The notes beneath the pieces were generated by a model. The model was not told the origin of the DNA, did no database searches, and saw only the letters and a list, made by a program, of their open reading frames with translations. The position numbers were made by a program, and so were the translations under genes. DNA of 64,000 bases from Candidatus Metaruminococcus caecorum (lineage in GTDB: Bacteria > Bacillota > Clostridia > Oscillospirales > Ruminococcaceae): contig CAJFTY010000028.1 of assembly GCA_904420045.1 (NCBI GenBank), positions 24,915 to 88,914 on the forward strand. Reading direction: 5' to 3'. Each line of letters starts with the position of its first letter. Positions within the stretch are counted from its first letter, which is position 1. Shown here one piece after another: positions 1 through 64,000 of this stretch.

Positions 1-261
1 GGCGCAGCCGATTCCCGCCACCACCATCAGCGACCAAATACCGCTTTGAGGAATCATCCAATTCACCGCCAACGACACCACGCCCGCGACGATGGACAAA
101 AACAGTAAGATTTTAAAAAACAGGGAGTGCTGGCTGTACACCGTTGGGATGTCGGGAAACACCTCCCTCCCCGGCTCTCCGGGAAGCAACGGCCCCTGGC
201 AGAGAGGACATTCCTCCTGTGGGCCCGCCACGGTCACTTTGCATTTTTCACAGCGTTTCAC
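1..261 (-). CDS. Partial zinc-ribbon plus transmembrane protein, DUF6320-like (GTG start, runs off window edge)
   Basis: Minus-strand translation VKRCEKCKVTVAGPQEECPLCQGPLLPGEPGREVFPDIPTVYSQHSLFFKILLFLSIVAGVVSLAVNWMIPQSG has two CxxC knuckles then hydrophobic segments; sits just downstream of the acyltransferase gene. Not in the ORF track. Confidence 0.7.
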   Translation of the reverse strand, partial: MKRCEKCKVTVAGPQEECPLCQGPLLPGEPGREVFPDIPTVYSQHSLFFKILLFLSIVAGVVSLAVNWMIPQSGIWSLMVVAGIGCA

Positions 262-304
262 ACCGTCCCCTCCTTTTCACTCTTTTTCCTGTGCGTTTTC
301 CATG

Positions 305-1654
305 TTAGTGGATCAGGTTGGAGGCGATCTCCACCTCAAGGCCCATGCTGGTCAGGGAACGGAAAAACCGCTTTTGGATATCTGTGCTGATAAACGGAGA
401 GGTAAAACTGAGGGTCAGGTTATCCTCAAACGAGCACAGACAGATCTGCAGCTTGTTCGTGCTGACAAACACGTCAAACAGGCGGATGTAGGGAATCAAT
501 TCCTGAGGCATGGAAATTTTCCCAATGTTGGAAAGAGCGCCGGTGCTTTCTTTCGCGGCCGCATGATAGCCAATTTTCAGCGCCACATCCTTGAGAATCA
601 GCGGGGTCACCCGGGCAAAAGGATTGTGCTCGATGGCCGCGAAGGTATTCATCCGAAGGCTTAGCTGCTCGGGCGTCAGCTCTTTCTGGAAACAGTCGTC
701 CACCGCCCGGATCACCTGTTCAAAATCAGGAGGTTTTTTGGAGAAGTCATACCCAGCCGAAATCACGCTGAAAAAGTTGCGGGCGGATTCCGACGGGAAA
801 TACTTGCGCAGATTCACCGGAATCTCCAGCACCACAGGTTTTTGTTGGTCCCGCAAGCTGCGGTCCTCGTGGATGGCGCACAGAAGAAGCGCTGTTAAAA
901 AGCCGGTGAGGGTGGCGTTGTACCCATGGGCCTTTGCAAGGGCCTGTTTGACCGATACCACCCCTTCGATCACCCGGATACGGTGTTCGGGAAGCTTTTG
1001 CCCTTTGATGCGGTACGCCTTGGGATGACGAGCATTGCCCTTGCGCCCGTTTTTATCGTAGTATTTTTGAAAGCTGTCGTCCATTTTCTGGGAAAAAGAC
1101 GCATCGTAATCCATTTGAGGCGTGTTTTTTAAATCCTCCGGATGCCGAAAAAGCAGATAGTGGTACACCAGCAGCCGCAAAAACTGCATTGCTCCGGTGC
1201 CGTCGGACAACGCATGATAGATCTCCAGGTTGATCCGGCAGCGGAAATACGTCACCTTAAACAACAGGGATTTTCGGTTGCTGTCATAAATACTGGAACA
1301 GGGAGGTTCCCATTCTTGCTGCACCTCGGCGGGAAGATTCGAGGACTCAAAATAGTACCAGAACAGCCCGTGCCGCAGCACGGATCGGTAGATGGGAAAC
1401 GCCTCTAACGTTTTGTCCAGGGCCTTTTGCAGCACGTCCCCGTCCACCAGTTCGTTCAGCTCGCAGGCAAACCGAAACACCTTAGTATCCCGCTTGCTGC
1501 TGGTGGGCGGAAAAATTTTGGCCGCATTGTCCAGCCGGTTCCACCAAGCCCCTTGATAGTCCCCCACGGCAAACTCTCCTTTCCCAAAAATTGACTCCGT
1601 CAGACGGCGGTCATTCCCCTTGCGGGGCGTCTTGTTCTTTTCCCCGCTGTGCAA
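305..1654 (-). CDS. Alcohol acetyltransferase / condensation-domain-like acyltransferase
   Basis: 449 aa; HALSDGTGA resembles the HHxxxDG catalytic motif; start may be slightly downstream because it overlaps the upstream hydrolase. Confidence 0.65.
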   Translation of the reverse strand: MHSGEKNKTPRKGNDRRLTESIFGKGEFAVGDYQGAWWNRLDNAAKIFPPTSSKRDTKVFRFACELNELVDGDVLQKALDKTLEAFPIYRSVLRHGLFWYYFESSNLPAEVQQEWEPPCSSIYDSNRKSLLFKVTYFRCRINLEIYHALSDGTGAMQFLRLLVYHYLLFRHPEDLKNTPQMDYDASFSQKMDDSFQKYYDKNGRKGNARHPKAYRIKGQKLPEHRIRVIEGVVSVKQALAKAHGYNATLTGFLTALLLCAIHEDRSLRDQQKPVVLEIPVNLRKYFPSESARNFFSVISAGYDFSKKPPDFEQVIRAVDDCFQKELTPEQLSLRMNTFAAIEHNPFARVTPLILKDVALKIGYHAAAKESTGALSNIGKISMPQELIPYIRLFDVFVSTNKLQICLCSFEDNLTLSFTSPFISTDIQKRFFRSLTSMGLEVEIASNLIH

Positions 1655-2573
1655 CCTCCTCCAAAAAATCGTTTATCAACTGGTAACAGCGCTTGACCTG
1701 AGGGAAGGTAGGCGGCAGAGAGAAAAATCCGTGCAGTGCTTCGGGAATCCGGTGCACCTTCACGGGCACTCCCGCCTGTTTAAGCCGGCGGCCGTATGCT
1801 TCCCCCTCGTCCCGCAGAGGATCAAGCTCCGCCGTGATAATCAGCGTTTTAGGCTGACCGGACAGGTCCGGAGCCAAAAGCGGCGCAAAACAGGGGTTTT
1901 GCAGATCATCGTCGCTGTTTTTATAAAGATCCAAATAGTCGTTGATCCGCTTGGAAGTCAGCAGATATCCGGTTCCGTTTTCCCGCACCGAGTCAAAGGG
2001 AGACTGTTCCGAATGATCGAAATAGGTGGCGGGATAAATTAAAATCTGCCGTTCGGGCATAAACTCACCCCGCTGTTTTGCCAAAAGCGACAGCGCCGCG
2101 GCCAGGTTGCCCCCCGCGCTGTCCCCAATCAGGGTAATGTCCCTGGAATGGACGTTCAAAAGCCCGTTGTCCAGAAAAATTTCCCGTGCAACCCGGTAGC
2201 AGTCCTCCAGCCCCGCAGGAAATTTGTGCTCCGGCGCCAGCCGGTAATCCACCGAAACCACCATGTGGCCCGTGTGCTTTGCCAAATTCGCGCAGACCTT
2301 GTTGTAGCTGTCGATATCCCCGGTGACCCAGCCTCCGCCGTGAAAAAACAGCAGGATAGGATACTCCCCCTCTTTTTTGGGAGAAAAAATCCGTACTGGT
2401 ATTTCATGGTCACCCCCATCCACCTTGTGATCCCAGATGGTGTAAAAAGGGCGCAAAAAATGGACGTGGGTCAGCCGGATGATCTGGCGGTAGGACTTGT
2501 AATTCTTTTTAATGTTCAGGTCCGGATAGGACAGCGCTTTTAACGCGCTGCGCGCAATGCGGCCAAGCTTCAT
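1611..2573 (-). CDS. Alpha/beta hydrolase, HSL-family acetyl esterase
   Basis: HGGGW oxyanion-hole motif and GDSAGG nucleophile elbow; start placed at MKLGRIARS rather than the longer ORF. Confidence 0.85.
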   Translation of the reverse strand: MKLGRIARSALKALSYPDLNIKKNYKSYRQIIRLTHVHFLRPFYTIWDHKVDGGDHEIPVRIFSPKKEGEYPILLFFHGGGWVTGDIDSYNKVCANLAKHTGHMVVSVDYRLAPEHKFPAGLEDCYRVAREIFLDNGLLNVHSRDITLIGDSAGGNLAAALSLLAKQRGEFMPERQILIYPATYFDHSEQSPFDSVRENGTGYLLTSKRINDYLDLYKNSDDDLQNPCFAPLLAPDLSGQPKTLIITAELDPLRDEGEAYGRRLKQAGVPVKVHRIPEALHGFFSLPPTFPQVKRCYQLINDFLEEVAQRGKEQDAPQGE

Positions 2574-2914
2574 AAACCAGCTTCCTCGTTTTTTGTTTTC
2601 TGTTTTCCACGGGCATTCCGCGCTCTTGCACAGACGCTTGTTTCCTTTTAAGCATGGGCGGAAAGCGCCCAATTCATACAAGCGGACGGCCGCCCCTGCA
2701 GAAGGGAGTTTTCCCGCACGGAAACAGTCCAACATCCAATTGTTGAGCAAATTGCAACGCAATTTATAAATAATTATATCATTAAACACATGCAAATGTA
2801 AATGAACGAGTTGTTACTTTTTCAAGAAAAACTGTGAAGAAGGCTTCTTTACACTCGATTCACATAGATTGGTTCCATCAATTTTTCCGTGAAGTTGGAA
2901 GTCCACGGCACACA

Positions 2915-2950
2915 AAAGCCAACGCCGCGCCGTAAAGGCGCGGCGTTTTC
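2915..2950 (-). terminator. Intrinsic terminator-like hairpin
   Basis: AACGCCGCGCC-gtaaa-GGCGCGGCGTT, downstream of the ABC transporter gene on the minus strand. Confidence 0.6.
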
Positions 2951-2967
2951 CTTCGATTGGATATCCC

Positions 2968-4701
2968 CTATTCTTCCCGAAACTGGTACTGGTAAAGCTT
3001 TGCGTACACGCCGTTTTTTGATAAAAGCTCCTGATGGCTTCCCCGCTCTTTGATCCCATCGCTGTCGAGCACGATGATCTCATCCGCGTTTTTAATCGTG
3101 GAAAGCCGGTGGGCTACGATGATGGAAGTTCGGCCTTTGGAAAGCTCCTCCAGCGAGGCCTGGATCATCATTTCGGTTGCGTTGTCCAGGGCCGAGGTGG
3201 CCTCGTCCAAAATCAGGATGGACGGATTTTTGAGAAACACCCGGGCGATGGAAATCCGCTGCTTTTGGCCTCCGGACAGCTTGACGCCGTGTTCCCCGAT
3301 ATCGGTGTCGTACCCCTGGGGAAGGGACTGTACAAACTCGTGGATGTTGGCTTTTTTCGCCGCCTCCACAATCTGCTCCTCGGTGGCGTCCAAATCACCG
3401 TAGGCGATGTTCTCCCGGATGGTACCGGTGAACAAAAACACGTCCTGGGCCACCATGCCGATATTTTTGCGCAGATCGTACCGGGAGATCTCCCGGATAT
3501 CGTGTCCGTCGATCTTGATGGAACCCGAGGTGATCTCGTAAAACCGGGGAATTAAATGGCACAGGGTGGTTTTTCCCCCGCCGGAAGGCCCCACCAGCGC
3601 CACAGTCTTTCCGCTGTCGATGTGCAAAGACAGATCGTCAATCACCATTTTTTGCTGCACGTCGCCCTCCTGCTCCTCGTAGGAAAAGGATACGTGGTCG
3701 AAGTCGATCTCCCCACTGAGCTGGGCAACTGGCTGCGGATGCAAGGGTTCTTCCTCCTCGTTCTGGCGAAGGATGTCGTCCACCCGCTGGAAACCAGTCA
3801 TGCCGTTTTGGAACTGCTCAAAAAACTGCACAAACCGTTTAATGGGATTTAAAAACATGTTGACATACAACAAATACGCCACAAAGTCGCCGATGGTGAT
3901 GGCCCCGTTAAAGAAAAACAGGCCGCCCGCCAACAGCACGATCAGATACAGCAGATCCATAAACAGGCCCATACCAGCCTGAAAATAACCCATCACCTTG
4001 TAGGCGATTCCCCGGGAATGTTTAAACCGCTCGTTGTACACGTCAAACTTCTGATTTTCATGCTCCCCGCTGGTATAGGAGCGGGACACCCGGATGCCGC
4101 CGATGGCATTTTCCAAATTCGCATTGACCTCTCCGATTTCCTCCCGGGATTTTACAAACGCCCGGTTCATGGAGCCCCGCATCTTCACTGCAAAAAACAC
4201 AATAAAGGGGATCGCTGCGAACACGATCAGCGTCAGGGGAAGGTTAATCGTGGCCATCAGCACAAACGCGCCCAGCAGCATCACCACCGACAGGAACAAA
4301 TCCTCCGGCCCGTGGTGGGCAAGCTCGGAAATATCCATGGTGTCGTTGATGATCCGAGACATAATCACACCGGTTTTGTTTTCGTCAAAATAGGAAAACG
4401 GCAGCTTTTGCAGGCGGCGGAACACATCCCGCCGGATATCCCCCTGGATCCGTACCCCCATCACGTGGCCCCAGTACTGGATAAAGTAGTTCAGTCCCGC
4501 CTTGACCAGATAGATTGCCAGCAGCGCCCCCGTCCAGATCAGCAGCATCCGCAGATTGCGGTTGGGCACATAGTCGTCGATGATCCGCTGGGCGATCATC
4601 GGATAAAACAGGTCCGCCACCGCCACCAAAAACGCGCAGATCATATCCGCGAAAAACAGTCCCTTGTGCGGCTTGTAGTACCGCATAAACTTTTTGATCA
4701 T
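2968..4701 (-). CDS. ABC transporter ATP-binding/permease protein (exporter half-transporter)
   Basis: TM domain plus GPSGGGKTT Walker A, LSGGQKQR signature, ILDEATSALD Walker B; start placed at MIKKFMRYYKPHKG. Confidence 0.9.
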   Translation of the reverse strand: MIKKFMRYYKPHKGLFFADMICAFLVAVADLFYPMIAQRIIDDYVPNRNLRMLLIWTGALLAIYLVKAGLNYFIQYWGHVMGVRIQGDIRRDVFRRLQKLPFSYFDENKTGVIMSRIINDTMDISELAHHGPEDLFLSVVMLLGAFVLMATINLPLTLIVFAAIPFIVFFAVKMRGSMNRAFVKSREEIGEVNANLENAIGGIRVSRSYTSGEHENQKFDVYNERFKHSRGIAYKVMGYFQAGMGLFMDLLYLIVLLAGGLFFFNGAITIGDFVAYLLYVNMFLNPIKRFVQFFEQFQNGMTGFQRVDDILRQNEEEEPLHPQPVAQLSGEIDFDHVSFSYEEQEGDVQQKMVIDDLSLHIDSGKTVALVGPSGGGKTTLCHLIPRFYEITSGSIKIDGHDIREISRYDLRKNIGMVAQDVFLFTGTIRENIAYGDLDATEEQIVEAAKKANIHEFVQSLPQGYDTDIGEHGVKLSGGQKQRISIARVFLKNPSILILDEATSALDNATEMMIQASLEELSKGRTSIIVAHRLSTIKNADEIIVLDSDGIKERGSHQELLSKNGVYAKLYQYQFREE

Positions 4702-4757
4702 TCCGCAACATTCCCTTCCTCTCAAAAGTCCTCTAAGCCGGAACCTGTCTGTGTGGT

Positions 4758-5825
4758 CTATTCTTCTGAAAGGCTGTAAAACAGCTTTACAAACGCCTCG
4801 TACGCTGTGGGCAGCGCGTACTGGTCTTTCAGTTCCTGGACGGTATGCCAGCAAAACCGGGCAGGAGTCTCCCCCGGCTGAAGTGTGGCAAGGTAGCCTC
4901 GCATGTGCCACTCCACATGGGAGAAAATATGCTTGGCGGGTTTGAGCCCGCTGACTTTAGCGGGGACAATCCCCCATTCCTCCAACGTCTGCTCCGCTTG
5001 CTCTGGGCTTAAAAACCCCGGGGCGTGGGGAAATTCCCACATCCCCGCCAAAAGCCCTTTGTCCGGCCGCTTTTGCAGGGCCGCTTTGCCGTCGCACACC
5101 AGCAAAAACACCGTTTTTTCCTCCACGCGCCGGGGCGCTTTTTTCTGCTTGACGGGAAGCTCGCCCTGAATCCCCAAGGTAAACGCGCCGCAGGTTTCCC
5201 GCACCGGACACCGCTCGCACAAAGGGGAGGCTCCCGGCAGGCACACCGTCGCCCCCAGCTCCATCAAGGCCTGGTTAAAATCCCCGGCCCGGCCGGCGGG
5301 AATCACATCCTCCACCAGATGCTCCACCGCTTTTTTCACGGCGGGTTTGGCGATGTCCTCATAACTCGCGGTCAGCCGGGAGATCACCCGCAAAACATTC
5401 CCGTCCACCGCCGGAACCGGAAGCCCAAAGGCGATGGAGGCAATCGAGCCCGAGGTGTAATCCCCAATTCCCGGCAGGGTTAAAAGCTCCTCCCGGCTTT
5501 TGGGGAGCTCCCCGCCGAAGCGTTCCACGACCTCCCGGGCGGCCTTCTGCATATTTTTGACCCGGATGTAGTAGCCAAGGCCCTCCCACAGCTTTAAAAG
5601 CTGTTCCTCGGGGGCGGCGGCCAGGGCGTTTACATCCGGCAGCGCCGCGACAAAACGCTCAAAGTACGGCTTGACAGCCTCCACCCTGGTCTGCTGGAGC
5701 ATGATTTCGGACACCCAGACCCGATAGGGTGTGGGGTTGTCCCTCCAGGGGAGAACCCGGGCGTTTTGCCCGTACCATTCTAACAGCGGCGGAGAGATGC
5801 TCCGCAGCGGATTTTGTTGCTGCAT
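4758..5825 (-). CDS. mutY: A/G-specific adenine glycosylase
   Basis: HhH-GPD MLQQTRVEAVKPYFERF, LPGIGDYTSGSI, C-terminal Fe-S CxxxxxxCxxCPVRETC and NUDIX-like tail. Confidence 0.93.
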   Translation of the reverse strand: MQQQNPLRSISPPLLEWYGQNARVLPWRDNPTPYRVWVSEIMLQQTRVEAVKPYFERFVAALPDVNALAAAPEEQLLKLWEGLGYYIRVKNMQKAAREVVERFGGELPKSREELLTLPGIGDYTSGSIASIAFGLPVPAVDGNVLRVISRLTASYEDIAKPAVKKAVEHLVEDVIPAGRAGDFNQALMELGATVCLPGASPLCERCPVRETCGAFTLGIQGELPVKQKKAPRRVEEKTVFLLVCDGKAALQKRPDKGLLAGMWEFPHAPGFLSPEQAEQTLEEWGIVPAKVSGLKPAKHIFSHVEWHMRGYLATLQPGETPARFCWHTVQELKDQYALPTAYEAFVKLFYSLSEE

Positions 5826-5938
5826 AACGACCTCTTTTCATGGGAACACCGTGGATAGTCGGCTGCTCCCGAAGCATGGCAATACAGATTGATTATAGCA
5901 AAGTCTCTCCCCTGTGTCCAGAGCGGGACGCTGGGCCT

Positions 5939-5975
5939 CAAAAAACAAAAAGCCGCCGGAAATTCCGGCGGCAGC
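5939..5975 (-). terminator. Intrinsic terminator
   Basis: GCCGCCGGAAATTCCGGCGGC with T-tract on the minus strand. Confidence 0.65.
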
Positions 5976-6024
5976 GCATGTTCATCGCGGTCTGCAAAGC
6001 GCTTAACTCCGATTGGAAAAGCAC

Positions 6025-6495
6025 TTAAGCGGCAAATTTTTCTTGAAACGTCTTGTGCAGGAATCCGGTCAGCTTACACAGCGGAATGCAAAGTAAAAAC
6101 CACAGGCCGGAGTAAAGCAGGCAGATCTGGCCCAGAATATTAAAGTGCATGGCGGAATAATCCCACACATTCCACTTGAGCCCCAAATTGACCAAACACC
6201 CCACAGAAAACTCCACCGAGGTGATGATCCCCGACCCCATCAGGCACTTTTTCCACAGCTTTTTAAACCGATTTTTTAAATTGGACGCATAGATCAGCGT
6301 AAAGCACAAGCCTCCCGTCAGGGTCATCGTCCAGTGGGTGTTCCCCCGCCAGATAATCTCGATTAAGCTGTAACCCAGCGCGCCGATCACATACACGGCC
6401 GTATATTCCTTGACAGACGATTTTTTCGGGTGCAGCAACCGCCGGCTTTTGACGTTTTCGCGCACATCGGACGCTTCCTGCGCCGCAATCGTCAT
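6025..6495 (-). CDS. Membrane protein, putative ABC transporter permease of the CmpB type
   Basis: Multi-TM protein (YSLIEIIWRGNTHWTMTLTGGLCF...) matching the general pattern of that family; start uncertain (ORF track extends to 6534). Confidence 0.55.
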   Translation of the reverse strand: MTIAAQEASDVRENVKSRRLLHPKKSSVKEYTAVYVIGALGYSLIEIIWRGNTHWTMTLTGGLCFTLIYASNLKNRFKKLWKKCLMGSGIITSVEFSVGCLVNLGLKWNVWDYSAMHFNILGQICLLYSGLWFLLCIPLCKLTGFLHKTFQEKFAA

Positions 6496-6726
6496 ACTAG
6501 GTCCCTTCATTCCCCATATCCTCCCATGATACATTCTTATACGGATAGGGTTTGCAAAACAAGGGTTTTTAGCCGTGTCAATTTCTGCATGTTTCCCCTA
6601 TTTTTTTCATGGGGTTTGTCCCATTTTTCCTTTTTGTGTTATAATAAAATAAAGTGTGGATTGATCCTGGCCGGCACCAGGTACCGCCTTGTTGTCCTTG
6701 TTTTTGCAGAATAAAACAATACCCGG

Positions 6727-7659
6727 ATGGGAGACAGAGCCATGGTGACGCTTTACCATTTAGAACAACATGCAGAAATTCCTGACTGTTCAGGAAGCTC
6801 CGGCGAGATCCTCGTGCTGCTGCCTGAACACAGGCTGGGCGAACTGACCGGAACCTTTGGTGTTCCGCCCCAGATCGCAAATCAGTTTCGGGAGGGCCGG
6901 GCGAGCAAATCCGAAAGCCATCCCGGTTTTGATTTTATCAGCTTATCGGTTCCCAAACGAAATGGACGAAACCGAGCATTTCACCTTTGCGCCTATTTTC
7001 GGAAAAATCTGCTGCTTTTATACAGCGACAATCCGGGCGAGTACGGAAAAATACGCCGGCTGTTTGAGGAACTGGATATTCACAGCTACCCGAACGGTGG
7101 TCTGGCCCGGCTGTTGTGCGCCTATCTGGATCAGCTCATCCATGACGACGCCCAGGTACTGGAGGATCTGGAACAGCGGATTTTCGAACTGGAAGACCAA
7201 CTGCTCACTGGTAAAAAGAGCGATTGCGTCAAAGAGATCGTCGCCTTTCGCCGCAAACTCACGCCCCTAAAACGATTTTATGACGGGCTGTACGCCATCG
7301 CCCAGGCAGCGGAGGAAAACGACAATGGCCTGGTGCCCAAAAACGAGCTTCGATACTTTAAAATGCTCCGTCAGCGGGCCGACCGGCTCGGCCAGAGCGT
7401 GCTCACTCTGCGGGAATATGTCGCTCAGGTACGGGAGGCCTATCAGGCTCAGGTTGACATCAATCTAAACAACCTGATGAAAATTTTCACAGTGGTGACC
7501 GTGATTTTTCTTCCTTTAACTCTAATCGCGGGCTGGTACGGCATGAATTTTGACATGCCGGAATACCGCCTGTCCTTCGGTTATCCCCTTGTCATCGCCG
7601 CAAGTCTTTTAATCCTCGCGGTCTGCCTGATCCTCTTTAAGCGTAAAAAATGGTTTTAG
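6727..7659 (+). CDS. CorA-family divalent cation transporter
   Basis: C-terminal YGMNFDMPEYRLSFGYP (GMN signature) and two terminal TM helices. Confidence 0.88.
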   Translation: MGDRAMVTLYHLEQHAEIPDCSGSSGEILVLLPEHRLGELTGTFGVPPQIANQFREGRASKSESHPGFDFISLSVPKRNGRNRAFHLCAYFRKNLLLLYSDNPGEYGKIRRLFEELDIHSYPNGGLARLLCAYLDQLIHDDAQVLEDLEQRIFELEDQLLTGKKSDCVKEIVAFRRKLTPLKRFYDGLYAIAQAAEENDNGLVPKNELRYFKMLRQRADRLGQSVLTLREYVAQVREAYQAQVDINLNNLMKIFTVVTVIFLPLTLIAGWYGMNFDMPEYRLSFGYPLVIAASLLILAVCLILFKRKKWF

Positions 7660-7693
7660 CCTATATTTCACCTGGTGGCGCCAAAATTTCCTC

Positions 7694-7722
7694 TTGTGTT
7701 TTTGGATCAGTTGTTGTATAAT
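7694..7722 (+). promoter_or_regulatory. Sigma-A-type promoter for SRP RNA
   Basis: TTGTGT - 17 bp - TATAAT. Confidence 0.6.
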
Positions 7723-7758
7723 AAATCGGTAAGCTTTATTGAAAAGAGCTTGCCGATT

Positions 7759-7912
7759 TATTGTCTGATATGCAGATGCGCAGGCCCTGTGCAACGAAAG
7801 GCCGCGAACCATGTCAGGCGGGGAACCGAGCAGCATTAAGCGTTTTTTTTCGTGTGCCGCGGGTTCACCTGCGCGTTTGCATATGAGGCAGTAAATTGAA
7901 TCGATGCTCTAT
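7759..7912 (+). ncRNA. ffs: Signal recognition particle RNA (ends approximate)
   Basis: Diagnostic S-domain CCATGTCAGGCGGGGAACCGAGCAGCATTAAG ... GTGTGCCGCGGGTTCACC closed by a long helix TTGTCTGATATGCAGATGCGCAGG / CCTGCGCGTTTGCATATGAGGCAG; upstream of dnaX as in many Firmicutes. Confidence 0.88.
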
Positions 7913-7928
7913 TTCCCTGGCACCCTGC

Positions 7929-7960
7929 TGTCGCCTTGACTTATTAAGGCGGCAATTTTT
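7929..7960 (+). terminator. Intrinsic terminator after SRP RNA
   Basis: CGCCTT-gacttatt-AAGGCG followed by ATTTTT. Confidence 0.6.
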
Positions 7961-7996
7961 ATATGACCGGCATTTTCCCGAAAGGAGGCGGTTGCC

Positions 7997-9661
7997 GTGT
8001 ATCTGGCTCTTTACCGTAAGTACCGGCCTTTGATTTTTGACGACGTGATCTCCCAGCCACATATCACTATCCCGCTGAAAAACCAGGTCAAGTTAAACCG
8101 CTGCGCGCATGCTTACCTGTTTACCGGCTCCCGCGGGACGGGAAAGACCACCTGCAGCAAAATCCTGGCTAAGGCGGTCAACTGCCTGCACCCGGTGGAC
8201 GGCAACCCCTGCCTGGAATGCGAAGTCTGTAAGGGGATTGAAGACGGTTCGATCCTGGACGTAGTGGAAATTGACGCCGCCAGCAACAACGGTGTGGACA
8301 GCATCCGGGAGCTTCGGGAGGAAGCAAACTTCACCCCCGCAGTGTGCCGGTACCGGGTTTACATCATCGACGAGGCTCATATGCTCAGCACCGGGGCGTT
8401 CAACGCCCTGCTCAAGATTATGGAGGAGCCTCCTTCCCACGTGATCTTTATTCTGGCCACTACCGAGGTCCACAAGGTGCCCGCCACCATTTTGTCCCGC
8501 TGCCAGCGGTACGACTTCCGCCGGATTTTAAGCGAGGACATTGCCGCCCGGCTTCAATATGTGGCAAAGCTCGAACAGCTTTCCTTGACTGATGATGGCG
8601 CTCAACTGATCGCCAAACTGTCCGACGGCGGCATGCGGGACGCTTTGTCCCTTCTGGACCAGTGCGCGTCGGCCTCCCAGACCATTGACGGGGAGGCGGT
8701 TGGCGCGGCGGCGGGGCTGGCCGGACGGGACTATCTGTTTAAGCTGTCCGGAGCCGTTTTGCAAAAAGACGCCGCCGCCGCTATGGCGCTGATCGACGAG
8801 CTCCACGGCAAGATGAGCGATTTGAGCCGCCTTTGCGACGAACTGATTGCCCACTACCGCAACCTGATGATCGCCAAAACCGTGCGGGAACCCGGGGCGC
8901 TGATTGTCTGTCCCCCGGCGGAGCTCACCGATCTGCAAGAGACCGCCAAAGGCTACGCCCTCAACGGGATTTTACACGCCCTGACTGTTTTGCAGGACTG
9001 CGCCGCCCGGCTGGGACGAGTGTCCTCCAAGCGGCTGGAGCTGGAAATGGCCCTGCTGCGGCTGTGCTCGAAAGAGGAATCCACCGGCGCGCCGTCCGCC
9101 TCCGATCCGGGCCTGGCCGCCCGGATCGAACGGCTGGAGCAGGCCGTCGCTTCCCTGCTAAACGCTCCACCACAGCGGGTCGAGCGCGCCGCGCTTTCCT
9201 CCGACGCTCCTCCCCCGCCCATGGAGGTTCCTCCGGCGGTTTCATCACAGCCTCAAGCTCCCCTGGCGGGCTCAAAGCCCTTAAAAACCGAGGTGGACTG
9301 GAGCAAGCTGGCCCCGCTGTCCTGCTGGACAGAAATCCTCAAAAAACTGGGTACCGACGATCCGCCGCTGAGTGGAATTTTGTTCGGCTCTCAGGCCTAT
9401 GAGCTGGAGGATATCCTGTTTATCGACTCCCCCAACAAGATGTTTGCAAAGCTGTTAAAACAAGAGGGCTGTGCCCAGCGGCTGGGCGAGACAATTTTTA
9501 AGCAGACGGGGAAAAAATACCGCATCCGCCTGCGCAGCGGCGGAAAAGGCAGCGCCGGAGCTCCCGGCGCCGCCCAAAAGCAAGAATCCCAGCCTGATCC
9601 GCTGGACGCTTTGGCGGCTGCCGCCAGAGAATCCGGCGCTCAGGTGAATATAAAAGAATAA
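7997..9661 (+). CDS. dnaX: DNA polymerase III subunit gamma/tau (GTG start)
   Basis: ALYRKYRP, GSRGTGKTT Walker A, zinc-binding CLECEVC, DEAHMLS. Confidence 0.96.
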   Translation: MYLALYRKYRPLIFDDVISQPHITIPLKNQVKLNRCAHAYLFTGSRGTGKTTCSKILAKAVNCLHPVDGNPCLECEVCKGIEDGSILDVVEIDAASNNGVDSIRELREEANFTPAVCRYRVYIIDEAHMLSTGAFNALLKIMEEPPSHVIFILATTEVHKVPATILSRCQRYDFRRILSEDIAARLQYVAKLEQLSLTDDGAQLIAKLSDGGMRDALSLLDQCASASQTIDGEAVGAAAGLAGRDYLFKLSGAVLQKDAAAAMALIDELHGKMSDLSRLCDELIAHYRNLMIAKTVREPGALIVCPPAELTDLQETAKGYALNGILHALTVLQDCAARLGRVSSKRLELEMALLRLCSKEESTGAPSASDPGLAARIERLEQAVASLLNAPPQRVERAALSSDAPPPPMEVPPAVSSQPQAPLAGSKPLKTEVDWSKLAPLSCWTEILKKLGTDDPPLSGILFGSQAYELEDILFIDSPNKMFAKLLKQEGCAQRLGETIFKQTGKKYRIRLRSGGKGSAGAPGAAQKQESQPDPLDALAAAARESGAQVNIKE

Positions 9662-9706
9662 AAAACGGCCGGCGGTATGAATCCCCGGCCGGGAAGGATG
9701 ATTGAA

Positions 9707-10054
9707 ATGAAAGCGAGATTACCCAAAGGCATGGGCGGCGGCCCCAGCAATATGAGCAGCATGCTCAAGCAGGCTCAAAAAATGCAGGAAGACATGCAGA
9801 AAGCCCAGGAAGAACTGGAGCAGAAGGAGTTTCGCACCAGCGTGGGCGGCGGTGCGGTAGAAGCCGTAATCTCCGGCAAAAAGGAAGTCAAAGAGCTCAC
9901 CATTAAACCCGAAGTCGTAGATCCAGAGGATGTGGAAATGCTCCAGGACTTAATCATGAGCGCCATTAACGAGGGGCTCCGCCAGGTGGAGGAAGTTTCT
10001 GCGGACGAGATGACCAAGATCACCGGGGGCATGAACATTCCCGGATTGTTTTAA
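9707..10054 (+). CDS. YbaB/EbfC family nucleoid-associated protein
   Basis: [21 protein letters not shown] ... [10 protein letters not shown], between dnaX and recR; start chosen at MKARLPKG behind GGAAGGATGATTGAA. Confidence 0.93.
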
Positions 10055-10059
10055 ATACT

Positions 10060-10659
10060 ATGAAATATAACGCGGTTGCATTAACGCAGTTGATTGAACA
10101 GTTTGCTTCGCTGCCTGGAATCGGGATGAAAACCGCCCAGCGGCTTGCCTATCATGTGTTAAGCATGACAAACGAGCAGGCTAAGGCGTTTTCCGATGCA
10201 GTGCTCAAAGCGCATGAGACGATTAAAAACTGCCGGATCTGTCAAAACTTCACCGACGAAGAAACCTGTCCGATCTGCGGAGATACCGGCCGGGACCGTT
10301 CTATTATCTGTGTGGTGGAAAGCCCCAAGGATGTAGATGCGTTCGAGCGCACCCGGGAGTACAACGGGCTGTATCACGTACTGCACGGCCTGATTTCCCC
10401 CATGGATGGGATTGGTCCGGAACAGCTTTATGTCAAAGAGCTGCTGACCCGGGTGGCCGGCGACGAGGTCAAAGAGGTGGTTATGGCCACCAACCCCACA
10501 GTGGAGGGCGAAGCCACGGCGGTCTATCTTGCAAGGCTGTTAAAGCCGCTGGGCGTCAAGGTGTCCAGGCTTGCGTACGGCATCCCGGTGGGAGCCGATC
10601 TGGAATACGCCGACGAAGTGACCTTGTTTAAAGCCCTGGAAAACCGAAATGAAATTTAA
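10060..10659 (+). CDS. recR: Recombination protein RecR
   Basis: [13 protein letters not shown] HhH, CxxC zinc finger, Toprim VVESPKDV. Confidence 0.96.
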
Positions 10660-10669
10660 TAGATAGGAG

Positions 10670-11134
10670 ATGAAACGGATGGCGGACGCGACCATTGCCG
10701 TAAACCGAAAAGCGCGCCACGATTACTTTGTGGAAGACACCTATGAAGCCGGCATTGAACTGTCCGGCACCGAGATCAAATCCATCCGCCAGGGAGGCGC
10801 CAACTTAAAAGACAGCTGGTGCAACATCACCGGTGGAGAAATCTTTGTGATGAATATGCACATCAGCCCTTACGAAAAAGGGAATATCTTTAACAAAGAT
10901 CCCCTGCGGGTCCGCAAGCTTCTGATGCACAAAAAGGAGATTCACAAGCTGTTTGGCCTGGTCAAACAGGAAAGCTATACGCTAATTCCCCTTTCCCTGT
11001 ATTATAAAGGGAGCCGTGTGAAGCTTTCGGTGGGGCTTTGCAAGGGTAAAAAACTACACGACAAACGCGAGGACGCTGCCCGGCGCGACGCCAAGCGGGA
11101 AATGGACCGGGCCGTGCGGCAACGGCTGCGGTGA
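10670..11134 (+). CDS. smpB: SsrA-binding protein
   Basis: [31 protein letters not shown] and [24 protein letters not shown]. Confidence 0.96.
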
Positions 11135-11147
11135 GGAGGACGTCATT

Positions 11148-11975
11148 ATGATTAGCAAAAAAATCCCCCTGAATATTGACTACAAAGCATTGGGTTATGA
11201 CAACGGAGGCAGTTCCCCCACCCTGTCCACCTATTTATGGGAGGAAAGCCAGGAGATGCCCTGGATGAACAAGCGCCCCGCAGTTTTGGTGTGTCCCGGC
11301 GGCGGATACACCTGCGTTTCCCAGCGGGAGGGCGAGCCCATCGCGCTCAAATACTGTTCGGAAGGTTTCCAGACCTTTTTGCTCCACTACACCGTGATGC
11401 CGGGCAAGTTCCCCTGCGCCCTGCTGGAGGCGGCAAAGGCAATCGCCATGATCCGAGAGCACGCCGAGGAATGGCGGGTGGATCCGGAGAAAATTTTTGT
11501 CTGCGGCTTTTCGGCCGGCGGACATTTGGCGGGAAGCACCGGTGTGTTCTGGGATTCCGAACTTGTAAAAAACGCGCTGGGCGTCACCGGGGAACAAATC
11601 CGTCCCACCGGTATGATTTTAAGCTATGCCGTACTGTCGGCGTTTACTCCTCATCTTCAGTTCTCGTTTCCCAACCTGATGGGCAGTGATTCCCAAAATC
11701 CGGAGGACTACCGGAATGTTTCGCTGGATACCCTGGTAAATCCGGATACGCCGCCTGCTTTTTTGTGGCATACGGTAGACGATGACGTGGTGGACGTGGA
11801 AAACACCATGAACTTCGCTTCTGCCCTGCGCAAAAACGGGATTCAATTTGAAATGCACCTGTATCCTCACGGTCCTCACGGCATGAGTCTTGCCAACGAG
11901 ATCACGCCTCCGGTCTTGACGGATTGCCAAAACTGGATTACAATGTCCGTACGGTGGATCAAAAGCTTTTTATAA
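11148..11975 (+). CDS. Alpha/beta hydrolase (esterase/acetyl xylan esterase-like)
   Basis: CPGGGY, CGFSAGGHLAGS, DDDVVDVEN and GPHGMSL motifs. Confidence 0.85.
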   Translation: MISKKIPLNIDYKALGYDNGGSSPTLSTYLWEESQEMPWMNKRPAVLVCPGGGYTCVSQREGEPIALKYCSEGFQTFLLHYTVMPGKFPCALLEAAKAIAMIREHAEEWRVDPEKIFVCGFSAGGHLAGSTGVFWDSELVKNALGVTGEQIRPTGMILSYAVLSAFTPHLQFSFPNLMGSDSQNPEDYRNVSLDTLVNPDTPPAFLWHTVDDDVVDVENTMNFASALRKNGIQFEMHLYPHGPHGMSLANEITPPVLTDCQNWITMSVRWIKSFL

Positions 11976-12056
11976 GTTATATGGATAATGATTGGAAAGG
12001 AACCTTTGGTGGGGTTCCTTTCCGAATACCGTTTTACTTCCCTTCCCTATTTTTAT

Positions 12057-12417
12057 GGGGGCGTAAAGGTTTCGACGGGGATTATGAACGGCCGCAAGCG
12101 AGTAGAGCGGGCGAAAGCTCTTAAAACGTCGCACTTAAAATTAAACGCAAACAAAAACACGAACGCTAATTTAGCATACGCTGCTTAGTTTAAGCAGCTC
12201 GTTCGCTTAAGAGGGACCACGGGCTTAAGCGGGCGTCTTATTTAGTGGTGAACATTTTCCGCCGACGCCTCTGAGCGGAAAAGGAACGAGAGGCTACCCA
12301 CCTCGCCAGCCTGTCAGCCGGCGGGCGGGATGGGGAATTTGAATAGACGGACTGCACTCGGAGAAAACGGTCGGAACTGATTTTCGGACGCGGGTTCGAC
12401 TCCCGCCGCCTCCACCA
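12057..12417 (+). ncRNA. ssrA: Transfer-messenger RNA
   Basis: 5' GGGGGCGTAAAGGTTTCGACGGGG pairs with 3' CGGGTTCGACTCCCGCCGCCTCCACCA (7-bp acceptor stem GGGGGCG/CGCCTCC); internal tag ORF ...ANKNTNANLAYAA stop. Confidence 0.97.
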
Positions 12418-12423
12418 TGATAA

Positions 12424-12463
12424 ACACCGATAAACGAAAAGTTTATCGGTGTTTTGTTTTTTA
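12424..12463 (+). terminator. Intrinsic terminator after ssrA
   Basis: ACACCGATAAAC-gaaaa-GTTTATCGGTGT then TTTGTTTTTT. Confidence 0.8.
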
Positions 12464-12570
12464 AGTACACGCAAAAGTACACACTTTTTCTTTTATGCGT
12501 CCCCAAAGCAAACAGGGCAAGCCGTTAAGCCTATCGCGTCCCCTTTGCGGGCGGGCACCGAGGCAAATGC

Positions 12571-12609
12571 AACAAAAGCCGGTGAGGATGAACCCCACCG
12601 GCTTTTGTT
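12571..12609. terminator. Bidirectional terminator-like hairpin
   Basis: AACAAAAGCCGGTG-aggatgaacc-CCACCGGCTTTTGTT. Confidence 0.55.
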
Positions 12610-12801
12610 ATAGCTCCTATACTTTAAATATCTAATATTGTAAATAGTGAAAGTATAGCTATATACCATATATTTTTTACGAATAGAACCATATTTGTGT
12701 CTCGTACTGCACATGATTGTTCCTTATTCGAACATGTGCAATCTGTTTCCTGTTCAGCACTCTGCTTCCTGCGATACAGTGTTCGCAGGAGGTGGAACTA
12801 T

Positions 12802-13023
12802 ATGACGATTGAAGAAGCATTTTCAAAAGCACTGAAAAAAGCAAGGAAAGAGATGGGAATCACCCAGCAGCTCGCCGCAGAGCTCTGCAAGCTCAGCGTC
12901 AGGGAATATGGCAACATCGAACGGGGAACTTCCAAGCCCGGTATGGACACCATCATTCAAATCTACAACGTGTTCGGCGTGAGCATTTACGAATTCGAAG
13001 CAGAGCTCCCGGACAAAGAATAA
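12802..13023 (+). CDS. Small XRE-family HTH protein (73 aa)
   Basis: MTIEEAFSKALKKARKEMGITQQLAAELCKLSVREYGNIERGTSKPGMDTIIQIYNVF; AGGAGG RBS; start at 12802, not the ORF-track 12697. Confidence 0.82.
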   Translation: MTIEEAFSKALKKARKEMGITQQLAAELCKLSVREYGNIERGTSKPGMDTIIQIYNVFGVSIYEFEAELPDKE

Positions 13024-13030
13024 CCCTCAG

Positions 13031-13057
13031 GCCCTTCCATACGGAAGGGCTTTTTTG
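13031..13057 (+). terminator. Intrinsic terminator
   Basis: GCCCTTCC-atac-GGAAGGGC then TTTTTT. Confidence 0.8.
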
Positions 13058-13112
13058 TGATGAATATAAACAACGTTATGAACTGAACGCTGTTTGAAAT
13101 TACAGGTATCCT

Positions 13113-13136
13113 CAACAATACTTTTTAATATTGTTG
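13113..13136. promoter_or_regulatory. Inverted repeat, candidate operator
   Basis: CAACAATA-CTTTTTAA-TATTGTTG, perfect 8-bp arms, upstream of the second HTH gene. Confidence 0.35.
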
Positions 13137-13294
13137 TCACAAAACTTAATTCTGTTGAATCATATTTTATAGGATTATAGCATTTTTTGAATATGGATTG
13201 TCACAACTATTTGTTTTCTTTGTGAACATCAAATCTTAATTATTTATAATTTTATTTCCTGTTTTATAGTAATAAAAAGGAGGGGAGAATTTTT

Positions 13295-13516
13295 ATGGAA
13301 CTAAAAAATGAAATTGGCAAACGATTAAAGCATGCTAGAAAAAAGAGAGGTCTTAGTCAGCAAACAGCGGCGGAACTCAGCAAGATCAGCGTCCGACAAT
13401 TCGGTAACATCGAAAGAGGTGTGTGTATTCCCGTTCCGGACACTTTGATCCGGATTTATAAAATGTTTGACATTAGCATTTACGACTTACAAACAGAACT
13501 TCCAGACAAAGAATAA
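13295..13516 (+). CDS. Small XRE-family HTH protein, paralogue of 12802-13023
   Basis: MELKNEIGKRLKHARKKRGLSQQTAAELSKISVRQFGNIERG ... ELPDKE; same 73-aa length and identical C-terminus as the neighbour; AAAAAGGAGGGG RBS. Confidence 0.85.
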   Translation: MELKNEIGKRLKHARKKRGLSQQTAAELSKISVRQFGNIERGVCIPVPDTLIRIYKMFDISIYDLQTELPDKE

Positions 13517-13570
13517 CATCTAAAAACAGAAAAACAATGTTTCTCAGGTAATTTAAATTATCATTTGAAA

Positions 13571-13610
13571 GGCGCCCCGAAAAACCGTTGGCTTTTCGGG
13601 GCGCCTTTTT
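13571..13610. terminator. Bidirectional terminator
   Basis: AAAGGCGCCCCGAAAA-accgttggc-TTTTCGGGGCGCCTTTTT. Confidence 0.75.
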
Positions 13611-13706
13611 CCCTTCTGCAAACTTTTCTCACAAGAAGCTTTGCATTTCTGAAAAGGGGAACCAATCATTTACATGCCAGAATGACGTGGGATCCATATG
13701 CCTGGT

Positions 13707-13886
13707 TTAATCGTGAATTGGAACCTCCACCTTCAGTTCCCTGGCTATTTCTTTTACCATCATCCTCATTAATCCAGCAACAGTCGCTGTATTAAAATAG
13801 GGTTGCCCAAAATGAACGCTTGCCTTCTCTGAAAGGGTCTGCACATGTTTTGTGAGCATATCTGTTGCCTGTTTTAATATGGACAT
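13707..13886 (-). CDS. Small uncharacterised ORF, 59 aa
   Basis: Translation MSILKQATDMLTKHVQTLSEKASVHFGQPYFNTATVAGLMRMMVKEIARELKVEVPIHD, protein-like composition, AAAGGA upstream; below the ORF-track cut-off. Confidence 0.45.
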   Translation of the reverse strand: MSILKQATDMLTKHVQTLSEKASVHFGQPYFNTATVAGLMRMMVKEIARELKVEVPIHD

Positions 13887-14021
13887 TTTCCTTTGGGGCT
13901 ATTATAATAAAAAAGCACGTCGAAAAATGGGGCATAAAATAGCACATGCGGTACAATTGCAGATCTAAATAAATGCTCTATGGACGGCCAAAATGAACGT
14001 TCTTAAACAAAGAGGAAGCTT

Positions 14022-15398
14022 ATGCGGCAGGAAAATAACCTAGGAAAAGATCCGATTGGCAAACTTGTAGTGCGGATCGCACTCCCCAGTATGCTGGCGC
14101 AATTTGTAAATGTGTTATACAGCATTGTTGATCGAATGTATATTGGAAATATTGCGGATGTAGGCGAGTTGGCCCTTGCCGGTGTGGGCGTATGCGGGCC
14201 GGTCATCACACTCATTAGTTCTGTGGCATCGCTGATCGGAATCGGAGGAGCTCCTCTGATGAGCATCCGGTTGGGCGAAAAAAACCTGCCAAAAGCAAAG
14301 GCGATTTTAGCCAATTCCTTTCTTATGCTCTGTGTGCTTTCGCTGCTTTTAACCGTCGGTCTGTTTTTTATCAAGCGGCCGATGCTCCTGTTTTTTGGCG
14401 CGAGCCAGGCCACGATTTCCTTTGCAAACCAGTATTTTTCCGTTTACCTGATCGGAACGCTGTTTGCTTTGCTCGCCACTGGTATGAACCAGTTTATTAT
14501 CTGCCAGGGCTTTGCAAAAATCGCCATGTTTTCCGTTGTTATAGGTGCCGTTTCCAATATTGTGTTGGATCCCCTCTTTATTTTTGTTTTTCACCTGGGA
14601 GTTTCCGGCGCTGCCATTGCAACGGTATTGTCCCAGCTGGCCAGCTGCTGCTTTGTACTCGCTTTTCTTTTTGGACAGCGCCCTATGGTATCCATTGGCT
14701 TTGGCGGATACAGTTGGAAGATTATGCGCAGGATCCTCGCAGTCGGATTTACGCCGTTTGCCATTATCGCAGCGGATAATGTGATGATTATCGCAATGAA
14801 TATGATTCTTCAGCGGTACGGCGGCCATACACAGGGGGATCTTTTGGTCACCTGCGCCACCATCGCCCAAAGTTTCATGTTGATCGTCACCATGCCGCTG
14901 GGCGGAATCACCGGCGGTACCCAGGCAATTCTGGGATTTAATTACGGAGCCCGCCAGGTGGACCGGGTAAAAGCGGCCCAGCGGAAAATCTTTCTGCTCT
15001 GTTTGATTTACACCGCGTGTATGACTGCCGCCGCCTGGCTTTGCGGGCAGTGGTTTGTGCGTCTGTTCACAAACGACGCAGTTGTGATGGAAAAAGCGCT
15101 GTGGGCGATCCGCGTGTGCACTCTGTCCCTGCTGCCGCTGGGGTTACAATACGAAATTGTCGATGGATTTACCGCCATCGGTCAGGTGCGTTACTCTCTT
15201 CCCCTGTCGTTTTGGAGAAAGATCACCTATTTTGCCGCGCTGTTTGCTTTCCCGGCGATCTGGGGAGCCCAAGCCGCCTTTTTTGCGGAACCTGTTTCCG
15301 ACTTTTTGGGGCCTTTGGTCTCCATCCTTGTGTATCTGGCAGCGATGAAACGAGTGCTGGAAAAACGGCGGGAACAGCCAGTCGAGAAGGTTGGATGA
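14022..15398 (+). CDS. MATE-family efflux transporter
   Basis: 12-TM protein, GKDPIGKLVVRIALPSMLAQFVNVLYSIVDRMYIGNI N-terminus. Confidence 0.92.
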   Translation: MRQENNLGKDPIGKLVVRIALPSMLAQFVNVLYSIVDRMYIGNIADVGELALAGVGVCGPVITLISSVASLIGIGGAPLMSIRLGEKNLPKAKAILANSFLMLCVLSLLLTVGLFFIKRPMLLFFGASQATISFANQYFSVYLIGTLFALLATGMNQFIICQGFAKIAMFSVVIGAVSNIVLDPLFIFVFHLGVSGAAIATVLSQLASCCFVLAFLFGQRPMVSIGFGGYSWKIMRRILAVGFTPFAIIAADNVMIIAMNMILQRYGGHTQGDLLVTCATIAQSFMLIVTMPLGGITGGTQAILGFNYGARQVDRVKAAQRKIFLLCLIYTACMTAAAWLCGQWFVRLFTNDAVVMEKALWAIRVCTLSLLPLGLQYEIVDGFTAIGQVRYSLPLSFWRKITYFAALFAFPAIWGAQAAFFAEPVSDFLGPLVSILVYLAAMKRVLEKRREQPVEKVG

Positions 15399-15481
15399 CC
15401 GGCTTACGCATTTGTCATGCTGGCCAAGCCCCGTCAAATTCATTCGAAGTGGGAAACACACATTGCAAAAACAGGACCATA

Positions 15482-15520
15482 TGGAAAAAGGACTGGCGAA
15501 ACCCGCCAGTCCTTTTTCCA
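15482..15520. terminator. Bidirectional intrinsic terminator
   Basis: TGGAAAAAGGACTGGCG-aaacc-CGCCAGTCCTTTTTCCA, perfect 17-bp stem. Confidence 0.8.
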
Positions 15521-15524
15521 TACT

Positions 15525-15621
15525 GATTCCACGCCGCCCTGACAGGCGGCGACTTGCCCGGCTTTTACCGGTTTTGCTATAAAACAGATTTCAATCCACG
15601 CCGCTTAAAAAAAGCGGCGAC
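15525..15621 (-). CRISPR. Putative relic two-repeat, one-spacer type I-C-like CRISPR array without cas genes
   Basis: Minus strand: GTCGCCGCTTTTTTTAAGCGGCGTGGATTGAAAT (15588-15621) and a degenerate GTCGCCGCCTGTCAGGGCGGCGTGGAATC (15525-15553) separated by 34 nt. Confidence 0.5.
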
Positions 15622-15717
15622 AAAACATCTTTTTCATCATAACCGAAACAATATAATTTTTCAAGGGGAACAAACTCCTCAAAACAGGACAAAAACGTGG
15701 ATTTATGCAGTTGTTTG

Positions 15718-16743
15718 TTATTTTCCTTTGCAATGTTCTTGTTTTTTCTGTTGGATTTTCCGTATACCCTCGGCGTTTTTCTGGTTGATCCATTGGACGG
15801 ACGCGTCCATGGCCGCCCGGCAGGCATTGGTCTGATCCAGGGCGTTTAGCATCACAAAGTCATGAATAATCGCTTGAAACCGTACGGCTGTCACGTTGAC
15901 GCCCGCCCTGCGAAGCTTGCGGGCGTAGGCCTCGCCCTCATAACGCAGTACGTCCGCCTCACCATTTAAAATCATTGTGTCGGGCAGTCCTTTCAGCTGC
16001 TGAACGTCCGCTTTCAGGGGCGAAGCGGTGATCGGACACCGGCATCGGAGATCGGGTGCATATTGGTCCCAAAACCACATCATTCCCTGGCGGTACAGAT
16101 AATAATTCTCGGCAAATTTCCAATAGGTACAGGTGTCAAAGCAGGCATTGGTGACCGGATAGTACAGCAGCTGCTTGTGGATGCGCGGGCCGCACCTCCG
16201 CTTGGCTAAAATCGTCATGGAGGTGGCAAGCGTTCCCCCGGCGCTGTCACCCGCCACCGTCAGGGTGTCAAGGCAACACGTAAGACCCATTTTCGAACGT
16301 AGTTTTGGCAGATCACACAACACGCTGTAGCACTGTTCCATAGCCACGGGATACCGCGCTTCAGGTGCACGGGTGTACTCGGGAAAGACCACTACGGAAT
16401 TGGTGCGGTATGCCAGTTCCCGCACCAGTTTTTCATGGGTGTGAAAGCTTCCAAATACCCATCCGGCACCGTGGATGTAATAGATCATATGTCCGGGATC
16501 GCAGCCCTCTGGAATGACAAAATACACCGTGATGGTTCCCCAGCGCCCGGCAATTGCCTGGCAGGTTTCCACCCGTGCCGGATACATATACACCGGCGTA
16601 TCCTGTGCCTGCTCCAGGCGTTTGCGCCCCTGGCACACAGGGAGTTCAAAAATCAGCGGCGATATGGAATTCGCATCGCAGACGGCTTCTGCCGCCGGCT
16701 CTAATGGCACACATCGTTTCATCGTAAATAACTCCTTATGCAA
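15718..16743 (-). CDS. Alpha/beta hydrolase, HSL-family
   Basis: IHGAGWVFG, GDSAGGTLA motifs; real start probably MKRCVPLEP (16722). Confidence 0.82.
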   Translation of the reverse strand: MHKELFTMKRCVPLEPAAEAVCDANSISPLIFELPVCQGRKRLEQAQDTPVYMYPARVETCQAIAGRWGTITVYFVIPEGCDPGHMIYYIHGAGWVFGSFHTHEKLVRELAYRTNSVVVFPEYTRAPEARYPVAMEQCYSVLCDLPKLRSKMGLTCCLDTLTVAGDSAGGTLATSMTILAKRRCGPRIHKQLLYYPVTNACFDTCTYWKFAENYYLYRQGMMWFWDQYAPDLRCRCPITASPLKADVQQLKGLPDTMILNGEADVLRYEGEAYARKLRRAGVNVTAVRFQAIIHDFVMLNALDQTNACRAAMDASVQWINQKNAEGIRKIQQKKQEHCKGK

Positions 16744-16814
16744 AAATAAGACTGTATTTCTATTGATAGTGTATGCATTTTAGAGCCGTACGGTTTTTAC
16801 AAAAGAATTGTTAT

Positions 16815-16852
16815 ACAAAGAGCGGGAAGCCGTTAGGCTTCCCGCTCTTTGT
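16815..16852. terminator. Bidirectional terminator
   Basis: ACAAAGAGCGGGAAGCC-gtta-GGCTTCCCGCTCTTTGT. Confidence 0.75.
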
Positions 16853-16855
16853 ATT

Positions 16856-17008
16856 CTATGTTTTTTCCTCATCCTTTTTTACATCCGTAATTTGCTTGAG
16901 CTTGACGGCCTCATGGGTCTTTTCATCATAGGCAATCAGATAGCTGCCCGCGTACTTCCCGTCAATGGAATAAATTTCCGCCACAAACTCCGTCGGATTC
17001 CACTTCAT
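16856..17008 (-). CDS. Small uncharacterised protein, 50 aa
   Basis: MKWNPTEFVAEIYSIDGKYAGSYLIAYDEKTHEAVKLKQITDVKKDEEKT with GGGAGGAATGTGCAT upstream and a terminator downstream; not in the ORF track. Confidence 0.65.
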   Translation of the reverse strand: MKWNPTEFVAEIYSIDGKYAGSYLIAYDEKTHEAVKLKQITDVKKDEEKT

Positions 17009-17110
17009 ATGCACATTCCTCCCCTGCCAGTATATTGTATCCGGCAGCGGAAAAAATATAACGGATTTTTGACGGGGCTGACAAAACCTCCGAAAATAGG
17101 ACGAAAAACG

Positions 17111-17965
17111 CTATCGTTTTTTTCTGGACAAATTCCAGATGGACAGCAGATAAAACACCGCTCCGGTCGCGATCAGGATCAAGATGCTGCCAAACGCAGG
17201 AAGCACCGTCTCTCCAAAAGAAAACGTCACACCCATCTGCTGTTCAAATTCGGCAACAGCTTGAGCAGGCGCGCCTGCAAAACTCTGCTCCATGGGAGCC
17301 GCCATCATCGTCTGACGAAACAGCGCTGCGGAATGGGAAACCGGGAAGCACTTGACCACCCATTGAATCCCGGCTGGTAAATTCCCAATGGGAAGATAAA
17401 TCCCTGTCAAAAAACCGATGAGCGTTCCGATGACAGTGCACGCCGTCATAAACGCATTCAGGCTGTTAAAAAAGGAAACTAGGAAAAACATCAAGGAGGA
17501 GTTGGCGACTGTGGACAGCACAATAAGTCCCAGCACCTTGAGCAGAGTCATAGGATCCATCAGCTTTCCGCCGCTGGACACAATATAAATTTCCGCCAAA
17601 ACCAAAGCGAGTATACTCATAATTAAGCCGATGAGCACCGCGCTGAGGATATAGCCTCCCAAAACGCTTTTTTTGCTGATGGGAGAGGAGGTAAAATCCT
17701 TGGTGATTTTTTTGGCTCGGTCCTCCACAATGATGCCGAACGCCCCCATTGTAGTGGTGACCGAAGTCACCGACAAAAGCCCCGCCATGATCCAGGAGTC
17801 CATTAGATATCGGGCGCCGGAAATCCCTGGCAGGCTTTTTACCAAGACGTCTCCCAAAAACAAGGCATACAAACCGATGATAATAAACACCGCCAGCAGG
17901 GAGAAAAACACCGAGGACTTATCTTTAAAAAACAGTTTCAGATTGCGGCTGCAAAATCCAATCAT
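17111..17965 (-). CDS. ABC-2 type transporter permease
   Basis: 6-TM permease overlapping the ATPase gene. Confidence 0.85.
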   Translation of the reverse strand: MIGFCSRNLKLFFKDKSSVFFSLLAVFIIIGLYALFLGDVLVKSLPGISGARYLMDSWIMAGLLSVTSVTTTMGAFGIIVEDRAKKITKDFTSSPISKKSVLGGYILSAVLIGLIMSILALVLAEIYIVSSGGKLMDPMTLLKVLGLIVLSTVANSSLMFFLVSFFNSLNAFMTACTVIGTLIGFLTGIYLPIGNLPAGIQWVVKCFPVSHSAALFRQTMMAAPMEQSFAGAPAQAVAEFEQQMGVTFSFGETVLPAFGSILILIATGAVFYLLSIWNLSRKKR

Positions 17966-18876
17966 TCCCGAATCTCCTTTCCCGTGATGGCGATAAACGC
18001 GTCGTCCATGGTGCCCTTGACCACCTCAAAGCCGGTTATCAGTTCCCGGCAGGACTCAAGGATCGGCAGGGCGTCCATCGTAGAGGGAATGGGAACGAGC
18101 AGGGTATCCGCCGACACATGACTGGGAAATCCTAGTTCCAAAAGCCTTTGGGCAGCCTGTTCGAGATCTTTGCACACCAGGGTCAGTTGATCGTTCGCAT
18201 AGGTTTCCTTCAGGTGGGAAGGCGTGCCCTGAGCTGCGATTTCACCGTTGTCGATCACGACCACATAGTCGGCAATAGCAGCCTCCTCCATATAATGAGT
18301 GGTCAGAAAGATCGTCATCCCGCTTTGTTGCTGGATGCTGCGAATGGTTTCCCACACGCTTTTCCTGGTCTGGGGGTCCAGGCCGGTGGTGGGTTCGTCC
18401 AAAAACAGTATTTTGGGTGTGTGAATCAGCGCCCGGGCGATGTCGCACCGCCTGCGCTGGCCACCGGACAATTTTCCGTAGGGCCGTTTGAGCAGTTCGG
18501 CAATTCCGGCAGCCTGTGCGGTGTTCTGCACCGCCTCGGACAGCCGTTTTCCCCGCAGTCCGTAAAAACCGCCCCGGACTTTTAGGTTTTCTTCCACCGT
18601 CAGGAGGTTGTCTAACAGCCCGTCTTGAAACACAGCTCCAATCACGCTGCGGATGGCGTTGTCTTCTTTTCCCAGCACATGGCCGTCCACCGTAACCGAT
18701 CCCTGATCTGGCTTTAAAAAGGTACAAATCATATCAATCGTGGTGGATTTTCCCGCGCCGTTTGGACCTAAAAAGGCGAACAACTGCCCTTTTTTCACCG
18801 AAAAGCAGATGCCGTTGACCGCCTTGACAGAACCATAGGATTTGTGAAGATCCTGCACATCCAATATTTTTTCCAT
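17962..18876 (-). CDS. ABC transporter ATP-binding protein (drug/DrrA-like)
   Basis: GPNGAGKST, LSGGQRRR, FLDEPTTGLDPQTR. Confidence 0.92.
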   Translation of the reverse strand: MEKILDVQDLHKSYGSVKAVNGICFSVKKGQLFAFLGPNGAGKSTTIDMICTFLKPDQGSVTVDGHVLGKEDNAIRSVIGAVFQDGLLDNLLTVEENLKVRGGFYGLRGKRLSEAVQNTAQAAGIAELLKRPYGKLSGGQRRRCDIARALIHTPKILFLDEPTTGLDPQTRKSVWETIRSIQQQSGMTIFLTTHYMEEAAIADYVVVIDNGEIAAQGTPSHLKETYANDQLTLVCKDLEQAAQRLLELGFPSHVSADTLLVPIPSTMDALPILESCRELITGFEVVKGTMDDAFIAITGKEIRE

Positions 18877-19051
18877 GGGAACCTCCTTGTATGGAGAGCT
18901 TTAAAATTTTGCTCCGAATGCCACTGCCGATTTCCTTACACGCAGGGGACGGCAGCCTGTATCTATCATACTGGATTTTTCCGGGCAGAGCAACCCATTT
19001 TACCGTGGTTTTAAAAATTTTATGGCTTCCCAAAGAACCGCTTCAATAAAC

Positions 19052-19093
19052 AAGCCACCTGCGGGAAAGAGAAATTTTTCCCGCAGGCGGCTT
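19052..19093 (-). terminator. Terminator-like hairpin
   Basis: GCCACCTGCGGGAAA-gagaaat-TTTCCCGCAGGCGGC downstream of the ADH gene. Confidence 0.55.
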
Positions 19094-19128
19094 CATACAA
19101 TTTGATAAAGAAAGGATATGCAAAGAAC

Positions 19129-20301
19129 TTATCCCTTCATGCTCTCTTTTAAAACGGATACAATTTCCTCGTAGGTCAGCGTTTTGTAGCCTCCATCCAT
19201 GATGAAGGAGCCTTTGGCGATTCCGTCCAGCATGTCCTCGGTGACGCCCAGATCCCGGATATTCATGACAAGGCCCAGTTCTTTCATATAGGCCTCCATG
19301 CGGTCAAGACCCTCGCTGGCAATCTCTTCGTCGGTTTTTCCATCGGGAGATACGTTCCACACATTGATGGCATACCGTTTAAATTTCGCGAGCCCGTAGG
19401 GCAGAATCATCCGGTAATAGGGCAGTGAAACGGCTGCCAGCGTCATGCCATGGGTGGCGTCGGTGTACGCGCCCACCGACTGCCCGATCATATGCACCAT
19501 CCAGTCGGTGGATTTTCCCTTTGCCACCAGGGTGTTGAGCGCCCAGGTGGCCGTCCACATAATGTTGCTTCTGGCCTCGTAATCTGTGGGGTTCTGTACG
19601 GCGATTTTACTGCTGTGGATCAGCGAACGCAGCAGGCCTTCCATCAAGTAGTCCGAGGTGTTGTCGTCCTCTCCCGAAAAATACTGCTCCAGGATATGGG
19701 ACATGATATCGAAAAAGCCCGCGATCATTTGATAGTTGGGCAGGGTGAATGTCAGCCGGGGATTGAGGATGGAAAACTTCGGGAACACGTTGTCGCCAAA
19801 CACATGGCCGATTTTCAGTTTCTGTTCATGGTTGGTAATGACGGAACCTCCGTTCATTTCAGAGCCGGTGCCCACCATGGTCAGCACACATCCCACCGGT
19901 ATAATCGGATTGTCCACATCCTCCATACGCAGGTAATATTTGTCCCAGGGATCCTCTTTACAATAGGTGGAAACAGACACAGCCTTCGCATAATCACACA
20001 CCGATCCACCACCTACCGCGAGAATCAGGTCCACCTTACCCTCTTTGGCCCGCTTACACCCCTCGTAGAGCTTTTCTACGGTAGGATTGGGCATCACGCC
20101 CGGATCTTCAAAAATCTCCTTTCCATTTGCTTTGAGGATACTTACCACCTGATCGTACAGGCCGGATTTTTTGATGGAGCCGCCCCCGTAACAGAGCAGA
20201 ACATTTTTCCCATAGTTTTGCAGCTCCCCACCAAGCTGATCCAGGGAATCTTCCCCAAAATAAAGCTTGGTGGGATTGGAATAACAAAAATTGCCGAGCA
20301 T
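19129..20301 (-). CDS. Iron-containing alcohol dehydrogenase (butanol dehydrogenase-like)
   Basis: GGGSVCDYAKAV, GTGSEMNGGSVI, ATHGMTLAAV metal-binding motifs. Confidence 0.9.
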   Translation of the reverse strand: MLGNFCYSNPTKLYFGEDSLDQLGGELQNYGKNVLLCYGGGSIKKSGLYDQVVSILKANGKEIFEDPGVMPNPTVEKLYEGCKRAKEGKVDLILAVGGGSVCDYAKAVSVSTYCKEDPWDKYYLRMEDVDNPIIPVGCVLTMVGTGSEMNGGSVITNHEQKLKIGHVFGDNVFPKFSILNPRLTFTLPNYQMIAGFFDIMSHILEQYFSGEDDNTSDYLMEGLLRSLIHSSKIAVQNPTDYEARSNIMWTATWALNTLVAKGKSTDWMVHMIGQSVGAYTDATHGMTLAAVSLPYYRMILPYGLAKFKRYAINVWNVSPDGKTDEEIASEGLDRMEAYMKELGLVMNIRDLGVTEDMLDGIAKGSFIMDGGYKTLTYEEIVSVLKESMKG

Positions 20302-20478
20302 GATTTTCTCTCCTTTTTTCCATATATGTTTGGTTCGGTTTCATCTGACCATCTTCAGTATAATCCTTTGAGTGAACTCTAAGTCAAGACGGCTGCCAGA
20401 AATTCACAAAAAATTAAAGATTTTCGAACGAATTGAATTCTGTCCCAAAAGGCGTACCATGAAGATTTGCCGCGCAAC

Positions 20479-20522
20479 AGCAAAAACAGCCGCGCAACCA
20501 ATATGTTGCGCAGCTGTTTTTG
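20479..20522. terminator. Bidirectional terminator-like hairpin
   Basis: AAAAACAGCCGCGCAAC-caatat-GTTGCGCAGCTGTTTTT. Confidence 0.6.
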
Positions 20523-20540
20523 TTTTTCTTTTCCATCCGG

Positions 20541-22730
20541 TCAGGAAATCGCCTGAATTTCAAACGTCAGCGAGGCGAAATCCTCGTATAAAAACGGGAC
20601 CGGAATCCCGCCGTGCATCAGCGCGGAGCCGGAATAGTTTCCCTGGCCGTTGACGGCATACATCCGTCCGGGTTCCAATCCCCTGACCCGGAGCAAAAGG
20701 GGTTCCGGATTGCAGGTGGCCTGCAAAAGCACAAAACAGACCAGCGCCTGCCTTTGATCCCGGGACACAAACTGCCACGCCGCATACCGGTGGTTTTCCA
20801 GGGGATTGGTGAGCCGGTCATACTCCCCCTGTGCGATTAAGGAGGCGTGTTCTTTAAAAAAGGCGACCTGGCGGCGAACCTCTTCTTTTTCTTCAACTGA
20901 CATTTTGCTGATGTCCAGCTCATACCCGAAGGTGCCCGCCATGGCCACCACGCCCCGGGTGGAAAGCGGAGTGGTCCGCCCGGTCTGGTGGTTGGGGCAC
21001 ACCGATACATGGGAGCCCACAGTCGACGCGGGATAGCAAAACGACGTTCCGTACTGGATCGAAATCCGGTCGATGGCATCGGTGTTATCGCTGCACCAAA
21101 TCTGGGGCGTATAACAAAGCATCCCCAGGTCGAACCGCCCTCCCCCGCCGGAGCAGCCCTCAAACAGCACGTTGGGGAACCGTTTCAGCAGCCGGTCCAG
21201 CAGGCTGTACAACCCCAGCACATACCGGTGGGAAATCTCCCCCTGCCGTCCGGCGGGGACGGCGGACGACCATACGTCAGACAAATGGCGGTTCATATCC
21301 CATTTGACGTATTGGATGTTGGCGCTGGTGAGAACTGCCTCCATGGACTGGTACAGGTACTCTACCACCTCCGGCCGGGACATGTCCAGCACCAGTTGGT
21401 ACCGGCTGCGGACGGGTTCTCGGCCGGGGATCGCAAGCGCCCAGTCGGGATGGGCCCGGTACAGGTCGCTGTCCTCGGAGACCATCTCGGGCTCAAACCA
21501 GATGCCGAAGGAAAGCCCTAAGGCGTTTACCCGCTCCACCAGGGAACGCAGGCCGCCTTTCAATTTTTGCTCGTTGACCGTCCAGTCTCCCAGTCCGCTC
21601 TGATCCCCGTTGCGGGATCCGAACCAGCCGTCGTCCATCACCAGCATGTCGATTCCAAGCTCTGCGGCGTTTTTGGCGATGGTCAAAAGCTTTTGCTCAT
21701 CAAAGTCAAAATAGGTGGCCTCCCAGTTGTTGATGAGCACCGGCCGCCGCGCCAGCTGATACTCCCCCCGGCAGACGTGCTCCCGGATAAGCCTGTGCAG
21801 TTTATGGGACAGCCTGGACAGCCCCTGATCCGAAAAGCACAGCACGGCTTCCGGGACGGTAAAGGTATCGCCCGGCTCCAGCTGCCAGGAAAAGTTCTCG
21901 GGGTTTAGCCCCATATACAGGCGGGTCTGGCCGATCTGATCCACCTGGGCGCCGGCGAGAAAATTCCCGCTATACACAAAGGCCACTCCATAGCAGTCCC
22001 CCTGCTCCTCGCTGGTATCCCGCCCGCAGAGGATGACAAAGGGGTTTTGCTGATGGCTGGAGGCTCCCCGCACGCTGTCCACCGAGGTTGTTCCGTACCG
22101 CAGGGGCGTTCGCTCGGGAATGCGCTCCATGGCGTGCTTGCCGTGAAAGGTCATCAGGTCATACGGGTGTTCTGGGAAATCCAGGCAGCAGCTCAGCGCC
22201 CGGTCCAGTGTGACCGCAGCTTTGTTCCCATTGACGATCCGGGCACTGCGGGTGATCACGTCCAGCTTTTCGATCACCGAATAGCACAGCGTCACCGTCA
22301 GCTGGGTGGATGTGTCCTTGAGGGTGACCTCAAGGGTTTGGCAGTCGTCGTGGTACACCGAAGGCAGGCCCGGAAGCTCCGGCTTTTTTCCGCTGAACAG
22401 ACGATGGGACTGGTAACGCAGATCGGCCGCCCGGCTGCCGTCAGCCTGGATCACCGCCAGGCAGGACTCCCGAAAATCCCCGGTTCCCGCCGCCGGATAT
22501 TCCAGCGGCAGGCTGTCCAGGGAGATCGTCCGGTCGTTGTCCGCCTGATAAGGATTCCCGGAAAAACCCCGGTCGATCATCTGGAGCCGGTAGCTGAAGT
22601 CCGTGTTCTCGGCTTTGGCTCCATAATACAGATGCAAAAAAATACCGAACGGCCCCACCTTCATCTGATAGGTGGAGCGTTCGGTGTGCAGGGTAAACAG
22701 CCCGTTTTTCTCGTCAATGAAAATTGCCAT
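20541..22730 (-). CDS. Alpha-galactosidase, GH36
   Basis: DMLVMDDGWFGSRNGD, VKWDMNRHLSD, LFEGCSGGGGRFD; start at MAIFIDEKN behind AGGAGG. Confidence 0.93.
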   Translation of the reverse strand: MAIFIDEKNGLFTLHTERSTYQMKVGPFGIFLHLYYGAKAENTDFSYRLQMIDRGFSGNPYQADNDRTISLDSLPLEYPAAGTGDFRESCLAVIQADGSRAADLRYQSHRLFSGKKPELPGLPSVYHDDCQTLEVTLKDTSTQLTVTLCYSVIEKLDVITRSARIVNGNKAAVTLDRALSCCLDFPEHPYDLMTFHGKHAMERIPERTPLRYGTTSVDSVRGASSHQQNPFVILCGRDTSEEQGDCYGVAFVYSGNFLAGAQVDQIGQTRLYMGLNPENFSWQLEPGDTFTVPEAVLCFSDQGLSRLSHKLHRLIREHVCRGEYQLARRPVLINNWEATYFDFDEQKLLTIAKNAAELGIDMLVMDDGWFGSRNGDQSGLGDWTVNEQKLKGGLRSLVERVNALGLSFGIWFEPEMVSEDSDLYRAHPDWALAIPGREPVRSRYQLVLDMSRPEVVEYLYQSMEAVLTSANIQYVKWDMNRHLSDVWSSAVPAGRQGEISHRYVLGLYSLLDRLLKRFPNVLFEGCSGGGGRFDLGMLCYTPQIWCSDNTDAIDRISIQYGTSFCYPASTVGSHVSVCPNHQTGRTTPLSTRGVVAMAGTFGYELDISKMSVEEKEEVRRQVAFFKEHASLIAQGEYDRLTNPLENHRYAAWQFVSRDQRQALVCFVLLQATCNPEPLLLRVRGLEPGRMYAVNGQGNYSGSALMHGGIPVPFLYEDFASLTFEIQAIS

Positions 22731-22808
22731 GGGGATCATCCTCCTTTTCTGGTATGTACTCCCCGGCAGTCCCTGCTGCTTATAATAGGTATAGCGAACA
22801 AAACGAAT

Positions 22809-23786
22809 TTAACGGCGGGATGCGATCAGCGCCTCTACTTCCGAAAGGGTGGGCAGCGCACAAATGGCGCCTTTTTTGGTGGTGGTCAGCGATCCCACGG
22901 CGTTTGCAAACTCGATGCAGCTGGTCAATTCGTCCTTATCCAGCAGTGCGGCGTCTTTCCCCATCTGGGTCAAGGCATATAAAAATCCCCCGGTAAAGGA
23001 ATCCCCCGCTGCAGTGGTGTCGATGGTCTTTACCTCGGGGAAGCCCTCGTGGGAAACCGTGCGGCTCCCGGTCATGGCAAAGCACCCCTTTTTCCCCAGC
23101 GTCGCCAGCAAAAGCTTGACAGGGTAGGTTTCCAGCAGCGTTTTAGCCGCCCTGTGAAGATCCTTCTCCCCAGTGAGGAACGTGAGTTCCTCTTCCGAGA
23201 TTTTCACAATGTCCGCATACCGCATGGCCCGCAGGGCGCACTGCCGGGCATCCTCCTCGCTGTTCCACAGATTCAGGCGCAGGTTGGGGTCAAACACCAC
23301 CTGAAGCCCGGTGGATTTTTTCTGCTCGCAGGCGTATTCCGCCAACTGAAACGAGGTCTCCCGAGAAGGCCCTTCTGTCATGAGCACCGAGGAAAAGAAC
23401 AAAAATTTTGCCTGCCGAAGCTTTTCAAGATCAATTTCTTCAAATGAGAGCATGGTGTCCGCCCCCTGCCGGCGGTAAAAGCTGAAGGAGCGGTCGCCCT
23501 GGTCGTCCAGGTGGACAAAGGCCAGGGTAGTCTGATAGTCTTTGGAGAGCACCAGATTCCCCGCATCCACGCGGTTTTGCTCCAGCACGGCTTTTAGCGC
23601 CCGGCCGAAATTGTCATCCCCCACTTTGCCCACAAACGCCGCCGAACCGCCCAGCTTTGCATAGGCGCAGGCCATGTTGGCGGGGCCGCCGCCAGGATTG
23701 CGCTCAAAGATCGGATTGTTGTTTTCAGAAGTTCCCACGGGGGTAAAATCAATAAGCAGTTCCCCCAGGGAAAGTAAGTCAGCCAT
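22809..23786 (-). CDS. Fructokinase / PfkB-family carbohydrate kinase
   Basis: LLIDFTPVG, NPGGGPANMA, DTTAAGDSFTGGFLYAL. Confidence 0.9.
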   Translation of the reverse strand: MADLLSLGELLIDFTPVGTSENNNPIFERNPGGGPANMACAYAKLGGSAAFVGKVGDDNFGRALKAVLEQNRVDAGNLVLSKDYQTTLAFVHLDDQGDRSFSFYRRQGADTMLSFEEIDLEKLRQAKFLFFSSVLMTEGPSRETSFQLAEYACEQKKSTGLQVVFDPNLRLNLWNSEEDARQCALRAMRYADIVKISEEELTFLTGEKDLHRAAKTLLETYPVKLLLATLGKKGCFAMTGSRTVSHEGFPEVKTIDTTAAGDSFTGGFLYALTQMGKDAALLDKDELTSCIEFANAVGSLTTTKKGAICALPTLSEVEALIASRR

Positions 23787-23810
23787 TTTGTTCGCCTTCT
23801 TTCCTGTTGT

Positions 23811-23845
23811 TAAAAAGCGGCGCCGCAAAGTTTACCGCGCCGCTT
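23811..23845 (-). terminator. Terminator-like hairpin between GH32 and kinase genes
   Basis: AAGCGGCGC ... GCGCCGCTT then TTT on the minus strand. Confidence 0.45.
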
Positions 23846-23887
23846 GGAATTTACGTTTACTAAGTTGGCAAAAGGCCCTTTCTGCCT

Positions 23888-25450
23888 TTAGTTGTTCCCA
23901 AAAACACAAACCGTTATGCTGTCCAGTTTCACATCCCCTTCAAGGGCGACGCGGATCTCTCCGGCAAGGGTGTTCGCCGTATGCTCGCACACGGTATACA
24001 ACGCGCCGTTGTCTGCAAAAAGCTCTATGACATCGTCGTCCACAATCAGACGGATGTCCAGTTCTTTGTTCGCGCCAAAGGGAACCTCTTCCTTGCCAAG
24101 CTGAAACAGTCCCTTTGCAAAATCCACCGTCGCCGTCAAGCCTTCTGCAAAACCGATGGAGGCTGTCCCCGTCAGGCCCGCCGGAAAAGACGCTTTGATC
24201 TCAAAGGGAGCGTCCTCCACCGCAGCAACGGTTTCTTCACAGCCGCTCAATAGATTTTTACGCTCCACCGAACTGGTAATTATGCGGTCCAGTTCCTCCA
24301 CCGGATTTTGGCGCAGGCGGTAGCCGGTTTCGTCCTTTGTAAGGCTTAATACGGCGGGAACACCCATTAGACCGTGATACGTGGTCTTTTTACCGTTCAG
24401 CTCCCGCTGGCCGGTGCGCAGCCAGGGGATGGTAATCAGCCTGTCCGGCGCTCCGTACACCGTCTGGGCCGCATAGGCGATCTTGTTGCAGTAGGCATAG
24501 CGTTTTTCCTGCTCAGGCGTAAAGGTGTAGCCGTCAAAGCTCCCCACATAATAGCAGCTGTCGGCGCTCCAGTAAATCCACTTGGTATTGGATTGATCCC
24601 CGTCCACCGGAAGCTCAAACAGGTCGGGGCACTCTGCCGCGCCGGGCAGGGTGATGCGCTGGGTCATGCTCCAGTCTTTCAGGTTTTCGCTTCTGAACAC
24701 CGCAAAGTCATTGTCCACTAAAAACAGCACCATAAAATATCCCTTGGAGGGCGCATGATAGTACACCTTTGGGTCCCGGTTGTCCCGCTCCACGGTATCC
24801 AGCACCATGCCTTTCTTCTCCACAGTCCTGCCTCCGTCGGTGGTCACCGCCAGGTGCTGAGTAGAAGGCTTTCCCTTGGACCATTCGCCGTTATTGCCCG
24901 CCGCAGTGTAGTAGTACAGCCGAGCGTCTTTGCCGAATCCGGCGGCGTTTTCTCGGTCGATGTATGCACACCCGGAAAACATGGTGCCGGTCTCGTCGGG
25001 ATACAGCACGGGGTCCAGTTCCTGCCAATGGATTAAATCGGCACTTTTTGCGTACCCCCAGGTCATGTTGCCCCACTCGGTGTCAAAGGGGTTGTACTGA
25101 AAGCACATATGGTATTCCCCGTCCTGATAAACCAGTCCGTTGGGGTCGTTCATCCAGCCGATTTCCGGCGCAAAGTGCAGCCGGGGCCGCCGGGAGGTAC
25201 CCGCGGGCTTTTGATCCTCCTGACGGATATTTTCAAAAAACGCATCCGGAAACTCTCCGGACAGCGCAAGGGTTTTTCCCATCCAATCGTTTATGTTGAG
25301 CGCAGCGTAAAAATCCGGGGCATCGTTCCCAGGCGCCACGGCAAACTCAAAAATTCGGGTATCACCGTCGTAGATAAACAAAGGCTTGCGCTCCCCGCCC
25401 TGACGGACAGGAAACCAAAGATACTGCTTTTGAACATCGATCTGCGGCAT
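23888..25450 (-). CDS. GH32 beta-fructofuranosidase / sucrose-6-phosphate hydrolase-like
   Basis: HFAPEIGWMNDPNGLVY, RDPKVYYH, ECPDLFEL motifs. Confidence 0.93.
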   Translation of the reverse strand: MPQIDVQKQYLWFPVRQGGERKPLFIYDGDTRIFEFAVAPGNDAPDFYAALNINDWMGKTLALSGEFPDAFFENIRQEDQKPAGTSRRPRLHFAPEIGWMNDPNGLVYQDGEYHMCFQYNPFDTEWGNMTWGYAKSADLIHWQELDPVLYPDETGTMFSGCAYIDRENAAGFGKDARLYYYTAAGNNGEWSKGKPSTQHLAVTTDGGRTVEKKGMVLDTVERDNRDPKVYYHAPSKGYFMVLFLVDNDFAVFRSENLKDWSMTQRITLPGAAECPDLFELPVDGDQSNTKWIYWSADSCYYVGSFDGYTFTPEQEKRYAYCNKIAYAAQTVYGAPDRLITIPWLRTGQRELNGKKTTYHGLMGVPAVLSLTKDETGYRLRQNPVEELDRIITSSVERKNLLSGCEETVAAVEDAPFEIKASFPAGLTGTASIGFAEGLTATVDFAKGLFQLGKEEVPFGANKELDIRLIVDDDVIELFADNGALYTVCEHTANTLAGEIRVALEGDVKLDSITVCVFGNN

Positions 25451-25535
25451 AAAAAATCCTCCAAATTTGCTGAATATACGCATGAAGTGTCTATCGACCT
25501 TTCCATATTATACCCAGATACAGGAAAAAAAGCAA

Positions 25536-25566
25536 GGAAAAAACGGGCCGCCGGATCGGCGGCCCG
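25536..25566 (-). terminator. Intrinsic terminator downstream of the S1-domain gene
   Basis: CGGGCCGCCG-gat-CGGCGGCCCG with T-tract on the minus strand. Confidence 0.7.
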
Positions 25567-25608
25567 CAGGGCTGTGACAACAAGAATTGTTGATTGTAGA
25601 AAAAGCAC

Positions 25609-26532
25609 TTAAAACTGCGTGCCGATGACCTTTTCACAACAGTCCGGAGAGTATTTCCACCGGTCCATGTGAGAGCCTTCAAAATAGTACTGAAGCTGCC
25701 CCGCGTCGTAGTCTGTGTCAAACGAGTCCACAATAATCAGCTTGACCTTCATTTTCTCCGGAATCAGGCTTTTTATGTATACACTGGCGCTCTGCCCCAC
25801 CCGCACGTTTTCCCGAAGCTCCGCGAGGCCGGCCAGATTGGGGGTCAGTTCCACAAAAACACCGTAGTTTTCAATGGACCGGACGACTCCGGCCACCGTC
25901 TCGCCCGGGTGAAAGTTTGCCGCGTTTTGCTCCCAGGTGCCCAAAAGCTCCTTGTGGGACAGGCACACCTTGCCGGAATCCTCCACCGATTTCACCACCG
26001 CTTTGATCTCCTGACCGATCTGGAACCGATCCGCAGGGTGAGAAATTCTGGACACTGAAATCGCGTCGATGGGGATCAAGGAAGGGATTCCACAGCCAAT
26101 GTCCACAAAGCAGCCAAAAGGTTCAAAGTGGGTCACCTTTGCGGGGATCACATCGCCCGGCGAAAGGCGCCGGATATATTCTTCCATGCACTGCTGCTGT
26201 GCCGCCTTTCGGGAGAGCACAGCGCAGGGTTTTCCGTCCTTGTCCTTGGCAAACCCCATGACTTTAAAGCAAACCGGCTTGTTTACCCGGCTGATGATTG
26301 CAATGTCCCTGGTGATTCCCTCTCGGATTCCCAGTGCGCCTTCTTCTCTAGGGATCACTCCGCGGATACACCCCAGATCCACGATCAGGTTATGATCGCC
26401 GTCGCATACCACGGCCCTGGCCTCTAAAATTTTATCGTTGGCAAGGCTGTCCTGCAAAGTAATTAGGCTCTTTCGGTTCCCGCGGTTTTCCGGGGTATCC
26501 ATCAACACCCCCTCTGGGTGAAAACTCGTCAT
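25609..26532 (-). CDS. S1 RNA-binding domain protein
   Basis: S1 repeat patterns (GDVIPAKVTHFEPFGCFVDIGCGIPSLIPIDAIS; GETVAGVVRSIENYGVFVELTPNLAGL); AGGAGG RBS. Confidence 0.85.
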   Translation of the reverse strand: MTSFHPEGVLMDTPENRGNRKSLITLQDSLANDKILEARAVVCDGDHNLIVDLGCIRGVIPREEGALGIREGITRDIAIISRVNKPVCFKVMGFAKDKDGKPCAVLSRKAAQQQCMEEYIRRLSPGDVIPAKVTHFEPFGCFVDIGCGIPSLIPIDAISVSRISHPADRFQIGQEIKAVVKSVEDSGKVCLSHKELLGTWEQNAANFHPGETVAGVVRSIENYGVFVELTPNLAGLAELRENVRVGQSASVYIKSLIPEKMKVKLIIVDSFDTDYDAGQLQYYFEGSHMDRWKYSPDCCEKVIGTQF

Positions 26533-26610
26533 TTAATTGGCCTCCTTTGTTTTTGCTGTGTAGTCCATCTATATGCGTGGACAAGGCGCGGATATGCGTG
26601 TTTTCTTTGT

Positions 26611-26652
26611 AAAAAAGGAACAGGGCGCACAAAGCTTTGCGCGCCCTGTTCC
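26611..26652 (-). terminator. Intrinsic terminator
   Basis: GGAACAGGGCGC-acaaagctttgc-GCGCCCTGTTCC with T-tract on the minus strand. Confidence 0.7.
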
Positions 26653-26690
26653 TACTATTTTCAATGACCCTGAACGGCCAAACACGCTTG

Positions 26691-27095
26691 TCACATGGTC
26701 CGAACGTCCATTCCACCTAAATTGCGCATGAGCTCCTCCGCCTTGACCGCGTGGTCGTCGGATACCGACGCCTCCATCAGCGCTTTGCGGGGGTCGGTTC
26801 GAACCCCCCGTCCGGGCTCCCCCTCCGGGAATTCCCCTTCTCCGTCGTTTTTAACCGCCCCGCCGTCTGCCGGGACTAAGTGATACGGGTCGAATACGCC
26901 CCCGAAAAACGATCGGTCCATTCCCAATACCGGAGCGAACATCACGTGGTTAATTTCTCTGGGAAGATCATAGTGATCCCCGGTTTTATAGCGGATTTTA
27001 ATTTCCAATACACCGGGAACCCGGTCGTGAAGCGCCCTGGCCGCGAACTCCGCCAAGTCAATGTTCTGAAAAACCCCCGTGATCAGCTTGCTCAT
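26691..27095 (-). CDS. Hypothetical protein
   Basis: 134 aa, MSKLITGVFQNIDLAEFAARALHDRVPGVLEIKIRYK; promoter region divergent from DUF951; no confident family. Confidence 0.6.
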   Translation of the reverse strand: MSKLITGVFQNIDLAEFAARALHDRVPGVLEIKIRYKTGDHYDLPREINHVMFAPVLGMDRSFFGGVFDPYHLVPADGGAVKNDGEGEFPEGEPGRGVRTDPRKALMEASVSDDHAVKAEELMRNLGGMDVRTM

Positions 27096-27273
27096 ACGTG
27101 ATTTCTCCCACCATTTCATTTATTTTTTCTTTCACGTTTTTATTTTCTGCTGACAGGGAAAAACTATCATAGAAAATATTTGCCAATTCCCTGTACTGCG
27201 TGCTATAATAAATGTTGTATATCTTAAAAAGCAGGCCGCCCATAAAGCGGTTTGGCGGCAGGAGGGAGCAGCG

Positions 27274-27480
27274 ACGGATATTCGAGTAGGAGATCTTCTT
27301 CAGATGAAGAAACAGCATCCCTGCGGCGAAACGATCTTCGCCGTGCTGAGGGTGGGCATGGATTTTAAAATCCGCTGCGTCAAATGCGGGAGGGAAATCA
27401 TGGCTCCCCGGCAAAAAATTGAAAAAAACATTAAAAAAGTCCTGCGGGAAACCGAAGGCAGCGATACAAACAAAAAATAA
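27274..27480 (+). CDS. DUF951-family protein, possible non-canonical start
   Basis: xDIRVGDLLQMKKQHPCGETIFAVLRVGMDFKIRCVKCGREIMAPRQKIEKNIKKVLRETEGSDTNKK matches the remembered DUF951 pattern; AGGAGG 8 nt before ACG; first in-frame ATG is at 27304. Confidence 0.8.
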   Translation, partial: TDIRVGDLLQMKKQHPCGETIFAVLRVGMDFKIRCVKCGREIMAPRQKIEKNIKKVLRETEGSDTNKK

Positions 27481-27504
27481 TCTATTACAAAGGAATCACT
27501 GCAT

Positions 27505-28581
27505 ATGTTTGAAAAACTCAAGCTCACCGAACAACACTATGAAGAAGTGGGAGAAAAGCTCACCGACCCGGCGGTCATCAGCGACAACGACCAGTACAAA
27601 AACCTGATGAAGGAGTACAAAAAGCTCACCCCTGTGGTGGAAAAATACCGGGAGTACGCCGCCGCCCAGCAGGCGCTGGACGAAGCCAAGGAGCTTTTGG
27701 ACGCCGGCGGCCTGGAAAAAGACTTTAAAGAATTGGTCCAGGCGGAGCTGGAAGAAAACAAAGAAAAAGTGGAAACCTTGTCGGAGGAGCTCAAAATCCT
27801 GCTGCTTCCCACCGATCCCAACGACGACAAAAACGTCATTGTGGAAATCCGGGGCGGCGCCGGCGGGGAGGAGGCCGCTTTGTTCGCCTATTCCCTGTAC
27901 CGGATGTACTCCATGTACGCGGAATCCAAGGGCTGGAAAACTGAGATCGTCAACGCCAACGAAACCGAGCTGGGCGGCTTTAAAGAGGTCAGTTTTATGA
28001 TCGAAGGCGAAGGCGCCTATTCCCGCTTAAAGTTTGAAAGCGGCGTCCACCGGGTGCAACGGGTGCCCGAGACCGAGACCTCCGGGCGGATTCACACCTC
28101 CACCGTCACGGTGGCGGTGCTCCCCGAGGCGGAGGAAGTGGAATTCCAGATCAACCCTGCGGATTTGCAGATCGACACCTTCCGGGCCAGTGGAGCCGGC
28201 GGCCAGCACATCAACAAGACCGAATCCGCCATCCGGATCACCCATATCCCCACCGGCGTGGTGGTGGAATGCCAGGACGAGCGCAGCCAGTTTAAAAACA
28301 AGGACAAGGCGATGAAGATTCTGCGCTCCAAGCTATATGAAGAAAAGATGCGGGAGGAAAACGACAAGATCGCCGCTCAGCGGAAATCCCAGGTGGGCAC
28401 CGGCGACCGCAGCGAGCGCATCCGCACCTATAACTTCCCCCAGGGGCGGCTGACCGACCACCGGATCGGCCTGACCCTGTACCATTTGGAGGACAACTTA
28501 AACGGCAACATCGATGAGATCATCGACGCGCTGGTCACTGCCGACCAGGCCGCGAAACTGGCGGCACAAGCCGAAGAATAG
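27505..28581 (+). CDS. prfA: Peptide chain release factor 1
   Basis: [21 protein letters not shown] (GGQ motif). Confidence 0.97.
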
Positions 28582-28664
28582 GACTTTTGGGGTCCAAAAG
28601 TCCATTGGAAAAACGTCTGCTGGGTTAACAACCCAGCTGCCGCATAGCGGCACCTACGTTTTTC
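28582..28664. repeat. Structured multi-hairpin element, copy 1
   Basis: GACTTTTGG-GGT-CCAAAAGTC; ATTG; outer stem GAAAAACGT/ACGTTTTTC enclosing GCTGGGTT-AAC-AACCCAGC and TGCCGC-ATA-GCGGCA. Confidence 0.75.
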
Positions 28665-28687
28665 AGTTCCCATGCTTTGTGCAAATT

Positions 28688-28772
28688 AGACTTTTGGGGT
28701 CCAAAAGTCCATTAGAAAAATTGTTGTTGACACAATGTGTCAACTGCCGCAACAGCGGCATCACAATTTTTA
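28688..28772. repeat. Structured multi-hairpin element, copy 2
   Basis: GACTTTTGG-GGT-CCAAAAGTC; ATTAG; outer stem AAAAATTGT/ACAATTTTT enclosing GTTGACAC-AAT-GTGTCAAC and TGCCGC-AACA-GCGGCA. Confidence 0.75.
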
Positions 28773-28826
28773 TCAATCAGGAAAAATAGAAAAGCACGAT
28801 TACCAAAGCAAAGGTCTGTGACAACA

Positions 28827-29843
28827 ATGAAAACCATTCTCGCGCCGCCCACCGAGGAAAATCTCGCCCGGGCGGCTCAATTCATCAAACAGGGACTACT
28901 GGTAGGAATGCCCACTGAGACGGTGTACGGCCTTGCTGCCGATGCGGGAAACGAGCAAGCGGTCAAAGCGATCTTCACCGCCAAGGGCCGGCCCCAGGAC
29001 AATCCCCTGATCGTCCACATCAGCAGCCTTGACATGCTGGAAAAACTGGCCGAATCGGTGCCCGAAATCGCCCGAAGGCTGGCGGAGGCATTTTGGCCCG
29101 GGCCCCTGACGATGATTCTGCCGAAATCGCAACAGGTTTCGGACACCGTCACCGCCGGGATCGGCACAGTGGCGGTTCGCTTTCCTTCCCATCCGGTGGC
29201 ACAGCGGCTGATTGCGTTAAGCGGATGCCCCATTGCGGCGCCTTCCGCCAACCTGTCCGGAAGCCCCAGTCCCACCCGGGCGGAGCATGTGCTCCGGGAC
29301 ATGGTGGGAAGAATTCCCATGATCCTGGACGGGGGCGAATGCCAGGTGGGCCTTGAATCTACTGTTGTTTCCGTCTCGGAAGATCTGGTGCGGGTGCTGC
29401 GCCCAGGCGGCATCACGGTGGACGATCTTCTGACCGTAGCCAGTCGGGTGGAGGTGGACGGCGCAGTGCTCCATCAGCTGGAGGCCGGACGGGTTGCCGC
29501 CTCACCAGGCATGAAGTATAAACACTACGCCCCCAAGGCGCAGGTCACGATTGTAGAGGGAAACCTCTCCGCGTTTTACCAGTACGCCGCTGCTCACCAA
29601 GAGAGCGTCACCTATTGTATGGTATTCGACGGGGAGGAGCGAAACGCCCCGCTCCCCTGTATCACCTACGGTTCGAAGGACGATCAACGCGCCCAGGCCA
29701 GAGAGCTGTTTGACTGCCTGCGCCGCCTGGACGATTTGGGCGCTCAGACGGTGTTCGTCCGTTCCCCTTCCCGGGAGGGCGTGGGGCTGGCGGTTTACAA
29801 CCGCCTGCTGCGGGCGGCGGCCTTCCGGGTCGTCTCCCTTTGA
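28827..29843 (+). CDS. L-threonylcarbamoyladenylate synthase (Sua5/YwlC)
   Basis: GMPTETVYGLAADA, KGRPQDNPLIVH, SANLSGSPSPT, C-terminal Sua5 domain SPGMKYKHYAP. Confidence 0.94.
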   Translation: MKTILAPPTEENLARAAQFIKQGLLVGMPTETVYGLAADAGNEQAVKAIFTAKGRPQDNPLIVHISSLDMLEKLAESVPEIARRLAEAFWPGPLTMILPKSQQVSDTVTAGIGTVAVRFPSHPVAQRLIALSGCPIAAPSANLSGSPSPTRAEHVLRDMVGRIPMILDGGECQVGLESTVVSVSEDLVRVLRPGGITVDDLLTVASRVEVDGAVLHQLEAGRVAASPGMKYKHYAPKAQVTIVEGNLSAFYQYAAAHQESVTYCMVFDGEERNAPLPCITYGSKDDQRAQARELFDCLRRLDDLGAQTVFVRSPSREGVGLAVYNRLLRAAAFRVVSL

Positions 29844-29874
29844 CACACCTTATCAAAGAAAGGGTTGACCATCC

Positions 29875-30522
29875 ATGAATGAAAATACTGTAATCGTAGG
29901 ACTCACCGGCCAGACCGGCGCGGGCAAGTCCACGGTCAGCGCATATTTTGAACAAAACGGCTACGCAGTCATCGACGCGGATCAAATTGCCCGGGAGGTG
30001 GTGGAGCCTGGTTCCGACTGTCTGAAAAAGCTCGCCGGGGCGTTTGGTTCCGGGATTGTTGACCCTATAGGAGCCCTTGACCGAAAAAAGCTGGCGGACA
30101 TCGTGTTTCACTCCCAAAAACAGCTGGATCTTTTAAACCGGACGATTTTTCCGTATATCACCTCCCGGATCCAGGACCGGATCCAAGAATTCACCCGGCA
30201 GGGCCGGCCGTATATCCTGCTGGACGCTCCCACCCTGTTTGAGGCTGGCGCGGATTCCCTGTGCGATTACATCGTCAGCGTGGTGGCACCGGAGCCTTTG
30301 CGGCTCCATCGGATCTGCCAGCGCGACAAGCTCACCCAAGAACAGGCGGCGGCCCGGATTTCCGCTCAGCACGAAGAGGCGTTTTACCGCAAACGCTCCA
30401 GCTATGTGATCGAAAATTACGGCGACCTGTCTGCGTTAGCGGAACAGGCCGGCGCCATTGCCTCCATGATCATTGAAGCGGCCGAGGGCAGCCGCGAGGC
30501 CACTGCGGATTCTGACTGTTGA
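29875..30522 (+). CDS. coaE: Dephospho-CoA kinase
   Basis: GLTGQTGAGKSTVSAYF, VIDADQIAREVVEPG, DAPTLFEAG. Confidence 0.95.
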   Translation: MNENTVIVGLTGQTGAGKSTVSAYFEQNGYAVIDADQIAREVVEPGSDCLKKLAGAFGSGIVDPIGALDRKKLADIVFHSQKQLDLLNRTIFPYITSRIQDRIQEFTRQGRPYILLDAPTLFEAGADSLCDYIVSVVAPEPLRLHRICQRDKLTQEQAAARISAQHEEAFYRKRSSYVIENYGDLSALAEQAGAIASMIIEAAEGSREATADSDC

Positions 30523-30535
30523 AAGGATCGTTCTT

Positions 30536-31120
30536 ATGAAAAACGGCAAGCATCCTGTAAAAACGATTCTTTTGACGGCGGCAATTCTGCTGGTGCTGAC
30601 CGTGGGCTTTTTCGCGGCCCGCTACGGAATCCAGCGGTATTATCAAAGTGCATATCCTCAAAAATACAGCGAACTGGTGGAAAAATACGCCGATCAGTAC
30701 AACGTAGACAAAAATCTGGTCTATGCCGTTATCCGCACCGAGAGCGGATTTAATCCCGAAGCGGAATCCCACAAGGACGCCCGGGGACTGATGCAGATTA
30801 TGGACGAAACCTACGAGTGGGCTAAATTCCGCATGAAGGATAAGCGGGACGTCACCTATGACGATATGTACGACGAAGAGCTTAACATCCAGTACGGGAC
30901 CTATATCCTGTCCCTTCTGCTGGAGGAGTTTAAAACCCAGGATACCGCTGTGGCCGCTTATCACGCCGGATGGGGAAACGTCAAAAAATGGCTGGCAGAC
31001 CCGGAAAAGTCTCAAAACGGAACCGATATTGATACGATTCCCTTTCAGGATACCGACGCATATGTCAAAAAAGTCGAGCACACAAAAAAGATATATCAGG
31101 CCCTTTATGGGGAACAATAG
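30536..31120 (+). CDS. Lytic transglycosylase (SLT domain)
   Basis: VIRTESGFNPEAESHKDARGLMQIMDET, AYHAGWGNVKKWL. Confidence 0.93.
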   Translation: MKNGKHPVKTILLTAAILLVLTVGFFAARYGIQRYYQSAYPQKYSELVEKYADQYNVDKNLVYAVIRTESGFNPEAESHKDARGLMQIMDETYEWAKFRMKDKRDVTYDDMYDEELNIQYGTYILSLLLEEFKTQDTAVAAYHAGWGNVKKWLADPEKSQNGTDIDTIPFQDTDAYVKKVEHTKKIYQALYGEQ

Positions 31121-31150
31121 AAAAAGCTTTAAGAAAGGAATGGTCATCGT

Positions 31151-32548
31151 ATGAAAAGCGAAGGCAGCAAATTGCAGGAAGAACTCTTTTACACCCAGAA
31201 GCACGCGTCCGAATTGCTCAGCGAGCAGCAGGTCAAAGACGCCGATCAGTTCTGCGAAGGATATCGGGCGTTTTTAGACAGCGCCAAAACCGAACGGGAG
31301 GCGGTCTGCACCGTCCTTAACCAGATTGAAAAGCTGGGCTATCAGCCCTTTGATCCGAAAAAATCTTATGTGCCGGGCGACCGGGTGTACCTAAACAACC
31401 GGGACAAGGCGATCATCCTGGCGGTGATCGGCTCTAGACCCATCGAGCAGGGCGTGCGGATCGCGGCGGCCCACATTGACTCCCCCCGTCTGGATTTAAA
31501 GCCCAATCCCCTGTACGAGGACAACCAGATCGCCCTGTTTAAAACCCACTACTACGGCGGAATCAAAAAATACCAGTGGCCCGCCATGCCTCTGTCCCTC
31601 CACGGTGTAATCATCAAGGGTGACGGACAAAAGGTGCAGGTAAACATTGGTGAGGACGACAACGACCCGGTGTTCTGCGTCACCGACCTGCTTCCCCACC
31701 TGGCGGGCGACCAGATGAAGCGTACCCTCAACGAGGGCGTCAAGGGCGAAGAACTCAACATCGTCATCGGCTCCCGGCCGTTTTTGGACGACGAAGCCAG
31801 CGAAAAGGTCAAGCTCAACATCATGAACATTCTCCACGAAAAATACGGCATTGTGGAAAAGGACTTTTTGTCTGCAGAGTTAGAAGCAGTCCCCGCGTAC
31901 AAAGCCCGGGACATCGGTTTTGACCGGAGCATGATCGGCTCTTACGGCCAGGACGACCGGGTGTGCGCCTACACCGCGCTGAAAGCTACCCTGGACTGCA
32001 AACCGGTTCCCGAGGCCACCGTGGTCACCATCCTCACCGACAAGGAAGAAACCGGCAGCGACGGAAACACCGGCCTTCACTCCGCGTATCTCAAGTACTT
32101 TATCGCGGACCTTGCCGCCACCTTCGGCCAGCAGGGACGCACGGTGCTGTCCCACTCCACCTGCCTGTCCGCCGACGTCAACGCCGCGTTTGACCCCACC
32201 TTCCCGGAGGTCAACGAAAAGCGCAACGCCGCGTATATCAATAAAGGCGTAGTGGTCACCAAATACACCGGCTCCCGGGGCAAGTCGGGAACCAGCGACG
32301 CCAGCGCGGAATTTATGGCAGAAGTACGCCGGGTGCTGGACAAAAACCACGTGGTCTGGCAAACCGGAGAGCTGGGCAAGGTGGATCAGGGCGGCGGCGG
32401 AACAGTCGCTCAGTATATCGCAAACCTCAACGTGGATGTGATCGACGTGGGCGTGCCGGTTCTGTCCATGCACTCTCCCTTCGAGATCGTCTCCAAGTTG
32501 GACACCTATATGGCCTATCAGGCGTTTTTGTGCTTCTTTAACGATTAA
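31151..32548 (+). CDS. M18-family aminopeptidase
   Basis: AAHIDSPRLDLKPNPLYE, DKEETGSDGNTGLHS, MHSPFEIVSKLD. Confidence 0.93.
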   Translation: MKSEGSKLQEELFYTQKHASELLSEQQVKDADQFCEGYRAFLDSAKTEREAVCTVLNQIEKLGYQPFDPKKSYVPGDRVYLNNRDKAIILAVIGSRPIEQGVRIAAAHIDSPRLDLKPNPLYEDNQIALFKTHYYGGIKKYQWPAMPLSLHGVIIKGDGQKVQVNIGEDDNDPVFCVTDLLPHLAGDQMKRTLNEGVKGEELNIVIGSRPFLDDEASEKVKLNIMNILHEKYGIVEKDFLSAELEAVPAYKARDIGFDRSMIGSYGQDDRVCAYTALKATLDCKPVPEATVVTILTDKEETGSDGNTGLHSAYLKYFIADLAATFGQQGRTVLSHSTCLSADVNAAFDPTFPEVNEKRNAAYINKGVVVTKYTGSRGKSGTSDASAEFMAEVRRVLDKNHVVWQTGELGKVDQGGGGTVAQYIANLNVDVIDVGVPVLSMHSPFEIVSKLDTYMAYQAFLCFFND

Positions 32549-32560
32549 AATCTATATGCA

Positions 32561-32610
32561 CAAGGCCCCCTGTGGAGCTTATGCTCCCACAGGGGGCCTT
32601 TTCTTTTTCC
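32561..32610. terminator. Bidirectional terminator between convergent genes
   Basis: AAGGCCCCCTGTGGAGC-ttat-GCTCCCACAGGGGGCCTT then TTCTTTTT. Confidence 0.8.
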
Positions 32611-32626
32611 CTTAAAACCGCAGCTG

Positions 32627-35251
32627 CTATGGTTTTTCTTTGGGCTCCTCCTGTCCCCGCAAAGAGACGGGAATCCCGCTGCTGGCCCGCCGCTTCCAGG
32701 AGAAGATCAGAAGCGCTGCTGCGAGTCCCAGACTAATCAGCGAGACCATTCCCCCTGTGAACAGCCCCGGAGGCGTATAGGACAGGGTGATTCGATGGTT
32801 CCCTTTTGTCAGAGGGATGGCCATTAAGGCTCCCGCAAAGCTTTGGGTTTCCACCTTTTCGTCGTCCACCAGCACCGTCCACCCCTTGTCGGCCGCAATG
32901 GAGGTAAACAGCACCCCGTCTTTCTGCGCGTCGACGGTTCCCTCGATTTTTGTGTCCGAGAAAGAGGAAATCTCAAGGGGAGCTTCCATCAGCCGGTCAT
33001 AGGCGGCCTGCCAGGCGGAGGTGTTGAGCTGGTACACCAGGGGAGCGGCAAATCCCGCGCTGTCTCCAGCAAGATCCAGAATCAGTTCCACCTGCTCACC
33101 TGGCTGAAACGATCCCAGCTGAAGCGTACAGGTAGTTTCGTTGGTGAACACATCCCCGACATCTACGCCGTTGACCCATGCGCGGCAGCGCTGTTTGACC
33201 GCCTGAGGAAATTCCACATAATACGGAGCGTCGCTCTGAGCTGTCAGTTTTAAAATCACCATTCCGGGCTGCCCGGCATCCTCTTTTTCATAGAGAACTC
33301 TGCCGTCTTTTTCCTCCTGGACCAGGTTGTAGGTTTCCACTGCAACATCCTCCACCGGGAGCAGGCAGTCGCTGTCCAGCCCTGTCATGGCGCGCACCAT
33401 GGCGTTTTGATTTTGCAGAGCGCCCTGCCCCAGTGTAAGAGATAAAATCTCCGTGTTGGCCATGTATCCCAGCGGAAGAGCGGTGGGATTTTGATAAAGG
33501 GAGATCTCCTGCTGACGGTCAAGCTGAGAATACAGCCCATTTCCGGGATATTTCGTCAAAAGATATTTGATTCCAAACAGGCTGTCGGTAACCACAGTGG
33601 AGCCGTAATCTGAACACCACATATGGTACTGGGCCATTCCCAGCAGTTCCAGCAGATCGTTGACCGCCCGGTTGTACACCGAGCTGTAGTGAGTAATGCC
33701 TTTGTAATGCAGCGTCATGGCGTCGTTTTTGCTGCGCTCAAAGGTCTTTCGCACCCGGTAAAAGGGTGCGGAATCCTGCCGGGCAGTCGTAAGAAGCGGC
33801 TGAAGCTGCGCCTGAAAATCGGTGTACTGATTCGCTTTTTTATAATGAAACTGCTTGTCCAGCCCGGTCACCATGCCGTCCGCATTGTAGGCGGCCTCCC
33901 CAGCGGAGATCAAAAACAGGGCGGCCATGAGCAATGGCGCTATCCGGGCCTTGTAGCGAAAACCCAAAAACAAAAGCGTATACAAAACCGCCAGCGCCAT
34001 GGTAACCCAAAAGCTTTCCCAAGAAAGAAGGGACTCCTCCCCCATCAGCTTGACGACGGTTCCTAAAACCGCAAAAACCGCCAGCGCCCCCAGAGCCTGC
34101 CACGCGCCGGCAGTTTTCAGCTCCAAAAAGGAACGATACGCCACCGAGATGGCAAAAAAGCAGCACACAAACGCATACCGATAGGGGAACCAGTTTGGAT
34201 ACTGGAACAAATGCCAGGCCATATCCGCCCATTTGAACACAAAGCTTACAAAAAACAACGTGAATATCCCCAGGGTGAACGCTTTTTCCCGGACGGAAAA
34301 CGCCCTGGAGAAAAAGTACAATAAAACAAGCAGCGTCACCGCGACCGAGCAGAAAATACTGGGCAGCCCGCTGTTTGTAATGCTATCGTAGTTTCCCGCA
34401 AACAGCTTGGCGATCAGCTCAGGAGAGTTAAAATTGATGATTCCAGGAGCGGTATAGTTGGAGCCGCCGATCTTTCCCGAGAACATGGACAAAAACGTGG
34501 GGAGTAAAAGCACCATGGCGATCCCCGCCGCCAGCAGTGCACAGCCGAAAAACCGAAGCCCCTTTCGGACGAATTCCCGGCGGGACAGGCCAAGCGCAAA
34601 AAAACGGTACAGAAAGTACAGCGCGCAGAAAATTCCCACCATGTAAGAGATGTAGTAGTTGGACACAAACAGCACCGACAGCCCGGTCACAAACAGCGCG
34701 CACTTGTTTTCCCGGAGGATTTTTTCTACGCCGATGAGCAGCACCGGGAGCCAAAACACGCCGTCCAGCCACATCAAAGACATGGAGTACACCACATTGT
34801 AAGACATCAGCGCGTAAAACACCGAAAAGATCACCACAGACAGATCACGCTTTTGGTGCATCCATCCGAGATACAGGGAAAAAGTCAGTCCGCACAGCCC
34901 CACTTTGATTAGGTTTAAAACCATCAGCGCTAGCTGGAGCTGGTCCGCTGGGAACAGCAGGGTAATCAGCGACAAAGGACTGGACAAATAATAGGCAAAG
35001 ACGCCGATGAAGTTCCCCCCCAGCCCCATGTTCCAGGAGTACAGAAGGCTGTCTTTGCCCAGCACCATCTCCCGCATGGCGGCAAAAAAGTCCACATACT
35101 GGGCGTCCATGTCCATAATCAGCACCGATTTGTCCCCAAAGGGCGTCATCCCGAACAGGGCGTAGATCCCCAGCAGGATTCCCGCCGGGATCAAAAAGGC
35201 CGCGGCCGCCGTCATCAGCGTATGTTTCAGTGCTGTATGTTGTTTGTGCAT
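32627..35251 (-). CDS. YfhO-family polytopic membrane protein
   Basis: Multi-TM N-terminus with YVDFFAAMREMVLGKDSLLYSWNMGLGGNFIGVFAYYLSSPL, typical C-terminal soluble domain. Confidence 0.88.
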   Translation of the reverse strand: MHKQHTALKHTLMTAAAAFLIPAGILLGIYALFGMTPFGDKSVLIMDMDAQYVDFFAAMREMVLGKDSLLYSWNMGLGGNFIGVFAYYLSSPLSLITLLFPADQLQLALMVLNLIKVGLCGLTFSLYLGWMHQKRDLSVVIFSVFYALMSYNVVYSMSLMWLDGVFWLPVLLIGVEKILRENKCALFVTGLSVLFVSNYYISYMVGIFCALYFLYRFFALGLSRREFVRKGLRFFGCALLAAGIAMVLLLPTFLSMFSGKIGGSNYTAPGIINFNSPELIAKLFAGNYDSITNSGLPSIFCSVAVTLLVLLYFFSRAFSVREKAFTLGIFTLFFVSFVFKWADMAWHLFQYPNWFPYRYAFVCCFFAISVAYRSFLELKTAGAWQALGALAVFAVLGTVVKLMGEESLLSWESFWVTMALAVLYTLLFLGFRYKARIAPLLMAALFLISAGEAAYNADGMVTGLDKQFHYKKANQYTDFQAQLQPLLTTARQDSAPFYRVRKTFERSKNDAMTLHYKGITHYSSVYNRAVNDLLELLGMAQYHMWCSDYGSTVVTDSLFGIKYLLTKYPGNGLYSQLDRQQEISLYQNPTALPLGYMANTEILSLTLGQGALQNQNAMVRAMTGLDSDCLLPVEDVAVETYNLVQEEKDGRVLYEKEDAGQPGMVILKLTAQSDAPYYVEFPQAVKQRCRAWVNGVDVGDVFTNETTCTLQLGSFQPGEQVELILDLAGDSAGFAAPLVYQLNTSAWQAAYDRLMEAPLEISSFSDTKIEGTVDAQKDGVLFTSIAADKGWTVLVDDEKVETQSFAGALMAIPLTKGNHRITLSYTPPGLFTGGMVSLISLGLAAALLIFSWKRRASSGIPVSLRGQEEPKEKP

Positions 35252-35267
35252 GGGTGTTTCCCTCCTT

Positions 35268-36512
35268 TTATCGCTGGGATCCCTGCTCTTTTTCCTTGCG
35301 GATGATCGCTCCGGGAACTGCCTCCCGGGCAGATTCCAGTTCAAAGGTCATCTGCGCGTGGCAGGTGTTTTCGATAGGCTGGCCGGCTTCGTCGTAAAGC
35401 GCCTGCGCTGTCAGGGAAAACGGAGGCTTGCCCGGTTCTAATACCTCCAGGACGTCACCCTTTTCAATCTTATTTCGCTGGGAGCAGACAAGCCTGCCAT
35501 CCCGGTAGGAGGTAACCACTGCGGCCACGTCGTACCGCCGTTCGTATCCGCCGTTTTCGTAGTACTGCCCGTTGTCGATGGGGCCGTAGAAAAATCCCGT
35601 GCAGTAGCGGCGGTGGCTGACCTTGTCCACCTCTTCCCGAATCCAGGATGGAAGGACAAACTCCCCTTCCGATCTTAGAAAGTGATCCACCGCGCACCGG
35701 TAGGCGTTGACCACCACCGACACGTAATAGGAGGACTTGGCCCTCCCCTCGATTTTAAAGCTGGTAATTCCCGCTTTGCACAGGTCGTCGATATGCTCAA
35801 TCATGCAAAGATCCTTGGCATTGAGGATGTAGCTCCCCTTTTCATCCTCGTACACCGGGAAAAACTGGCCGGGCCGTTTTTCCTCCATCAGGTGATAGCC
35901 CCAGCGGCAGGGCTGGGCGCATTCGCCCCGGTTGGCGTCCCGCCCCACGATGTAGTTGGACAAAAGGCACCGCCCGGAAAAGGACATGCACATGGCTCCG
36001 TGGACAAACGCTTCAATTTCAAGATCCGGGGGCGTGTTGTCCCGGATTTCCTTGATTTCTGCAAGGCTTAACTCCCGGGCCAGCACCACCCGTCTTGCCC
36101 CCAGTTCATAAAAAGCGTTGGCCGAGGCGTAGTTGACGATCCCCGCCTGGGTGGAGATGTGGATTTCCAACTCCGGAACGATTTGCTTTGCCTGCATCAG
36201 AACCCCGATGTCCGAAAGAATCAGCGCGTCCACGCCGGCCCGGCGGGCGTTTATTAAAAACTCGGGAAGTTCGGAAAGCTCCTGATTCCTGGGCAGAGTG
36301 TTGCAGGTCAGATAGACCTTGACACCATGGGCGTGAGCGTATTCCACTGCCCCCGGCAGACTTTCCCGGTTAAAATTCGCAGGGGAGGCCCGCATGCCAA
36401 AGCGTTCTCCTCCCAAATACACCGCATCCGCGCCAAAGCGGACGGCGGCCTCCAGCCGCTCCCGGTCCCCTGCGGGAGCCAGGATCTCCGGTTTGATGTT
36501 CAAAGGGATCAC
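35268..36512 (-). CDS. U32-family peptidase
   Basis: PEILAPAGDRERLEAAVRFGADAVYLGG, EAFVHGAMCMSFSGRCLLSNYIVGRDANRGECAQPCRW, FKIEGRAKS. Confidence 0.94.
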   Translation of the reverse strand: MIPLNIKPEILAPAGDRERLEAAVRFGADAVYLGGERFGMRASPANFNRESLPGAVEYAHAHGVKVYLTCNTLPRNQELSELPEFLINARRAGVDALILSDIGVLMQAKQIVPELEIHISTQAGIVNYASANAFYELGARRVVLARELSLAEIKEIRDNTPPDLEIEAFVHGAMCMSFSGRCLLSNYIVGRDANRGECAQPCRWGYHLMEEKRPGQFFPVYEDEKGSYILNAKDLCMIEHIDDLCKAGITSFKIEGRAKSSYYVSVVVNAYRCAVDHFLRSEGEFVLPSWIREEVDKVSHRRYCTGFFYGPIDNGQYYENGGYERRYDVAAVVTSYRDGRLVCSQRNKIEKGDVLEVLEPGKPPFSLTAQALYDEAGQPIENTCHAQMTFELESAREAVPGAIIRKEKEQGSQR

Positions 36513-36639
36513 CGCCTTTTGTAGGATGGACGTTTCCGCCTGAAAAGGCGGTTACACAAGGACAAAAGGCAGTCCGTCCCGCAGGCCGGATTGCCTTTTG
36601 CGCGCTTAGAATACATTTTTTGTTAATTTAAAACCGGAT

Positions 36640-37905
36640 TTACCGCAGCCCTGCCTTGCGCAGGTTTTTATTGTGCTGCTGTAAGGTTTTCGCGTAGAAG
36701 AATTCCCGCGTGTCCAAATTGGAGCAGAAGTAGAAATAATCGTTGTCCTCGGGATACAGTGCCGCCTTGATGGCGTCTAATCCGGGATTGCAGATTGCTC
36801 CCGGCGGCAGCCCCGCTCCCTCGTAGGTATTGTAAGCCTTGTACATTTCCTGGTTGTCCAGCTTGTCATAGGGCTTGATGTAATCCTCCACATACTTGCG
36901 GGTGGGGTCGCTTTCCAGCTTGGGAAACTTGTCGGGATTATCCAACCGGTTGTAGAACACGCCCGCCACCTTTTTCATCTGCGCGGGGTCGCCCGCCTCC
37001 GCCTGGATAATCGAGGCCAGCGTGATGGTTTCTTCCAGCGTCATATCCAGTTCCTCCATGCGTCCCCACAGGTCGGAGGTGATTTTTTTGTCAAAGTTGG
37101 TAAGAATGGTCTTTGCCACCAGCTCCGGCGACTGTCCCTTATAAAACTCATAGGTGTCTGGGAACACAAATCCTTCAATCCGGTGGAACTTTTTGGCGCT
37201 GTTGCTCACGTGCTGTTCAAACGTCAGGCCGAAGGTCTGCTTGTTAATGGTGGAGATAAAGTCCTCGCTGGAACAGATTTTCGCGTCTTGAAGGGCTTTT
37301 GCCGCATCCTGAAGGGTTTCCCCTTCTTTGATAGTAATCTTTACTGTATCGGGCTTTTCCACATTCTGTTGAAGCTCGGAAATGATTTCCTCATAGGGCA
37401 TTTTGCTGTTGAGGTTAAAAATTCCGTACTGGAACTTACTGTCCTCGCCGCCCATATGGGCGACAAACCGGAACAGCCATGCGTGGTTGATTACGCCGTT
37501 TTTCTCCAAAAGCTCCGCAATTTCCTTAGTGCTGGAATTGCGCTCCACCACTACCTGAATGTCTTTATCCGGTTTATTCAGCGCCATAATGTCGCTGAAG
37601 GTCATGAGGATCAGGCCCGCCAACAAGATGGAAACGCCCACGATGATCCCTGAAAAGGCGATCAGCCAGCCGACGCTTTTTTTCTTCTTTTTCTTTTTCC
37701 CAGCTGTTTTTTTCGGCTTGACAGGCTCCTCCGGCGGGGCGTCCAGCGCGTCCTCGTCCAGGTTTAAGACGAACTTCGGCTTTTCTTCCTGCCCGTCCTG
37801 CACAGGTGTTTCCCGCCCGGTGTCTGCGCTTTGTTCTTCCGGAACCGGCTCCCCGGCGGGTTGTTCATTTGTGTTCAAGTCTTTGTCCTTCTGGTTTTCG
37901 TCCAC
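36640..37905 (-). CDS. mltG: Endolytic transglycosylase MltG
   Basis: Single TM, LASIIQAEAGDPAQMKKVAGVFYNRL, LPPGAICNPGLDAIKAAL. Confidence 0.95.
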   Translation of the reverse strand: MDENQKDKDLNTNEQPAGEPVPEEQSADTGRETPVQDGQEEKPKFVLNLDEDALDAPPEEPVKPKKTAGKKKKKKKSVGWLIAFSGIIVGVSILLAGLILMTFSDIMALNKPDKDIQVVVERNSSTKEIAELLEKNGVINHAWLFRFVAHMGGEDSKFQYGIFNLNSKMPYEEIISELQQNVEKPDTVKITIKEGETLQDAAKALQDAKICSSEDFISTINKQTFGLTFEQHVSNSAKKFHRIEGFVFPDTYEFYKGQSPELVAKTILTNFDKKITSDLWGRMEELDMTLEETITLASIIQAEAGDPAQMKKVAGVFYNRLDNPDKFPKLESDPTRKYVEDYIKPYDKLDNQEMYKAYNTYEGAGLPPGAICNPGLDAIKAALYPEDNDYFYFCSNLDTREFFYAKTLQQHNKNLRKAGLR

Positions 37906-38097
37906 GTCATTCGCTCTTTTCTCCCCTTCCCCTCGGGAAAAAAGCTCCTTTCTCGCATATAGTCCGATTCCGGCCGCGCCGGAAAGGTAAGCCTTGCGGC
38001 CCCGGCCCGGGAACAGGCCGGATGAAGCTGCGAAGTCCGCAATCGGCCGCTGCGGCCCGCAGTGTCCATTGTATAAAAAGATTTTTCAATCACAGTA

Positions 38098-38125
38098 ACC
38101 AAACACACCGGTTTTACATAGGATA
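38098..38125 (+). promoter_or_regulatory. Sigma-K-like promoter
   Basis: AC - 17 nt - CATAGGATA, matching AC-N16/17-CATAnnnTA. Confidence 0.5.
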
Positions 38126-38154
38126 GAGCAAAACATTGAAACGAGGTGAACGCA

Positions 38155-38232
38155 ATGTGTGGAAACGGTTTTGGCGGTAACTGCACTTGGATCATCCTGT
38201 TGATCCTGGTCTTTGTTTGCTGCTGTGATTAA
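38155..38232 (+). CDS. 25-aa hydrophobic Cys-tailed peptide, sporulation small-protein-like
   Basis: MCGNGFGGNCTWIILLILVFVCCCD with GAGGTGA RBS and sigma-K-like promoter; absent from ORF track. Confidence 0.7.
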   Translation: MCGNGFGGNCTWIILLILVFVCCCD

Positions 38233-38362
38233 CCCTTTATACATCGCATTCGTAAGCAAAATTTTACTCGATGACTCACATCCTCCGTACGGCGGCGCTC
38301 CCTCATCCAGGGGGGCGCTTTCGCCGTTTGGAGATCCTTTGGCATTGCAACGTTCCAATGGA

Positions 38363-38944
38363 TTAAAAACGCTTCACGTATTTTTCGGTGACCAGGATAT
38401 CCACCGCCCGGTCGTACCGTCCGTGAGGCAGTAGGTTGCGCATACAGCAATTGTAGCAGATCCCAGCGGTTTTTCCGGGAAAATCCGCTAAAAAGCGGTC
38501 GTAATATCCTTTTCCATAGCCCAGGCGAAATCCCTGCATATCAAATCCCAGGCCGGGGACAATACAAAACGCCTCCCGAAAGTCTGCAAGTTTTTCACAT
38601 CGGTCCGGGACAGGCTCCAGCACCGAAAAGGTACAGGGCTCCAGGTCGTCCATGGAGCGGATGAGGTAAAAATCCATCCGGCTGGTGCCGTCAATGCAGC
38701 GGGGAACAGCGACTCTTTTTCCCTGCTCCAGCGCATGGAGAATCAACCGGTGGGTGTCCACCTCGATGGGGGTGGACACAAAGCACAGAAACAGCTTCGC
38801 CGTCCGGTATTCCTCCAGGGCGGTCACCTTCTGAAAAATGCCCTGATCCTTTTGCTGCTTTTGGGCGGAGGTCATCTCCCTGCGGAGCTGTTTAAACTGA
38901 TCCCGCAGAGCTTTTTTCACCTGGCGGATGTCTACTTTTCCCAT
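38363..38944 (-). CDS. 5-formyltetrahydrofolate cyclo-ligase family
   Basis: LRDQFKQLRREMTS, VPGLGFDMQGFRLGYGKGYYDRFL. Confidence 0.93.
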   Translation of the reverse strand: MGKVDIRQVKKALRDQFKQLRREMTSAQKQQKDQGIFQKVTALEEYRTAKLFLCFVSTPIEVDTHRLILHALEQGKRVAVPRCIDGTSRMDFYLIRSMDDLEPCTFSVLEPVPDRCEKLADFREAFCIVPGLGFDMQGFRLGYGKGYYDRFLADFPGKTAGICYNCCMRNLLPHGRYDRAVDILVTEKYVKRF

Positions 38945-39477
38945 TGCACCGCCGCCTCAATCGCTGCGGCACGCTCCCGGCCGCAAAGCTGTTCAATCAG
39001 GGCGAAGGCAAACAAATTGGCCGCACCTGCTCCCTTGCCTGTAACAATTCTACCGTCTACGCACACCGGATCAGACACCACCTGCGCGCCTGTAAGCTCC
39101 CCTTCAAAACCGGGATAACAGGTCGCCTTTTTGCCCTGTAAAAGCCCCTTGTGCCCCAACACAGAGGGCGCGGCGCAGATTGCTCCGATCACCGCCCCCT
39201 GCTTTACCGCGGTCTTTAGAGCGCGTTCCACAAAAGGAGACTGGTCCAGGTGTTTGGTGCCGGGCATGCCGCCGGGCAGGACAACCATATCCATATCCTC
39301 CAGTTGGCACTGGTCATCGGAACAGTCGCACTGCACCGTGATCCCATGAGAGCCGGTGACGCTGCTCCCGCCAATCCCCACCATGACGACGTTTACCCCG
39401 TCGCAGCGGCGCAGATAATCCACAGGAGTCAATGCCTCCACCTCTTCAAACCCGTTTGCCAGCAGTACATATACCAT
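38932..39477 (-). CDS. DJ-1/PfpI family protein
   Basis: LANGFEEVEALTPVDYLRR, LPGGMPGTKHL, AICAAPSVLG. Confidence 0.93.
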   Translation of the reverse strand: MVYVLLANGFEEVEALTPVDYLRRCDGVNVVMVGIGGSSVTGSHGITVQCDCSDDQCQLEDMDMVVLPGGMPGTKHLDQSPFVERALKTAVKQGAVIGAICAAPSVLGHKGLLQGKKATCYPGFEGELTGAQVVSDPVCVDGRIVTGKGAGAANLFAFALIEQLCGRERAAAIEAAVQWEK

Positions 39478-39500
39478 CTGTCGTTCGCCTCCTGTCCATC

Positions 39501-40361
39501 TTAATCATCCAGCATACATCCCATGTAAGGCGCCCGGGGTAAGGCCTCCAGCGCCTGGGAAAGCCTGGAGGACAAACACCGCAGCATCCCGTAAGGCGCG
39601 CCTTCCGTGCGGGAAGGCGCATAGTCCGCCGAAAGTGCCGACCGTGCAGATTCTTCCCGAAGCAAAGCGGATAAAAAAGCCGCACGTGCTGCGCCGGACG
39701 CGTTGGATTCCGCTAGCGCAGTCTTCTTTCCTATCATATAACAAACCCCATAGGATTGTCCAGATTTATCCTGAAATTTTAACATTTTTCCCCCGGAAAA
39801 ACGCAGTTCTTTGTATACATAGCGCGCCAGATCCTCCCCGTGTTCCACAAAAGCCGGGAACGAGGCCGCATACTCGCGGCGCCTCTGCAAAAATTCCGCA
39901 AAGGATAGATCTGTGAGCACTCCGTCTACATCCAAATCCTGTTCGTTCAGACGAACGTTTTCCACACGGCGGTAAAATCGGGTGGAAAACCCTAATTTTT
40001 CATAAAACCCGAACAGCCCCATCGAACCGGGGATCAGCACAATCCCCTGATCTCCCCGGGCCGCGCAGTACCGGCCGACCTCCTCCATCAGGCGGCGCAT
40101 ACAGCCCTGCCCCTGAAATTCCGGCAGGGTGGCCGCCGCGTAGACATATTGCAGAGGGAACACCTGTTCCCCCACCCGCAGGGAGCAGGAAAACAGCCGC
40201 ATCATGGCGGCGATGGTTCCATTCAGGCGCAGCACTGGCGTTTGATCTGGGGCAAACGCCGTGTCAAAATAAAAGTTGATGTACCGGTCGTCGTCCCCAA
40301 AGCATTGTTTCCAGATGTGAAAAAGCTCCGCCCGGTCGTCTGGACGCGCAAATGTAAGCAT
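39501..40361 (-). CDS. GNAT-family N-acetyltransferase
   Basis: YVYAAATLPEFQGQGCMRRLME acetyl-CoA binding motif. Confidence 0.88.
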   Translation of the reverse strand: MLTFARPDDRAELFHIWKQCFGDDDRYINFYFDTAFAPDQTPVLRLNGTIAAMMRLFSCSLRVGEQVFPLQYVYAAATLPEFQGQGCMRRLMEEVGRYCAARGDQGIVLIPGSMGLFGFYEKLGFSTRFYRRVENVRLNEQDLDVDGVLTDLSFAEFLQRRREYAASFPAFVEHGEDLARYVYKELRFSGGKMLKFQDKSGQSYGVCYMIGKKTALAESNASGAARAAFLSALLREESARSALSADYAPSRTEGAPYGMLRCLSSRLSQALEALPRAPYMGCMLDD

Positions 40362-40365
40362 AGCG

Positions 40366-41259
40366 TTACTCCATCACCGCCGTGAATTTTTCCAGCAGGA
40401 TCGCCGGATAATAGGAAAGCTTCGCCTTTCTGAGGCCCTCGGCGCCGGTGTCGTCCTCCCGGTTGATAAAGGAATACTCCGACGCCGCGTACCGGGCGAA
40501 CTCCTGATTGATCGCCGGATACGCCCCCTGTACGTCAGCATAGGCCTTTTCGATGTGCACCACATAGGTGTTGGAGTTTAAAGGCTCCCCGATGGTATAG
40601 GCGACCACCTTTCCATCCAGCCGCAGCAGACCGCCCTGGAAGCCGAGCTCGAAAAAGTGGGCGAACGCAGCCTCCACCGCGCAGGCTTCCGCCTGCTTGC
40701 TGCAGTTGTTTTTGCAGTCGTTTAACACGCACCATTCCTTCTGCATCTCCATACATTCGGACAAGTTGTCCGGCGTGATCGGCTCAAACAGCCAATTGCC
40801 TTCCCGAAACCGGTTGATGTGGTTGCGCTTGCCATGGTATTTTTTTCCTGTCAGGTTGATTAGATCCTGGGAATTGTAAATATAGTCAAAGGAATCCCGC
40901 TGGGAGGTAAAAGAAAACTGTCCTGGATACAGCTCCTCCAGCTTCTGGCGGGAGCTTTCCACCACTGCGTGAAACCGCAGGGGCTGGCCCTGCTCCCGGG
41001 CGTATCCGGCCAGCTTGTCTACACAGGCCTTTAAATCCCCGCCCCCTACCGGAAAGGTGAAGGAGATTTCCTCCCTTCCGGCCTTGGCCACATACATGCC
41101 CTCCACTTGGGCGATCTGTACGTGGTACGCCTTGCTCCAGATAAAATTACTGCCAAAGGAGTATTCGCAGGCGGGCAGATTCCCCGCTGCAATCATTGGC
41201 TTGGCCCATTCCTGGTCGTTGATCTCGATGTCTTTAAAACTCAGCATAAAAATCTCCAT
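40366..41259 (-). CDS. DUF2156 / phosphatidylglycerol lysyltransferase domain protein
   Basis: KKYHGKRNHINRFRE, TYVVHIEKAYADVQGAYPAINQEFARY, NREDDTGAEGLRKAKLSY. Confidence 0.88.
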   Translation of the reverse strand: MEIFMLSFKDIEINDQEWAKPMIAAGNLPACEYSFGSNFIWSKAYHVQIAQVEGMYVAKAGREEISFTFPVGGGDLKACVDKLAGYAREQGQPLRFHAVVESSRQKLEELYPGQFSFTSQRDSFDYIYNSQDLINLTGKKYHGKRNHINRFREGNWLFEPITPDNLSECMEMQKEWCVLNDCKNNCSKQAEACAVEAAFAHFFELGFQGGLLRLDGKVVAYTIGEPLNSNTYVVHIEKAYADVQGAYPAINQEFARYAASEYSFINREDDTGAEGLRKAKLSYYPAILLEKFTAVME

Positions 41260-41303
41260 TTCGCGCCGTCCGGCGATCTTGTCCTTTCATTTTACCACTG
41301 GGG

Positions 41304-41969
41304 TTAAAGGAATTCTTCCACTGCCGCCCAAAGCCGTTCTCCGATGGCCGTAAGAGGCAGCGGTTGTGTCCCGTCGCTGCATTCGATCACCTGCCAGCCG
41401 TCGGACCGCGCCGCAAACCGCGCCGCTTCCTCACACCGGGTCATGTACGCCCGGTTGCGCTCGTGCAGGTCTTTTTTGGACGCATCCCCCTGATAGCGGG
41501 AAAGGATCAGCTTGTCCGCCACCGGGCGGGGCATGTCCAGGTAAAGCACTTTATTAGGTTGCGGAAGTCCCAGCCGATTATACTCAAAATCCCGCAGCCA
41601 ACGCAAAAACTCCGGCCACTGATCCTCCGGCAGCTTGCTCATCTGATGCATCATGTTAGAGGTCACATACCGGCTGGCCAAAATCACCGTTCCCGCTCGA
41701 TAGTCGGACTCCCAAAATTTTTTATAGGAGGCATAGCGGTCCACCGCGTAAAAGGTAGAAGCCGCATAGGCGTTCACCCCTTCCGGGTTTTCCGAAAGCT
41801 CCCCGGCCAGGTACATTTTCACCAGAGCGGAGGAGGGTTCTTTGTAATCGGGAAAGGAGATGAGCTTTACCTTTCTGCCCGTATCCTGGATCCGCTGGGC
41901 CAGAAGCTGGGTCTGGGTGGATTTACCCGAGCCGTCTAAACCGTCCACCACAAGCAGGGTATTGTTCAT
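41304..41969 (-). CDS. Thymidylate kinase-like protein
   Basis: VVDGLDGSGKSTQTQLLAQR P-loop and FPDY. Confidence 0.9.
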   Translation of the reverse strand: MNNTLLVVDGLDGSGKSTQTQLLAQRIQDTGRKVKLISFPDYKEPSSALVKMYLAGELSENPEGVNAYAASTFYAVDRYASYKKFWESDYRAGTVILASRYVTSNMMHQMSKLPEDQWPEFLRWLRDFEYNRLGLPQPNKVLYLDMPRPVADKLILSRYQGDASKKDLHERNRAYMTRCEEAARFAARSDGWQVIECSDGTQPLPLTAIGERLWAAVEEFL

Positions 41970-42751
41970 TGTGCGCCCTCCTTGAGCTGTTTGTAATAGG
42001 CGCGCACCTGCTCCATTTTTCCACAGGTCATCTTGCCTTCAGAGCATCCCCCCCGCACGCAGGAGGGACCGGCATTTTGAAACAAGGTAGGCGCTACTTC
42101 ACACACCAGGCGGAGCATTTCATCCGCCACGGCTCGGATTTCCCACTGGGCGCGGTTGCAGCACCGGTGCTTAAAGAAATTCATCAAGCTCCGGGCGTTC
42201 ATGGTGACGATCATCTTGGTGTCACAGGCGTTGGGGAGCACAAAGCGGGCGTCCTCGATGGCTTTTTTCTCCGCCATGCTTTTGGCCTGCTTGTCCGATT
42301 TCCCCTCCAGCAAAAACGCCTGGTAGTGCTTGTCCGCCAGGATGTCCGCCAGCTTGTTGTAGCTGGCCAGTGCGTTGTCCATGGCCTTTAAAAACTCCTC
42401 TTTTGCCTCGGGAACGGCCTCGATCTCCGGCGGGGTGACGAACTCAAAGTCGTTTTCCTTGACATACCGCTGGCTCTGCACCGAAAAGGAGGCGATCCGG
42501 TGCCGGGTGATCTGGGCCAGCAACGCCCGGGAGACCCCCTCAATTCCAAAGGTAAAGCTCACGTGTTCCACCGGGCTTTCGTGGCCCAGGCCCGCCAGCA
42601 TCTCCACAAAATCGGCGGCTTTTTCGGGGGTGAGCCCGTCGTAGACCGTGTCGATGGTACTGGCGGAATAGCACAGCTTGGCCGCGCAGGCGATGGTTTT
42701 TTCCGGGTTGGGGGTGTGCGTGAGCAGCGTGACTTTCATAGGGTTTTCCAT
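41966..42751 (-). CDS. thyX: FAD-dependent thymidylate synthase
   Basis: ESPVEHVSFTFGIEGVSRALLAQITRHRIASFSVQSQRYV (RHRxxS motif); start uncertain (42739 or 42751). Confidence 0.94.
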   Translation of the reverse strand: MENPMKVTLLTHTPNPEKTIACAAKLCYSASTIDTVYDGLTPEKAADFVEMLAGLGHESPVEHVSFTFGIEGVSRALLAQITRHRIASFSVQSQRYVKENDFEFVTPPEIEAVPEAKEEFLKAMDNALASYNKLADILADKHYQAFLLEGKSDKQAKSMAEKKAIEDARFVLPNACDTKMIVTMNARSLMNFFKHRCCNRAQWEIRAVADEMLRLVCEVAPTLFQNAGPSCVRGGCSEGKMTCGKMEQVRAYYKQLKEGAQ

Positions 42752-42888
42752 TCCTTTCCTTGCTTTGGAAAAATTGAGGCTTGTCCGTACGAGAAACGGC
42801 CGAAAGTGTCGGCCACGCGGCCTTTTCGCCGCTTTGCGCATTGTCCCGGGGCGGAGCGTTCCGCCCCGGATCAACACAGAATTTTGGG

Positions 42889-43692
42889 TCAGCAGTCGGT
42901 GCTGGGAATGTCGTCGCAGTCCATCTCGGACAGGCGGGGCGGGAAGAACTCGTTGACCGGGAATTTGATGCGTTTGAACAGCTCGCAGGGATCGTCGGAG
43001 GTGGAAACGCACTCTTTATCCGGCACGCAGTAATCGTACGCCGGGACCATCATCTGAACCGAGCGCTCCAGCTGAACGATGGAGAACAGTCCCAGGGTCA
43101 CCAAAATCAAACGGCTCGGGTTTGTCACGGTGAAGTTTCCTTCGAACCGCTCCGCGATGGCAGCGGGGACATTGAGCGTAGGCTCGCACCGGTGAGACGG
43201 GCAGTCGCACACCCGGCTGGACAGGCAGATGGGATCCACCACCTGTACGCTGGCCTTGGGAAGGTTGTTGGAAGAAAGGCATTCGTCGGCGGCGTCCGAA
43301 GAGAACACCCGCACGCTGCCCTCGCTGCCGTACAAAATGACCTTTTTGCTGAAGATCGCAAGCCCGGACGCCTGGGTGGGCGGCGCGATGGGGGAACTGA
43401 AGATTTCCACCTTCACCTCGAAGAAGAAGGTCATATCCACCGAATAAAAGCCCTTGTTAAAGGGAACCGGCTCGGTGTCGATATAGACGTTAAGTACTTC
43501 GACTTTCCGGCATTTGACATTCAGCGCCGAGTCGATCAGCGGTTGGGCAGCGTCGGTAAAGTACACCTGTAAATCTTCCAGGCAGTCTTTGTCGCTGCAG
43601 GAATCAAAGATCCTGCCCGCGTCGATGCACACCGCTTCTTTAAAGCAGTTGCTTCCAGCACTTCCCAGTGGTGAACAATTTTTGTCAACCAT
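42889..43692 (-). CDS. Cysteine-rich hypothetical protein, possibly spore-associated
   Basis: 267 aa with 16 Cys, many in xC pairs; sporulation-sigma-like -10 CATACTATG upstream. Confidence 0.7.
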   Translation of the reverse strand: MVDKNCSPLGSAGSNCFKEAVCIDAGRIFDSCSDKDCLEDLQVYFTDAAQPLIDSALNVKCRKVEVLNVYIDTEPVPFNKGFYSVDMTFFFEVKVEIFSSPIAPPTQASGLAIFSKKVILYGSEGSVRVFSSDAADECLSSNNLPKASVQVVDPICLSSRVCDCPSHRCEPTLNVPAAIAERFEGNFTVTNPSRLILVTLGLFSIVQLERSVQMMVPAYDYCVPDKECVSTSDDPCELFKRIKFPVNEFFPPRLSEMDCDDIPSTDC

Positions 43693-43784
43693 AAGAAAAA
43701 TCCTCCTAATAGTTATTAAAGCGTTTGCCTCAATACATAGTATGAGGAAGTTTCCATTTCGTGACGTTTTTTCGGGATTTTCTG

Positions 43785-46148
43785 TTATGCTTTTTGCAGT
43801 TTTGCAAAGTTTGCCATAATTTTTTTGGTTCCCACCTTGTCAAAGGCAACCTCCACCAGGATGTCGTTGGCCATGGGGGACATGCTGACCACCAAACCGG
43901 TTCCAAAAATCTTGTGGCTGACCGTATCGCCCACCTGATAATCCACCACCGCGGCCTCCCGATGCTTTTTTAAGCCAACGGTGCTCTCCACCGGTGCAGC
44001 CCGGCGGGCAGCAGGCGGCGTATAGGTGGGAGTATGCTGGACCGTGCGCACCGTGGAATCGGTCACCTCGGTGAGCTCCCCGGGAATCTCCCCGATAAAG
44101 CGGGAGGGACGGTTGCGGTTTTGCTGCCCGAACATCATCCGCTGGGCGGCGTTGGTGATGAAAAGCTGTTCCTTAGCCCGGGTGATGCCCACATACGCCA
44201 GACGCCGCTCCTCCTGCATTTCCTCCAGGGAGTTTAGCGACAGATAGCCCGGGAAGATCCCATCCTCCATTCCGGCGATGAACACAAAGGGGAATTCTAA
44301 TCCCTTGGCGGCGTGCATGGTCATCATAACCACGTAATCGTCGTCGTCGTTTAAACTGTCCAGATCGGTGTACAGGGCGACCTCTTCCAAAAATCCGGCC
44401 AGAGAAGGCTCTTCATTTTCCTGCACGTATTTTATGATGTTGCTCTTTAATTCGTTCACGTTTTCCAGGCGGGTCTTGCCCTCTTCCCCCTGGGCTTCCA
44501 GATACATCCGGTAGCCTGTGTGCTCAACGAGCTGGTCGAACAGCTCCTCCAGATCATCCTCCTCCGCCAGCTGGCGCAGCGATTCGATCATATCCGTAAA
44601 CTCCCGGAGCGCCTTGCTTTTTTTCTGAAGCGCCGGGTAGGTATCGGCCTCTTTAAGCACCTGATAGATGCTCACTCCCATGCCGTCCGCAATCTCCTCC
44701 GCGGCGGCAAGGGTGGCGGCGCCGATCCCCCGTTTTGGCTCGTTGATAATCCGCTTGAGTCGCACGCTGTCGCTGGGGTTGTTGACCACGCTCAAATAGG
44801 ACAACACGTCCTTGACCTCTTTGCGGTCAAAGAACTTGGTGCCCCCCACGATTTTATAGGTGATGCCCATCTTCACAAAGCAGCGCTCGATGCTGGCGGA
44901 TTGAGCGTTCATCCGGTAAAGCACCGCGTGGTCAGAAAACTTGCGGCCCTTGGCCACGTTTTCCATCACCTTGGCGGCGATAAACTCCCCTTCGGTCATC
45001 TCGTCATACGCCCGGTAGACCTGGATTTTTCCGCCTTCCCCGTTATCGGTCCACAAATTTTTCCCCTTGCGTTCGATGTTGTTGCGGATCACCGCGTTGG
45101 CGGCGTTTAAAATATTCTGGGTGGAGCGGTAGTTCTGTTCCAACCGGATCACCACCGCATTTTCGAACTGATGCTCAAAGCTCAAGATATTTTCAATGGT
45201 AGCGCCCCGGAAGCGGTAGATGCTCTGGTCGTCGTCGCCCACCACGCACAGGTTCTGGTGCGCCGCGGAGAGTAAGCTCACCAGCTTGTACTGGGCGGTG
45301 TTGGTGTCCTGATACTCGTCCACCAGCACATATCGGTACCGGTTTTGGTAATATTCCAGCACGTCAGGATGTTCCAAAAACAGCCGGACGGTCAGGCAGA
45401 TGATGTCGTCAAAATCCACGGCATTGGAATTTAAAAGCCGGTTTTGATACCGCTCATAAATCCGGCCGATCACCTGGCGGCGGTAGTCGTCCCCAGCGGT
45501 GCGCAGGTATTCCTGCGGGTCGATCATCTTGTCCTTGGCGCGGCTGATCTCCCCCAGCACCGCCTTGGGCGGGAAGTTTTTATCGCTGATGTTGAGCTCC
45601 TTGATGACATCCTTGAGCACCCGCTGGCTGTCGTCGGTGTCGTAGATGGTAAAACTGCGGGTGTAGCCCAGGCGTTCAATCTCCCTGCGTAAAATCCGCA
45701 CGCAGGCGGAGTGGAAGGTGCCGGCGTTAATATCCAGCGCCCGGTCCCCCAGCATAGCGTACAACCGGTCCTTGAGCTCGTTGGCCGCCTTGTTGGTAAA
45801 GGTGATGGCCAGAATATTCCAGGGGTTGACTGGATAGGAGGCAATCCGCTGTTTGAGCCGGTCTTTATCCTCCGTTTTTCCGTCTAAATAGTCCTGCAAA
45901 AAGGCGAGATCCTCCTCCCCCACATGGTCGGGCAGGTAGTCGGACAGATAGGCGTTTCCGTAATCCACCATATAGGCGATCCGGTTGACGATGACAGTGG
46001 TCTTGCCGCTTCCGGCTCCCGCCAGGATCAAAACCGGGCCCTTCACCTGAAACACCGCTTTTTTCTGCATGTCGTTCATCCGGCTGAACTCTTTTTCCAG
46101 CACCGCCCGTTTTAAGCGGTTAAACTCCTCTTTGTGTTGCAATATCAT
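43785..46148 (-). CDS. pcrA: UvrD/PcrA-family ATP-dependent DNA helicase
   Basis: LAGAGSGKTTVIVNRIAYM, VDEYQDTN, GDDDQSIYRFRGA, MTMHAAKGLEFPFVF. Confidence 0.95.
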   Translation of the reverse strand: MILQHKEEFNRLKRAVLEKEFSRMNDMQKKAVFQVKGPVLILAGAGSGKTTVIVNRIAYMVDYGNAYLSDYLPDHVGEEDLAFLQDYLDGKTEDKDRLKQRIASYPVNPWNILAITFTNKAANELKDRLYAMLGDRALDINAGTFHSACVRILRREIERLGYTRSFTIYDTDDSQRVLKDVIKELNISDKNFPPKAVLGEISRAKDKMIDPQEYLRTAGDDYRRQVIGRIYERYQNRLLNSNAVDFDDIICLTVRLFLEHPDVLEYYQNRYRYVLVDEYQDTNTAQYKLVSLLSAAHQNLCVVGDDDQSIYRFRGATIENILSFEHQFENAVVIRLEQNYRSTQNILNAANAVIRNNIERKGKNLWTDNGEGGKIQVYRAYDEMTEGEFIAAKVMENVAKGRKFSDHAVLYRMNAQSASIERCFVKMGITYKIVGGTKFFDRKEVKDVLSYLSVVNNPSDSVRLKRIINEPKRGIGAATLAAAEEIADGMGVSIYQVLKEADTYPALQKKSKALREFTDMIESLRQLAEEDDLEELFDQLVEHTGYRMYLEAQGEEGKTRLENVNELKSNIIKYVQENEEPSLAGFLEEVALYTDLDSLNDDDDYVVMMTMHAAKGLEFPFVFIAGMEDGIFPGYLSLNSLEEMQEERRLAYVGITRAKEQLFITNAAQRMMFGQQNRNRPSRFIGEIPGELTEVTDSTVRTVQHTPTYTPPAARRAAPVESTVGLKKHREAAVVDYQVGDTVSHKIFGTGLVVSMSPMANDILVEVAFDKVGTKKIMANFAKLQKA

Positions 46149-46181
46149 GCTATGGGTTCCTTTCCATTCAAACGCCAACAT

Positions 46182-46982
46182 TCAGCGCGCAATTTGTGTT
46201 TTTGTATCCGATTGTTTGACCGCCAGCATAAAAAAGCGGGGGAAGCGAAAGATGATCTCCCCATTTGATTGGATCGGGTACGCCTGTTCGACCTGGCGAT
46301 ACACATCCTGTTCAAACGCCGGACGTTCGGCCGCAGGCAGAGCCTGCAAATACGGGCGCATCCCCGTGCCTTTGTACCACTCCATAATCGCCTGATGGGA
46401 GGGCATCCGGTGCAGATAGGTGGTCTGCCACAGTGTGAAGTCCTCCGTCATGCTGCCCAGCAGGTTAAAGTATTCCTCCTGGGACAGGGTATAAAAAATT
46501 CTGGGACTTGCGATTTTCTCCCGCCATCGGGTGCTTTGTGCGGTTTGGGACAAAATTTGATGGATAGGCTCCTGATCGTTCATAGGAACCTGCACCGCCA
46601 GCACGCCGCCGGGATTTAAAAGCTCCATCATCTGCCGGAACACCTTGGGATGATCCGGCACCCACTGAAGGCAGGCGTTGGAAAACACCACGTCAAAGGT
46701 TTCCCCCAGTTCCGGCAGATCGTTGGACGCGTCACACCTTCTAAAGGACAGCGCGGGATAGCTTTCCCGGGCCGTCTGGAGCATCTCTTCCGAACTGTCC
46801 ACACCCAAGATCCGGGCTTTTGGGAACCGTTCAGCGAGCACCTGGGTGCTGTTTCCAGGGCCGCACCCCACATCCAAAACAGCGCCGGGATTTAAAAGCG
46901 CGATCCGCCCTGCCAGATCGACGGCCGGCTGGGTACGCTCTGCTTGAAACTGAAGGTATTGCTGTGAATTCCACCGAGGCAT
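46182..46982 (-). CDS. SAM-dependent methyltransferase, trans-aconitate methyltransferase-like
   Basis: VLDVGCGPGNSTQVLAERFP, FSNACLQWVPDH. Confidence 0.88.
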   Translation of the reverse strand: MPRWNSQQYLQFQAERTQPAVDLAGRIALLNPGAVLDVGCGPGNSTQVLAERFPKARILGVDSSEEMLQTARESYPALSFRRCDASNDLPELGETFDVVFSNACLQWVPDHPKVFRQMMELLNPGGVLAVQVPMNDQEPIHQILSQTAQSTRWREKIASPRIFYTLSQEEYFNLLGSMTEDFTLWQTTYLHRMPSHQAIMEWYKGTGMRPYLQALPAAERPAFEQDVYRQVEQAYPIQSNGEIIFRFPRFFMLAVKQSDTKTQIAR

Positions 46983-47136
46983 AAAGGATTCCTTTCTGTC
47001 AAATCTATATGAACGGATTAAGTATAGCACATTTTTTTCATTTTTGATAGTGGTTTTTTAAAACGTTTGTTCGATGTATAAGTTCCGCCCAATTTGAGGA
47101 CGATAAGAATACACGCCATACAAGGAGGGGATCTGC

Positions 47137-47319
47137 ATGCAAAATCCCTATGAAGCTGCCCCAAAAACAGAGCGGACTATTTGGGAACCGAGGCGGCTAT
47201 ACTGTCCTCCAAAAAGCTGGGATAATTGCAAAATGCCTGCCCAAGCAATCGACTGCCATTTTGAAATCCAGGCTGTAAAAGACGTTCGCTCTCGGAAGGA
47301 CTTTTTTCAAATGCCGTAG
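47137..47319 (+). CDS. Orphan 60-aa ORF
   Basis: Strong RBS AAGGAGGGGATCTGC-ATG, followed by a terminator; no recognisable family. Confidence 0.5.
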   Translation: MQNPYEAAPKTERTIWEPRRLYCPPKSWDNCKMPAQAIDCHFEIQAVKDVRSRKDFFQMP

Positions 47320-47326
47320 TAGAAAA

Positions 47327-47360
47327 AAACGCCCGTCTCACGTCTGTGAAACGGGCGTTT
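47327..47360. terminator. Bidirectional terminator
   Basis: AAACGCCCGT...ACGGGCGTTT. Confidence 0.65.
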
Positions 47361-47404
47361 CGCGTGTATTAAAGAAAAAAATCTGAAAATGACTAGAGGG
47401 GTTA

Positions 47405-47674
47405 TCAATCTTCCTTGTCAATCAGATCTTCCATCGGCACGCGAAAGATCTTCGAAAAAGCGTACAGTTCCCGGTCGGATACTTTTCGCTGTTTATCTTC
47501 AATTCTGGATATGGAACCCCGGCACACATAAACTGCCAGAGTCTCTAATTTCGCAGATAACTCCTGCTGGCTTAGATTCTTTTGAAGACGAAGGGCGCGA
47601 ATGGTATTGCCTACAAGATTGACAGGCCCCTGTTCTTCAATCGGATCTTTGGATAAACGATACGAATCGGACAT
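47405..47674 (-). CDS. XRE-family HTH regulator
   Basis: IRALRLQKNLSQQELSAKLETLAVYVCRGSISRIEDKQRKVSDRELYAFSKIF. Confidence 0.88.
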   Translation of the reverse strand: MSDSYRLSKDPIEEQGPVNLVGNTIRALRLQKNLSQQELSAKLETLAVYVCRGSISRIEDKQRKVSDRELYAFSKIFRVPMEDLIDKED

Positions 47675-47770
47675 TGGTCAACCTCCCTGTCTGAAATTGA
47701 GACAGTCTCAGTGTATCGCATTCAAAGCCTGCTCCTGTCCTAAAATAGGACAGGAGCAAAAATTTTTGTT

Positions 47771-49012
47771 CTATTCTTTTCCCTGTTCCCGGGTTTCCAG
47801 CCCGATCCGGTCGATGTTTGCCGTGACGATGCTGTTGACCGTCACCTGGCTGAGCTGATCCGAAAAACGGCTGCGGTTCCTTTTCCAGGCGGCGGCGTCT
47901 TTCTGCCAGATCAGGTTCCCGAAATGCGCCACATCCGCCCCATATTCATATACGGCCTTGGATACGGCCTTGTTGCATTCCTGCTCCACAATCCGGCAGA
48001 GCATTTGTTCCATCGCCTGGTAGTCGTTCTCATTTAAAATCACCGAATCATCCATTAGTTCCACATCCCGGATCGCCGCGCTTAAATGAGAGCGAAGCTC
48101 GAAGGTGTACGGCGCCTGCACCGTCCGGCAGGCGAGATCGGTTTTGACTTTGTAGACCTCCACAGAAAACGAGCGAATCCGGTCGGTGGAAGCCACCATC
48201 ACCGTTTTGTTCACGTCGCCCCGCAGCCACATCAGGCCCCGGGTTTCTTCTTCGTCTAGGTAACCGGCGAGCTTGCCGTCCCGGAATACGGCGGTGCCGC
48301 TCATCTCAATCGACTGCACCTGCTCGGTTTCCCCCTGCTCGCCTCCTCCGGCGGGCCCGCCCTGCTGTTCTTCCCCAGACCCGCTCTGCTCCTTTTCCGG
48401 GTTAATGGCAATGGCAGGAATTACCACGTCGTCGGTTTGATTTTCCAGCGCCTTTACGATATCCAGATAGCTGACTTCGCTGATCTTCCCATTTTCCCGG
48501 GAGTTGTCCAGCATTTTTTCCAGCGCCTCCGCCGGGAGGATTCCCTGATTAATTCGGGTTTTCAAAATCTCCGATGCGCTCCCCTTTGCCACCAGCATCC
48601 CAGTGGTCAGGCGCGCCTGGTTGTTGGAATTAAAAAAGCTCACAATCCGCTTTAATCCGCTGCGCGCAGCGGACTCCCCCACGATCACCACCCGGTTGTG
48701 GCCGTAAAAGATGGTTTTCCCTTGTTTCAGGGTGGCGTTTTGCACCGCCTCGGTCATGGTTTTTCCCTGGCTCTCGATGATTTTGGCATTTTGAAGGCTG
48801 CCTTCCACTAAGGACTGCCCGCCGCTTCCATCTGGGCTATAGATTTGCAGTGAAACCTGAAACGAATCCTCTTTTTCATCATAGTCGATGCCGATTGCCT
48901 GAACAATCGCCCGCTCGTTTAACTCTACGGATTTTAAACACCCGCACAGGGTGCTAGTTCCGAAGATCAGCAGCAGAAGCAGCGCCAACCGAAGTGTGTT
49001 TGGTCGTTTCAT
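47771..49012 (-). CDS. Ger(x)C-family spore germination lipoprotein
   Basis: LCGCLKSVELNERAIVQAIGIDYDEKEDSFQVSLQIY. Confidence 0.92.
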   Translation of the reverse strand: MKRPNTLRLALLLLLIFGTSTLCGCLKSVELNERAIVQAIGIDYDEKEDSFQVSLQIYSPDGSGGQSLVEGSLQNAKIIESQGKTMTEAVQNATLKQGKTIFYGHNRVVIVGESAARSGLKRIVSFFNSNNQARLTTGMLVAKGSASEILKTRINQGILPAEALEKMLDNSRENGKISEVSYLDIVKALENQTDDVVIPAIAINPEKEQSGSGEEQQGGPAGGGEQGETEQVQSIEMSGTAVFRDGKLAGYLDEEETRGLMWLRGDVNKTVMVASTDRIRSFSVEVYKVKTDLACRTVQAPYTFELRSHLSAAIRDVELMDDSVILNENDYQAMEQMLCRIVEQECNKAVSKAVYEYGADVAHFGNLIWQKDAAAWKRNRSRFSDQLSQVTVNSIVTANIDRIGLETREQGKE

Positions 49013-50084
49013 GCTCGGCCCGTCCTTTCTTTATTTTCATTGCAGCCCCAATCAGCAATGGGAACACGATCACCAACAGAATCGATGGAATTCCGGAGGA
49101 AAACGCCCGGAACAGCCCGTCAAAAGCCGTCCTGCTGTAACAAAACGGCAGCACCAGCACAAACAGAAGCAGACAGCAGCCCACCGACACTGCTTTTTTG
49201 TGTTTTTCCGGAAACAGCATTTGCAGACACTCCACGCTTAAGAACAGATACAGGGCAATTTTAACCAACGCAATGGCTACCCACACCGTCATATGCAGCG
49301 CGTCCAGCCTCTGAAAAATGGAAAACTCCGCGGCTGAGGACAGGGTATAATACGGGAGCGTCTGGGTGGCGGAGTAATCCCCCAGCACGGTGAGAATCAA
49401 AAAAGCGATGATCTCCGATGTGACCACCAGCATACACAAAAACGCCAACACCCCTTTTTTCAAATTTCCCTTGATATGGGGCAGCAAAAGAAGCACCACC
49501 ACAAACTCGGCGTTGCGGGAAAATGCCTCGTAGGCCGAGGCCCCCACCTCTTTCCAGATGTTGTCCAGTGGGAGCTTCAGCTCCACCAGATCCACCTGAC
49601 CCAGTGAGGCAAACACAATGAATCCAAACGAGACAAGAAACGCTGCGAACACCACCGCTCCTGTCCGGGCGATTGCCTCCAGGCCCATACTGGAGGCGTA
49701 GACCGCCGCAATCCACATTGTGATGATAAAAAACAACGTAGACGACTGGGGAAAAATCGCGTTGGTCATAAAAAACTCAAAGTGGGCAAAGGTGCTAACC
49801 GCCGTCATCATGGTGTATACAAAATAGCACAGCGCGATCCCCACGCCCAGCCGCCTCCACACGCTTAACGACAACATCACCACGTTTTTGTCCCCGCTCA
49901 TGGAGTGAAGCCATAGCGCAGGCAGCAGCACCAGAATCCCGATCCCCAGCGAAAGCACCCAGGAGATCAGCACGGACACGCCTCCCGAACCCACCCCCAT
50001 CGCAGGGGCGTAGGTCATGGTGGAAAATATCCGGCAGATGTAAAGCAGCAGCACAAACTGCCAGACACTGATTTGTTTTTGCAT
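48954..50084 (-). CDS. Spore germination permease (GerAB/endospore germination permease)
   Basis: 10-TM protein in a gerA-type operon, overlaps the GerC gene. Confidence 0.9.
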   Translation of the reverse strand: MQKQISVWQFVLLLYICRIFSTMTYAPAMGVGSGGVSVLISWVLSLGIGILVLLPALWLHSMSGDKNVVMLSLSVWRRLGVGIALCYFVYTMMTAVSTFAHFEFFMTNAIFPQSSTLFFIITMWIAAVYASSMGLEAIARTGAVVFAAFLVSFGFIVFASLGQVDLVELKLPLDNIWKEVGASAYEAFSRNAEFVVVLLLLPHIKGNLKKGVLAFLCMLVVTSEIIAFLILTVLGDYSATQTLPYYTLSSAAEFSIFQRLDALHMTVWVAIALVKIALYLFLSVECLQMLFPEKHKKAVSVGCCLLLFVLVLPFCYSRTAFDGLFRAFSSGIPSILLVIVFPLLIGAAMKIKKGRAEHETTKHTSVGAASAADLRN

Positions 50085-50114
50085 GTTGGGTCTCCTTCCT
50101 TCGCCGGAAGCGGC

Positions 50115-51686
50115 TTATTGATCCAGATTTTCATGGATGTCCACACCGCTTAAATGTTGGATTTTCGCGCTGCGTTTTCCAAGCTTTTTCCATCCGGCCC
50201 GGTAAAATACATCTCGCTGTGCGCGAAGGCTGAACGGCGATATGGGCGCGGTGTATGGCACCCCAAAGTTATTAAGCCTCGTCATGTTAAACAACACCAA
50301 GGTAAGCCCCAGCGTGATGCCGTACAGCCCTGTGGTTCCCCCAAGGATGATAAAAGCAAACCGCAGGATCGCCACCGGCTCGTAAATTGAGGGCACCACA
50401 AAAGAGCTGATGGCGGTCAGCGCCACCACCATCACCATGGGCGCGCCGATGAGCCCCGCAGTCACCGCTGCGTCTCCGATGACCAGAGCGCCTACAATAC
50501 TCACCGCGTGTCCGATTGGACGGGGCAGCCGCAGCCCCGCCTCCCGCATGACTTCATAGATAAAGTGTATCAAAAGGGCTTCCAATACTAAAGGAAGCGG
50601 AGTAGTCTCCTCCGCCGAGGCGATGTTGTACAAAAGCGCATGGGGAAACAGCTCTGGATGGAAGGTGCCCACCCCCACATATACCCCGGGAAGCAGGATG
50701 GTGAAGAAAAACGAGACATACTTTAAAATCCGGATAAACGTGGTGTAATAGGGCCGGTGGCAGTAGTCGTCCAGGCTCTGAAAATTCTCGCTGAACAGGT
50801 AGGGAACGATCAGCGCAAAAGGAGTTCCGTCCACCAACACGGCGATCCGGCCCTCGTTGATCTTGGCGCACAGGGTATCCGGCCGCTCGGTGGTGCCCAC
50901 GTCGGAAAACAGCGACAACGGCTTTCCCTCCAAAAACGGCTGGATATACCCGGACTCCAGCACCACGTCCAGCTTGATCTGCTTGAGCTTACGGCGGATA
51001 TCCCGCAAAAGCTTGGGATCCACAATGTCGGTCATATACACCATGCACACGTCGGTGCGGCTTTCGCTCCCAAGCTGAAACAGCTCGAATTTCAGCTTGG
51101 GGGATTTGATCCTGCGCCGCACCATGGACAGGTTGATGCGGATGGGCTCGGTGAATCCCTCCCGGGAACCCCGGACGTTGACCTCGTTGGAGGGTTCAGA
51201 CACCGACCGGAACGAAAACCCCTGCACACCGATGGCTACGCCCTTGTCCATCCCATCTATGAGGATGACCGCAAAGCCGGACATCAAAAATGTAAAAATT
51301 TCGTCGGTGGTGTACACGTCGTTTACGTCCATGCCAATGACGGTCTGGGTGCGGATATAGTCATACATCTCCTGAGGGGTTTTCACCCCCCGGTTTGCCG
51401 CTTCGGACAAAGGCGGCAGGATCATTTTGGACAGGGTGGCAAGGCTGATCAGGCCCTCCATGGCCATCATGCTCATGGGGATGGAGGCAAAGGTCACCTC
51501 CCTGGCCATAAAGTCCGACGTGTTGCGGCATTTTTCCCGCAGGGTGACCATGTTGTCCAAAAGGTTGTCCGACAGTTTTTTGGCGGTTTCGGCCTCTTCG
51601 GGCGGTTCCTCTGCGTTCGCGCCAAACGCGGCGGACATTTTATTTTTAAAGTAATGGTACATTCCTTTTCCCAACGCTGCAACCAT
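50115..51686 (-). CDS. GerA-family spore germination protein
   Basis: RGSREGFTEPIRINLSMVRRRIKSPKLKFE, SDVGTTERPDTLCAKINEGRIAVLVDGTPFALIVPYLF. Confidence 0.94.
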   Translation of the reverse strand: MVAALGKGMYHYFKNKMSAAFGANAEEPPEEAETAKKLSDNLLDNMVTLREKCRNTSDFMAREVTFASIPMSMMAMEGLISLATLSKMILPPLSEAANRGVKTPQEMYDYIRTQTVIGMDVNDVYTTDEIFTFLMSGFAVILIDGMDKGVAIGVQGFSFRSVSEPSNEVNVRGSREGFTEPIRINLSMVRRRIKSPKLKFELFQLGSESRTDVCMVYMTDIVDPKLLRDIRRKLKQIKLDVVLESGYIQPFLEGKPLSLFSDVGTTERPDTLCAKINEGRIAVLVDGTPFALIVPYLFSENFQSLDDYCHRPYYTTFIRILKYVSFFFTILLPGVYVGVGTFHPELFPHALLYNIASAEETTPLPLVLEALLIHFIYEVMREAGLRLPRPIGHAVSIVGALVIGDAAVTAGLIGAPMVMVVALTAISSFVVPSIYEPVAILRFAFIILGGTTGLYGITLGLTLVLFNMTRLNNFGVPYTAPISPFSLRAQRDVFYRAGWKKLGKRSAKIQHLSGVDIHENLDQ

Positions 51687-51891
51687 CCTTTCCGGTAATC
51701 GGGTTTACCCAAATTATTGCCGGAACGTTCAGCAAAAATTCACAGCATTTGAAAAGGCAGTCCTTTTGCCGGCTCACAGTGGATATTCTGTCGGTGTCCC
51801 GCAAATACTAGCAAAAATAAAAGAAAACCGCCCTTCAAACGCATGCTTTTATTGTTTCGTTGTTTTAAATTCCACGAACAGGGGTGACGCT

Positions 51892-52569
51892 ATGCTGATC
51901 GTCTTTATCCGCGCCATTTTGCTGTATCTTTTAATCATCTTTGCCCTGCGGCTGATGGGCAAGCGCCAGATTGGCGAGCTCCAGCCGTCGGAGCTTTCCA
52001 TCACCATTTTGATCTCCAACATGGCGACTCTGCCCATTGAGGACAGCAACATCCCCATGCTGATGGGCGCCATCCCCATTCTGGCGCTGGTGGGATTTGA
52101 GCTTTTGCTTTCCGCCGCAACTTTAAAAAGCAAACGGCTTCGCAAGGTGATATCCGGAAATCCCGTCATCGTAGTACGGGAGGGAGAAATCGACCAGAAG
52201 GAATTAAAACGCCTGCGGTTTTCCATCGACGATTTAATGGAAGCCCTGCGGGAAAACGGGATTTTTGATATCCGGGAGGTCCACTACGCCGTAGTGGAAA
52301 CCACTGGCCAGGTCAGCGTGCTGCAAAAATTCCACTCCCAGCCGGTCACCCCTAAAATGCTGGATTTAAAAGGGCAGAATGAAGCTCCGCCAGTGGTGGT
52401 AATCAGCGACGGAGTGGTGATCGAGGACTCGTTAAACGCCTATCATCTGGGAAAAGACTGGCTGTACAAAACAGTGGAAGAGCAAGGATATCAGATCAAA
52501 GACCTGTTTTTAATGACGGCGGATAAAAACGGGCAGACCTATCTAGTCCCCAAATCCGCCAAGGCATGA
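51892..52569 (+). CDS. DUF421 (YetF-like) membrane protein
   Basis: RLMGKRQIGELQPSELSITILISNMATLPIEDSNIP. Confidence 0.9.
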   Translation: MLIVFIRAILLYLLIIFALRLMGKRQIGELQPSELSITILISNMATLPIEDSNIPMLMGAIPILALVGFELLLSAATLKSKRLRKVISGNPVIVVREGEIDQKELKRLRFSIDDLMEALRENGIFDIREVHYAVVETTGQVSVLQKFHSQPVTPKMLDLKGQNEAPPVVVISDGVVIEDSLNAYHLGKDWLYKTVEEQGYQIKDLFLMTADKNGQTYLVPKSAKA

Positions 52570-52596
52570 TCCCAGCGGCAGCCGGAAAGGAGGCAA

Positions 52597-52983
52597 TTGT
52601 CTTTGAAACGTTCCATCACCATTCTTGTGATCCTGGCCGGGATCATCGCCCTGAGCGTCGGCAGCCTGCTATATTTAAAACAGGTGGACGCGGAAATATC
52701 CGGACTTTTAAACGCCTCCTGCCAGTCGGTGGAGCAGGGGGACTTTTCCCATGCTGCAAAGCTTGCAGAACAGACGCAGGAAAAATGGGAACACCATGAA
52801 ACCTATCTGAGTATTTTTGTCCGCCACAATGACCTAGACGAAATGACTGAGGTGGTGGCGGAGCTAAAAGATTACGCCGAGCAAAAAGACGCCGCCATGT
52901 TCTGCGCGTCGGCAGACAAGGCGGCGTCTTTGATCCGGCATATTTATGAAAGCGAACTGCCCACCGTCAAAAATTTCTTTTGA
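52597..52983 (+). CDS. DUF4363 family protein (TTG start)
   Basis: Single TM plus small helical domain, directly downstream of DUF421 as commonly seen. Confidence 0.8.
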   Translation: MSLKRSITILVILAGIIALSVGSLLYLKQVDAEISGLLNASCQSVEQGDFSHAAKLAEQTQEKWEHHETYLSIFVRHNDLDEMTEVVAELKDYAEQKDAAMFCASADKAASLIRHIYESELPTVKNFF

Positions 52984-53002
52984 CGGTGGGCAGTAGGTGG
53001 TT

Positions 53003-53455
53003 TTATCGTTTTTTTTGCAGGTATTTCAGCTCGTTCATAAACTCGTCCAGGCTGCGGAAATCCCGGTACACCGAGGTGAATCGAACATACGCCACCAGGT
53101 CGATGTCCCGCAGCTTTTGCATGGCCATTTCACCGATCCGGGTGGACTCCACTTCCTTTTCAAAGCTGTTGGCAAATGCGTATTCGATCTCGTCCACGGT
53201 TTTTTCTAAGGTTTCAATGGAAACCGGACGCTTTTTACAGGCCCGCAGAAGGCCGTTTAAAAGCTTTTCACGGTCGAACGGCTGACGGGAACGGTCTTTT
53301 TTGATGACCATAAGAGGGGTGGTTTCAATAATTTCGTAGGTGGTAAAACGCCGCTGGCAGGTCAGGCATTCTCTTCTGCGGCGGATCTTTTCACGTTCCG
53401 CTGGACGAGAGTCCACAACCTTGCTTTCACTGGCGCCGCAAAACGGACAATTCAT
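53003..53455 (-). CDS. nrdR: Transcriptional repressor NrdR
   Basis: [41 protein letters not shown]. Confidence 0.97.
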
Positions 53456-53757
53456 AGGATGTTCCCCTTTTTTGCAGCTCCCCGCGATTCGCCGGACGGG
53501 CGCTGCATCGTTTCTTTTTTCTGTAAAAAACCGCATTGGTTTACAGTGTTATTGTACCATTTTTTTGAAAACAGAGCAATTGTTTTTTCAAAATTCCCCT
53601 GAAAAAAACGCCCAAAAGCGGAAAAGACTGCCCGTATTCTTTCACAAAACGGAAAACCTGTTTATTTTCTTGACAAAATGCAATATAATAGAAGTATATG
53701 GAATTTTAAACGAAACAATTTGCTCCCCTATTTTTATTGTGAAAGGACATCAAGCAT

Positions 53758-55131
53758 ATGACGGCTGTTTTATCCGATGATCTTTTAAAAGATAAAAAAC
53801 ACATCCATTTTATCGGCATCGGCGGGTCGGGAATGTTTCCGCTGGCCCAGATCCTCCACGAGGAAGGATATTATCTGACTGGAAGCGACAACAACGAAAC
53901 CGATACCCTTGCCTTGGTGCGGAAACTGGGCATCCCCGTCACCTTGGGACAGGCCGCCGAAAATATTAAAGGCGCGGATTTAATCGTTCACACCGCCGCC
54001 ATCATGGACGACAACCCGGAGCTGATCGCCGCCAGAGCATCCGGTGTTCCTGTGCTGGAGCGCAGCGAGATGCTGGGGATCATCACCCGGGAATATTCCG
54101 ACTGCATCTGTGTGAGCGGCACCCACGGGAAAACCACCGTCAGCGCCATGCTCACCCAGATTCTGCTGGACGCAAAGATGGATCCCACTGCCGTCATCGG
54201 CGGCAAGCTAAAAAAAATCGGCGGCAACGGCCGGGTGGGCAAAACTGAGCTCATGGTCTGCGAGGCCTGCGAATTTGTGGACACTTTTTTAAAGCTGGCG
54301 CCGGATATCTCGGTGATCTTAAACATCGATGCGGATCATCTGGACTACTTTAAAACGGTGGACAATATTATTAAATCCTTCCGCAAGTTCTGCGATATGA
54401 CCACCAAGTGCATCATTGTCAACGGAGACGACAAAAACTCCATGAAGGCGGTGGAGGGCCAGCAAAAAGAGCTCATCACCTTCGGCCTGGGATCGTCCAA
54501 CGACTACTACCCCGCGAATATCCGGCACCAGGGCGGTGCGCAGACCACCTTTGACCTGATGCATCGGGGAGAAAAACTCGCCGGAATTACCCTGAATATC
54601 CCTGGTGACCACAATATCTTAAACGCAGTGGCGGCCTGCGCCGCCGCCATCAAGGCGGGGGCTTCGCCGGAGCAGATCGCCGCGTCCATCCCCCAGTTTA
54701 CCGGGGCGGGACGCCGGTTTGAGATTTTGGGCAACGTGGGGGGCGTGACCATCGCGGACGACTACGCCCACCACCCGGCAGAATTAACCGCCACCCTGAC
54801 CGCCGCCACAAACATGGGGTTCAAGAAAGTCTGGGCGGTATTCCAGCCGTTCACCTACTCCCGCACCGCCATGCTGCTGGACGACTTTGCGAAGGCCCTG
54901 TCCATCGCCGACCGGGTGGTGCTCAGCGAAATTATGGGCTCCCGGGAGAAAAACACCTACAACATCTACTCCCGGGATCTGGCGGACAAAATCGACGGCT
55001 GCGTGTGGTTTGACACCTTCCAGGAGATTAGCGATTATGTGATGGCAAGGGCCGAAGAAGGCGATCTTGTGATTACCCTGGGCTGCGGCGACATTTACAA
55101 AGCTGCCAAGCTGATGCTAAAGCACGAATAG
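53758..55131 (+). CDS. murC: UDP-N-acetylmuramate--L-alanine ligase
   Basis: HFIGIGGSGMFPLAQIL, CVSGTHGKTTVSAML, DDYAHHPAEL. Confidence 0.96.
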   Translation: MTAVLSDDLLKDKKHIHFIGIGGSGMFPLAQILHEEGYYLTGSDNNETDTLALVRKLGIPVTLGQAAENIKGADLIVHTAAIMDDNPELIAARASGVPVLERSEMLGIITREYSDCICVSGTHGKTTVSAMLTQILLDAKMDPTAVIGGKLKKIGGNGRVGKTELMVCEACEFVDTFLKLAPDISVILNIDADHLDYFKTVDNIIKSFRKFCDMTTKCIIVNGDDKNSMKAVEGQQKELITFGLGSSNDYYPANIRHQGGAQTTFDLMHRGEKLAGITLNIPGDHNILNAVAACAAAIKAGASPEQIAASIPQFTGAGRRFEILGNVGGVTIADDYAHHPAELTATLTAATNMGFKKVWAVFQPFTYSRTAMLLDDFAKALSIADRVVLSEIMGSREKNTYNIYSRDLADKIDGCVWFDTFQEISDYVMARAEEGDLVITLGCGDIYKAAKLMLKHE

Positions 55132-55140
55132 ATAGTAAGC

Positions 55141-55174
55141 AAAAACCTCCCCGGCATAGCCGGGGAGGTTTTTT
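55141..55174 (+). terminator. Intrinsic terminator
   Basis: AAAAACCTCCCCGGC-ata-GCCGGGGAGGTTTTTT. Confidence 0.8.
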
Positions 55175-55205
55175 GTGTGCCGAATGAACGTGCGGCAATG
55201 CCCGT

Positions 55206-55892
55206 TTATTCCCCCAGAGCGTCCAGGATTCCGGACACGGTGGGAGTTTTTACTTCCAGCGCATATTCCCGCTCGTGAATGTGCTCCAGATAGTGGGCGT
55301 CGGAGTTGGTAATCGTTTTCCCCTGAAACCCGCAGTCAAAGGGCGGATGTTTCACTTCGATGCAGGAAAAGCCGTACTCCGGAGGAATATAGCCCAGGTT
55401 GGAGAGGATGGAATAGGCGTTTTTATCCACATGGGCGGGGATCACAAGACCTCCGCATTCCCGCACCAGGGGAAGCAGCCTGTCGATGCCCAAATCCAGG
55501 GCGTTGATGAGAAGCTTTTTTTCCTCCCCGATTGGATGGTCCTCCTCGTCCAGGATCACCTGGCGGCCAAAAATCTCCGGATCGTTGGGGATGTCCGGCA
55601 GGTGGGATTCCAACAACTCCGAGCAGGACAAAGCGCCCTCCAGCGTCTGGAACAGGCAGAGCAGGTGGACCTCCTCCGCGGAGCAAGCCTCGATGGCGGG
55701 AACAAGCAGCAGCCCGTTTTGTTCCGCCAGCTTCGCCGTCGCCGGGAGATTTTTGGCGGAGTTGTGATCGCTGACCGCGATGGCGTCCAGCTCCAAAAGC
55801 TTCGCCATGTTCACGATGTTGTTAGGGGTCATGTCCATATCCCCACAGGGGGACAGGCAGGAATGAATGTGCAAATCATAAAACAGTTTCAT
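55206..55892 (-). CDS. PHP-domain phosphoesterase
   Basis: YDLHIHSCLSPCGDMDMTP, AVSDHNSAKN, VIPAHVDK, TNSDAHYLEHI. Confidence 0.9.
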   Translation of the reverse strand: MKLFYDLHIHSCLSPCGDMDMTPNNIVNMAKLLELDAIAVSDHNSAKNLPATAKLAEQNGLLLVPAIEACSAEEVHLLCLFQTLEGALSCSELLESHLPDIPNDPEIFGRQVILDEEDHPIGEEKKLLINALDLGIDRLLPLVRECGGLVIPAHVDKNAYSILSNLGYIPPEYGFSCIEVKHPPFDCGFQGKTITNSDAHYLEHIHEREYALEVKTPTVSGILDALGE

Positions 55893-56227
55893 GACTGCTC
55901 CATCTGCTTTTGCACCGCCAGGGCGGTTTCAAAAGTAGGCCGGTCGGTTTTCAGCACACAGACGTTTTGCGCCCGGGCCTTTTCCAGAGCGGTGTCATCT
56001 AAGCTCATTCCCTCGGACAGCACCACGCAGGCCACGTCCGCCAGCACCGCTACCGCCACCGTGTTCACATTGGCCATCACGGTGATCCAGCAGTCGTCCG
56101 CCTTGGCCCGGCCCATGACAATGCTTAAAAGATCGCAGCAGTAGATCCCCGCGATTTCCCGGGAAGCGCCCTCCCCTTCATGAACAACTTTAAACCCCAG
56201 TTTACCGGCCATCTCAATCGGCGTCAT
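55889..56227 (-). CDS. DRTGG-domain protein
   Basis: 112 aa, GIYCCDLLSIVMGRAKADDCWITVMANVNTVAVAVLADVACVVLSEG. Confidence 0.8.
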   Translation of the reverse strand: MTPIEMAGKLGFKVVHEGEGASREIAGIYCCDLLSIVMGRAKADDCWITVMANVNTVAVAVLADVACVVLSEGMSLDDTALEKARAQNVCVLKTDRPTFETALAVQKQMEQS

Positions 56228-57560
56228 CGGAATCCTCCTTTTCCCCGCCGGCGCTGTTTTTCAAATAAGAGGGCGGGATCAAGCCCTCCAGCCGGTGGAG
56301 CTCGCTGAACAGCGAGGTCATATTTTCCTTGAATTTAAAAATGCAGTCGTCCGGCGAGGCGCTGCCCCGCACCACATCCTCCGCCAGCGCTTTGCAGGAA
56401 GGCGCGCCGCAGGATCCACAGTCCAGTCCGGGCAGAGAACGTTCGATCTCCTCCATCTGCTCTAGTTTGGAAAGCGCCCGGCCCATATCCGGGTCTAATT
56501 TGAGCACCGGGGCGTATTCCAGCGGAACATCCCACCGGGCCTCAGGGGGAATGTCCTCCACGTGGTTTAAGGACACCGGCAGATACTTTCGCAGGCGTTT
56601 AAGCTTAGTGCGGGCGATGTACGGGTTCTCCACCGTGAGCACCCCGCCCACGCAACCCGCGTTGCAGGCGTTTAGCTCGATAAAGTCCAGATTGCCGAAC
56701 TTTTCATCCTCCAGATCTTCCAACACCTTGATGACGTTTTCGATCCCGTCCGCCGCCAGGTAGTTGTCGTTTAAAAGAGCGGAGGCCTCCCCGGTGCTGC
56801 TGCCCCAGTTGACGCCGATTTTTCCCGCCGAAGAAAGCTCTTTGGGTTCTTTGACCTGCTTCATATGGTGCAGAAGCTTTGGATACACCTCGCTGATGGC
56901 CACCACGGCGGACACCTGAGATTCCCCTGTGCCCAGGGGCATTTTGGAAGCCGTCACCTTGGCGGCGCATGGGGAGATAAACACCGCCCCGATCTTTTCG
57001 GGGGAAAGCCCTGTCTTTTCCGCCGCCTCCCGCTTGGCCAGCCGGGCGGCCACTTCCACCGGGGCGTTTAAGGGCAGCACGTTGTCCACAAGCCCCGGAA
57101 ACCGCACCCGGATGAGCCTTGTCACCGCCGGACAGGCCGAACTGATGATCGGCTTTTTTAAATTTCCCTGGGCCATCAGCCGGCGGGTGCTGTCGGACAC
57201 CATCTCCGCCGCCCGTGCCACCTCATACACATCGTCGAATCCCAGCATGATAAGGGCGTTTAAGACGATGTCCACGTCATCCAGGTTGTTAAACTGGGCG
57301 TACAGCGCAGGAGCCGGCAGGGCGACGCAGTATTCATACCGGCCAAGCACATCCTCCAAATGATCGTAAATGGGCTTTTTGGCGTGGTGCGGACAGACCC
57401 GGATGCATTCCCCGCAGTCGATGCACCGCTCCTTGATAATAAAGGCTTTTTTGTTCCGGACCCGAATGGCCTCGGTAGGACAGCGCTTGATGCAGTTGGT
57501 GCAGCCCATGCACTTGTCTTTGTCAAGCGTAACCGAGTGGAAAAACTCCTCCACCGGCAC
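56214..57560 (-). CDS. [FeFe]-hydrogenase-like Fe-S protein, putative sensory/regulatory (4Fe-4S, hydrogenase-like core, C-terminal FeS domain)
   Basis: CMGCTNCIKRCP and CIDCGECIRVCP; hydrogenase-like loops SSACPAV, SPCAAKV, NACNAGCVGGV; C-terminal LDCGSCGAPSCKALAEDVVRG; GTG start assumed. Confidence 0.8.
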   Translation of the reverse strand: MPVEEFFHSVTLDKDKCMGCTNCIKRCPTEAIRVRNKKAFIIKERCIDCGECIRVCPHHAKKPIYDHLEDVLGRYEYCVALPAPALYAQFNNLDDVDIVLNALIMLGFDDVYEVARAAEMVSDSTRRLMAQGNLKKPIISSACPAVTRLIRVRFPGLVDNVLPLNAPVEVAARLAKREAAEKTGLSPEKIGAVFISPCAAKVTASKMPLGTGESQVSAVVAISEVYPKLLHHMKQVKEPKELSSAGKIGVNWGSSTGEASALLNDNYLAADGIENVIKVLEDLEDEKFGNLDFIELNACNAGCVGGVLTVENPYIARTKLKRLRKYLPVSLNHVEDIPPEARWDVPLEYAPVLKLDPDMGRALSKLEQMEEIERSLPGLDCGSCGAPSCKALAEDVVRGSASPDDCIFKFKENMTSLFSELHRLEGLIPPSYLKNSAGGEKEDSDDAD

Positions 57561-57607
57561 TGCCCCCTTTCTTTGACGTAATCCGTGGGAGCGCGGGAGG
57601 GCCCCGC

Positions 57608-58033
57608 TCAATGAATCTGCACGGTCATGCGCACAATGGTTCCCACCCCCACTGTGCTTTGAATATCCATTTCATCGGAGCACTTTTTCATATTGGGCAG
57701 CCCCATACCCGCGCCGAACCCCAGCGAGCGCACCTCGTCCGGGGCGGTGGAATATCCTTCCTGCATGGCGAGTTCGATGTTCTCAATGCCCTTGCCCCGG
57801 TCGGCGAGCTCCATGCGGATTTCCTGGGGCGTGACCTCCACGGTGATTACGCCGCCCTGGGCGTGGATGACCATGTTGATCTCCCCTTCATACAGGGCGA
57901 TGGCCACCTTGCGCACCGCCTCGGGAGGGACCCCCATCTGCTTGAGGGTCTTTTTCACGGCGGCAGAGGCCTCCCCCGCCCGGGTGAAGTCGTCGCCGTC
58001 CACCTCGTACCGCAATTTCAACACGTTTTCCAT
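57608..58033 (-). CDS. Anti-sigma-factor-like ATP-binding protein (HATPase fold)
   Basis: ALYEGEINMVIHAQGG, RGKGIENIELAMQEG, LGFGAGMGLPNMKKCSDEM. Confidence 0.88.
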   Translation of the reverse strand: MENVLKLRYEVDGDDFTRAGEASAAVKKTLKQMGVPPEAVRKVAIALYEGEINMVIHAQGGVITVEVTPQEIRMELADRGKGIENIELAMQEGYSTAPDEVRSLGFGAGMGLPNMKKCSDEMDIQSTVGVGTIVRMTVQIH

Positions 58034-58039
58034 GAGAGG

Positions 58040-58383
58040 TCAGTTGCCTCCCCTCAGCCCGTTTTCCCACAGCAGCCCGCAGGCAGTGAACATCCGGTGC
58101 CCGGTGGTCATCAAAACAATCTCCCGCTGGTTCGCCAGGTCGATCATGGCCTGGTCCGGCTGTTTACCCCGGACGAACACGATGCACAGCATATCCATCA
58201 TATCCGCCGTGCGGATCACCTGTGGGTTGACAAGGCCCGTCAGCAGAATCGACTGGTCCTTGACAAACGCCAGCACATCGCTCATCATATCCGAGCCGCA
58301 GGCGGTGTGGATCTCCTTGTCCAGATGCTCCTGGCCGCAGACTACCTGGCAGTCTAAAATCTCCTGGGCGTTTCGTATGGTCA
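58040..58383 (-). CDS. DRTGG-domain protein
   Basis: MTIRNAQEILDCQVVCGQEHLDKEIHTACGSDMMSDVLAFVKDQSILLTGLVNPQVIRTADMMDM; start corrected from 58600. Confidence 0.82.
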
Positions 58384-58754
58384 TAAACGTTTCTTCCTTC
58401 CTTTCCGGATGATTGGCAGTCGGTTTCCCGCCGGGACAGGCGCGCCCTTTTTTGTATTTGCCCCTGGCTTCCTTCATATATTTTATCATATGAACCATCA
58501 TCATTATTATATATGTTGTATATGGGAATAGCAACTTCAGGCAAGAAACTCTTTTTATTTCTGTCAAAAGTAGACAAAAAAAACACCAATATTTATTCAC
58601 TGTCCTATCTGGATTTTGTCACGGCGCAATGTTATAATTTAATAAATGTGCGGCTTGGCACCCTGTCGTACTTTTTTCATGTACTACACCTTTTGTACAT
58701 CACCGATTGTGACCGATGTCCTGCACTTTAATAGTTTAAGGAGGCTTCTTTCGT

Positions 58755-59252
58755 ATGGCAAACAAAAAATGCGCAATTCCTTTTACGGGCACGCCCGAAC
58801 AGGAAAAGGAACTGATGCGCGTCATCCATGAGCACAAGGAAGAAAAAGGCGCGTTGATGCCCATTCTTCAGCAGGCCCAGGAAATTTACGGCTATCTGCC
58901 GGAGGAGGTTTTGGAAAAAATCTCCGGCGAAACCGGGATTCCCATGGCTGAAATTTACGGTGTTGTGACCTTTTACTCCCAGTTCTCTTTAAATCCCAAG
59001 GGAAAATACAAAATTTCCGTATGTCTTGGCACCGCCTGCTACGTCAAAGGGTCTGGCGCGGTGTACAACCGCCTGGAGCAAAAGCTTGGCATCAAGGGCG
59101 GCGAATGTACCCCGGACGGGAAGTTCTCCCTGGAAGCCTGCCGCTGCATCGGCGCGTGCGGACTGGCTCCTGTTATCACGGTAAACGACGATGTTTACGG
59201 CCGCCTGGAAGCCGATGAAATCGACGACATCCTGGCGAAATACGCGGAATAG
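58755..59252 (+). CDS. NuoE-like [2Fe-2S] subunit of NAD-dependent hydrogenase
   Basis: GVVTFYSQFSLNPKGKYKISVCLGTACYVKGSG, EACRCIGACGLAPVITVNDDVYG. Confidence 0.93.
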   Translation: MANKKCAIPFTGTPEQEKELMRVIHEHKEEKGALMPILQQAQEIYGYLPEEVLEKISGETGIPMAEIYGVVTFYSQFSLNPKGKYKISVCLGTACYVKGSGAVYNRLEQKLGIKGGECTPDGKFSLEACRCIGACGLAPVITVNDDVYGRLEADEIDDILAKYAE

Positions 59253-59255
59253 GCC

Positions 59256-59804
59256 ATGCAGGAACTGTCGCTCAACGTCCTGGACATCGTGCAGAACTCC
59301 ATCAAGGCGGGCGCCTCTCTGGTCGGGATTACCCTGGACCGCTCCCGGCGGGATCAGACTATGTCCATTGAGATCAGCGACGACGGCTGCGGCATGGATG
59401 AAGCGCAGGTCGCCCATGTAATGGACCCATTCTATACCACGCGGACCACCCGCAAAGTGGGCCTTGGAGTTCCCTTTTTTAAAATGACGGCGGAAATGAC
59501 CGGTGGAAGCTTTTCCATCCGCTCACAGCCCGGCAAAGGAACGACCGTGCGGGCTTTTTATCACACCGACCATATCGACATGCTACCGGTGGGCGATATG
59601 ACCGCCACCATCACCACCCTGATTTCAGTCAACCCGGATTTGGAATTTGTCTATACAAGCCGAGTGGACGGCCGGGAATTTGTCTTGGACACCCGGGAGA
59701 TCAAAGCGGTTTTAGAGGGCGTTCCCATTCATTCAAACGAAGTTCTGCTGTTTATCAAGGATTTTATAAGCGAACATCAACAAGCAATCGATCAACCGGA
59801 ATAA
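59256..59804 (+). CDS. Stand-alone HATPase-domain protein
   Basis: ISDDGCGMDEAQVAHVMDPFYTTRTTRKVGLGVPFFK, no DHp or sensor domain visible. Confidence 0.88.
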   Translation: MQELSLNVLDIVQNSIKAGASLVGITLDRSRRDQTMSIEISDDGCGMDEAQVAHVMDPFYTTRTTRKVGLGVPFFKMTAEMTGGSFSIRSQPGKGTTVRAFYHTDHIDMLPVGDMTATITTLISVNPDLEFVYTSRVDGREFVLDTREIKAVLEGVPIHSNEVLLFIKDFISEHQQAIDQPE

Positions 59805-59880
59805 AGCGGTATCAAATCTGGCTTGCACATAAACGGCCCACGGGCTGCGCGCAGGCCGTTCGAAAGGAAGGAACACTTGT

Positions 59881-60252
59881 ATGAAAAGTCTGGAAGAGCT
59901 CAAGGCGATCCGGGATAAAGTCAAACACAGCGTCAATGTCCGGGAAGAGGACGGAGACGCGATCCGCGTGGTCGTGGGCATGGCCACCTGCGGGATCGCT
60001 GCCGGCGCGCGGCCCGTTTTAAACGCCTTCACCGAGGAAGTGGCAAAGCGGGAACTGCAAAACGTCTCGATCACCCAGACTGGCTGCATCGGCATCTGCC
60101 AGTATGAGCCTGTGGTGGAGATTTTCACCCCCGACGGACAAAAAACCACCTATGTCAAAATGACTGCGGAAAAGGTTGCCCGGGTGGTTGCCGACCACAT
60201 TGTCAACGGCAACGTTGTGACCGAGTACACCATCGGCGCCAACACAAAGTAA
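59881..60252 (+). CDS. Thioredoxin-like (2Fe-2S) ferredoxin
   Basis: VVGMATCGIAAGARPVLNAF ... QTGCIGICQYEPVVEI. Confidence 0.9.
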   Translation: MKSLEELKAIRDKVKHSVNVREEDGDAIRVVVGMATCGIAAGARPVLNAFTEEVAKRELQNVSITQTGCIGICQYEPVVEIFTPDGQKTTYVKMTAEKVARVVADHIVNGNVVTEYTIGANTK

Positions 60253-60265
60253 GGAGGATTTTTGC

Positions 60266-62053
60266 ATGTATCGTTCTCACGTACTTGTCTGTGGTGGTAC
60301 CGGATGTACCTCCTCGGGCAGTCAGCAGATCATCAACGTCTTGGAAGAGGAAATCAGCAAGCAGGGCCTGGATCAGGAAGTCAAGGTCATCAAGACCGGC
60401 TGTTTCGGCCTGTGCGCGTTGGGCCCTATTATGATCGTCTATCCCGAGGGGAGCTTTTACTCCCGGGTCAAACCCGACGACATCCCGGAAATTGTGTCCG
60501 AGCATCTGTTAAAAGGCCGGATTGTCAAGCGGCTGCTCTACTCTGAGACCGTCACCGATGACGGCGTCAAATCCCTCAACGACACCACCTTTTATAAAAA
60601 ACAGCACCGGGTGGCCCTGCGCAATTGCGGCGTTATCAACCCGGAGAACATCGAAGAGTACATAGCGTTCGACGGCTATGAGGCGCTGGGCAAGGTGCTG
60701 ACCGAATATACCCCCGAGCAGGTCATCCAGGTCATTAAGGATTCCGGTCTGCGGGGCCGGGGCGGCGGCGGATTCTCCACCGGCCTTAAATGGAGCCTGG
60801 CCCGCATGAACGACGCGGATCAAAAATACGTCTGCTGCAACGCCGACGAGGGCGACCCGGGCGCGTTTATGGACCGCTCCATCCTGGAGGGCGACCCCCA
60901 CGCCGTGCTGGAGGCCATGGCCATCGCCGGTTACGCCATCGGCGCGACCCAGGGCTACATCTACGTCCGGGCGGAGTATCCCATCGCGGTCAAACGGCTG
61001 GAGATCGCCATCGCCCAGGCCCGGGAGTACGGCCTGCTGGGTAAAAACATCTTTGACTCCGGCTTTGACTTTGACATCGGCCTGCGCCTGGGCGCCGGCG
61101 CGTTTGTCTGCGGCGAGGAAACCGCGCTGATGACCTCCATTGAAGGCCACCGGGGCGAGCCCCGTCCCCGTCCTCCCTTCCCTGCCCAGAAGGGCCTGTG
61201 GCAGAAACCCACCATTTTAAACAATGTGGAAACCTATGCCAACATCCCCCAGATCATCCTGAAAGGCGCGGACTGGTTTGCCTCGATGGGCACCGAAAAG
61301 TCCAAGGGCACCAAGGTGTTCGCCCTGGGCGGAAAAATCCACAACACCGGCCTGGTGGAGGTCCCCATGGGCACCACCCTGCGGGAGATCGTGGAAGAAA
61401 TCGGCGGCGGCATCCCCGACGGCAAGAAGTTTAAAGCCGCCCAGACCGGAGGCCCCTCCGGCGGATGCATCCCCGCGGAGCATTTTGACATTCCCATCGA
61501 CTACGACAACCTGATCTCCATCGGCTCGATGATGGGCTCTGGTGGTCTGATCGTCATGGATGAAGACACCTGTATGGTGGATATCGCCAAGTTCTTCCTG
61601 GAGTTCACCGTGGATGAAAGCTGCGGCAAGTGCACCCCCTGCCGGGTGGGCACCAAGCGGATGCTGGAGCTTCTCACCAAGATCACCCACGGCAACGCCA
61701 CCATGGAGGATCTGGACAAACTGGAAGAGCTGTGCTACCACATCAAGCAGAACTCCCTGTGCGGACTGGGCCAGACCGCTCCCAATCCGGTGCTGTCCAC
61801 CCTGAAATACTTCCGAGACGAATACATCGCCCACGTGGTGGATAAAAAATGTCCCGCCGGGGTCTGTAAAGCGCTCCTCAGCTATGAAATCGATGAAGAC
61901 AAATGCAAAGGCTGTACTCTGTGTGCCCGGGTTTGCCCGGTGGGCGCAATCACAGGGGACGTGAAAAACCCGCACCACATCGATAAGACCAAATGTATCA
62001 AGTGCGGCGCCTGCATGGAAAAATGCCGCTTCGGCGCAATTGAGAAGAAATAA
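60266..62053 (+). CDS. NuoF-like NADH/flavin subunit of NAD-dependent hydrogenase
   Basis: GLRGRGGGGFSTGLKWSLAR, YVCCNADEGDPGAFMDRSILEGDPH, ESCGKCTPCRVGTKRM, C-terminal 2x[4Fe-4S]. Confidence 0.95.
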   Translation: MYRSHVLVCGGTGCTSSGSQQIINVLEEEISKQGLDQEVKVIKTGCFGLCALGPIMIVYPEGSFYSRVKPDDIPEIVSEHLLKGRIVKRLLYSETVTDDGVKSLNDTTFYKKQHRVALRNCGVINPENIEEYIAFDGYEALGKVLTEYTPEQVIQVIKDSGLRGRGGGGFSTGLKWSLARMNDADQKYVCCNADEGDPGAFMDRSILEGDPHAVLEAMAIAGYAIGATQGYIYVRAEYPIAVKRLEIAIAQAREYGLLGKNIFDSGFDFDIGLRLGAGAFVCGEETALMTSIEGHRGEPRPRPPFPAQKGLWQKPTILNNVETYANIPQIILKGADWFASMGTEKSKGTKVFALGGKIHNTGLVEVPMGTTLREIVEEIGGGIPDGKKFKAAQTGGPSGGCIPAEHFDIPIDYDNLISIGSMMGSGGLIVMDEDTCMVDIAKFFLEFTVDESCGKCTPCRVGTKRMLELLTKITHGNATMEDLDKLEELCYHIKQNSLCGLGQTAPNPVLSTLKYFRDEYIAHVVDKKCPAGVCKALLSYEIDEDKCKGCTLCARVCPVGAITGDVKNPHHIDKTKCIKCGACMEKCRFGAIEKK

Positions 62054-62061
62054 GAAGAGGA

Positions 62062-63813
62062 GTGTACCGAATGGAAACTGTAAACATCAAAATCAATGGT
62101 ATGCCCCTGACTGTGCCTAAAAATTATACGATTTTAGAAGCGGCACGTTCAGCCGGCATTGATATTCCCACCCTGTGCTACCTCAAGGAGATCAACGAGA
62201 TCGGCGCCTGCCGCATCTGCGTGGTGGAAGTCAAAGGGGCCAGAAGCCTGGTGACCGCCTGCGTTTACCCGGTCAACGAGGGGATGGAAGTGTTCACCAA
62301 CACCCCCGCAGTGCTCAAATCCCGCAAGCTCACGCTGGAGCTCATCCTCTCCACCCATGAGCGCAAATGTCTGTCCTGCGTGCGCTCGGGCAGCTGCGAG
62401 CTGCAAAAGCTCTGCTACGAGTATCAGGTGGATGACGAAACCTACTTCGAGGGTGAAAAACACCACTATGAAATCGACGACTCGGCGCTGCACATGTACC
62501 GGGACAACAACAAATGTATCCTCTGCCGCCGCTGCGTAGCCGCCTGCTCCAAGCTGCAGGGCATCGGCGTGATCGACGCCAACGAGCGGGGCTTTAACAC
62601 CCACATCGGCTGCGCGTTCGAAAAAGACCTGGCGGACACCAGCTGCGTGTCCTGCGGCCAGTGCATTGTGGCCTGCCCCACCGGCGCGTTGTCTGAAAAG
62701 GACGACACCCAGCCGGTTTGGGACGCCCTCCACGATCCCAGCAAGCACGTGGTGGTCCACACCGCACCCTCCATCCGCGCCACCTTGGGTGAGGCTTTCG
62801 GAAACCCCGTTGGCACCAACGTCAAGGGAAAAATGGTGGCTGCGCTGCGCCGCCTGGGCTTTGACAAGGTGTTTGACACCGATTTCGGTGCGGATCTGAC
62901 CATCATGGAGGAAGCCAACGAATTCATCGAGCGGGTGCAAAACGGCGGAAAGCTTCCCATGATTACCTCCTGCTCCCCCGGATGGGTCAAATTCTGCGAA
63001 CATTATTACCCGGATCTGCTGGACAACATGTCCTCCTGCAAATCCCCCCAGCAGATGTCCGGCGCGATTATCAAAACCTACTACGCCCAGAAGATGGGGA
63101 TTGACCCCAAGGATATCTTCTGCGTGAGCATCATGCCCTGCACCGCGAAAAAATTCGAAGTGCAGCGGGATTTCCAGGACGCGGCGGGCGTGCCCGACGT
63201 GGACGTAGCCCTGACCACCCGGGAGCTTGCCCGGATGATCAATCGGGCGGGGATCCTGTTTAACGAGCTCCCCGACGAGGAGTTCGATTCTCCTCTGGGC
63301 GATTCCACCGGCGCCGCGGCGATCTTTGGAGCCACCGGCGGCGTGATGGAAGCCGCTTTGCGTACGGCGGTGGAAACCCTCACCGGCAAGGAGCTGGAAA
63401 AGCCCGACTTTATGGAAGTCCGGGGTACTGCGGACATCAAAGAGGCCACTTATAACGTGGCCGGCATGGATGTCAACGTGGCGGTGGTTTCGGGACTTGC
63501 CAACGCCAGAAAGCTGCTGGATGACGTAAAGGCTGGTAAAAAGAATTACCACTTCATCGAAGTGATGGCCTGCCCCGGCGGATGCGTCAACGGCGGCGGA
63601 CAGCCCACTCAGCCCGCCTCGGTTCGCAACTTTGTGGACCTAAAGGCAAAGCGCGCGGCCGCACTGTATGAGGAGGATAAAGATCTTCCTCTGCGTAAAT
63701 CCCATGAGAGCCCGGTCATCAAAACGTTATATGACGAATTCCTGGAAAAACCCGGAAGCCACAAGGCCCACGAGATTCTCCATACCAAATACGTGGCGCG
63801 CAGCATTTATTAA
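62062..63813 (+). CDS. NADH-dependent [FeFe]-hydrogenase catalytic subunit
   Basis: N-terminal 2Fe-2S, CLSCVRSGSC, 2x4Fe-4S, H-cluster loops TSCSPGW, MPCTAKKFE, EVMACPGGCVNGGGQP; AGAAGAGGAGTG RBS region with a start at 62062 or 62071. Confidence 0.95.
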   Translation: MYRMETVNIKINGMPLTVPKNYTILEAARSAGIDIPTLCYLKEINEIGACRICVVEVKGARSLVTACVYPVNEGMEVFTNTPAVLKSRKLTLELILSTHERKCLSCVRSGSCELQKLCYEYQVDDETYFEGEKHHYEIDDSALHMYRDNNKCILCRRCVAACSKLQGIGVIDANERGFNTHIGCAFEKDLADTSCVSCGQCIVACPTGALSEKDDTQPVWDALHDPSKHVVVHTAPSIRATLGEAFGNPVGTNVKGKMVAALRRLGFDKVFDTDFGADLTIMEEANEFIERVQNGGKLPMITSCSPGWVKFCEHYYPDLLDNMSSCKSPQQMSGAIIKTYYAQKMGIDPKDIFCVSIMPCTAKKFEVQRDFQDAAGVPDVDVALTTRELARMINRAGILFNELPDEEFDSPLGDSTGAAAIFGATGGVMEAALRTAVETLTGKELEKPDFMEVRGTADIKEATYNVAGMDVNVAVVSGLANARKLLDDVKAGKKNYHFIEVMACPGGCVNGGGQPTQPASVRNFVDLKAKRAAALYEEDKDLPLRKSHESPVIKTLYDEFLEKPGSHKAHEILHTKYVARSIY

Positions 63814-63817
63814 ACAA

Positions 63818-63862
63818 CAAAAACAATCGGCCCGTCCATCGGACGGGCCGATTGTTTTTGTG
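63818..63862 (+). terminator. Intrinsic terminator of hydrogenase operon
   Basis: ACAAAAACAATCGGCCCGTCC-atc-GGACGGGCCGATTGTTTTTGT. Confidence 0.85.
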
Positions 63863-64000
63863 CAGAAGCTTCTCCAATGCCACAAGTAAAAAACAGATTT
63901 ACCCGGCCCAGCTTCCTGGATTTCATTTAAAAAAGCCCTGTCCAGAATGCGGCATAGACTTAGCGGAGAATTAGAAGTGCGGTGAGCCGCATTCCGAAAA

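Follow-up and report, generated by a model that had tools for sequence, protein, structure and literature searches.

A probable type I-C guide-RNA gene of the CreA/CreR type, with a helix-turn-helix regulator as its predicted target, in Candidatus Metaruminococcus caecorum

CreR are crRNA-like RNAs through which Cascade represses the promoter of its own cas genes (PMC12737573; PMC12948488). In CreTA (type I-B, haloarchaea), CreA is laid out as psiR1-psiS-psiR2, with diverged repeats, a partial match to a promoter and a TTC PAM, and the divergence of the repeats shields these guides from loss by recombination (PMC9458426). The known Cascade-guided regulators mostly have cas genes or dedicated toxins as their targets. 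The locus described here probably encodes a type I-C guide RNA of the CreA/CreR type, with which Cascade would repress a helix-turn-helix (HTH) regulator. The evidence for this reading comes from one spacer, one target, and one assembly of 60 contigs (2.23 Mb), and it consists of sequence comparisons.

The mini-array lies on contig C28, in the window (i.e., the whole stretch of 64,000 nucleotides that was analysed). Its first repeat, psi-R1 (GTCGCCGCTTTTTTTAAGCGGCGTGGATTGAAAT), had been proposed as a type I-C repeat in the first-pass annotation, and the placement proved exact: it spans minus-strand positions 15588-15621, is found a single time in the window, and is absent from shuffled sequences. 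With its 34 nt, a 7-bp stem, and an intact crRNA handle (GTGGATTGAAAT), it has the make-up of type I-C repeats (32-34 nt, GTCGC-stem-GCGTGGATTGAAA[N], palindromic stem). The guide, or psi-spacer (CTGTTTTATAGCAAAACCGGTAAAAGCCGGGCAA, 15554-15587, minus strand), has a length normal for type I-C (34 nt), and its seed consists of its 5' 11 nt. It is followed by psi-R2 (GTCGCCGCCTGTCAGGGCGGCGTGGAATC, 15525-15553, minus strand), a second, degenerate repeat in which the stem is retained and the handle is gone (GTGGAATC). The annotation had indeed described a degenerate unit after 34 nt, at the distal end of the array, and both statements hold. A covariance model built from seven repeats on other contigs of the same genome recovers psi-R1 (E 3.5e-8) as well as psi-R2 (E 0.002), so that the window units belong to the same repeat family, scattered over the chromosome. 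The window unit also has the anatomy of CreR and CreA, namely one or more ectopic degenerate repeats outside a CRISPR array.

Pattern and covariance-model searches gave 13 scored repeat units at six places in this genome: two on contig C18 (one unit after cas7, then a group about 4 kb further on), and one each on C25, C28 (the window), C29, and C54. Every unit is unlike the others, and repeats differ within every mini-array, whereas nearly all repeats of one array are identical in the ordinary type I-C arrays of relatives. Among nine full units, the pairwise difference is about 30% in the stem arms and 39% in the loops. The 11-nt handle (GTGGATTGAAA) shows 0/396 pairwise differences among the same units, which were first sought by their 3' end, a single mismatch being allowed, so that badly decayed handles could be missed; the structure-based covariance search added only degenerate array-end units. 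Differing yet palindromic stems, noted earlier for the two window repeats, turned out to be a genome-wide property: both sides have changed in 4/7 base pairs, 98% of the cells are paired, and shifting the partner strand of the stem abolishes the pairing signal. Genus-mate G001 carries a decayed type I-C array (L236:4480-4820, contig C42), whose stems vary and whose handles are mutated (GTGGATAGAAAC, GTGGTTAAAAA). Since decay alone would affect the handle as well, as it has in the decaying G001 array, the repeats of the present genome look maintained rather than decaying. What survives of the units at array edges is the half that a working guide requires, namely the handle in the first units of C25 and C54, and the stem, without a handle, in the last repeat of the window.

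Directly upstream of the mini-array stands a promoter-like TTGAAA-17-TATGAT (15636-15664, minus strand; 10/12 consensus bases), and an intrinsic-terminator-like hairpin with a 20-bp stem (15479-15523, minus strand) marks the end of a predicted transcript of ~150 nt. This RNA is predicted to fold into the two repeat hairpins and the terminator, with a z of -8.1, a value that owes much to the terminator hairpin. The mini-array sits between convergent genes, which encode a MATE transporter (14022-15398, plus strand) and an alpha/beta hydrolase (esterase; 15718-16743, minus strand). In the only genus-mate compared, the aligned region is the MATE gene alone, with no handle-like sequence in the surrounding 12 kb. 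Since the convergent MATE/esterase region contains several hairpins, both repeat hairpins could be taken for terminators or dispersed palindromic repeats, devoid of any CRISPR function. That would be highly improbable, because a distinct terminator-like hairpin is already there, the repeats carry no T-tracts after the stem, and units of 33-34 nt with the type I-C handle recur in the genome at a spacing of 33-36 nt, one of them right after cas7.

No cas gene was seen near the mini-array, and genome-wide Cas7 and Cas1 searches gave no match inside the window, in agreement with the annotation. Its label "Cas-less" does not carry over to the genome, as a matching type I-C effector operon (cas3-cas5c-cas8c-cas7, all with clear type I-C assignments), with no Cas1 detected, was found on contig C18. 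Cas1 was not found anywhere in the assembly, which is 92.5% complete; the same search found it in 18/61 genomes. A repeat unit begins about 350 nt after cas7, at the usual place of cas4-cas1-cas2, which normally stand after cas7 in type I-C loci. Judging from these gene contents, the CRISPR system of this genome seems to have lost its adaptation genes. In Cas3 (L071:155-2266, on C18), comparison with eight relatives shows that about 95 residues are missing, in frame, between GGGKT (motif I) and DEVQ, with the HD motifs and the later helicase motifs retained; outside the deletion, its identity to relatives is 42%, versus 47% among relatives, which is no decisive sign of a relaxed Cas3. As the gap falls in the helicase core, helicase activity has probably been lost, although the gap could be either real or an assembly error. 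Cas5c is a close relative of BH0337 (Cas5d; 4f3m; E 4e-85), a processing protein of solved structure to which it aligns along its length and whose Tyr-Trp-Lys-Pro and Lys-His positions it keeps, which we take to be the sites of the Cas5d catalytic residues.

The type I-C PAM is TTC, and type I complexes leave every sixth position unpaired. Targets were sought by scanning for TTC followed by the guide's first bases, with every sixth position ignored. A single outstanding match was obtained, TTC-CTGTTTTATAG-T-AA, at window position 13256 on the plus strand. The predicted Cascade target (13256-13292, plus strand) comprises the PAM (13256-13258) and the protospacer (13259-13292), with which guide bases 1-11, 13, and 14 pair; base 12, a position that type I complexes leave unpaired, is mismatched, and there is no extended pairing beyond 14. 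The full seed match is unique in the 2.23-Mb genome, the next best carrying one mismatch. This partial, seed-type match beside a PAM falls in a promoter region, where two promoter-like sequences precede the HTH gene: TGAACA-16-TATAAT (13223-13250, plus strand), the target starting six bases past its -10, and TTTATA-16-TATAGT (13243-13270, plus strand), which the target overlaps. The protospacer ends two bases ahead of the ATG of the predicted target gene (13295-13516, plus strand), which encodes a 73-aa XRE-family HTH regulator and lies on the same contig, 2.3 kb from the guide. A tandem HTH paralogue (12802-13023, plus strand) has no guide match. The stretch 12057-13516 is occupied by a tmRNA gene, then by the tandem 73-aa XRE-HTH genes, both of which encode the C-terminus ELPDKE. 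Homologues of the HTH protein amount to one weak match each in phages and plasmids.

In 100 shuffled windows, TTC with the exact 11-nt seed, as found at 13256-13269, never occurred (0/100). Against a null of 177,760 pseudo-spacers taken from the contig and scored over 14 positions, the guide's score was reached by 0.2% when all 333 kb were considered and by three within 3 kb (1.7e-5, or 6e-5 for equally AT-rich seeds). The genome's other 12 spacers score only 5-9 in the seed scan. With 13 spacers over 333 kb, the chance of a seed of such quality somewhere is ~2-3%, and that of a match within 3 kb of the spacer's own array is about 1e-3 or less.

The same scan separates lone repeats in related type I-C loci into two classes, 12 units at scores of 11-19 and the others at 3-7. 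These 12 (L122, L127, L135, L139, L145, L154, L155, L157, L158, L239, L249, and L255) match TTC plus seed 78-216 nt away, all at the starts of cas5 or cas3-like genes, as named from their N-termini. They can be regarded as CreR candidates, their match pattern being as expected of CreR. Such a scan (TTC plus seed, positions 6 and 12 ignored, nearby promoters) finds candidate guides from sequence alone, the 12 type I-C CreR candidates having been recovered in this way. For the CreR controls, guide and target are at most about 220 nt apart, as against 2.3 kb for the window guide. On the cas contig C18, the window guide has no match above background, hence none to a cognate cas promoter such as CreR would have, and no CreR-like handle was found upstream of the genome's own cas3.

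The spacers of the other mini-arrays offer a different picture. One C18b spacer aligns along its length with a human faecal phage, 30/34 positions agreeing (E 0.04), with no TTC PAM there, and one C25 spacer matches an Enterococcus phage Rha gene (87% over 31 nt), with no adjoining TTC; from these alignments, both look like ordinary immune memory. Unlike them, the window guide is AT-rich, with a seed-only match, and the comparison with phages proposed in the annotation gave nothing: no match was found in phages, viral contigs, or IMG/VR (exact 20-mer). IMG/VR also yielded none for the C29 and C25 spacers, and BLAST of the spacers against their own genome returned only the arrays themselves and chance-level matches.

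The C25 mini-array (L072:242-334) is located at the end of a contig, next to phage genes for an IrrE-like protease, two anti-repressors, and a tape-measure-like protein, and it is possibly a prophage-borne mini-CRISPR. On C54 (L074:4686-4971), a HAD-hydrolase gene runs into the shortened first repeat and has its stop TGA inside the handle (GGATTGAAAT). A terminator-like hairpin closes the array, which looks as though it were read from the HAD-hydrolase mRNA. The other mini-arrays were also considered as regulators and rejected, as no seed rose above background on the repeat-bearing contigs, BLAST covering the rest of the genome.

The phage-like spacers of C18b and C25, which match along their length, lend some weight to reading the window unit as a leftover fragment of an immune type I-C array, holding a mobile-element spacer, deprived of its adaptation genes, and matching the HTH seed by coincidence. 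The missing Cas1, the shortened Cas3, and the degenerate distal repeat (common for trailer-end repeats) point the same way. We nevertheless consider such a fragment rather unlikely, given the invariant handles and covarying stems, the lack of a phage or viral-contig match for the window spacer, and its seed match, which is PAM-adjacent, unique, and located on a promoter no more than 3 kb away (2e-5 to 6e-5 under the null); the C18b phage match is itself without a TTC PAM. The invariant handles and covarying stems, together with the promoter- and terminator-like signals and the PAM-adjacent seed-only match at one promoter, also speak against the term "relic" used in the annotation.

Another reading is that of a self-targeting immune spacer, taken from a copy of the HTH region on a mobile element and now tolerated owing to the shortened Cas3. 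In its favour, the XRE protein encoded at the target resembles phage repressors, the two HTH genes come right after the tmRNA gene (tmRNA 3' ends being common integration sites), and the part of the Cas3 helicase from motif I to the DEVQ box is missing. An acquired spacer should, however, match over its whole length (cf. the C18b spacer), and here the match concerns the first 14 positions only, exactly the seed-only pattern displayed by the lone type I-C regulators, which makes self-targeting very unlikely.

If the window feature is, as we favour, a guide-RNA gene, its own minus-strand promoter would drive transcription of the mini-array, and Cas5c would cut the transcript at both degenerate repeats, giving a processed guide with 5' AUUGAAAU-CUGUUUUAUAG. 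Cascade, whose components Cas5c, Cas8c, and Cas7 have their genes on contig C18, would take up this guide and, through a match that is partial and depends on the PAM (TTC, then a seed of 11-14 nt), would be parked on the XRE-HTH promoter/5'UTR. We infer that the parked Cascade would block transcription of 13295-13516, without DNA cutting. The HTH protein could possibly act as a sensor of Cascade availability. On a broader and clearly more tentative view, a retired type I-C system, with no adaptation and a helicase-damaged Cas3, may have become a dedicated gene regulator, in which dispersed, dissimilar guides silence chromosomal regulators (the HTH gene, here), and loss or occupation of Cascade (e.g., by anti-CRISPRs) switches the regulator on. 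A natural CRISPR-interference circuit for an ordinary transcription regulator would, if true, offer part of an answer to why effector operons without adaptation genes persist in some bacteria.

Compared with described systems, the window unit has in common with CreR (type I and V-A; PMC12737573) an ectopic degenerate repeat and a short PAM-adjacent seed, with an effector predicted to repress a promoter. It differs in that it retains a second degenerate repeat and that its guide has no cas-promoter match, the target being an HTH gene off the cas contig; as this target is not a cas gene, the guide is not a CreR in the strict sense. It shares the anatomy of CreA, i.e., two degenerate, mutually diverged repeats around a partly matching spacer, and the TTC PAM, but it belongs to type I-C, does not lie beside the cas operon, and has as its target a protein-coding HTH gene instead of a toxic RNA. 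CrePA, in which a CreA-like RNA represses a protein-coding gene for a KilA-N toxin (PMC12737573), provides a parallel, although the window target is a 73-aa XRE HTH protein without a KilA-N domain, known by its domain alone. With no toxin recognised at the target, the window guide is assigned to neither CreTA nor CrePA. The scaRNA of Francisella novicida is also CRISPR-derived, with a degenerate repeat, and represses a non-cas chromosomal gene by partial complementarity (PMC9458426), but it works with the class 2 effector Cas9, whereas a class 1 type I-C Cascade would be involved here. An ordinary type I-C array shares with the window unit the repeat length, the GTCGC start, the stem, the GTGGATTGAAAT end, and the ~34-nt spacer; in this genome, by contrast, the repeats are mutually different in each mini-array and scattered, and adaptation genes were not found (Cas1 search). 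The class of mechanism proposed is, thus, already known, and what is new is the predicted non-cas target and the adaptation-less setting.

Follow-up and report, generated by a model that had tools for sequence, protein, structure and literature searches.

Folded tandem units behind prfA belong to an uncatalogued and probably mobile hairpin repeat

Two copies of a multi-hairpin element lie behind the release factor gene prfA in Candidatus Metaruminococcus caecorum. Are they a structured RNA, or do they belong to a DNA repeat? The window, by which we mean the whole 64,000-nucleotide stretch of DNA that was analysed, holds both copies in the intergenic region between prfA and a gene of the tsaC/sua5 family, and the two folded units are spaced 107 nt apart (Table 1). 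An earlier note had described this pair from its letters and had copy 1 begin with the final base of prfA's stop codon; sequence and coordinates are as it described. The stop TAG occupies 28579-28581, and its final G doubles as the first base of hairpin A in unit 1.

Each unit comprises a hairpin A of 9-10 bp, a spacer (CATTGG or CATTAG) and a three-way junction B. Within B, the outer stem measures 9 bp, the inner hairpin 8 bp and the TGCCGC hairpin 6 bp. The CATTGG-type spacer motif is common to several genera. A and B together measure ~85 nt, or ~107 nt with the linker. Both prfA copies adopt this fold with RNA and with DNA parameters and on either strand (folding z = -8.65 when the pair is folded as RNA, -11.4 and -9.6 when single units are folded as DNA). 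The fold proposed earlier holds for both copies, except that the A hairpin of copy 1 is one pair longer than described, at 10 instead of 9.

Table 1. Features of the prfA-tsaC region, in window coordinates.
Feature	Position	Strand	Details
prfA, peptide chain release factor 1, gene upstream of array	27505..28581	+	NCBIfam TIGR00019, E 5.9e-164
Unit 1 hairpin A	28581..28603	+	GGACTTTTGG-GGT-CCAAAAGTCC, 10 bp, loop GGT
Unit 1 spacer, A to B	28604..28607	+	CATTGG-type motif, counting last C of A and first G of B
Unit 1 three-way junction B	28608..28664	+	
Unit 1 B outer stem			GAAAAACGT/ACGTTTTTC
Unit 1 B inner hairpin			GCTGGGTT-AAC-AACCCAGC
Unit 1 B further hairpin			TGCCGC-ATA-GCGGCA
Linker, unit 1 to unit 2	28665..28688	+	ATTA at its end, before next hairpin A
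Unit 2 hairpin A	28689..28709	+	9 bp, loop GGT
Unit 2 three-way junction B	28716..28771	+	
Unit 2 B outer stem			AAAAATTGT/ACAATTTTT
Unit 2 B inner hairpin			GTTGACAC-AAT-GTGTCAAC
Unit 2 B further hairpin			TGCCGC-AACA-GCGGCA
tsaC/sua5 family gene, L-threonylcarbamoyladenylate synthase, downstream of array	28827..29843	+	TIGR00057, E 9.1e-63

A dispersed repeat family and its range

The element is not confined to prfA. Searched with blastn, the assembly that contains the window gave 23 matches, and a covariance model (R1) returned 49, which fall into about 26 arrays of mostly two to three units each. All loci examined in this genome are intergenic, and the units inside arrays share one direct orientation. 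With about 49 copies, the units form a dispersed, tandemly duplicated repeat, in line with the REP/MITE-like alternative that the earlier note had allowed for. R1 was built from selected rows, with the structure set by hand, because MAFFT puts hairpin A of differing length out of register. It was run on the genome of the window and on 60 relatives, and found matches in 6 of these 61. A second model (R2), made from 77 units of six genomes, matched 17 of the 301 genomes sampled from the family, or 12 of 126 genera, a range that is a lower bound because the filters used for large samples drop weak matches, and that takes in the weakest single matches (G184, G209, G304 and G230), which were only partly checked by hand. 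Outside the family, the sample of the order gave a single extra match (G441) and that of the class gave 11 matches in G735, a single genome from a distant family; no further positive genome appeared in the sample of the phylum. The distribution across genera is patchy. The order of A, spacer, three-way junction and linker is kept from genus to genus, and the sequences differ strongly between genera.

No family in Rfam 15 matches the prfA-tsaC element at the gathering threshold. The best match in a permissive search reached 15 bits, against thresholds of at least 37, and the other loci were likewise without a match. The earlier note did not recognise the element as a known riboswitch, T-box or terminator, and it does not belong to a catalogued one. 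Two RNAs in the same window are ordinary Rfam matches on the + strand, a tmRNA (12057-12417, 185 bits) and a bacterial small SRP RNA (7777-7878, 69.9 bits). In viral contigs, two sequence patterns did not find the element, and our literature search, mostly outside subscription papers, located no description of the repeat. The earlier note had set its proposal against copies scattered at random sites with no conserved structure, or a family already catalogued. The copies that we find are dispersed, but they keep their structure, occupy non-random sites and fit no catalogued family. The elements after prfA belong to a family of short DNA repeats that do not code for protein and had not been catalogued before; it is patchily distributed in gut Oscillospiraceae and their relatives.

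Sites of insertion

Arrays of the window's species are placed with unusual exactness. Eighteen of 24 determinable arrays start -1 to +3 nt from the end of a same-strand stop codon (19 if the degenerate first hairpin at L074 is counted), with genes named by NCBIfam rather than by an ORF-only gene caller, which gave wrong neighbours at several loci. These stop-codon arrays are always sense to the upstream gene, in a single orientation. Their host genes (among them glgD, efp, atpE, groES, ftsX, hisE, aconitase, oadA, argS, jag, rplW and tpiA) have mixed housekeeping functions, and arrays are present even between atpE and atpF and between groES and groEL. A stop codon that starts with TA becomes TAG through the first G of the element; at groES, for example, GAA TAA becomes GAA TAG.

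A congener (G001) offers a comparison of sites. We located 14 upstream regions in it, at 73-89% identity, and 13 of the 14 orthologous sites are empty, with an intergenic region that lacks the element; these include prfA-tsaC, groES-groEL, efp, aconitase to isocitrate dehydrogenase, and tpiA. Since most arrays are missing at the orthologous sites of the sister species, we regard them as lineage-specific insertions. The left junction is clear at the TA of stop codons, and the right junction is not alignable with the diverged congener. One site (L087) is filled in both species and has the hairpin GCGTGTTCGGGTCGAACACGC common to both. The rplW stop, which was outside the 14-region query, also carries a unit in both species (L090 and L095), with quite different arm sequences: either the same site was reused independently or the arms turn over very fast.

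In other lineages the context shifts from the 3' ends of genes to promoters. Among Merdimmobilis hominis (G005), G189/G255 and G735, hairpin A is immediately preceded by a -10 hexamer in all 22 tested first units, 21 of them with a TG extension, and the match to the -35 reaches 3.32 of 6, compared with 2.47 for shuffled sequence; two composite or degenerate M. hominis loci, in which the first unit is nested or truncated, are omitted from these counts. Another genome (G244) has an extended -10 motif before A, as judged by eye. A rough ORF caller puts the downstream gene on the strand of the unit at 18 of 20 loci in M. hominis. At both checkable sites, phoU-phoP and nth, a G189 unit interrupts a native promoter that G255 retains intact. 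We considered whether the left-hand -10 is part of the element and rejected this for G189, because the congener sites hold native promoters there. Several arrays (L118, L144, L186 and L188) end in another extended -10, which, as read from the sequence, would restore a promoter to the downstream gene; others, such as L141, have no such terminal motif. The choice of insertion site falls on gene punctuation instead of random intergenic DNA.

Maintenance of the palindromes and rival explanations

The compensatory two-sided changes noted between the two prfA copies are real, and the same architecture is kept across diverged units as their sequence changes. In a first set of 10 homologous units, the covariation score was 0.459, compared with 0.176 in controls. 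With 77 units it was 0.692; shuffles scored 0.185, and sliding the pairing partners gave no more than 0.138. None of 500 shuffles reached the observed value. The larger alignment was made to follow the structure, so its score is biased upwards; the ten-unit set agrees with it. Two-sided changes occur in 31 of 32 pairs (652 cells).

Such covariation might come from selection on an RNA. In RNA helices, however, G-U is a tolerated intermediate and A-C is not. Internal pairs of the units comprise 20 G-U, 18 A-C and 1484 Watson-Crick pairs, and tRNAs from the same loci gave 15 G-U and no A-C (Fisher p = 8e-4), in a comparison where the units are related to each other and the control consists of only seven tRNAs. 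Because G-U is as rare as A-C in the unit helices, complementarity appears to be maintained at the DNA level, and the lack of a G-U preference speaks against the idea that constraint on an RNA produced the covariation. The palindromes therefore appear to be kept as DNA and not as a conserved RNA gene. Either the folded DNA strand itself matters, or template switching during replication uses one arm to repair the other, as has been described for hairpins, where it creates and keeps perfect stems (PMC8794818). The earlier reading of the pattern as selection on structure rather than recent duplication is weakened accordingly: what we find is a dispersed tandem repeat with lineage-specific insertions and no G-U preference. 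Strong covariation, usually taken as proof of a functional RNA, can stem from mobile DNA palindromes, and the count of G-U versus A-C pairs is a simple discriminator for other candidate ncRNAs.

We consider it unlikely that the element is a structured cis-acting RNA (a 3'-UTR stabiliser, a regulator of translation or termination, or a 5' attenuator) or an ncRNA, with its fold under selection and useful copies spread by duplication. The very strong covariation that favours such an RNA is countered by the near parity of G-U and A-C. The strict single orientation at stop codons could reflect selection for RNA function, and the units of M. hominis are mostly sense to the downstream gene, but the context switches between lineages, from the 3' ends of genes to promoters, and the host genes are a mixed housekeeping set. 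REPs near stop codons are reported to influence translation, as summarised in PMC12306157; the empty congener sites and the lack of an Rfam match count against such an RNA. Still less credible is a set of intrinsic terminators, or of other hairpins that arise in place, are kept perfect by template switching and never move. Template switching is known to make and maintain perfect stems (PMC8794818), but acting in place it could not bring related units to sites where the congener has none. Terminator-like patterns do match within the array (4, compared with 0.9 expected). By form, however, the array does not look like a standard intrinsic terminator: it has no free U-tract, its T-run being the 3' arm of the B outer stem, and terminators fit poorly with arrays inside atpE-atpF and groES-groEL or with M. 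hominis units located behind promoters. We give this explanation the least credence of all.

A REP/BIME moved by a RAYT (a Y1 tyrosine transposase), or a PATE-like derivative of IS200/IS605, is very unlikely, even though the family resembles REPs in several respects. The Y1 transposase domain PF01797 is absent from 8 of 15 positive genomes (G000, G005, G189, G244, G156, G012, G184 and G304), and control genomes give matches. These eight include the window's own assembly (G000) and the near-complete G005 and G189; G005, the M. hominis genome, has 33 matches to the element yet no Y1 transposase. Some positive genomes do contain Y1 transposases, and, as with REPs, a hairpin directly follows a short conserved motif, the position is often 3' of genes, and the sequence is species-specific with its palindromes kept. 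BIME-style inverted pairs are not seen; the units are direct tandem repeats that contain a three-way junction. Reverse transcriptase (PF00078) is absent from six of seven positive genomes, G000 and G005 included. As separate observations, G255 has ten Y1 transposase genes of equal score, and G034 has many partial Y1 copies at contig ends, where an IS200-like element breaks the assembly.

Mobility, related systems and unit variants

Quite probably, the prfA pair is a single array of a hairpin repeat that is mobile, non-coding and present in many copies. Our best reading is a REP/MITE-like hairpin element that is site-selective, expands in tandem and is of a kind previously undescribed. We infer mobility from the dispersal of the units, the empty sites and the nesting of one unit inside another (L120): at L120, L123 and L127 of M. 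hominis, a smaller hairpin unit lies within the three-way junction of another unit, and this nested composite recurs at several loci.

Both types of target carry an ATA-like sequence before the first base of the element. Insertion would be the work of a candidate enzyme or of a replication-linked process. The inserted form is probably a folded single strand of DNA, and its targets would be short ATA-like sequences that fall on stop codons or -10 boxes, so that a working signal is left and little harm is done. The simplest guess is a short target combined with strong selection for harmless places; it is possible that opened promoter DNA is targeted directly, which would cover one mode only. Arrays would then expand through tandem duplication, and the complementarity of the arms would be upheld as DNA by the needs of the mobilising machinery, by replication template switching or by both. 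More tentatively, we propose that a purely folded mobile element, a hairpin with a three-way junction, is carried as single-stranded DNA by a candidate recombinase that docks at host punctuation, at stop codons in one lineage and at -10 boxes in others, and that tandem insertions are harmless as the working signal persists. The mobilising enzyme, once found, would open a new hairpin-recognising recombination system.

The window array is probably transcribed together with prfA. In E. coli, REPs within 15 nt of a stop codon stall ribosomes, according to the summary in PMC12306157, so a similar damping of the upstream gene might be expected here by analogy. A transcribed array with its hairpin at the stop could slow termination, reduce translation of the upstream gene or protect against 3' exonucleases, although any such 3'-UTR effect may be a mere passenger effect.

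In all likelihood the present element would act like a REP. REPs and BIMEs are also short, dispersed, non-coding palindromes, many per genome and often just 3' of genes, with species-specific sequence, conserved palindromes and a preceding motif that is GTAG in REPs and ATAG here. They differ in that single REPs alternate, whereas here a hairpin and a three-way junction stand in direct tandem, one set of lineages has them at -10 boxes, and the Y1 transposase is missing from more than half of the positive genomes. Integron attC sites are folded recombination sites directly behind stop codons, with species-specific sequence, conserved structure and tandem arrays in one orientation. All of this resembles the present arrays, which are set apart by their host genes, these being chromosomal housekeeping genes and not cassettes. 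MITEs, such as the TA-targeting types, are likewise small, non-coding, folded and dispersed, with insertion next to TA. Unlike TIR-type MITEs, the element has no terminal inverted repeats; its ends are GGACTTTT.. and ..ACCTTAGC-like, with internal hairpins only. Pneumococcal BOX, RUP and SPRITE are composite folded repeats of Firmicutes, modular and with tandem modules, and are regarded as non-autonomous parasites that influence the genes co-transcribed with them (PMC3049150). What distinguishes the present family, judged by the description of these repeats, is its exact placement at stop codons or -10 boxes, together with the covariation from unit to unit.

Units also vary in their hairpins. 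In the window's genome, a hairpin of type AAAGAACGTATGGAATACGTTCTT, extra or alternative, stands between A and B in some units (L072, L077 and L086), and at L080, L086, L092 and L093 junction B lacks one or both inner hairpins, which leaves a single long perfect palindrome. Near a unit at L097 of G012 (1816-1920, + strand) there is a match to STnc100, a gammaproteobacterial sRNA, at 37.1 bits against a gathering threshold of 47 (E 1.1e-4); this is probably a long hairpin. At L111 of M. hominis, two three-unit arrays with equal model scores lie 2.95 kb apart, which suggests a recent segment duplication.
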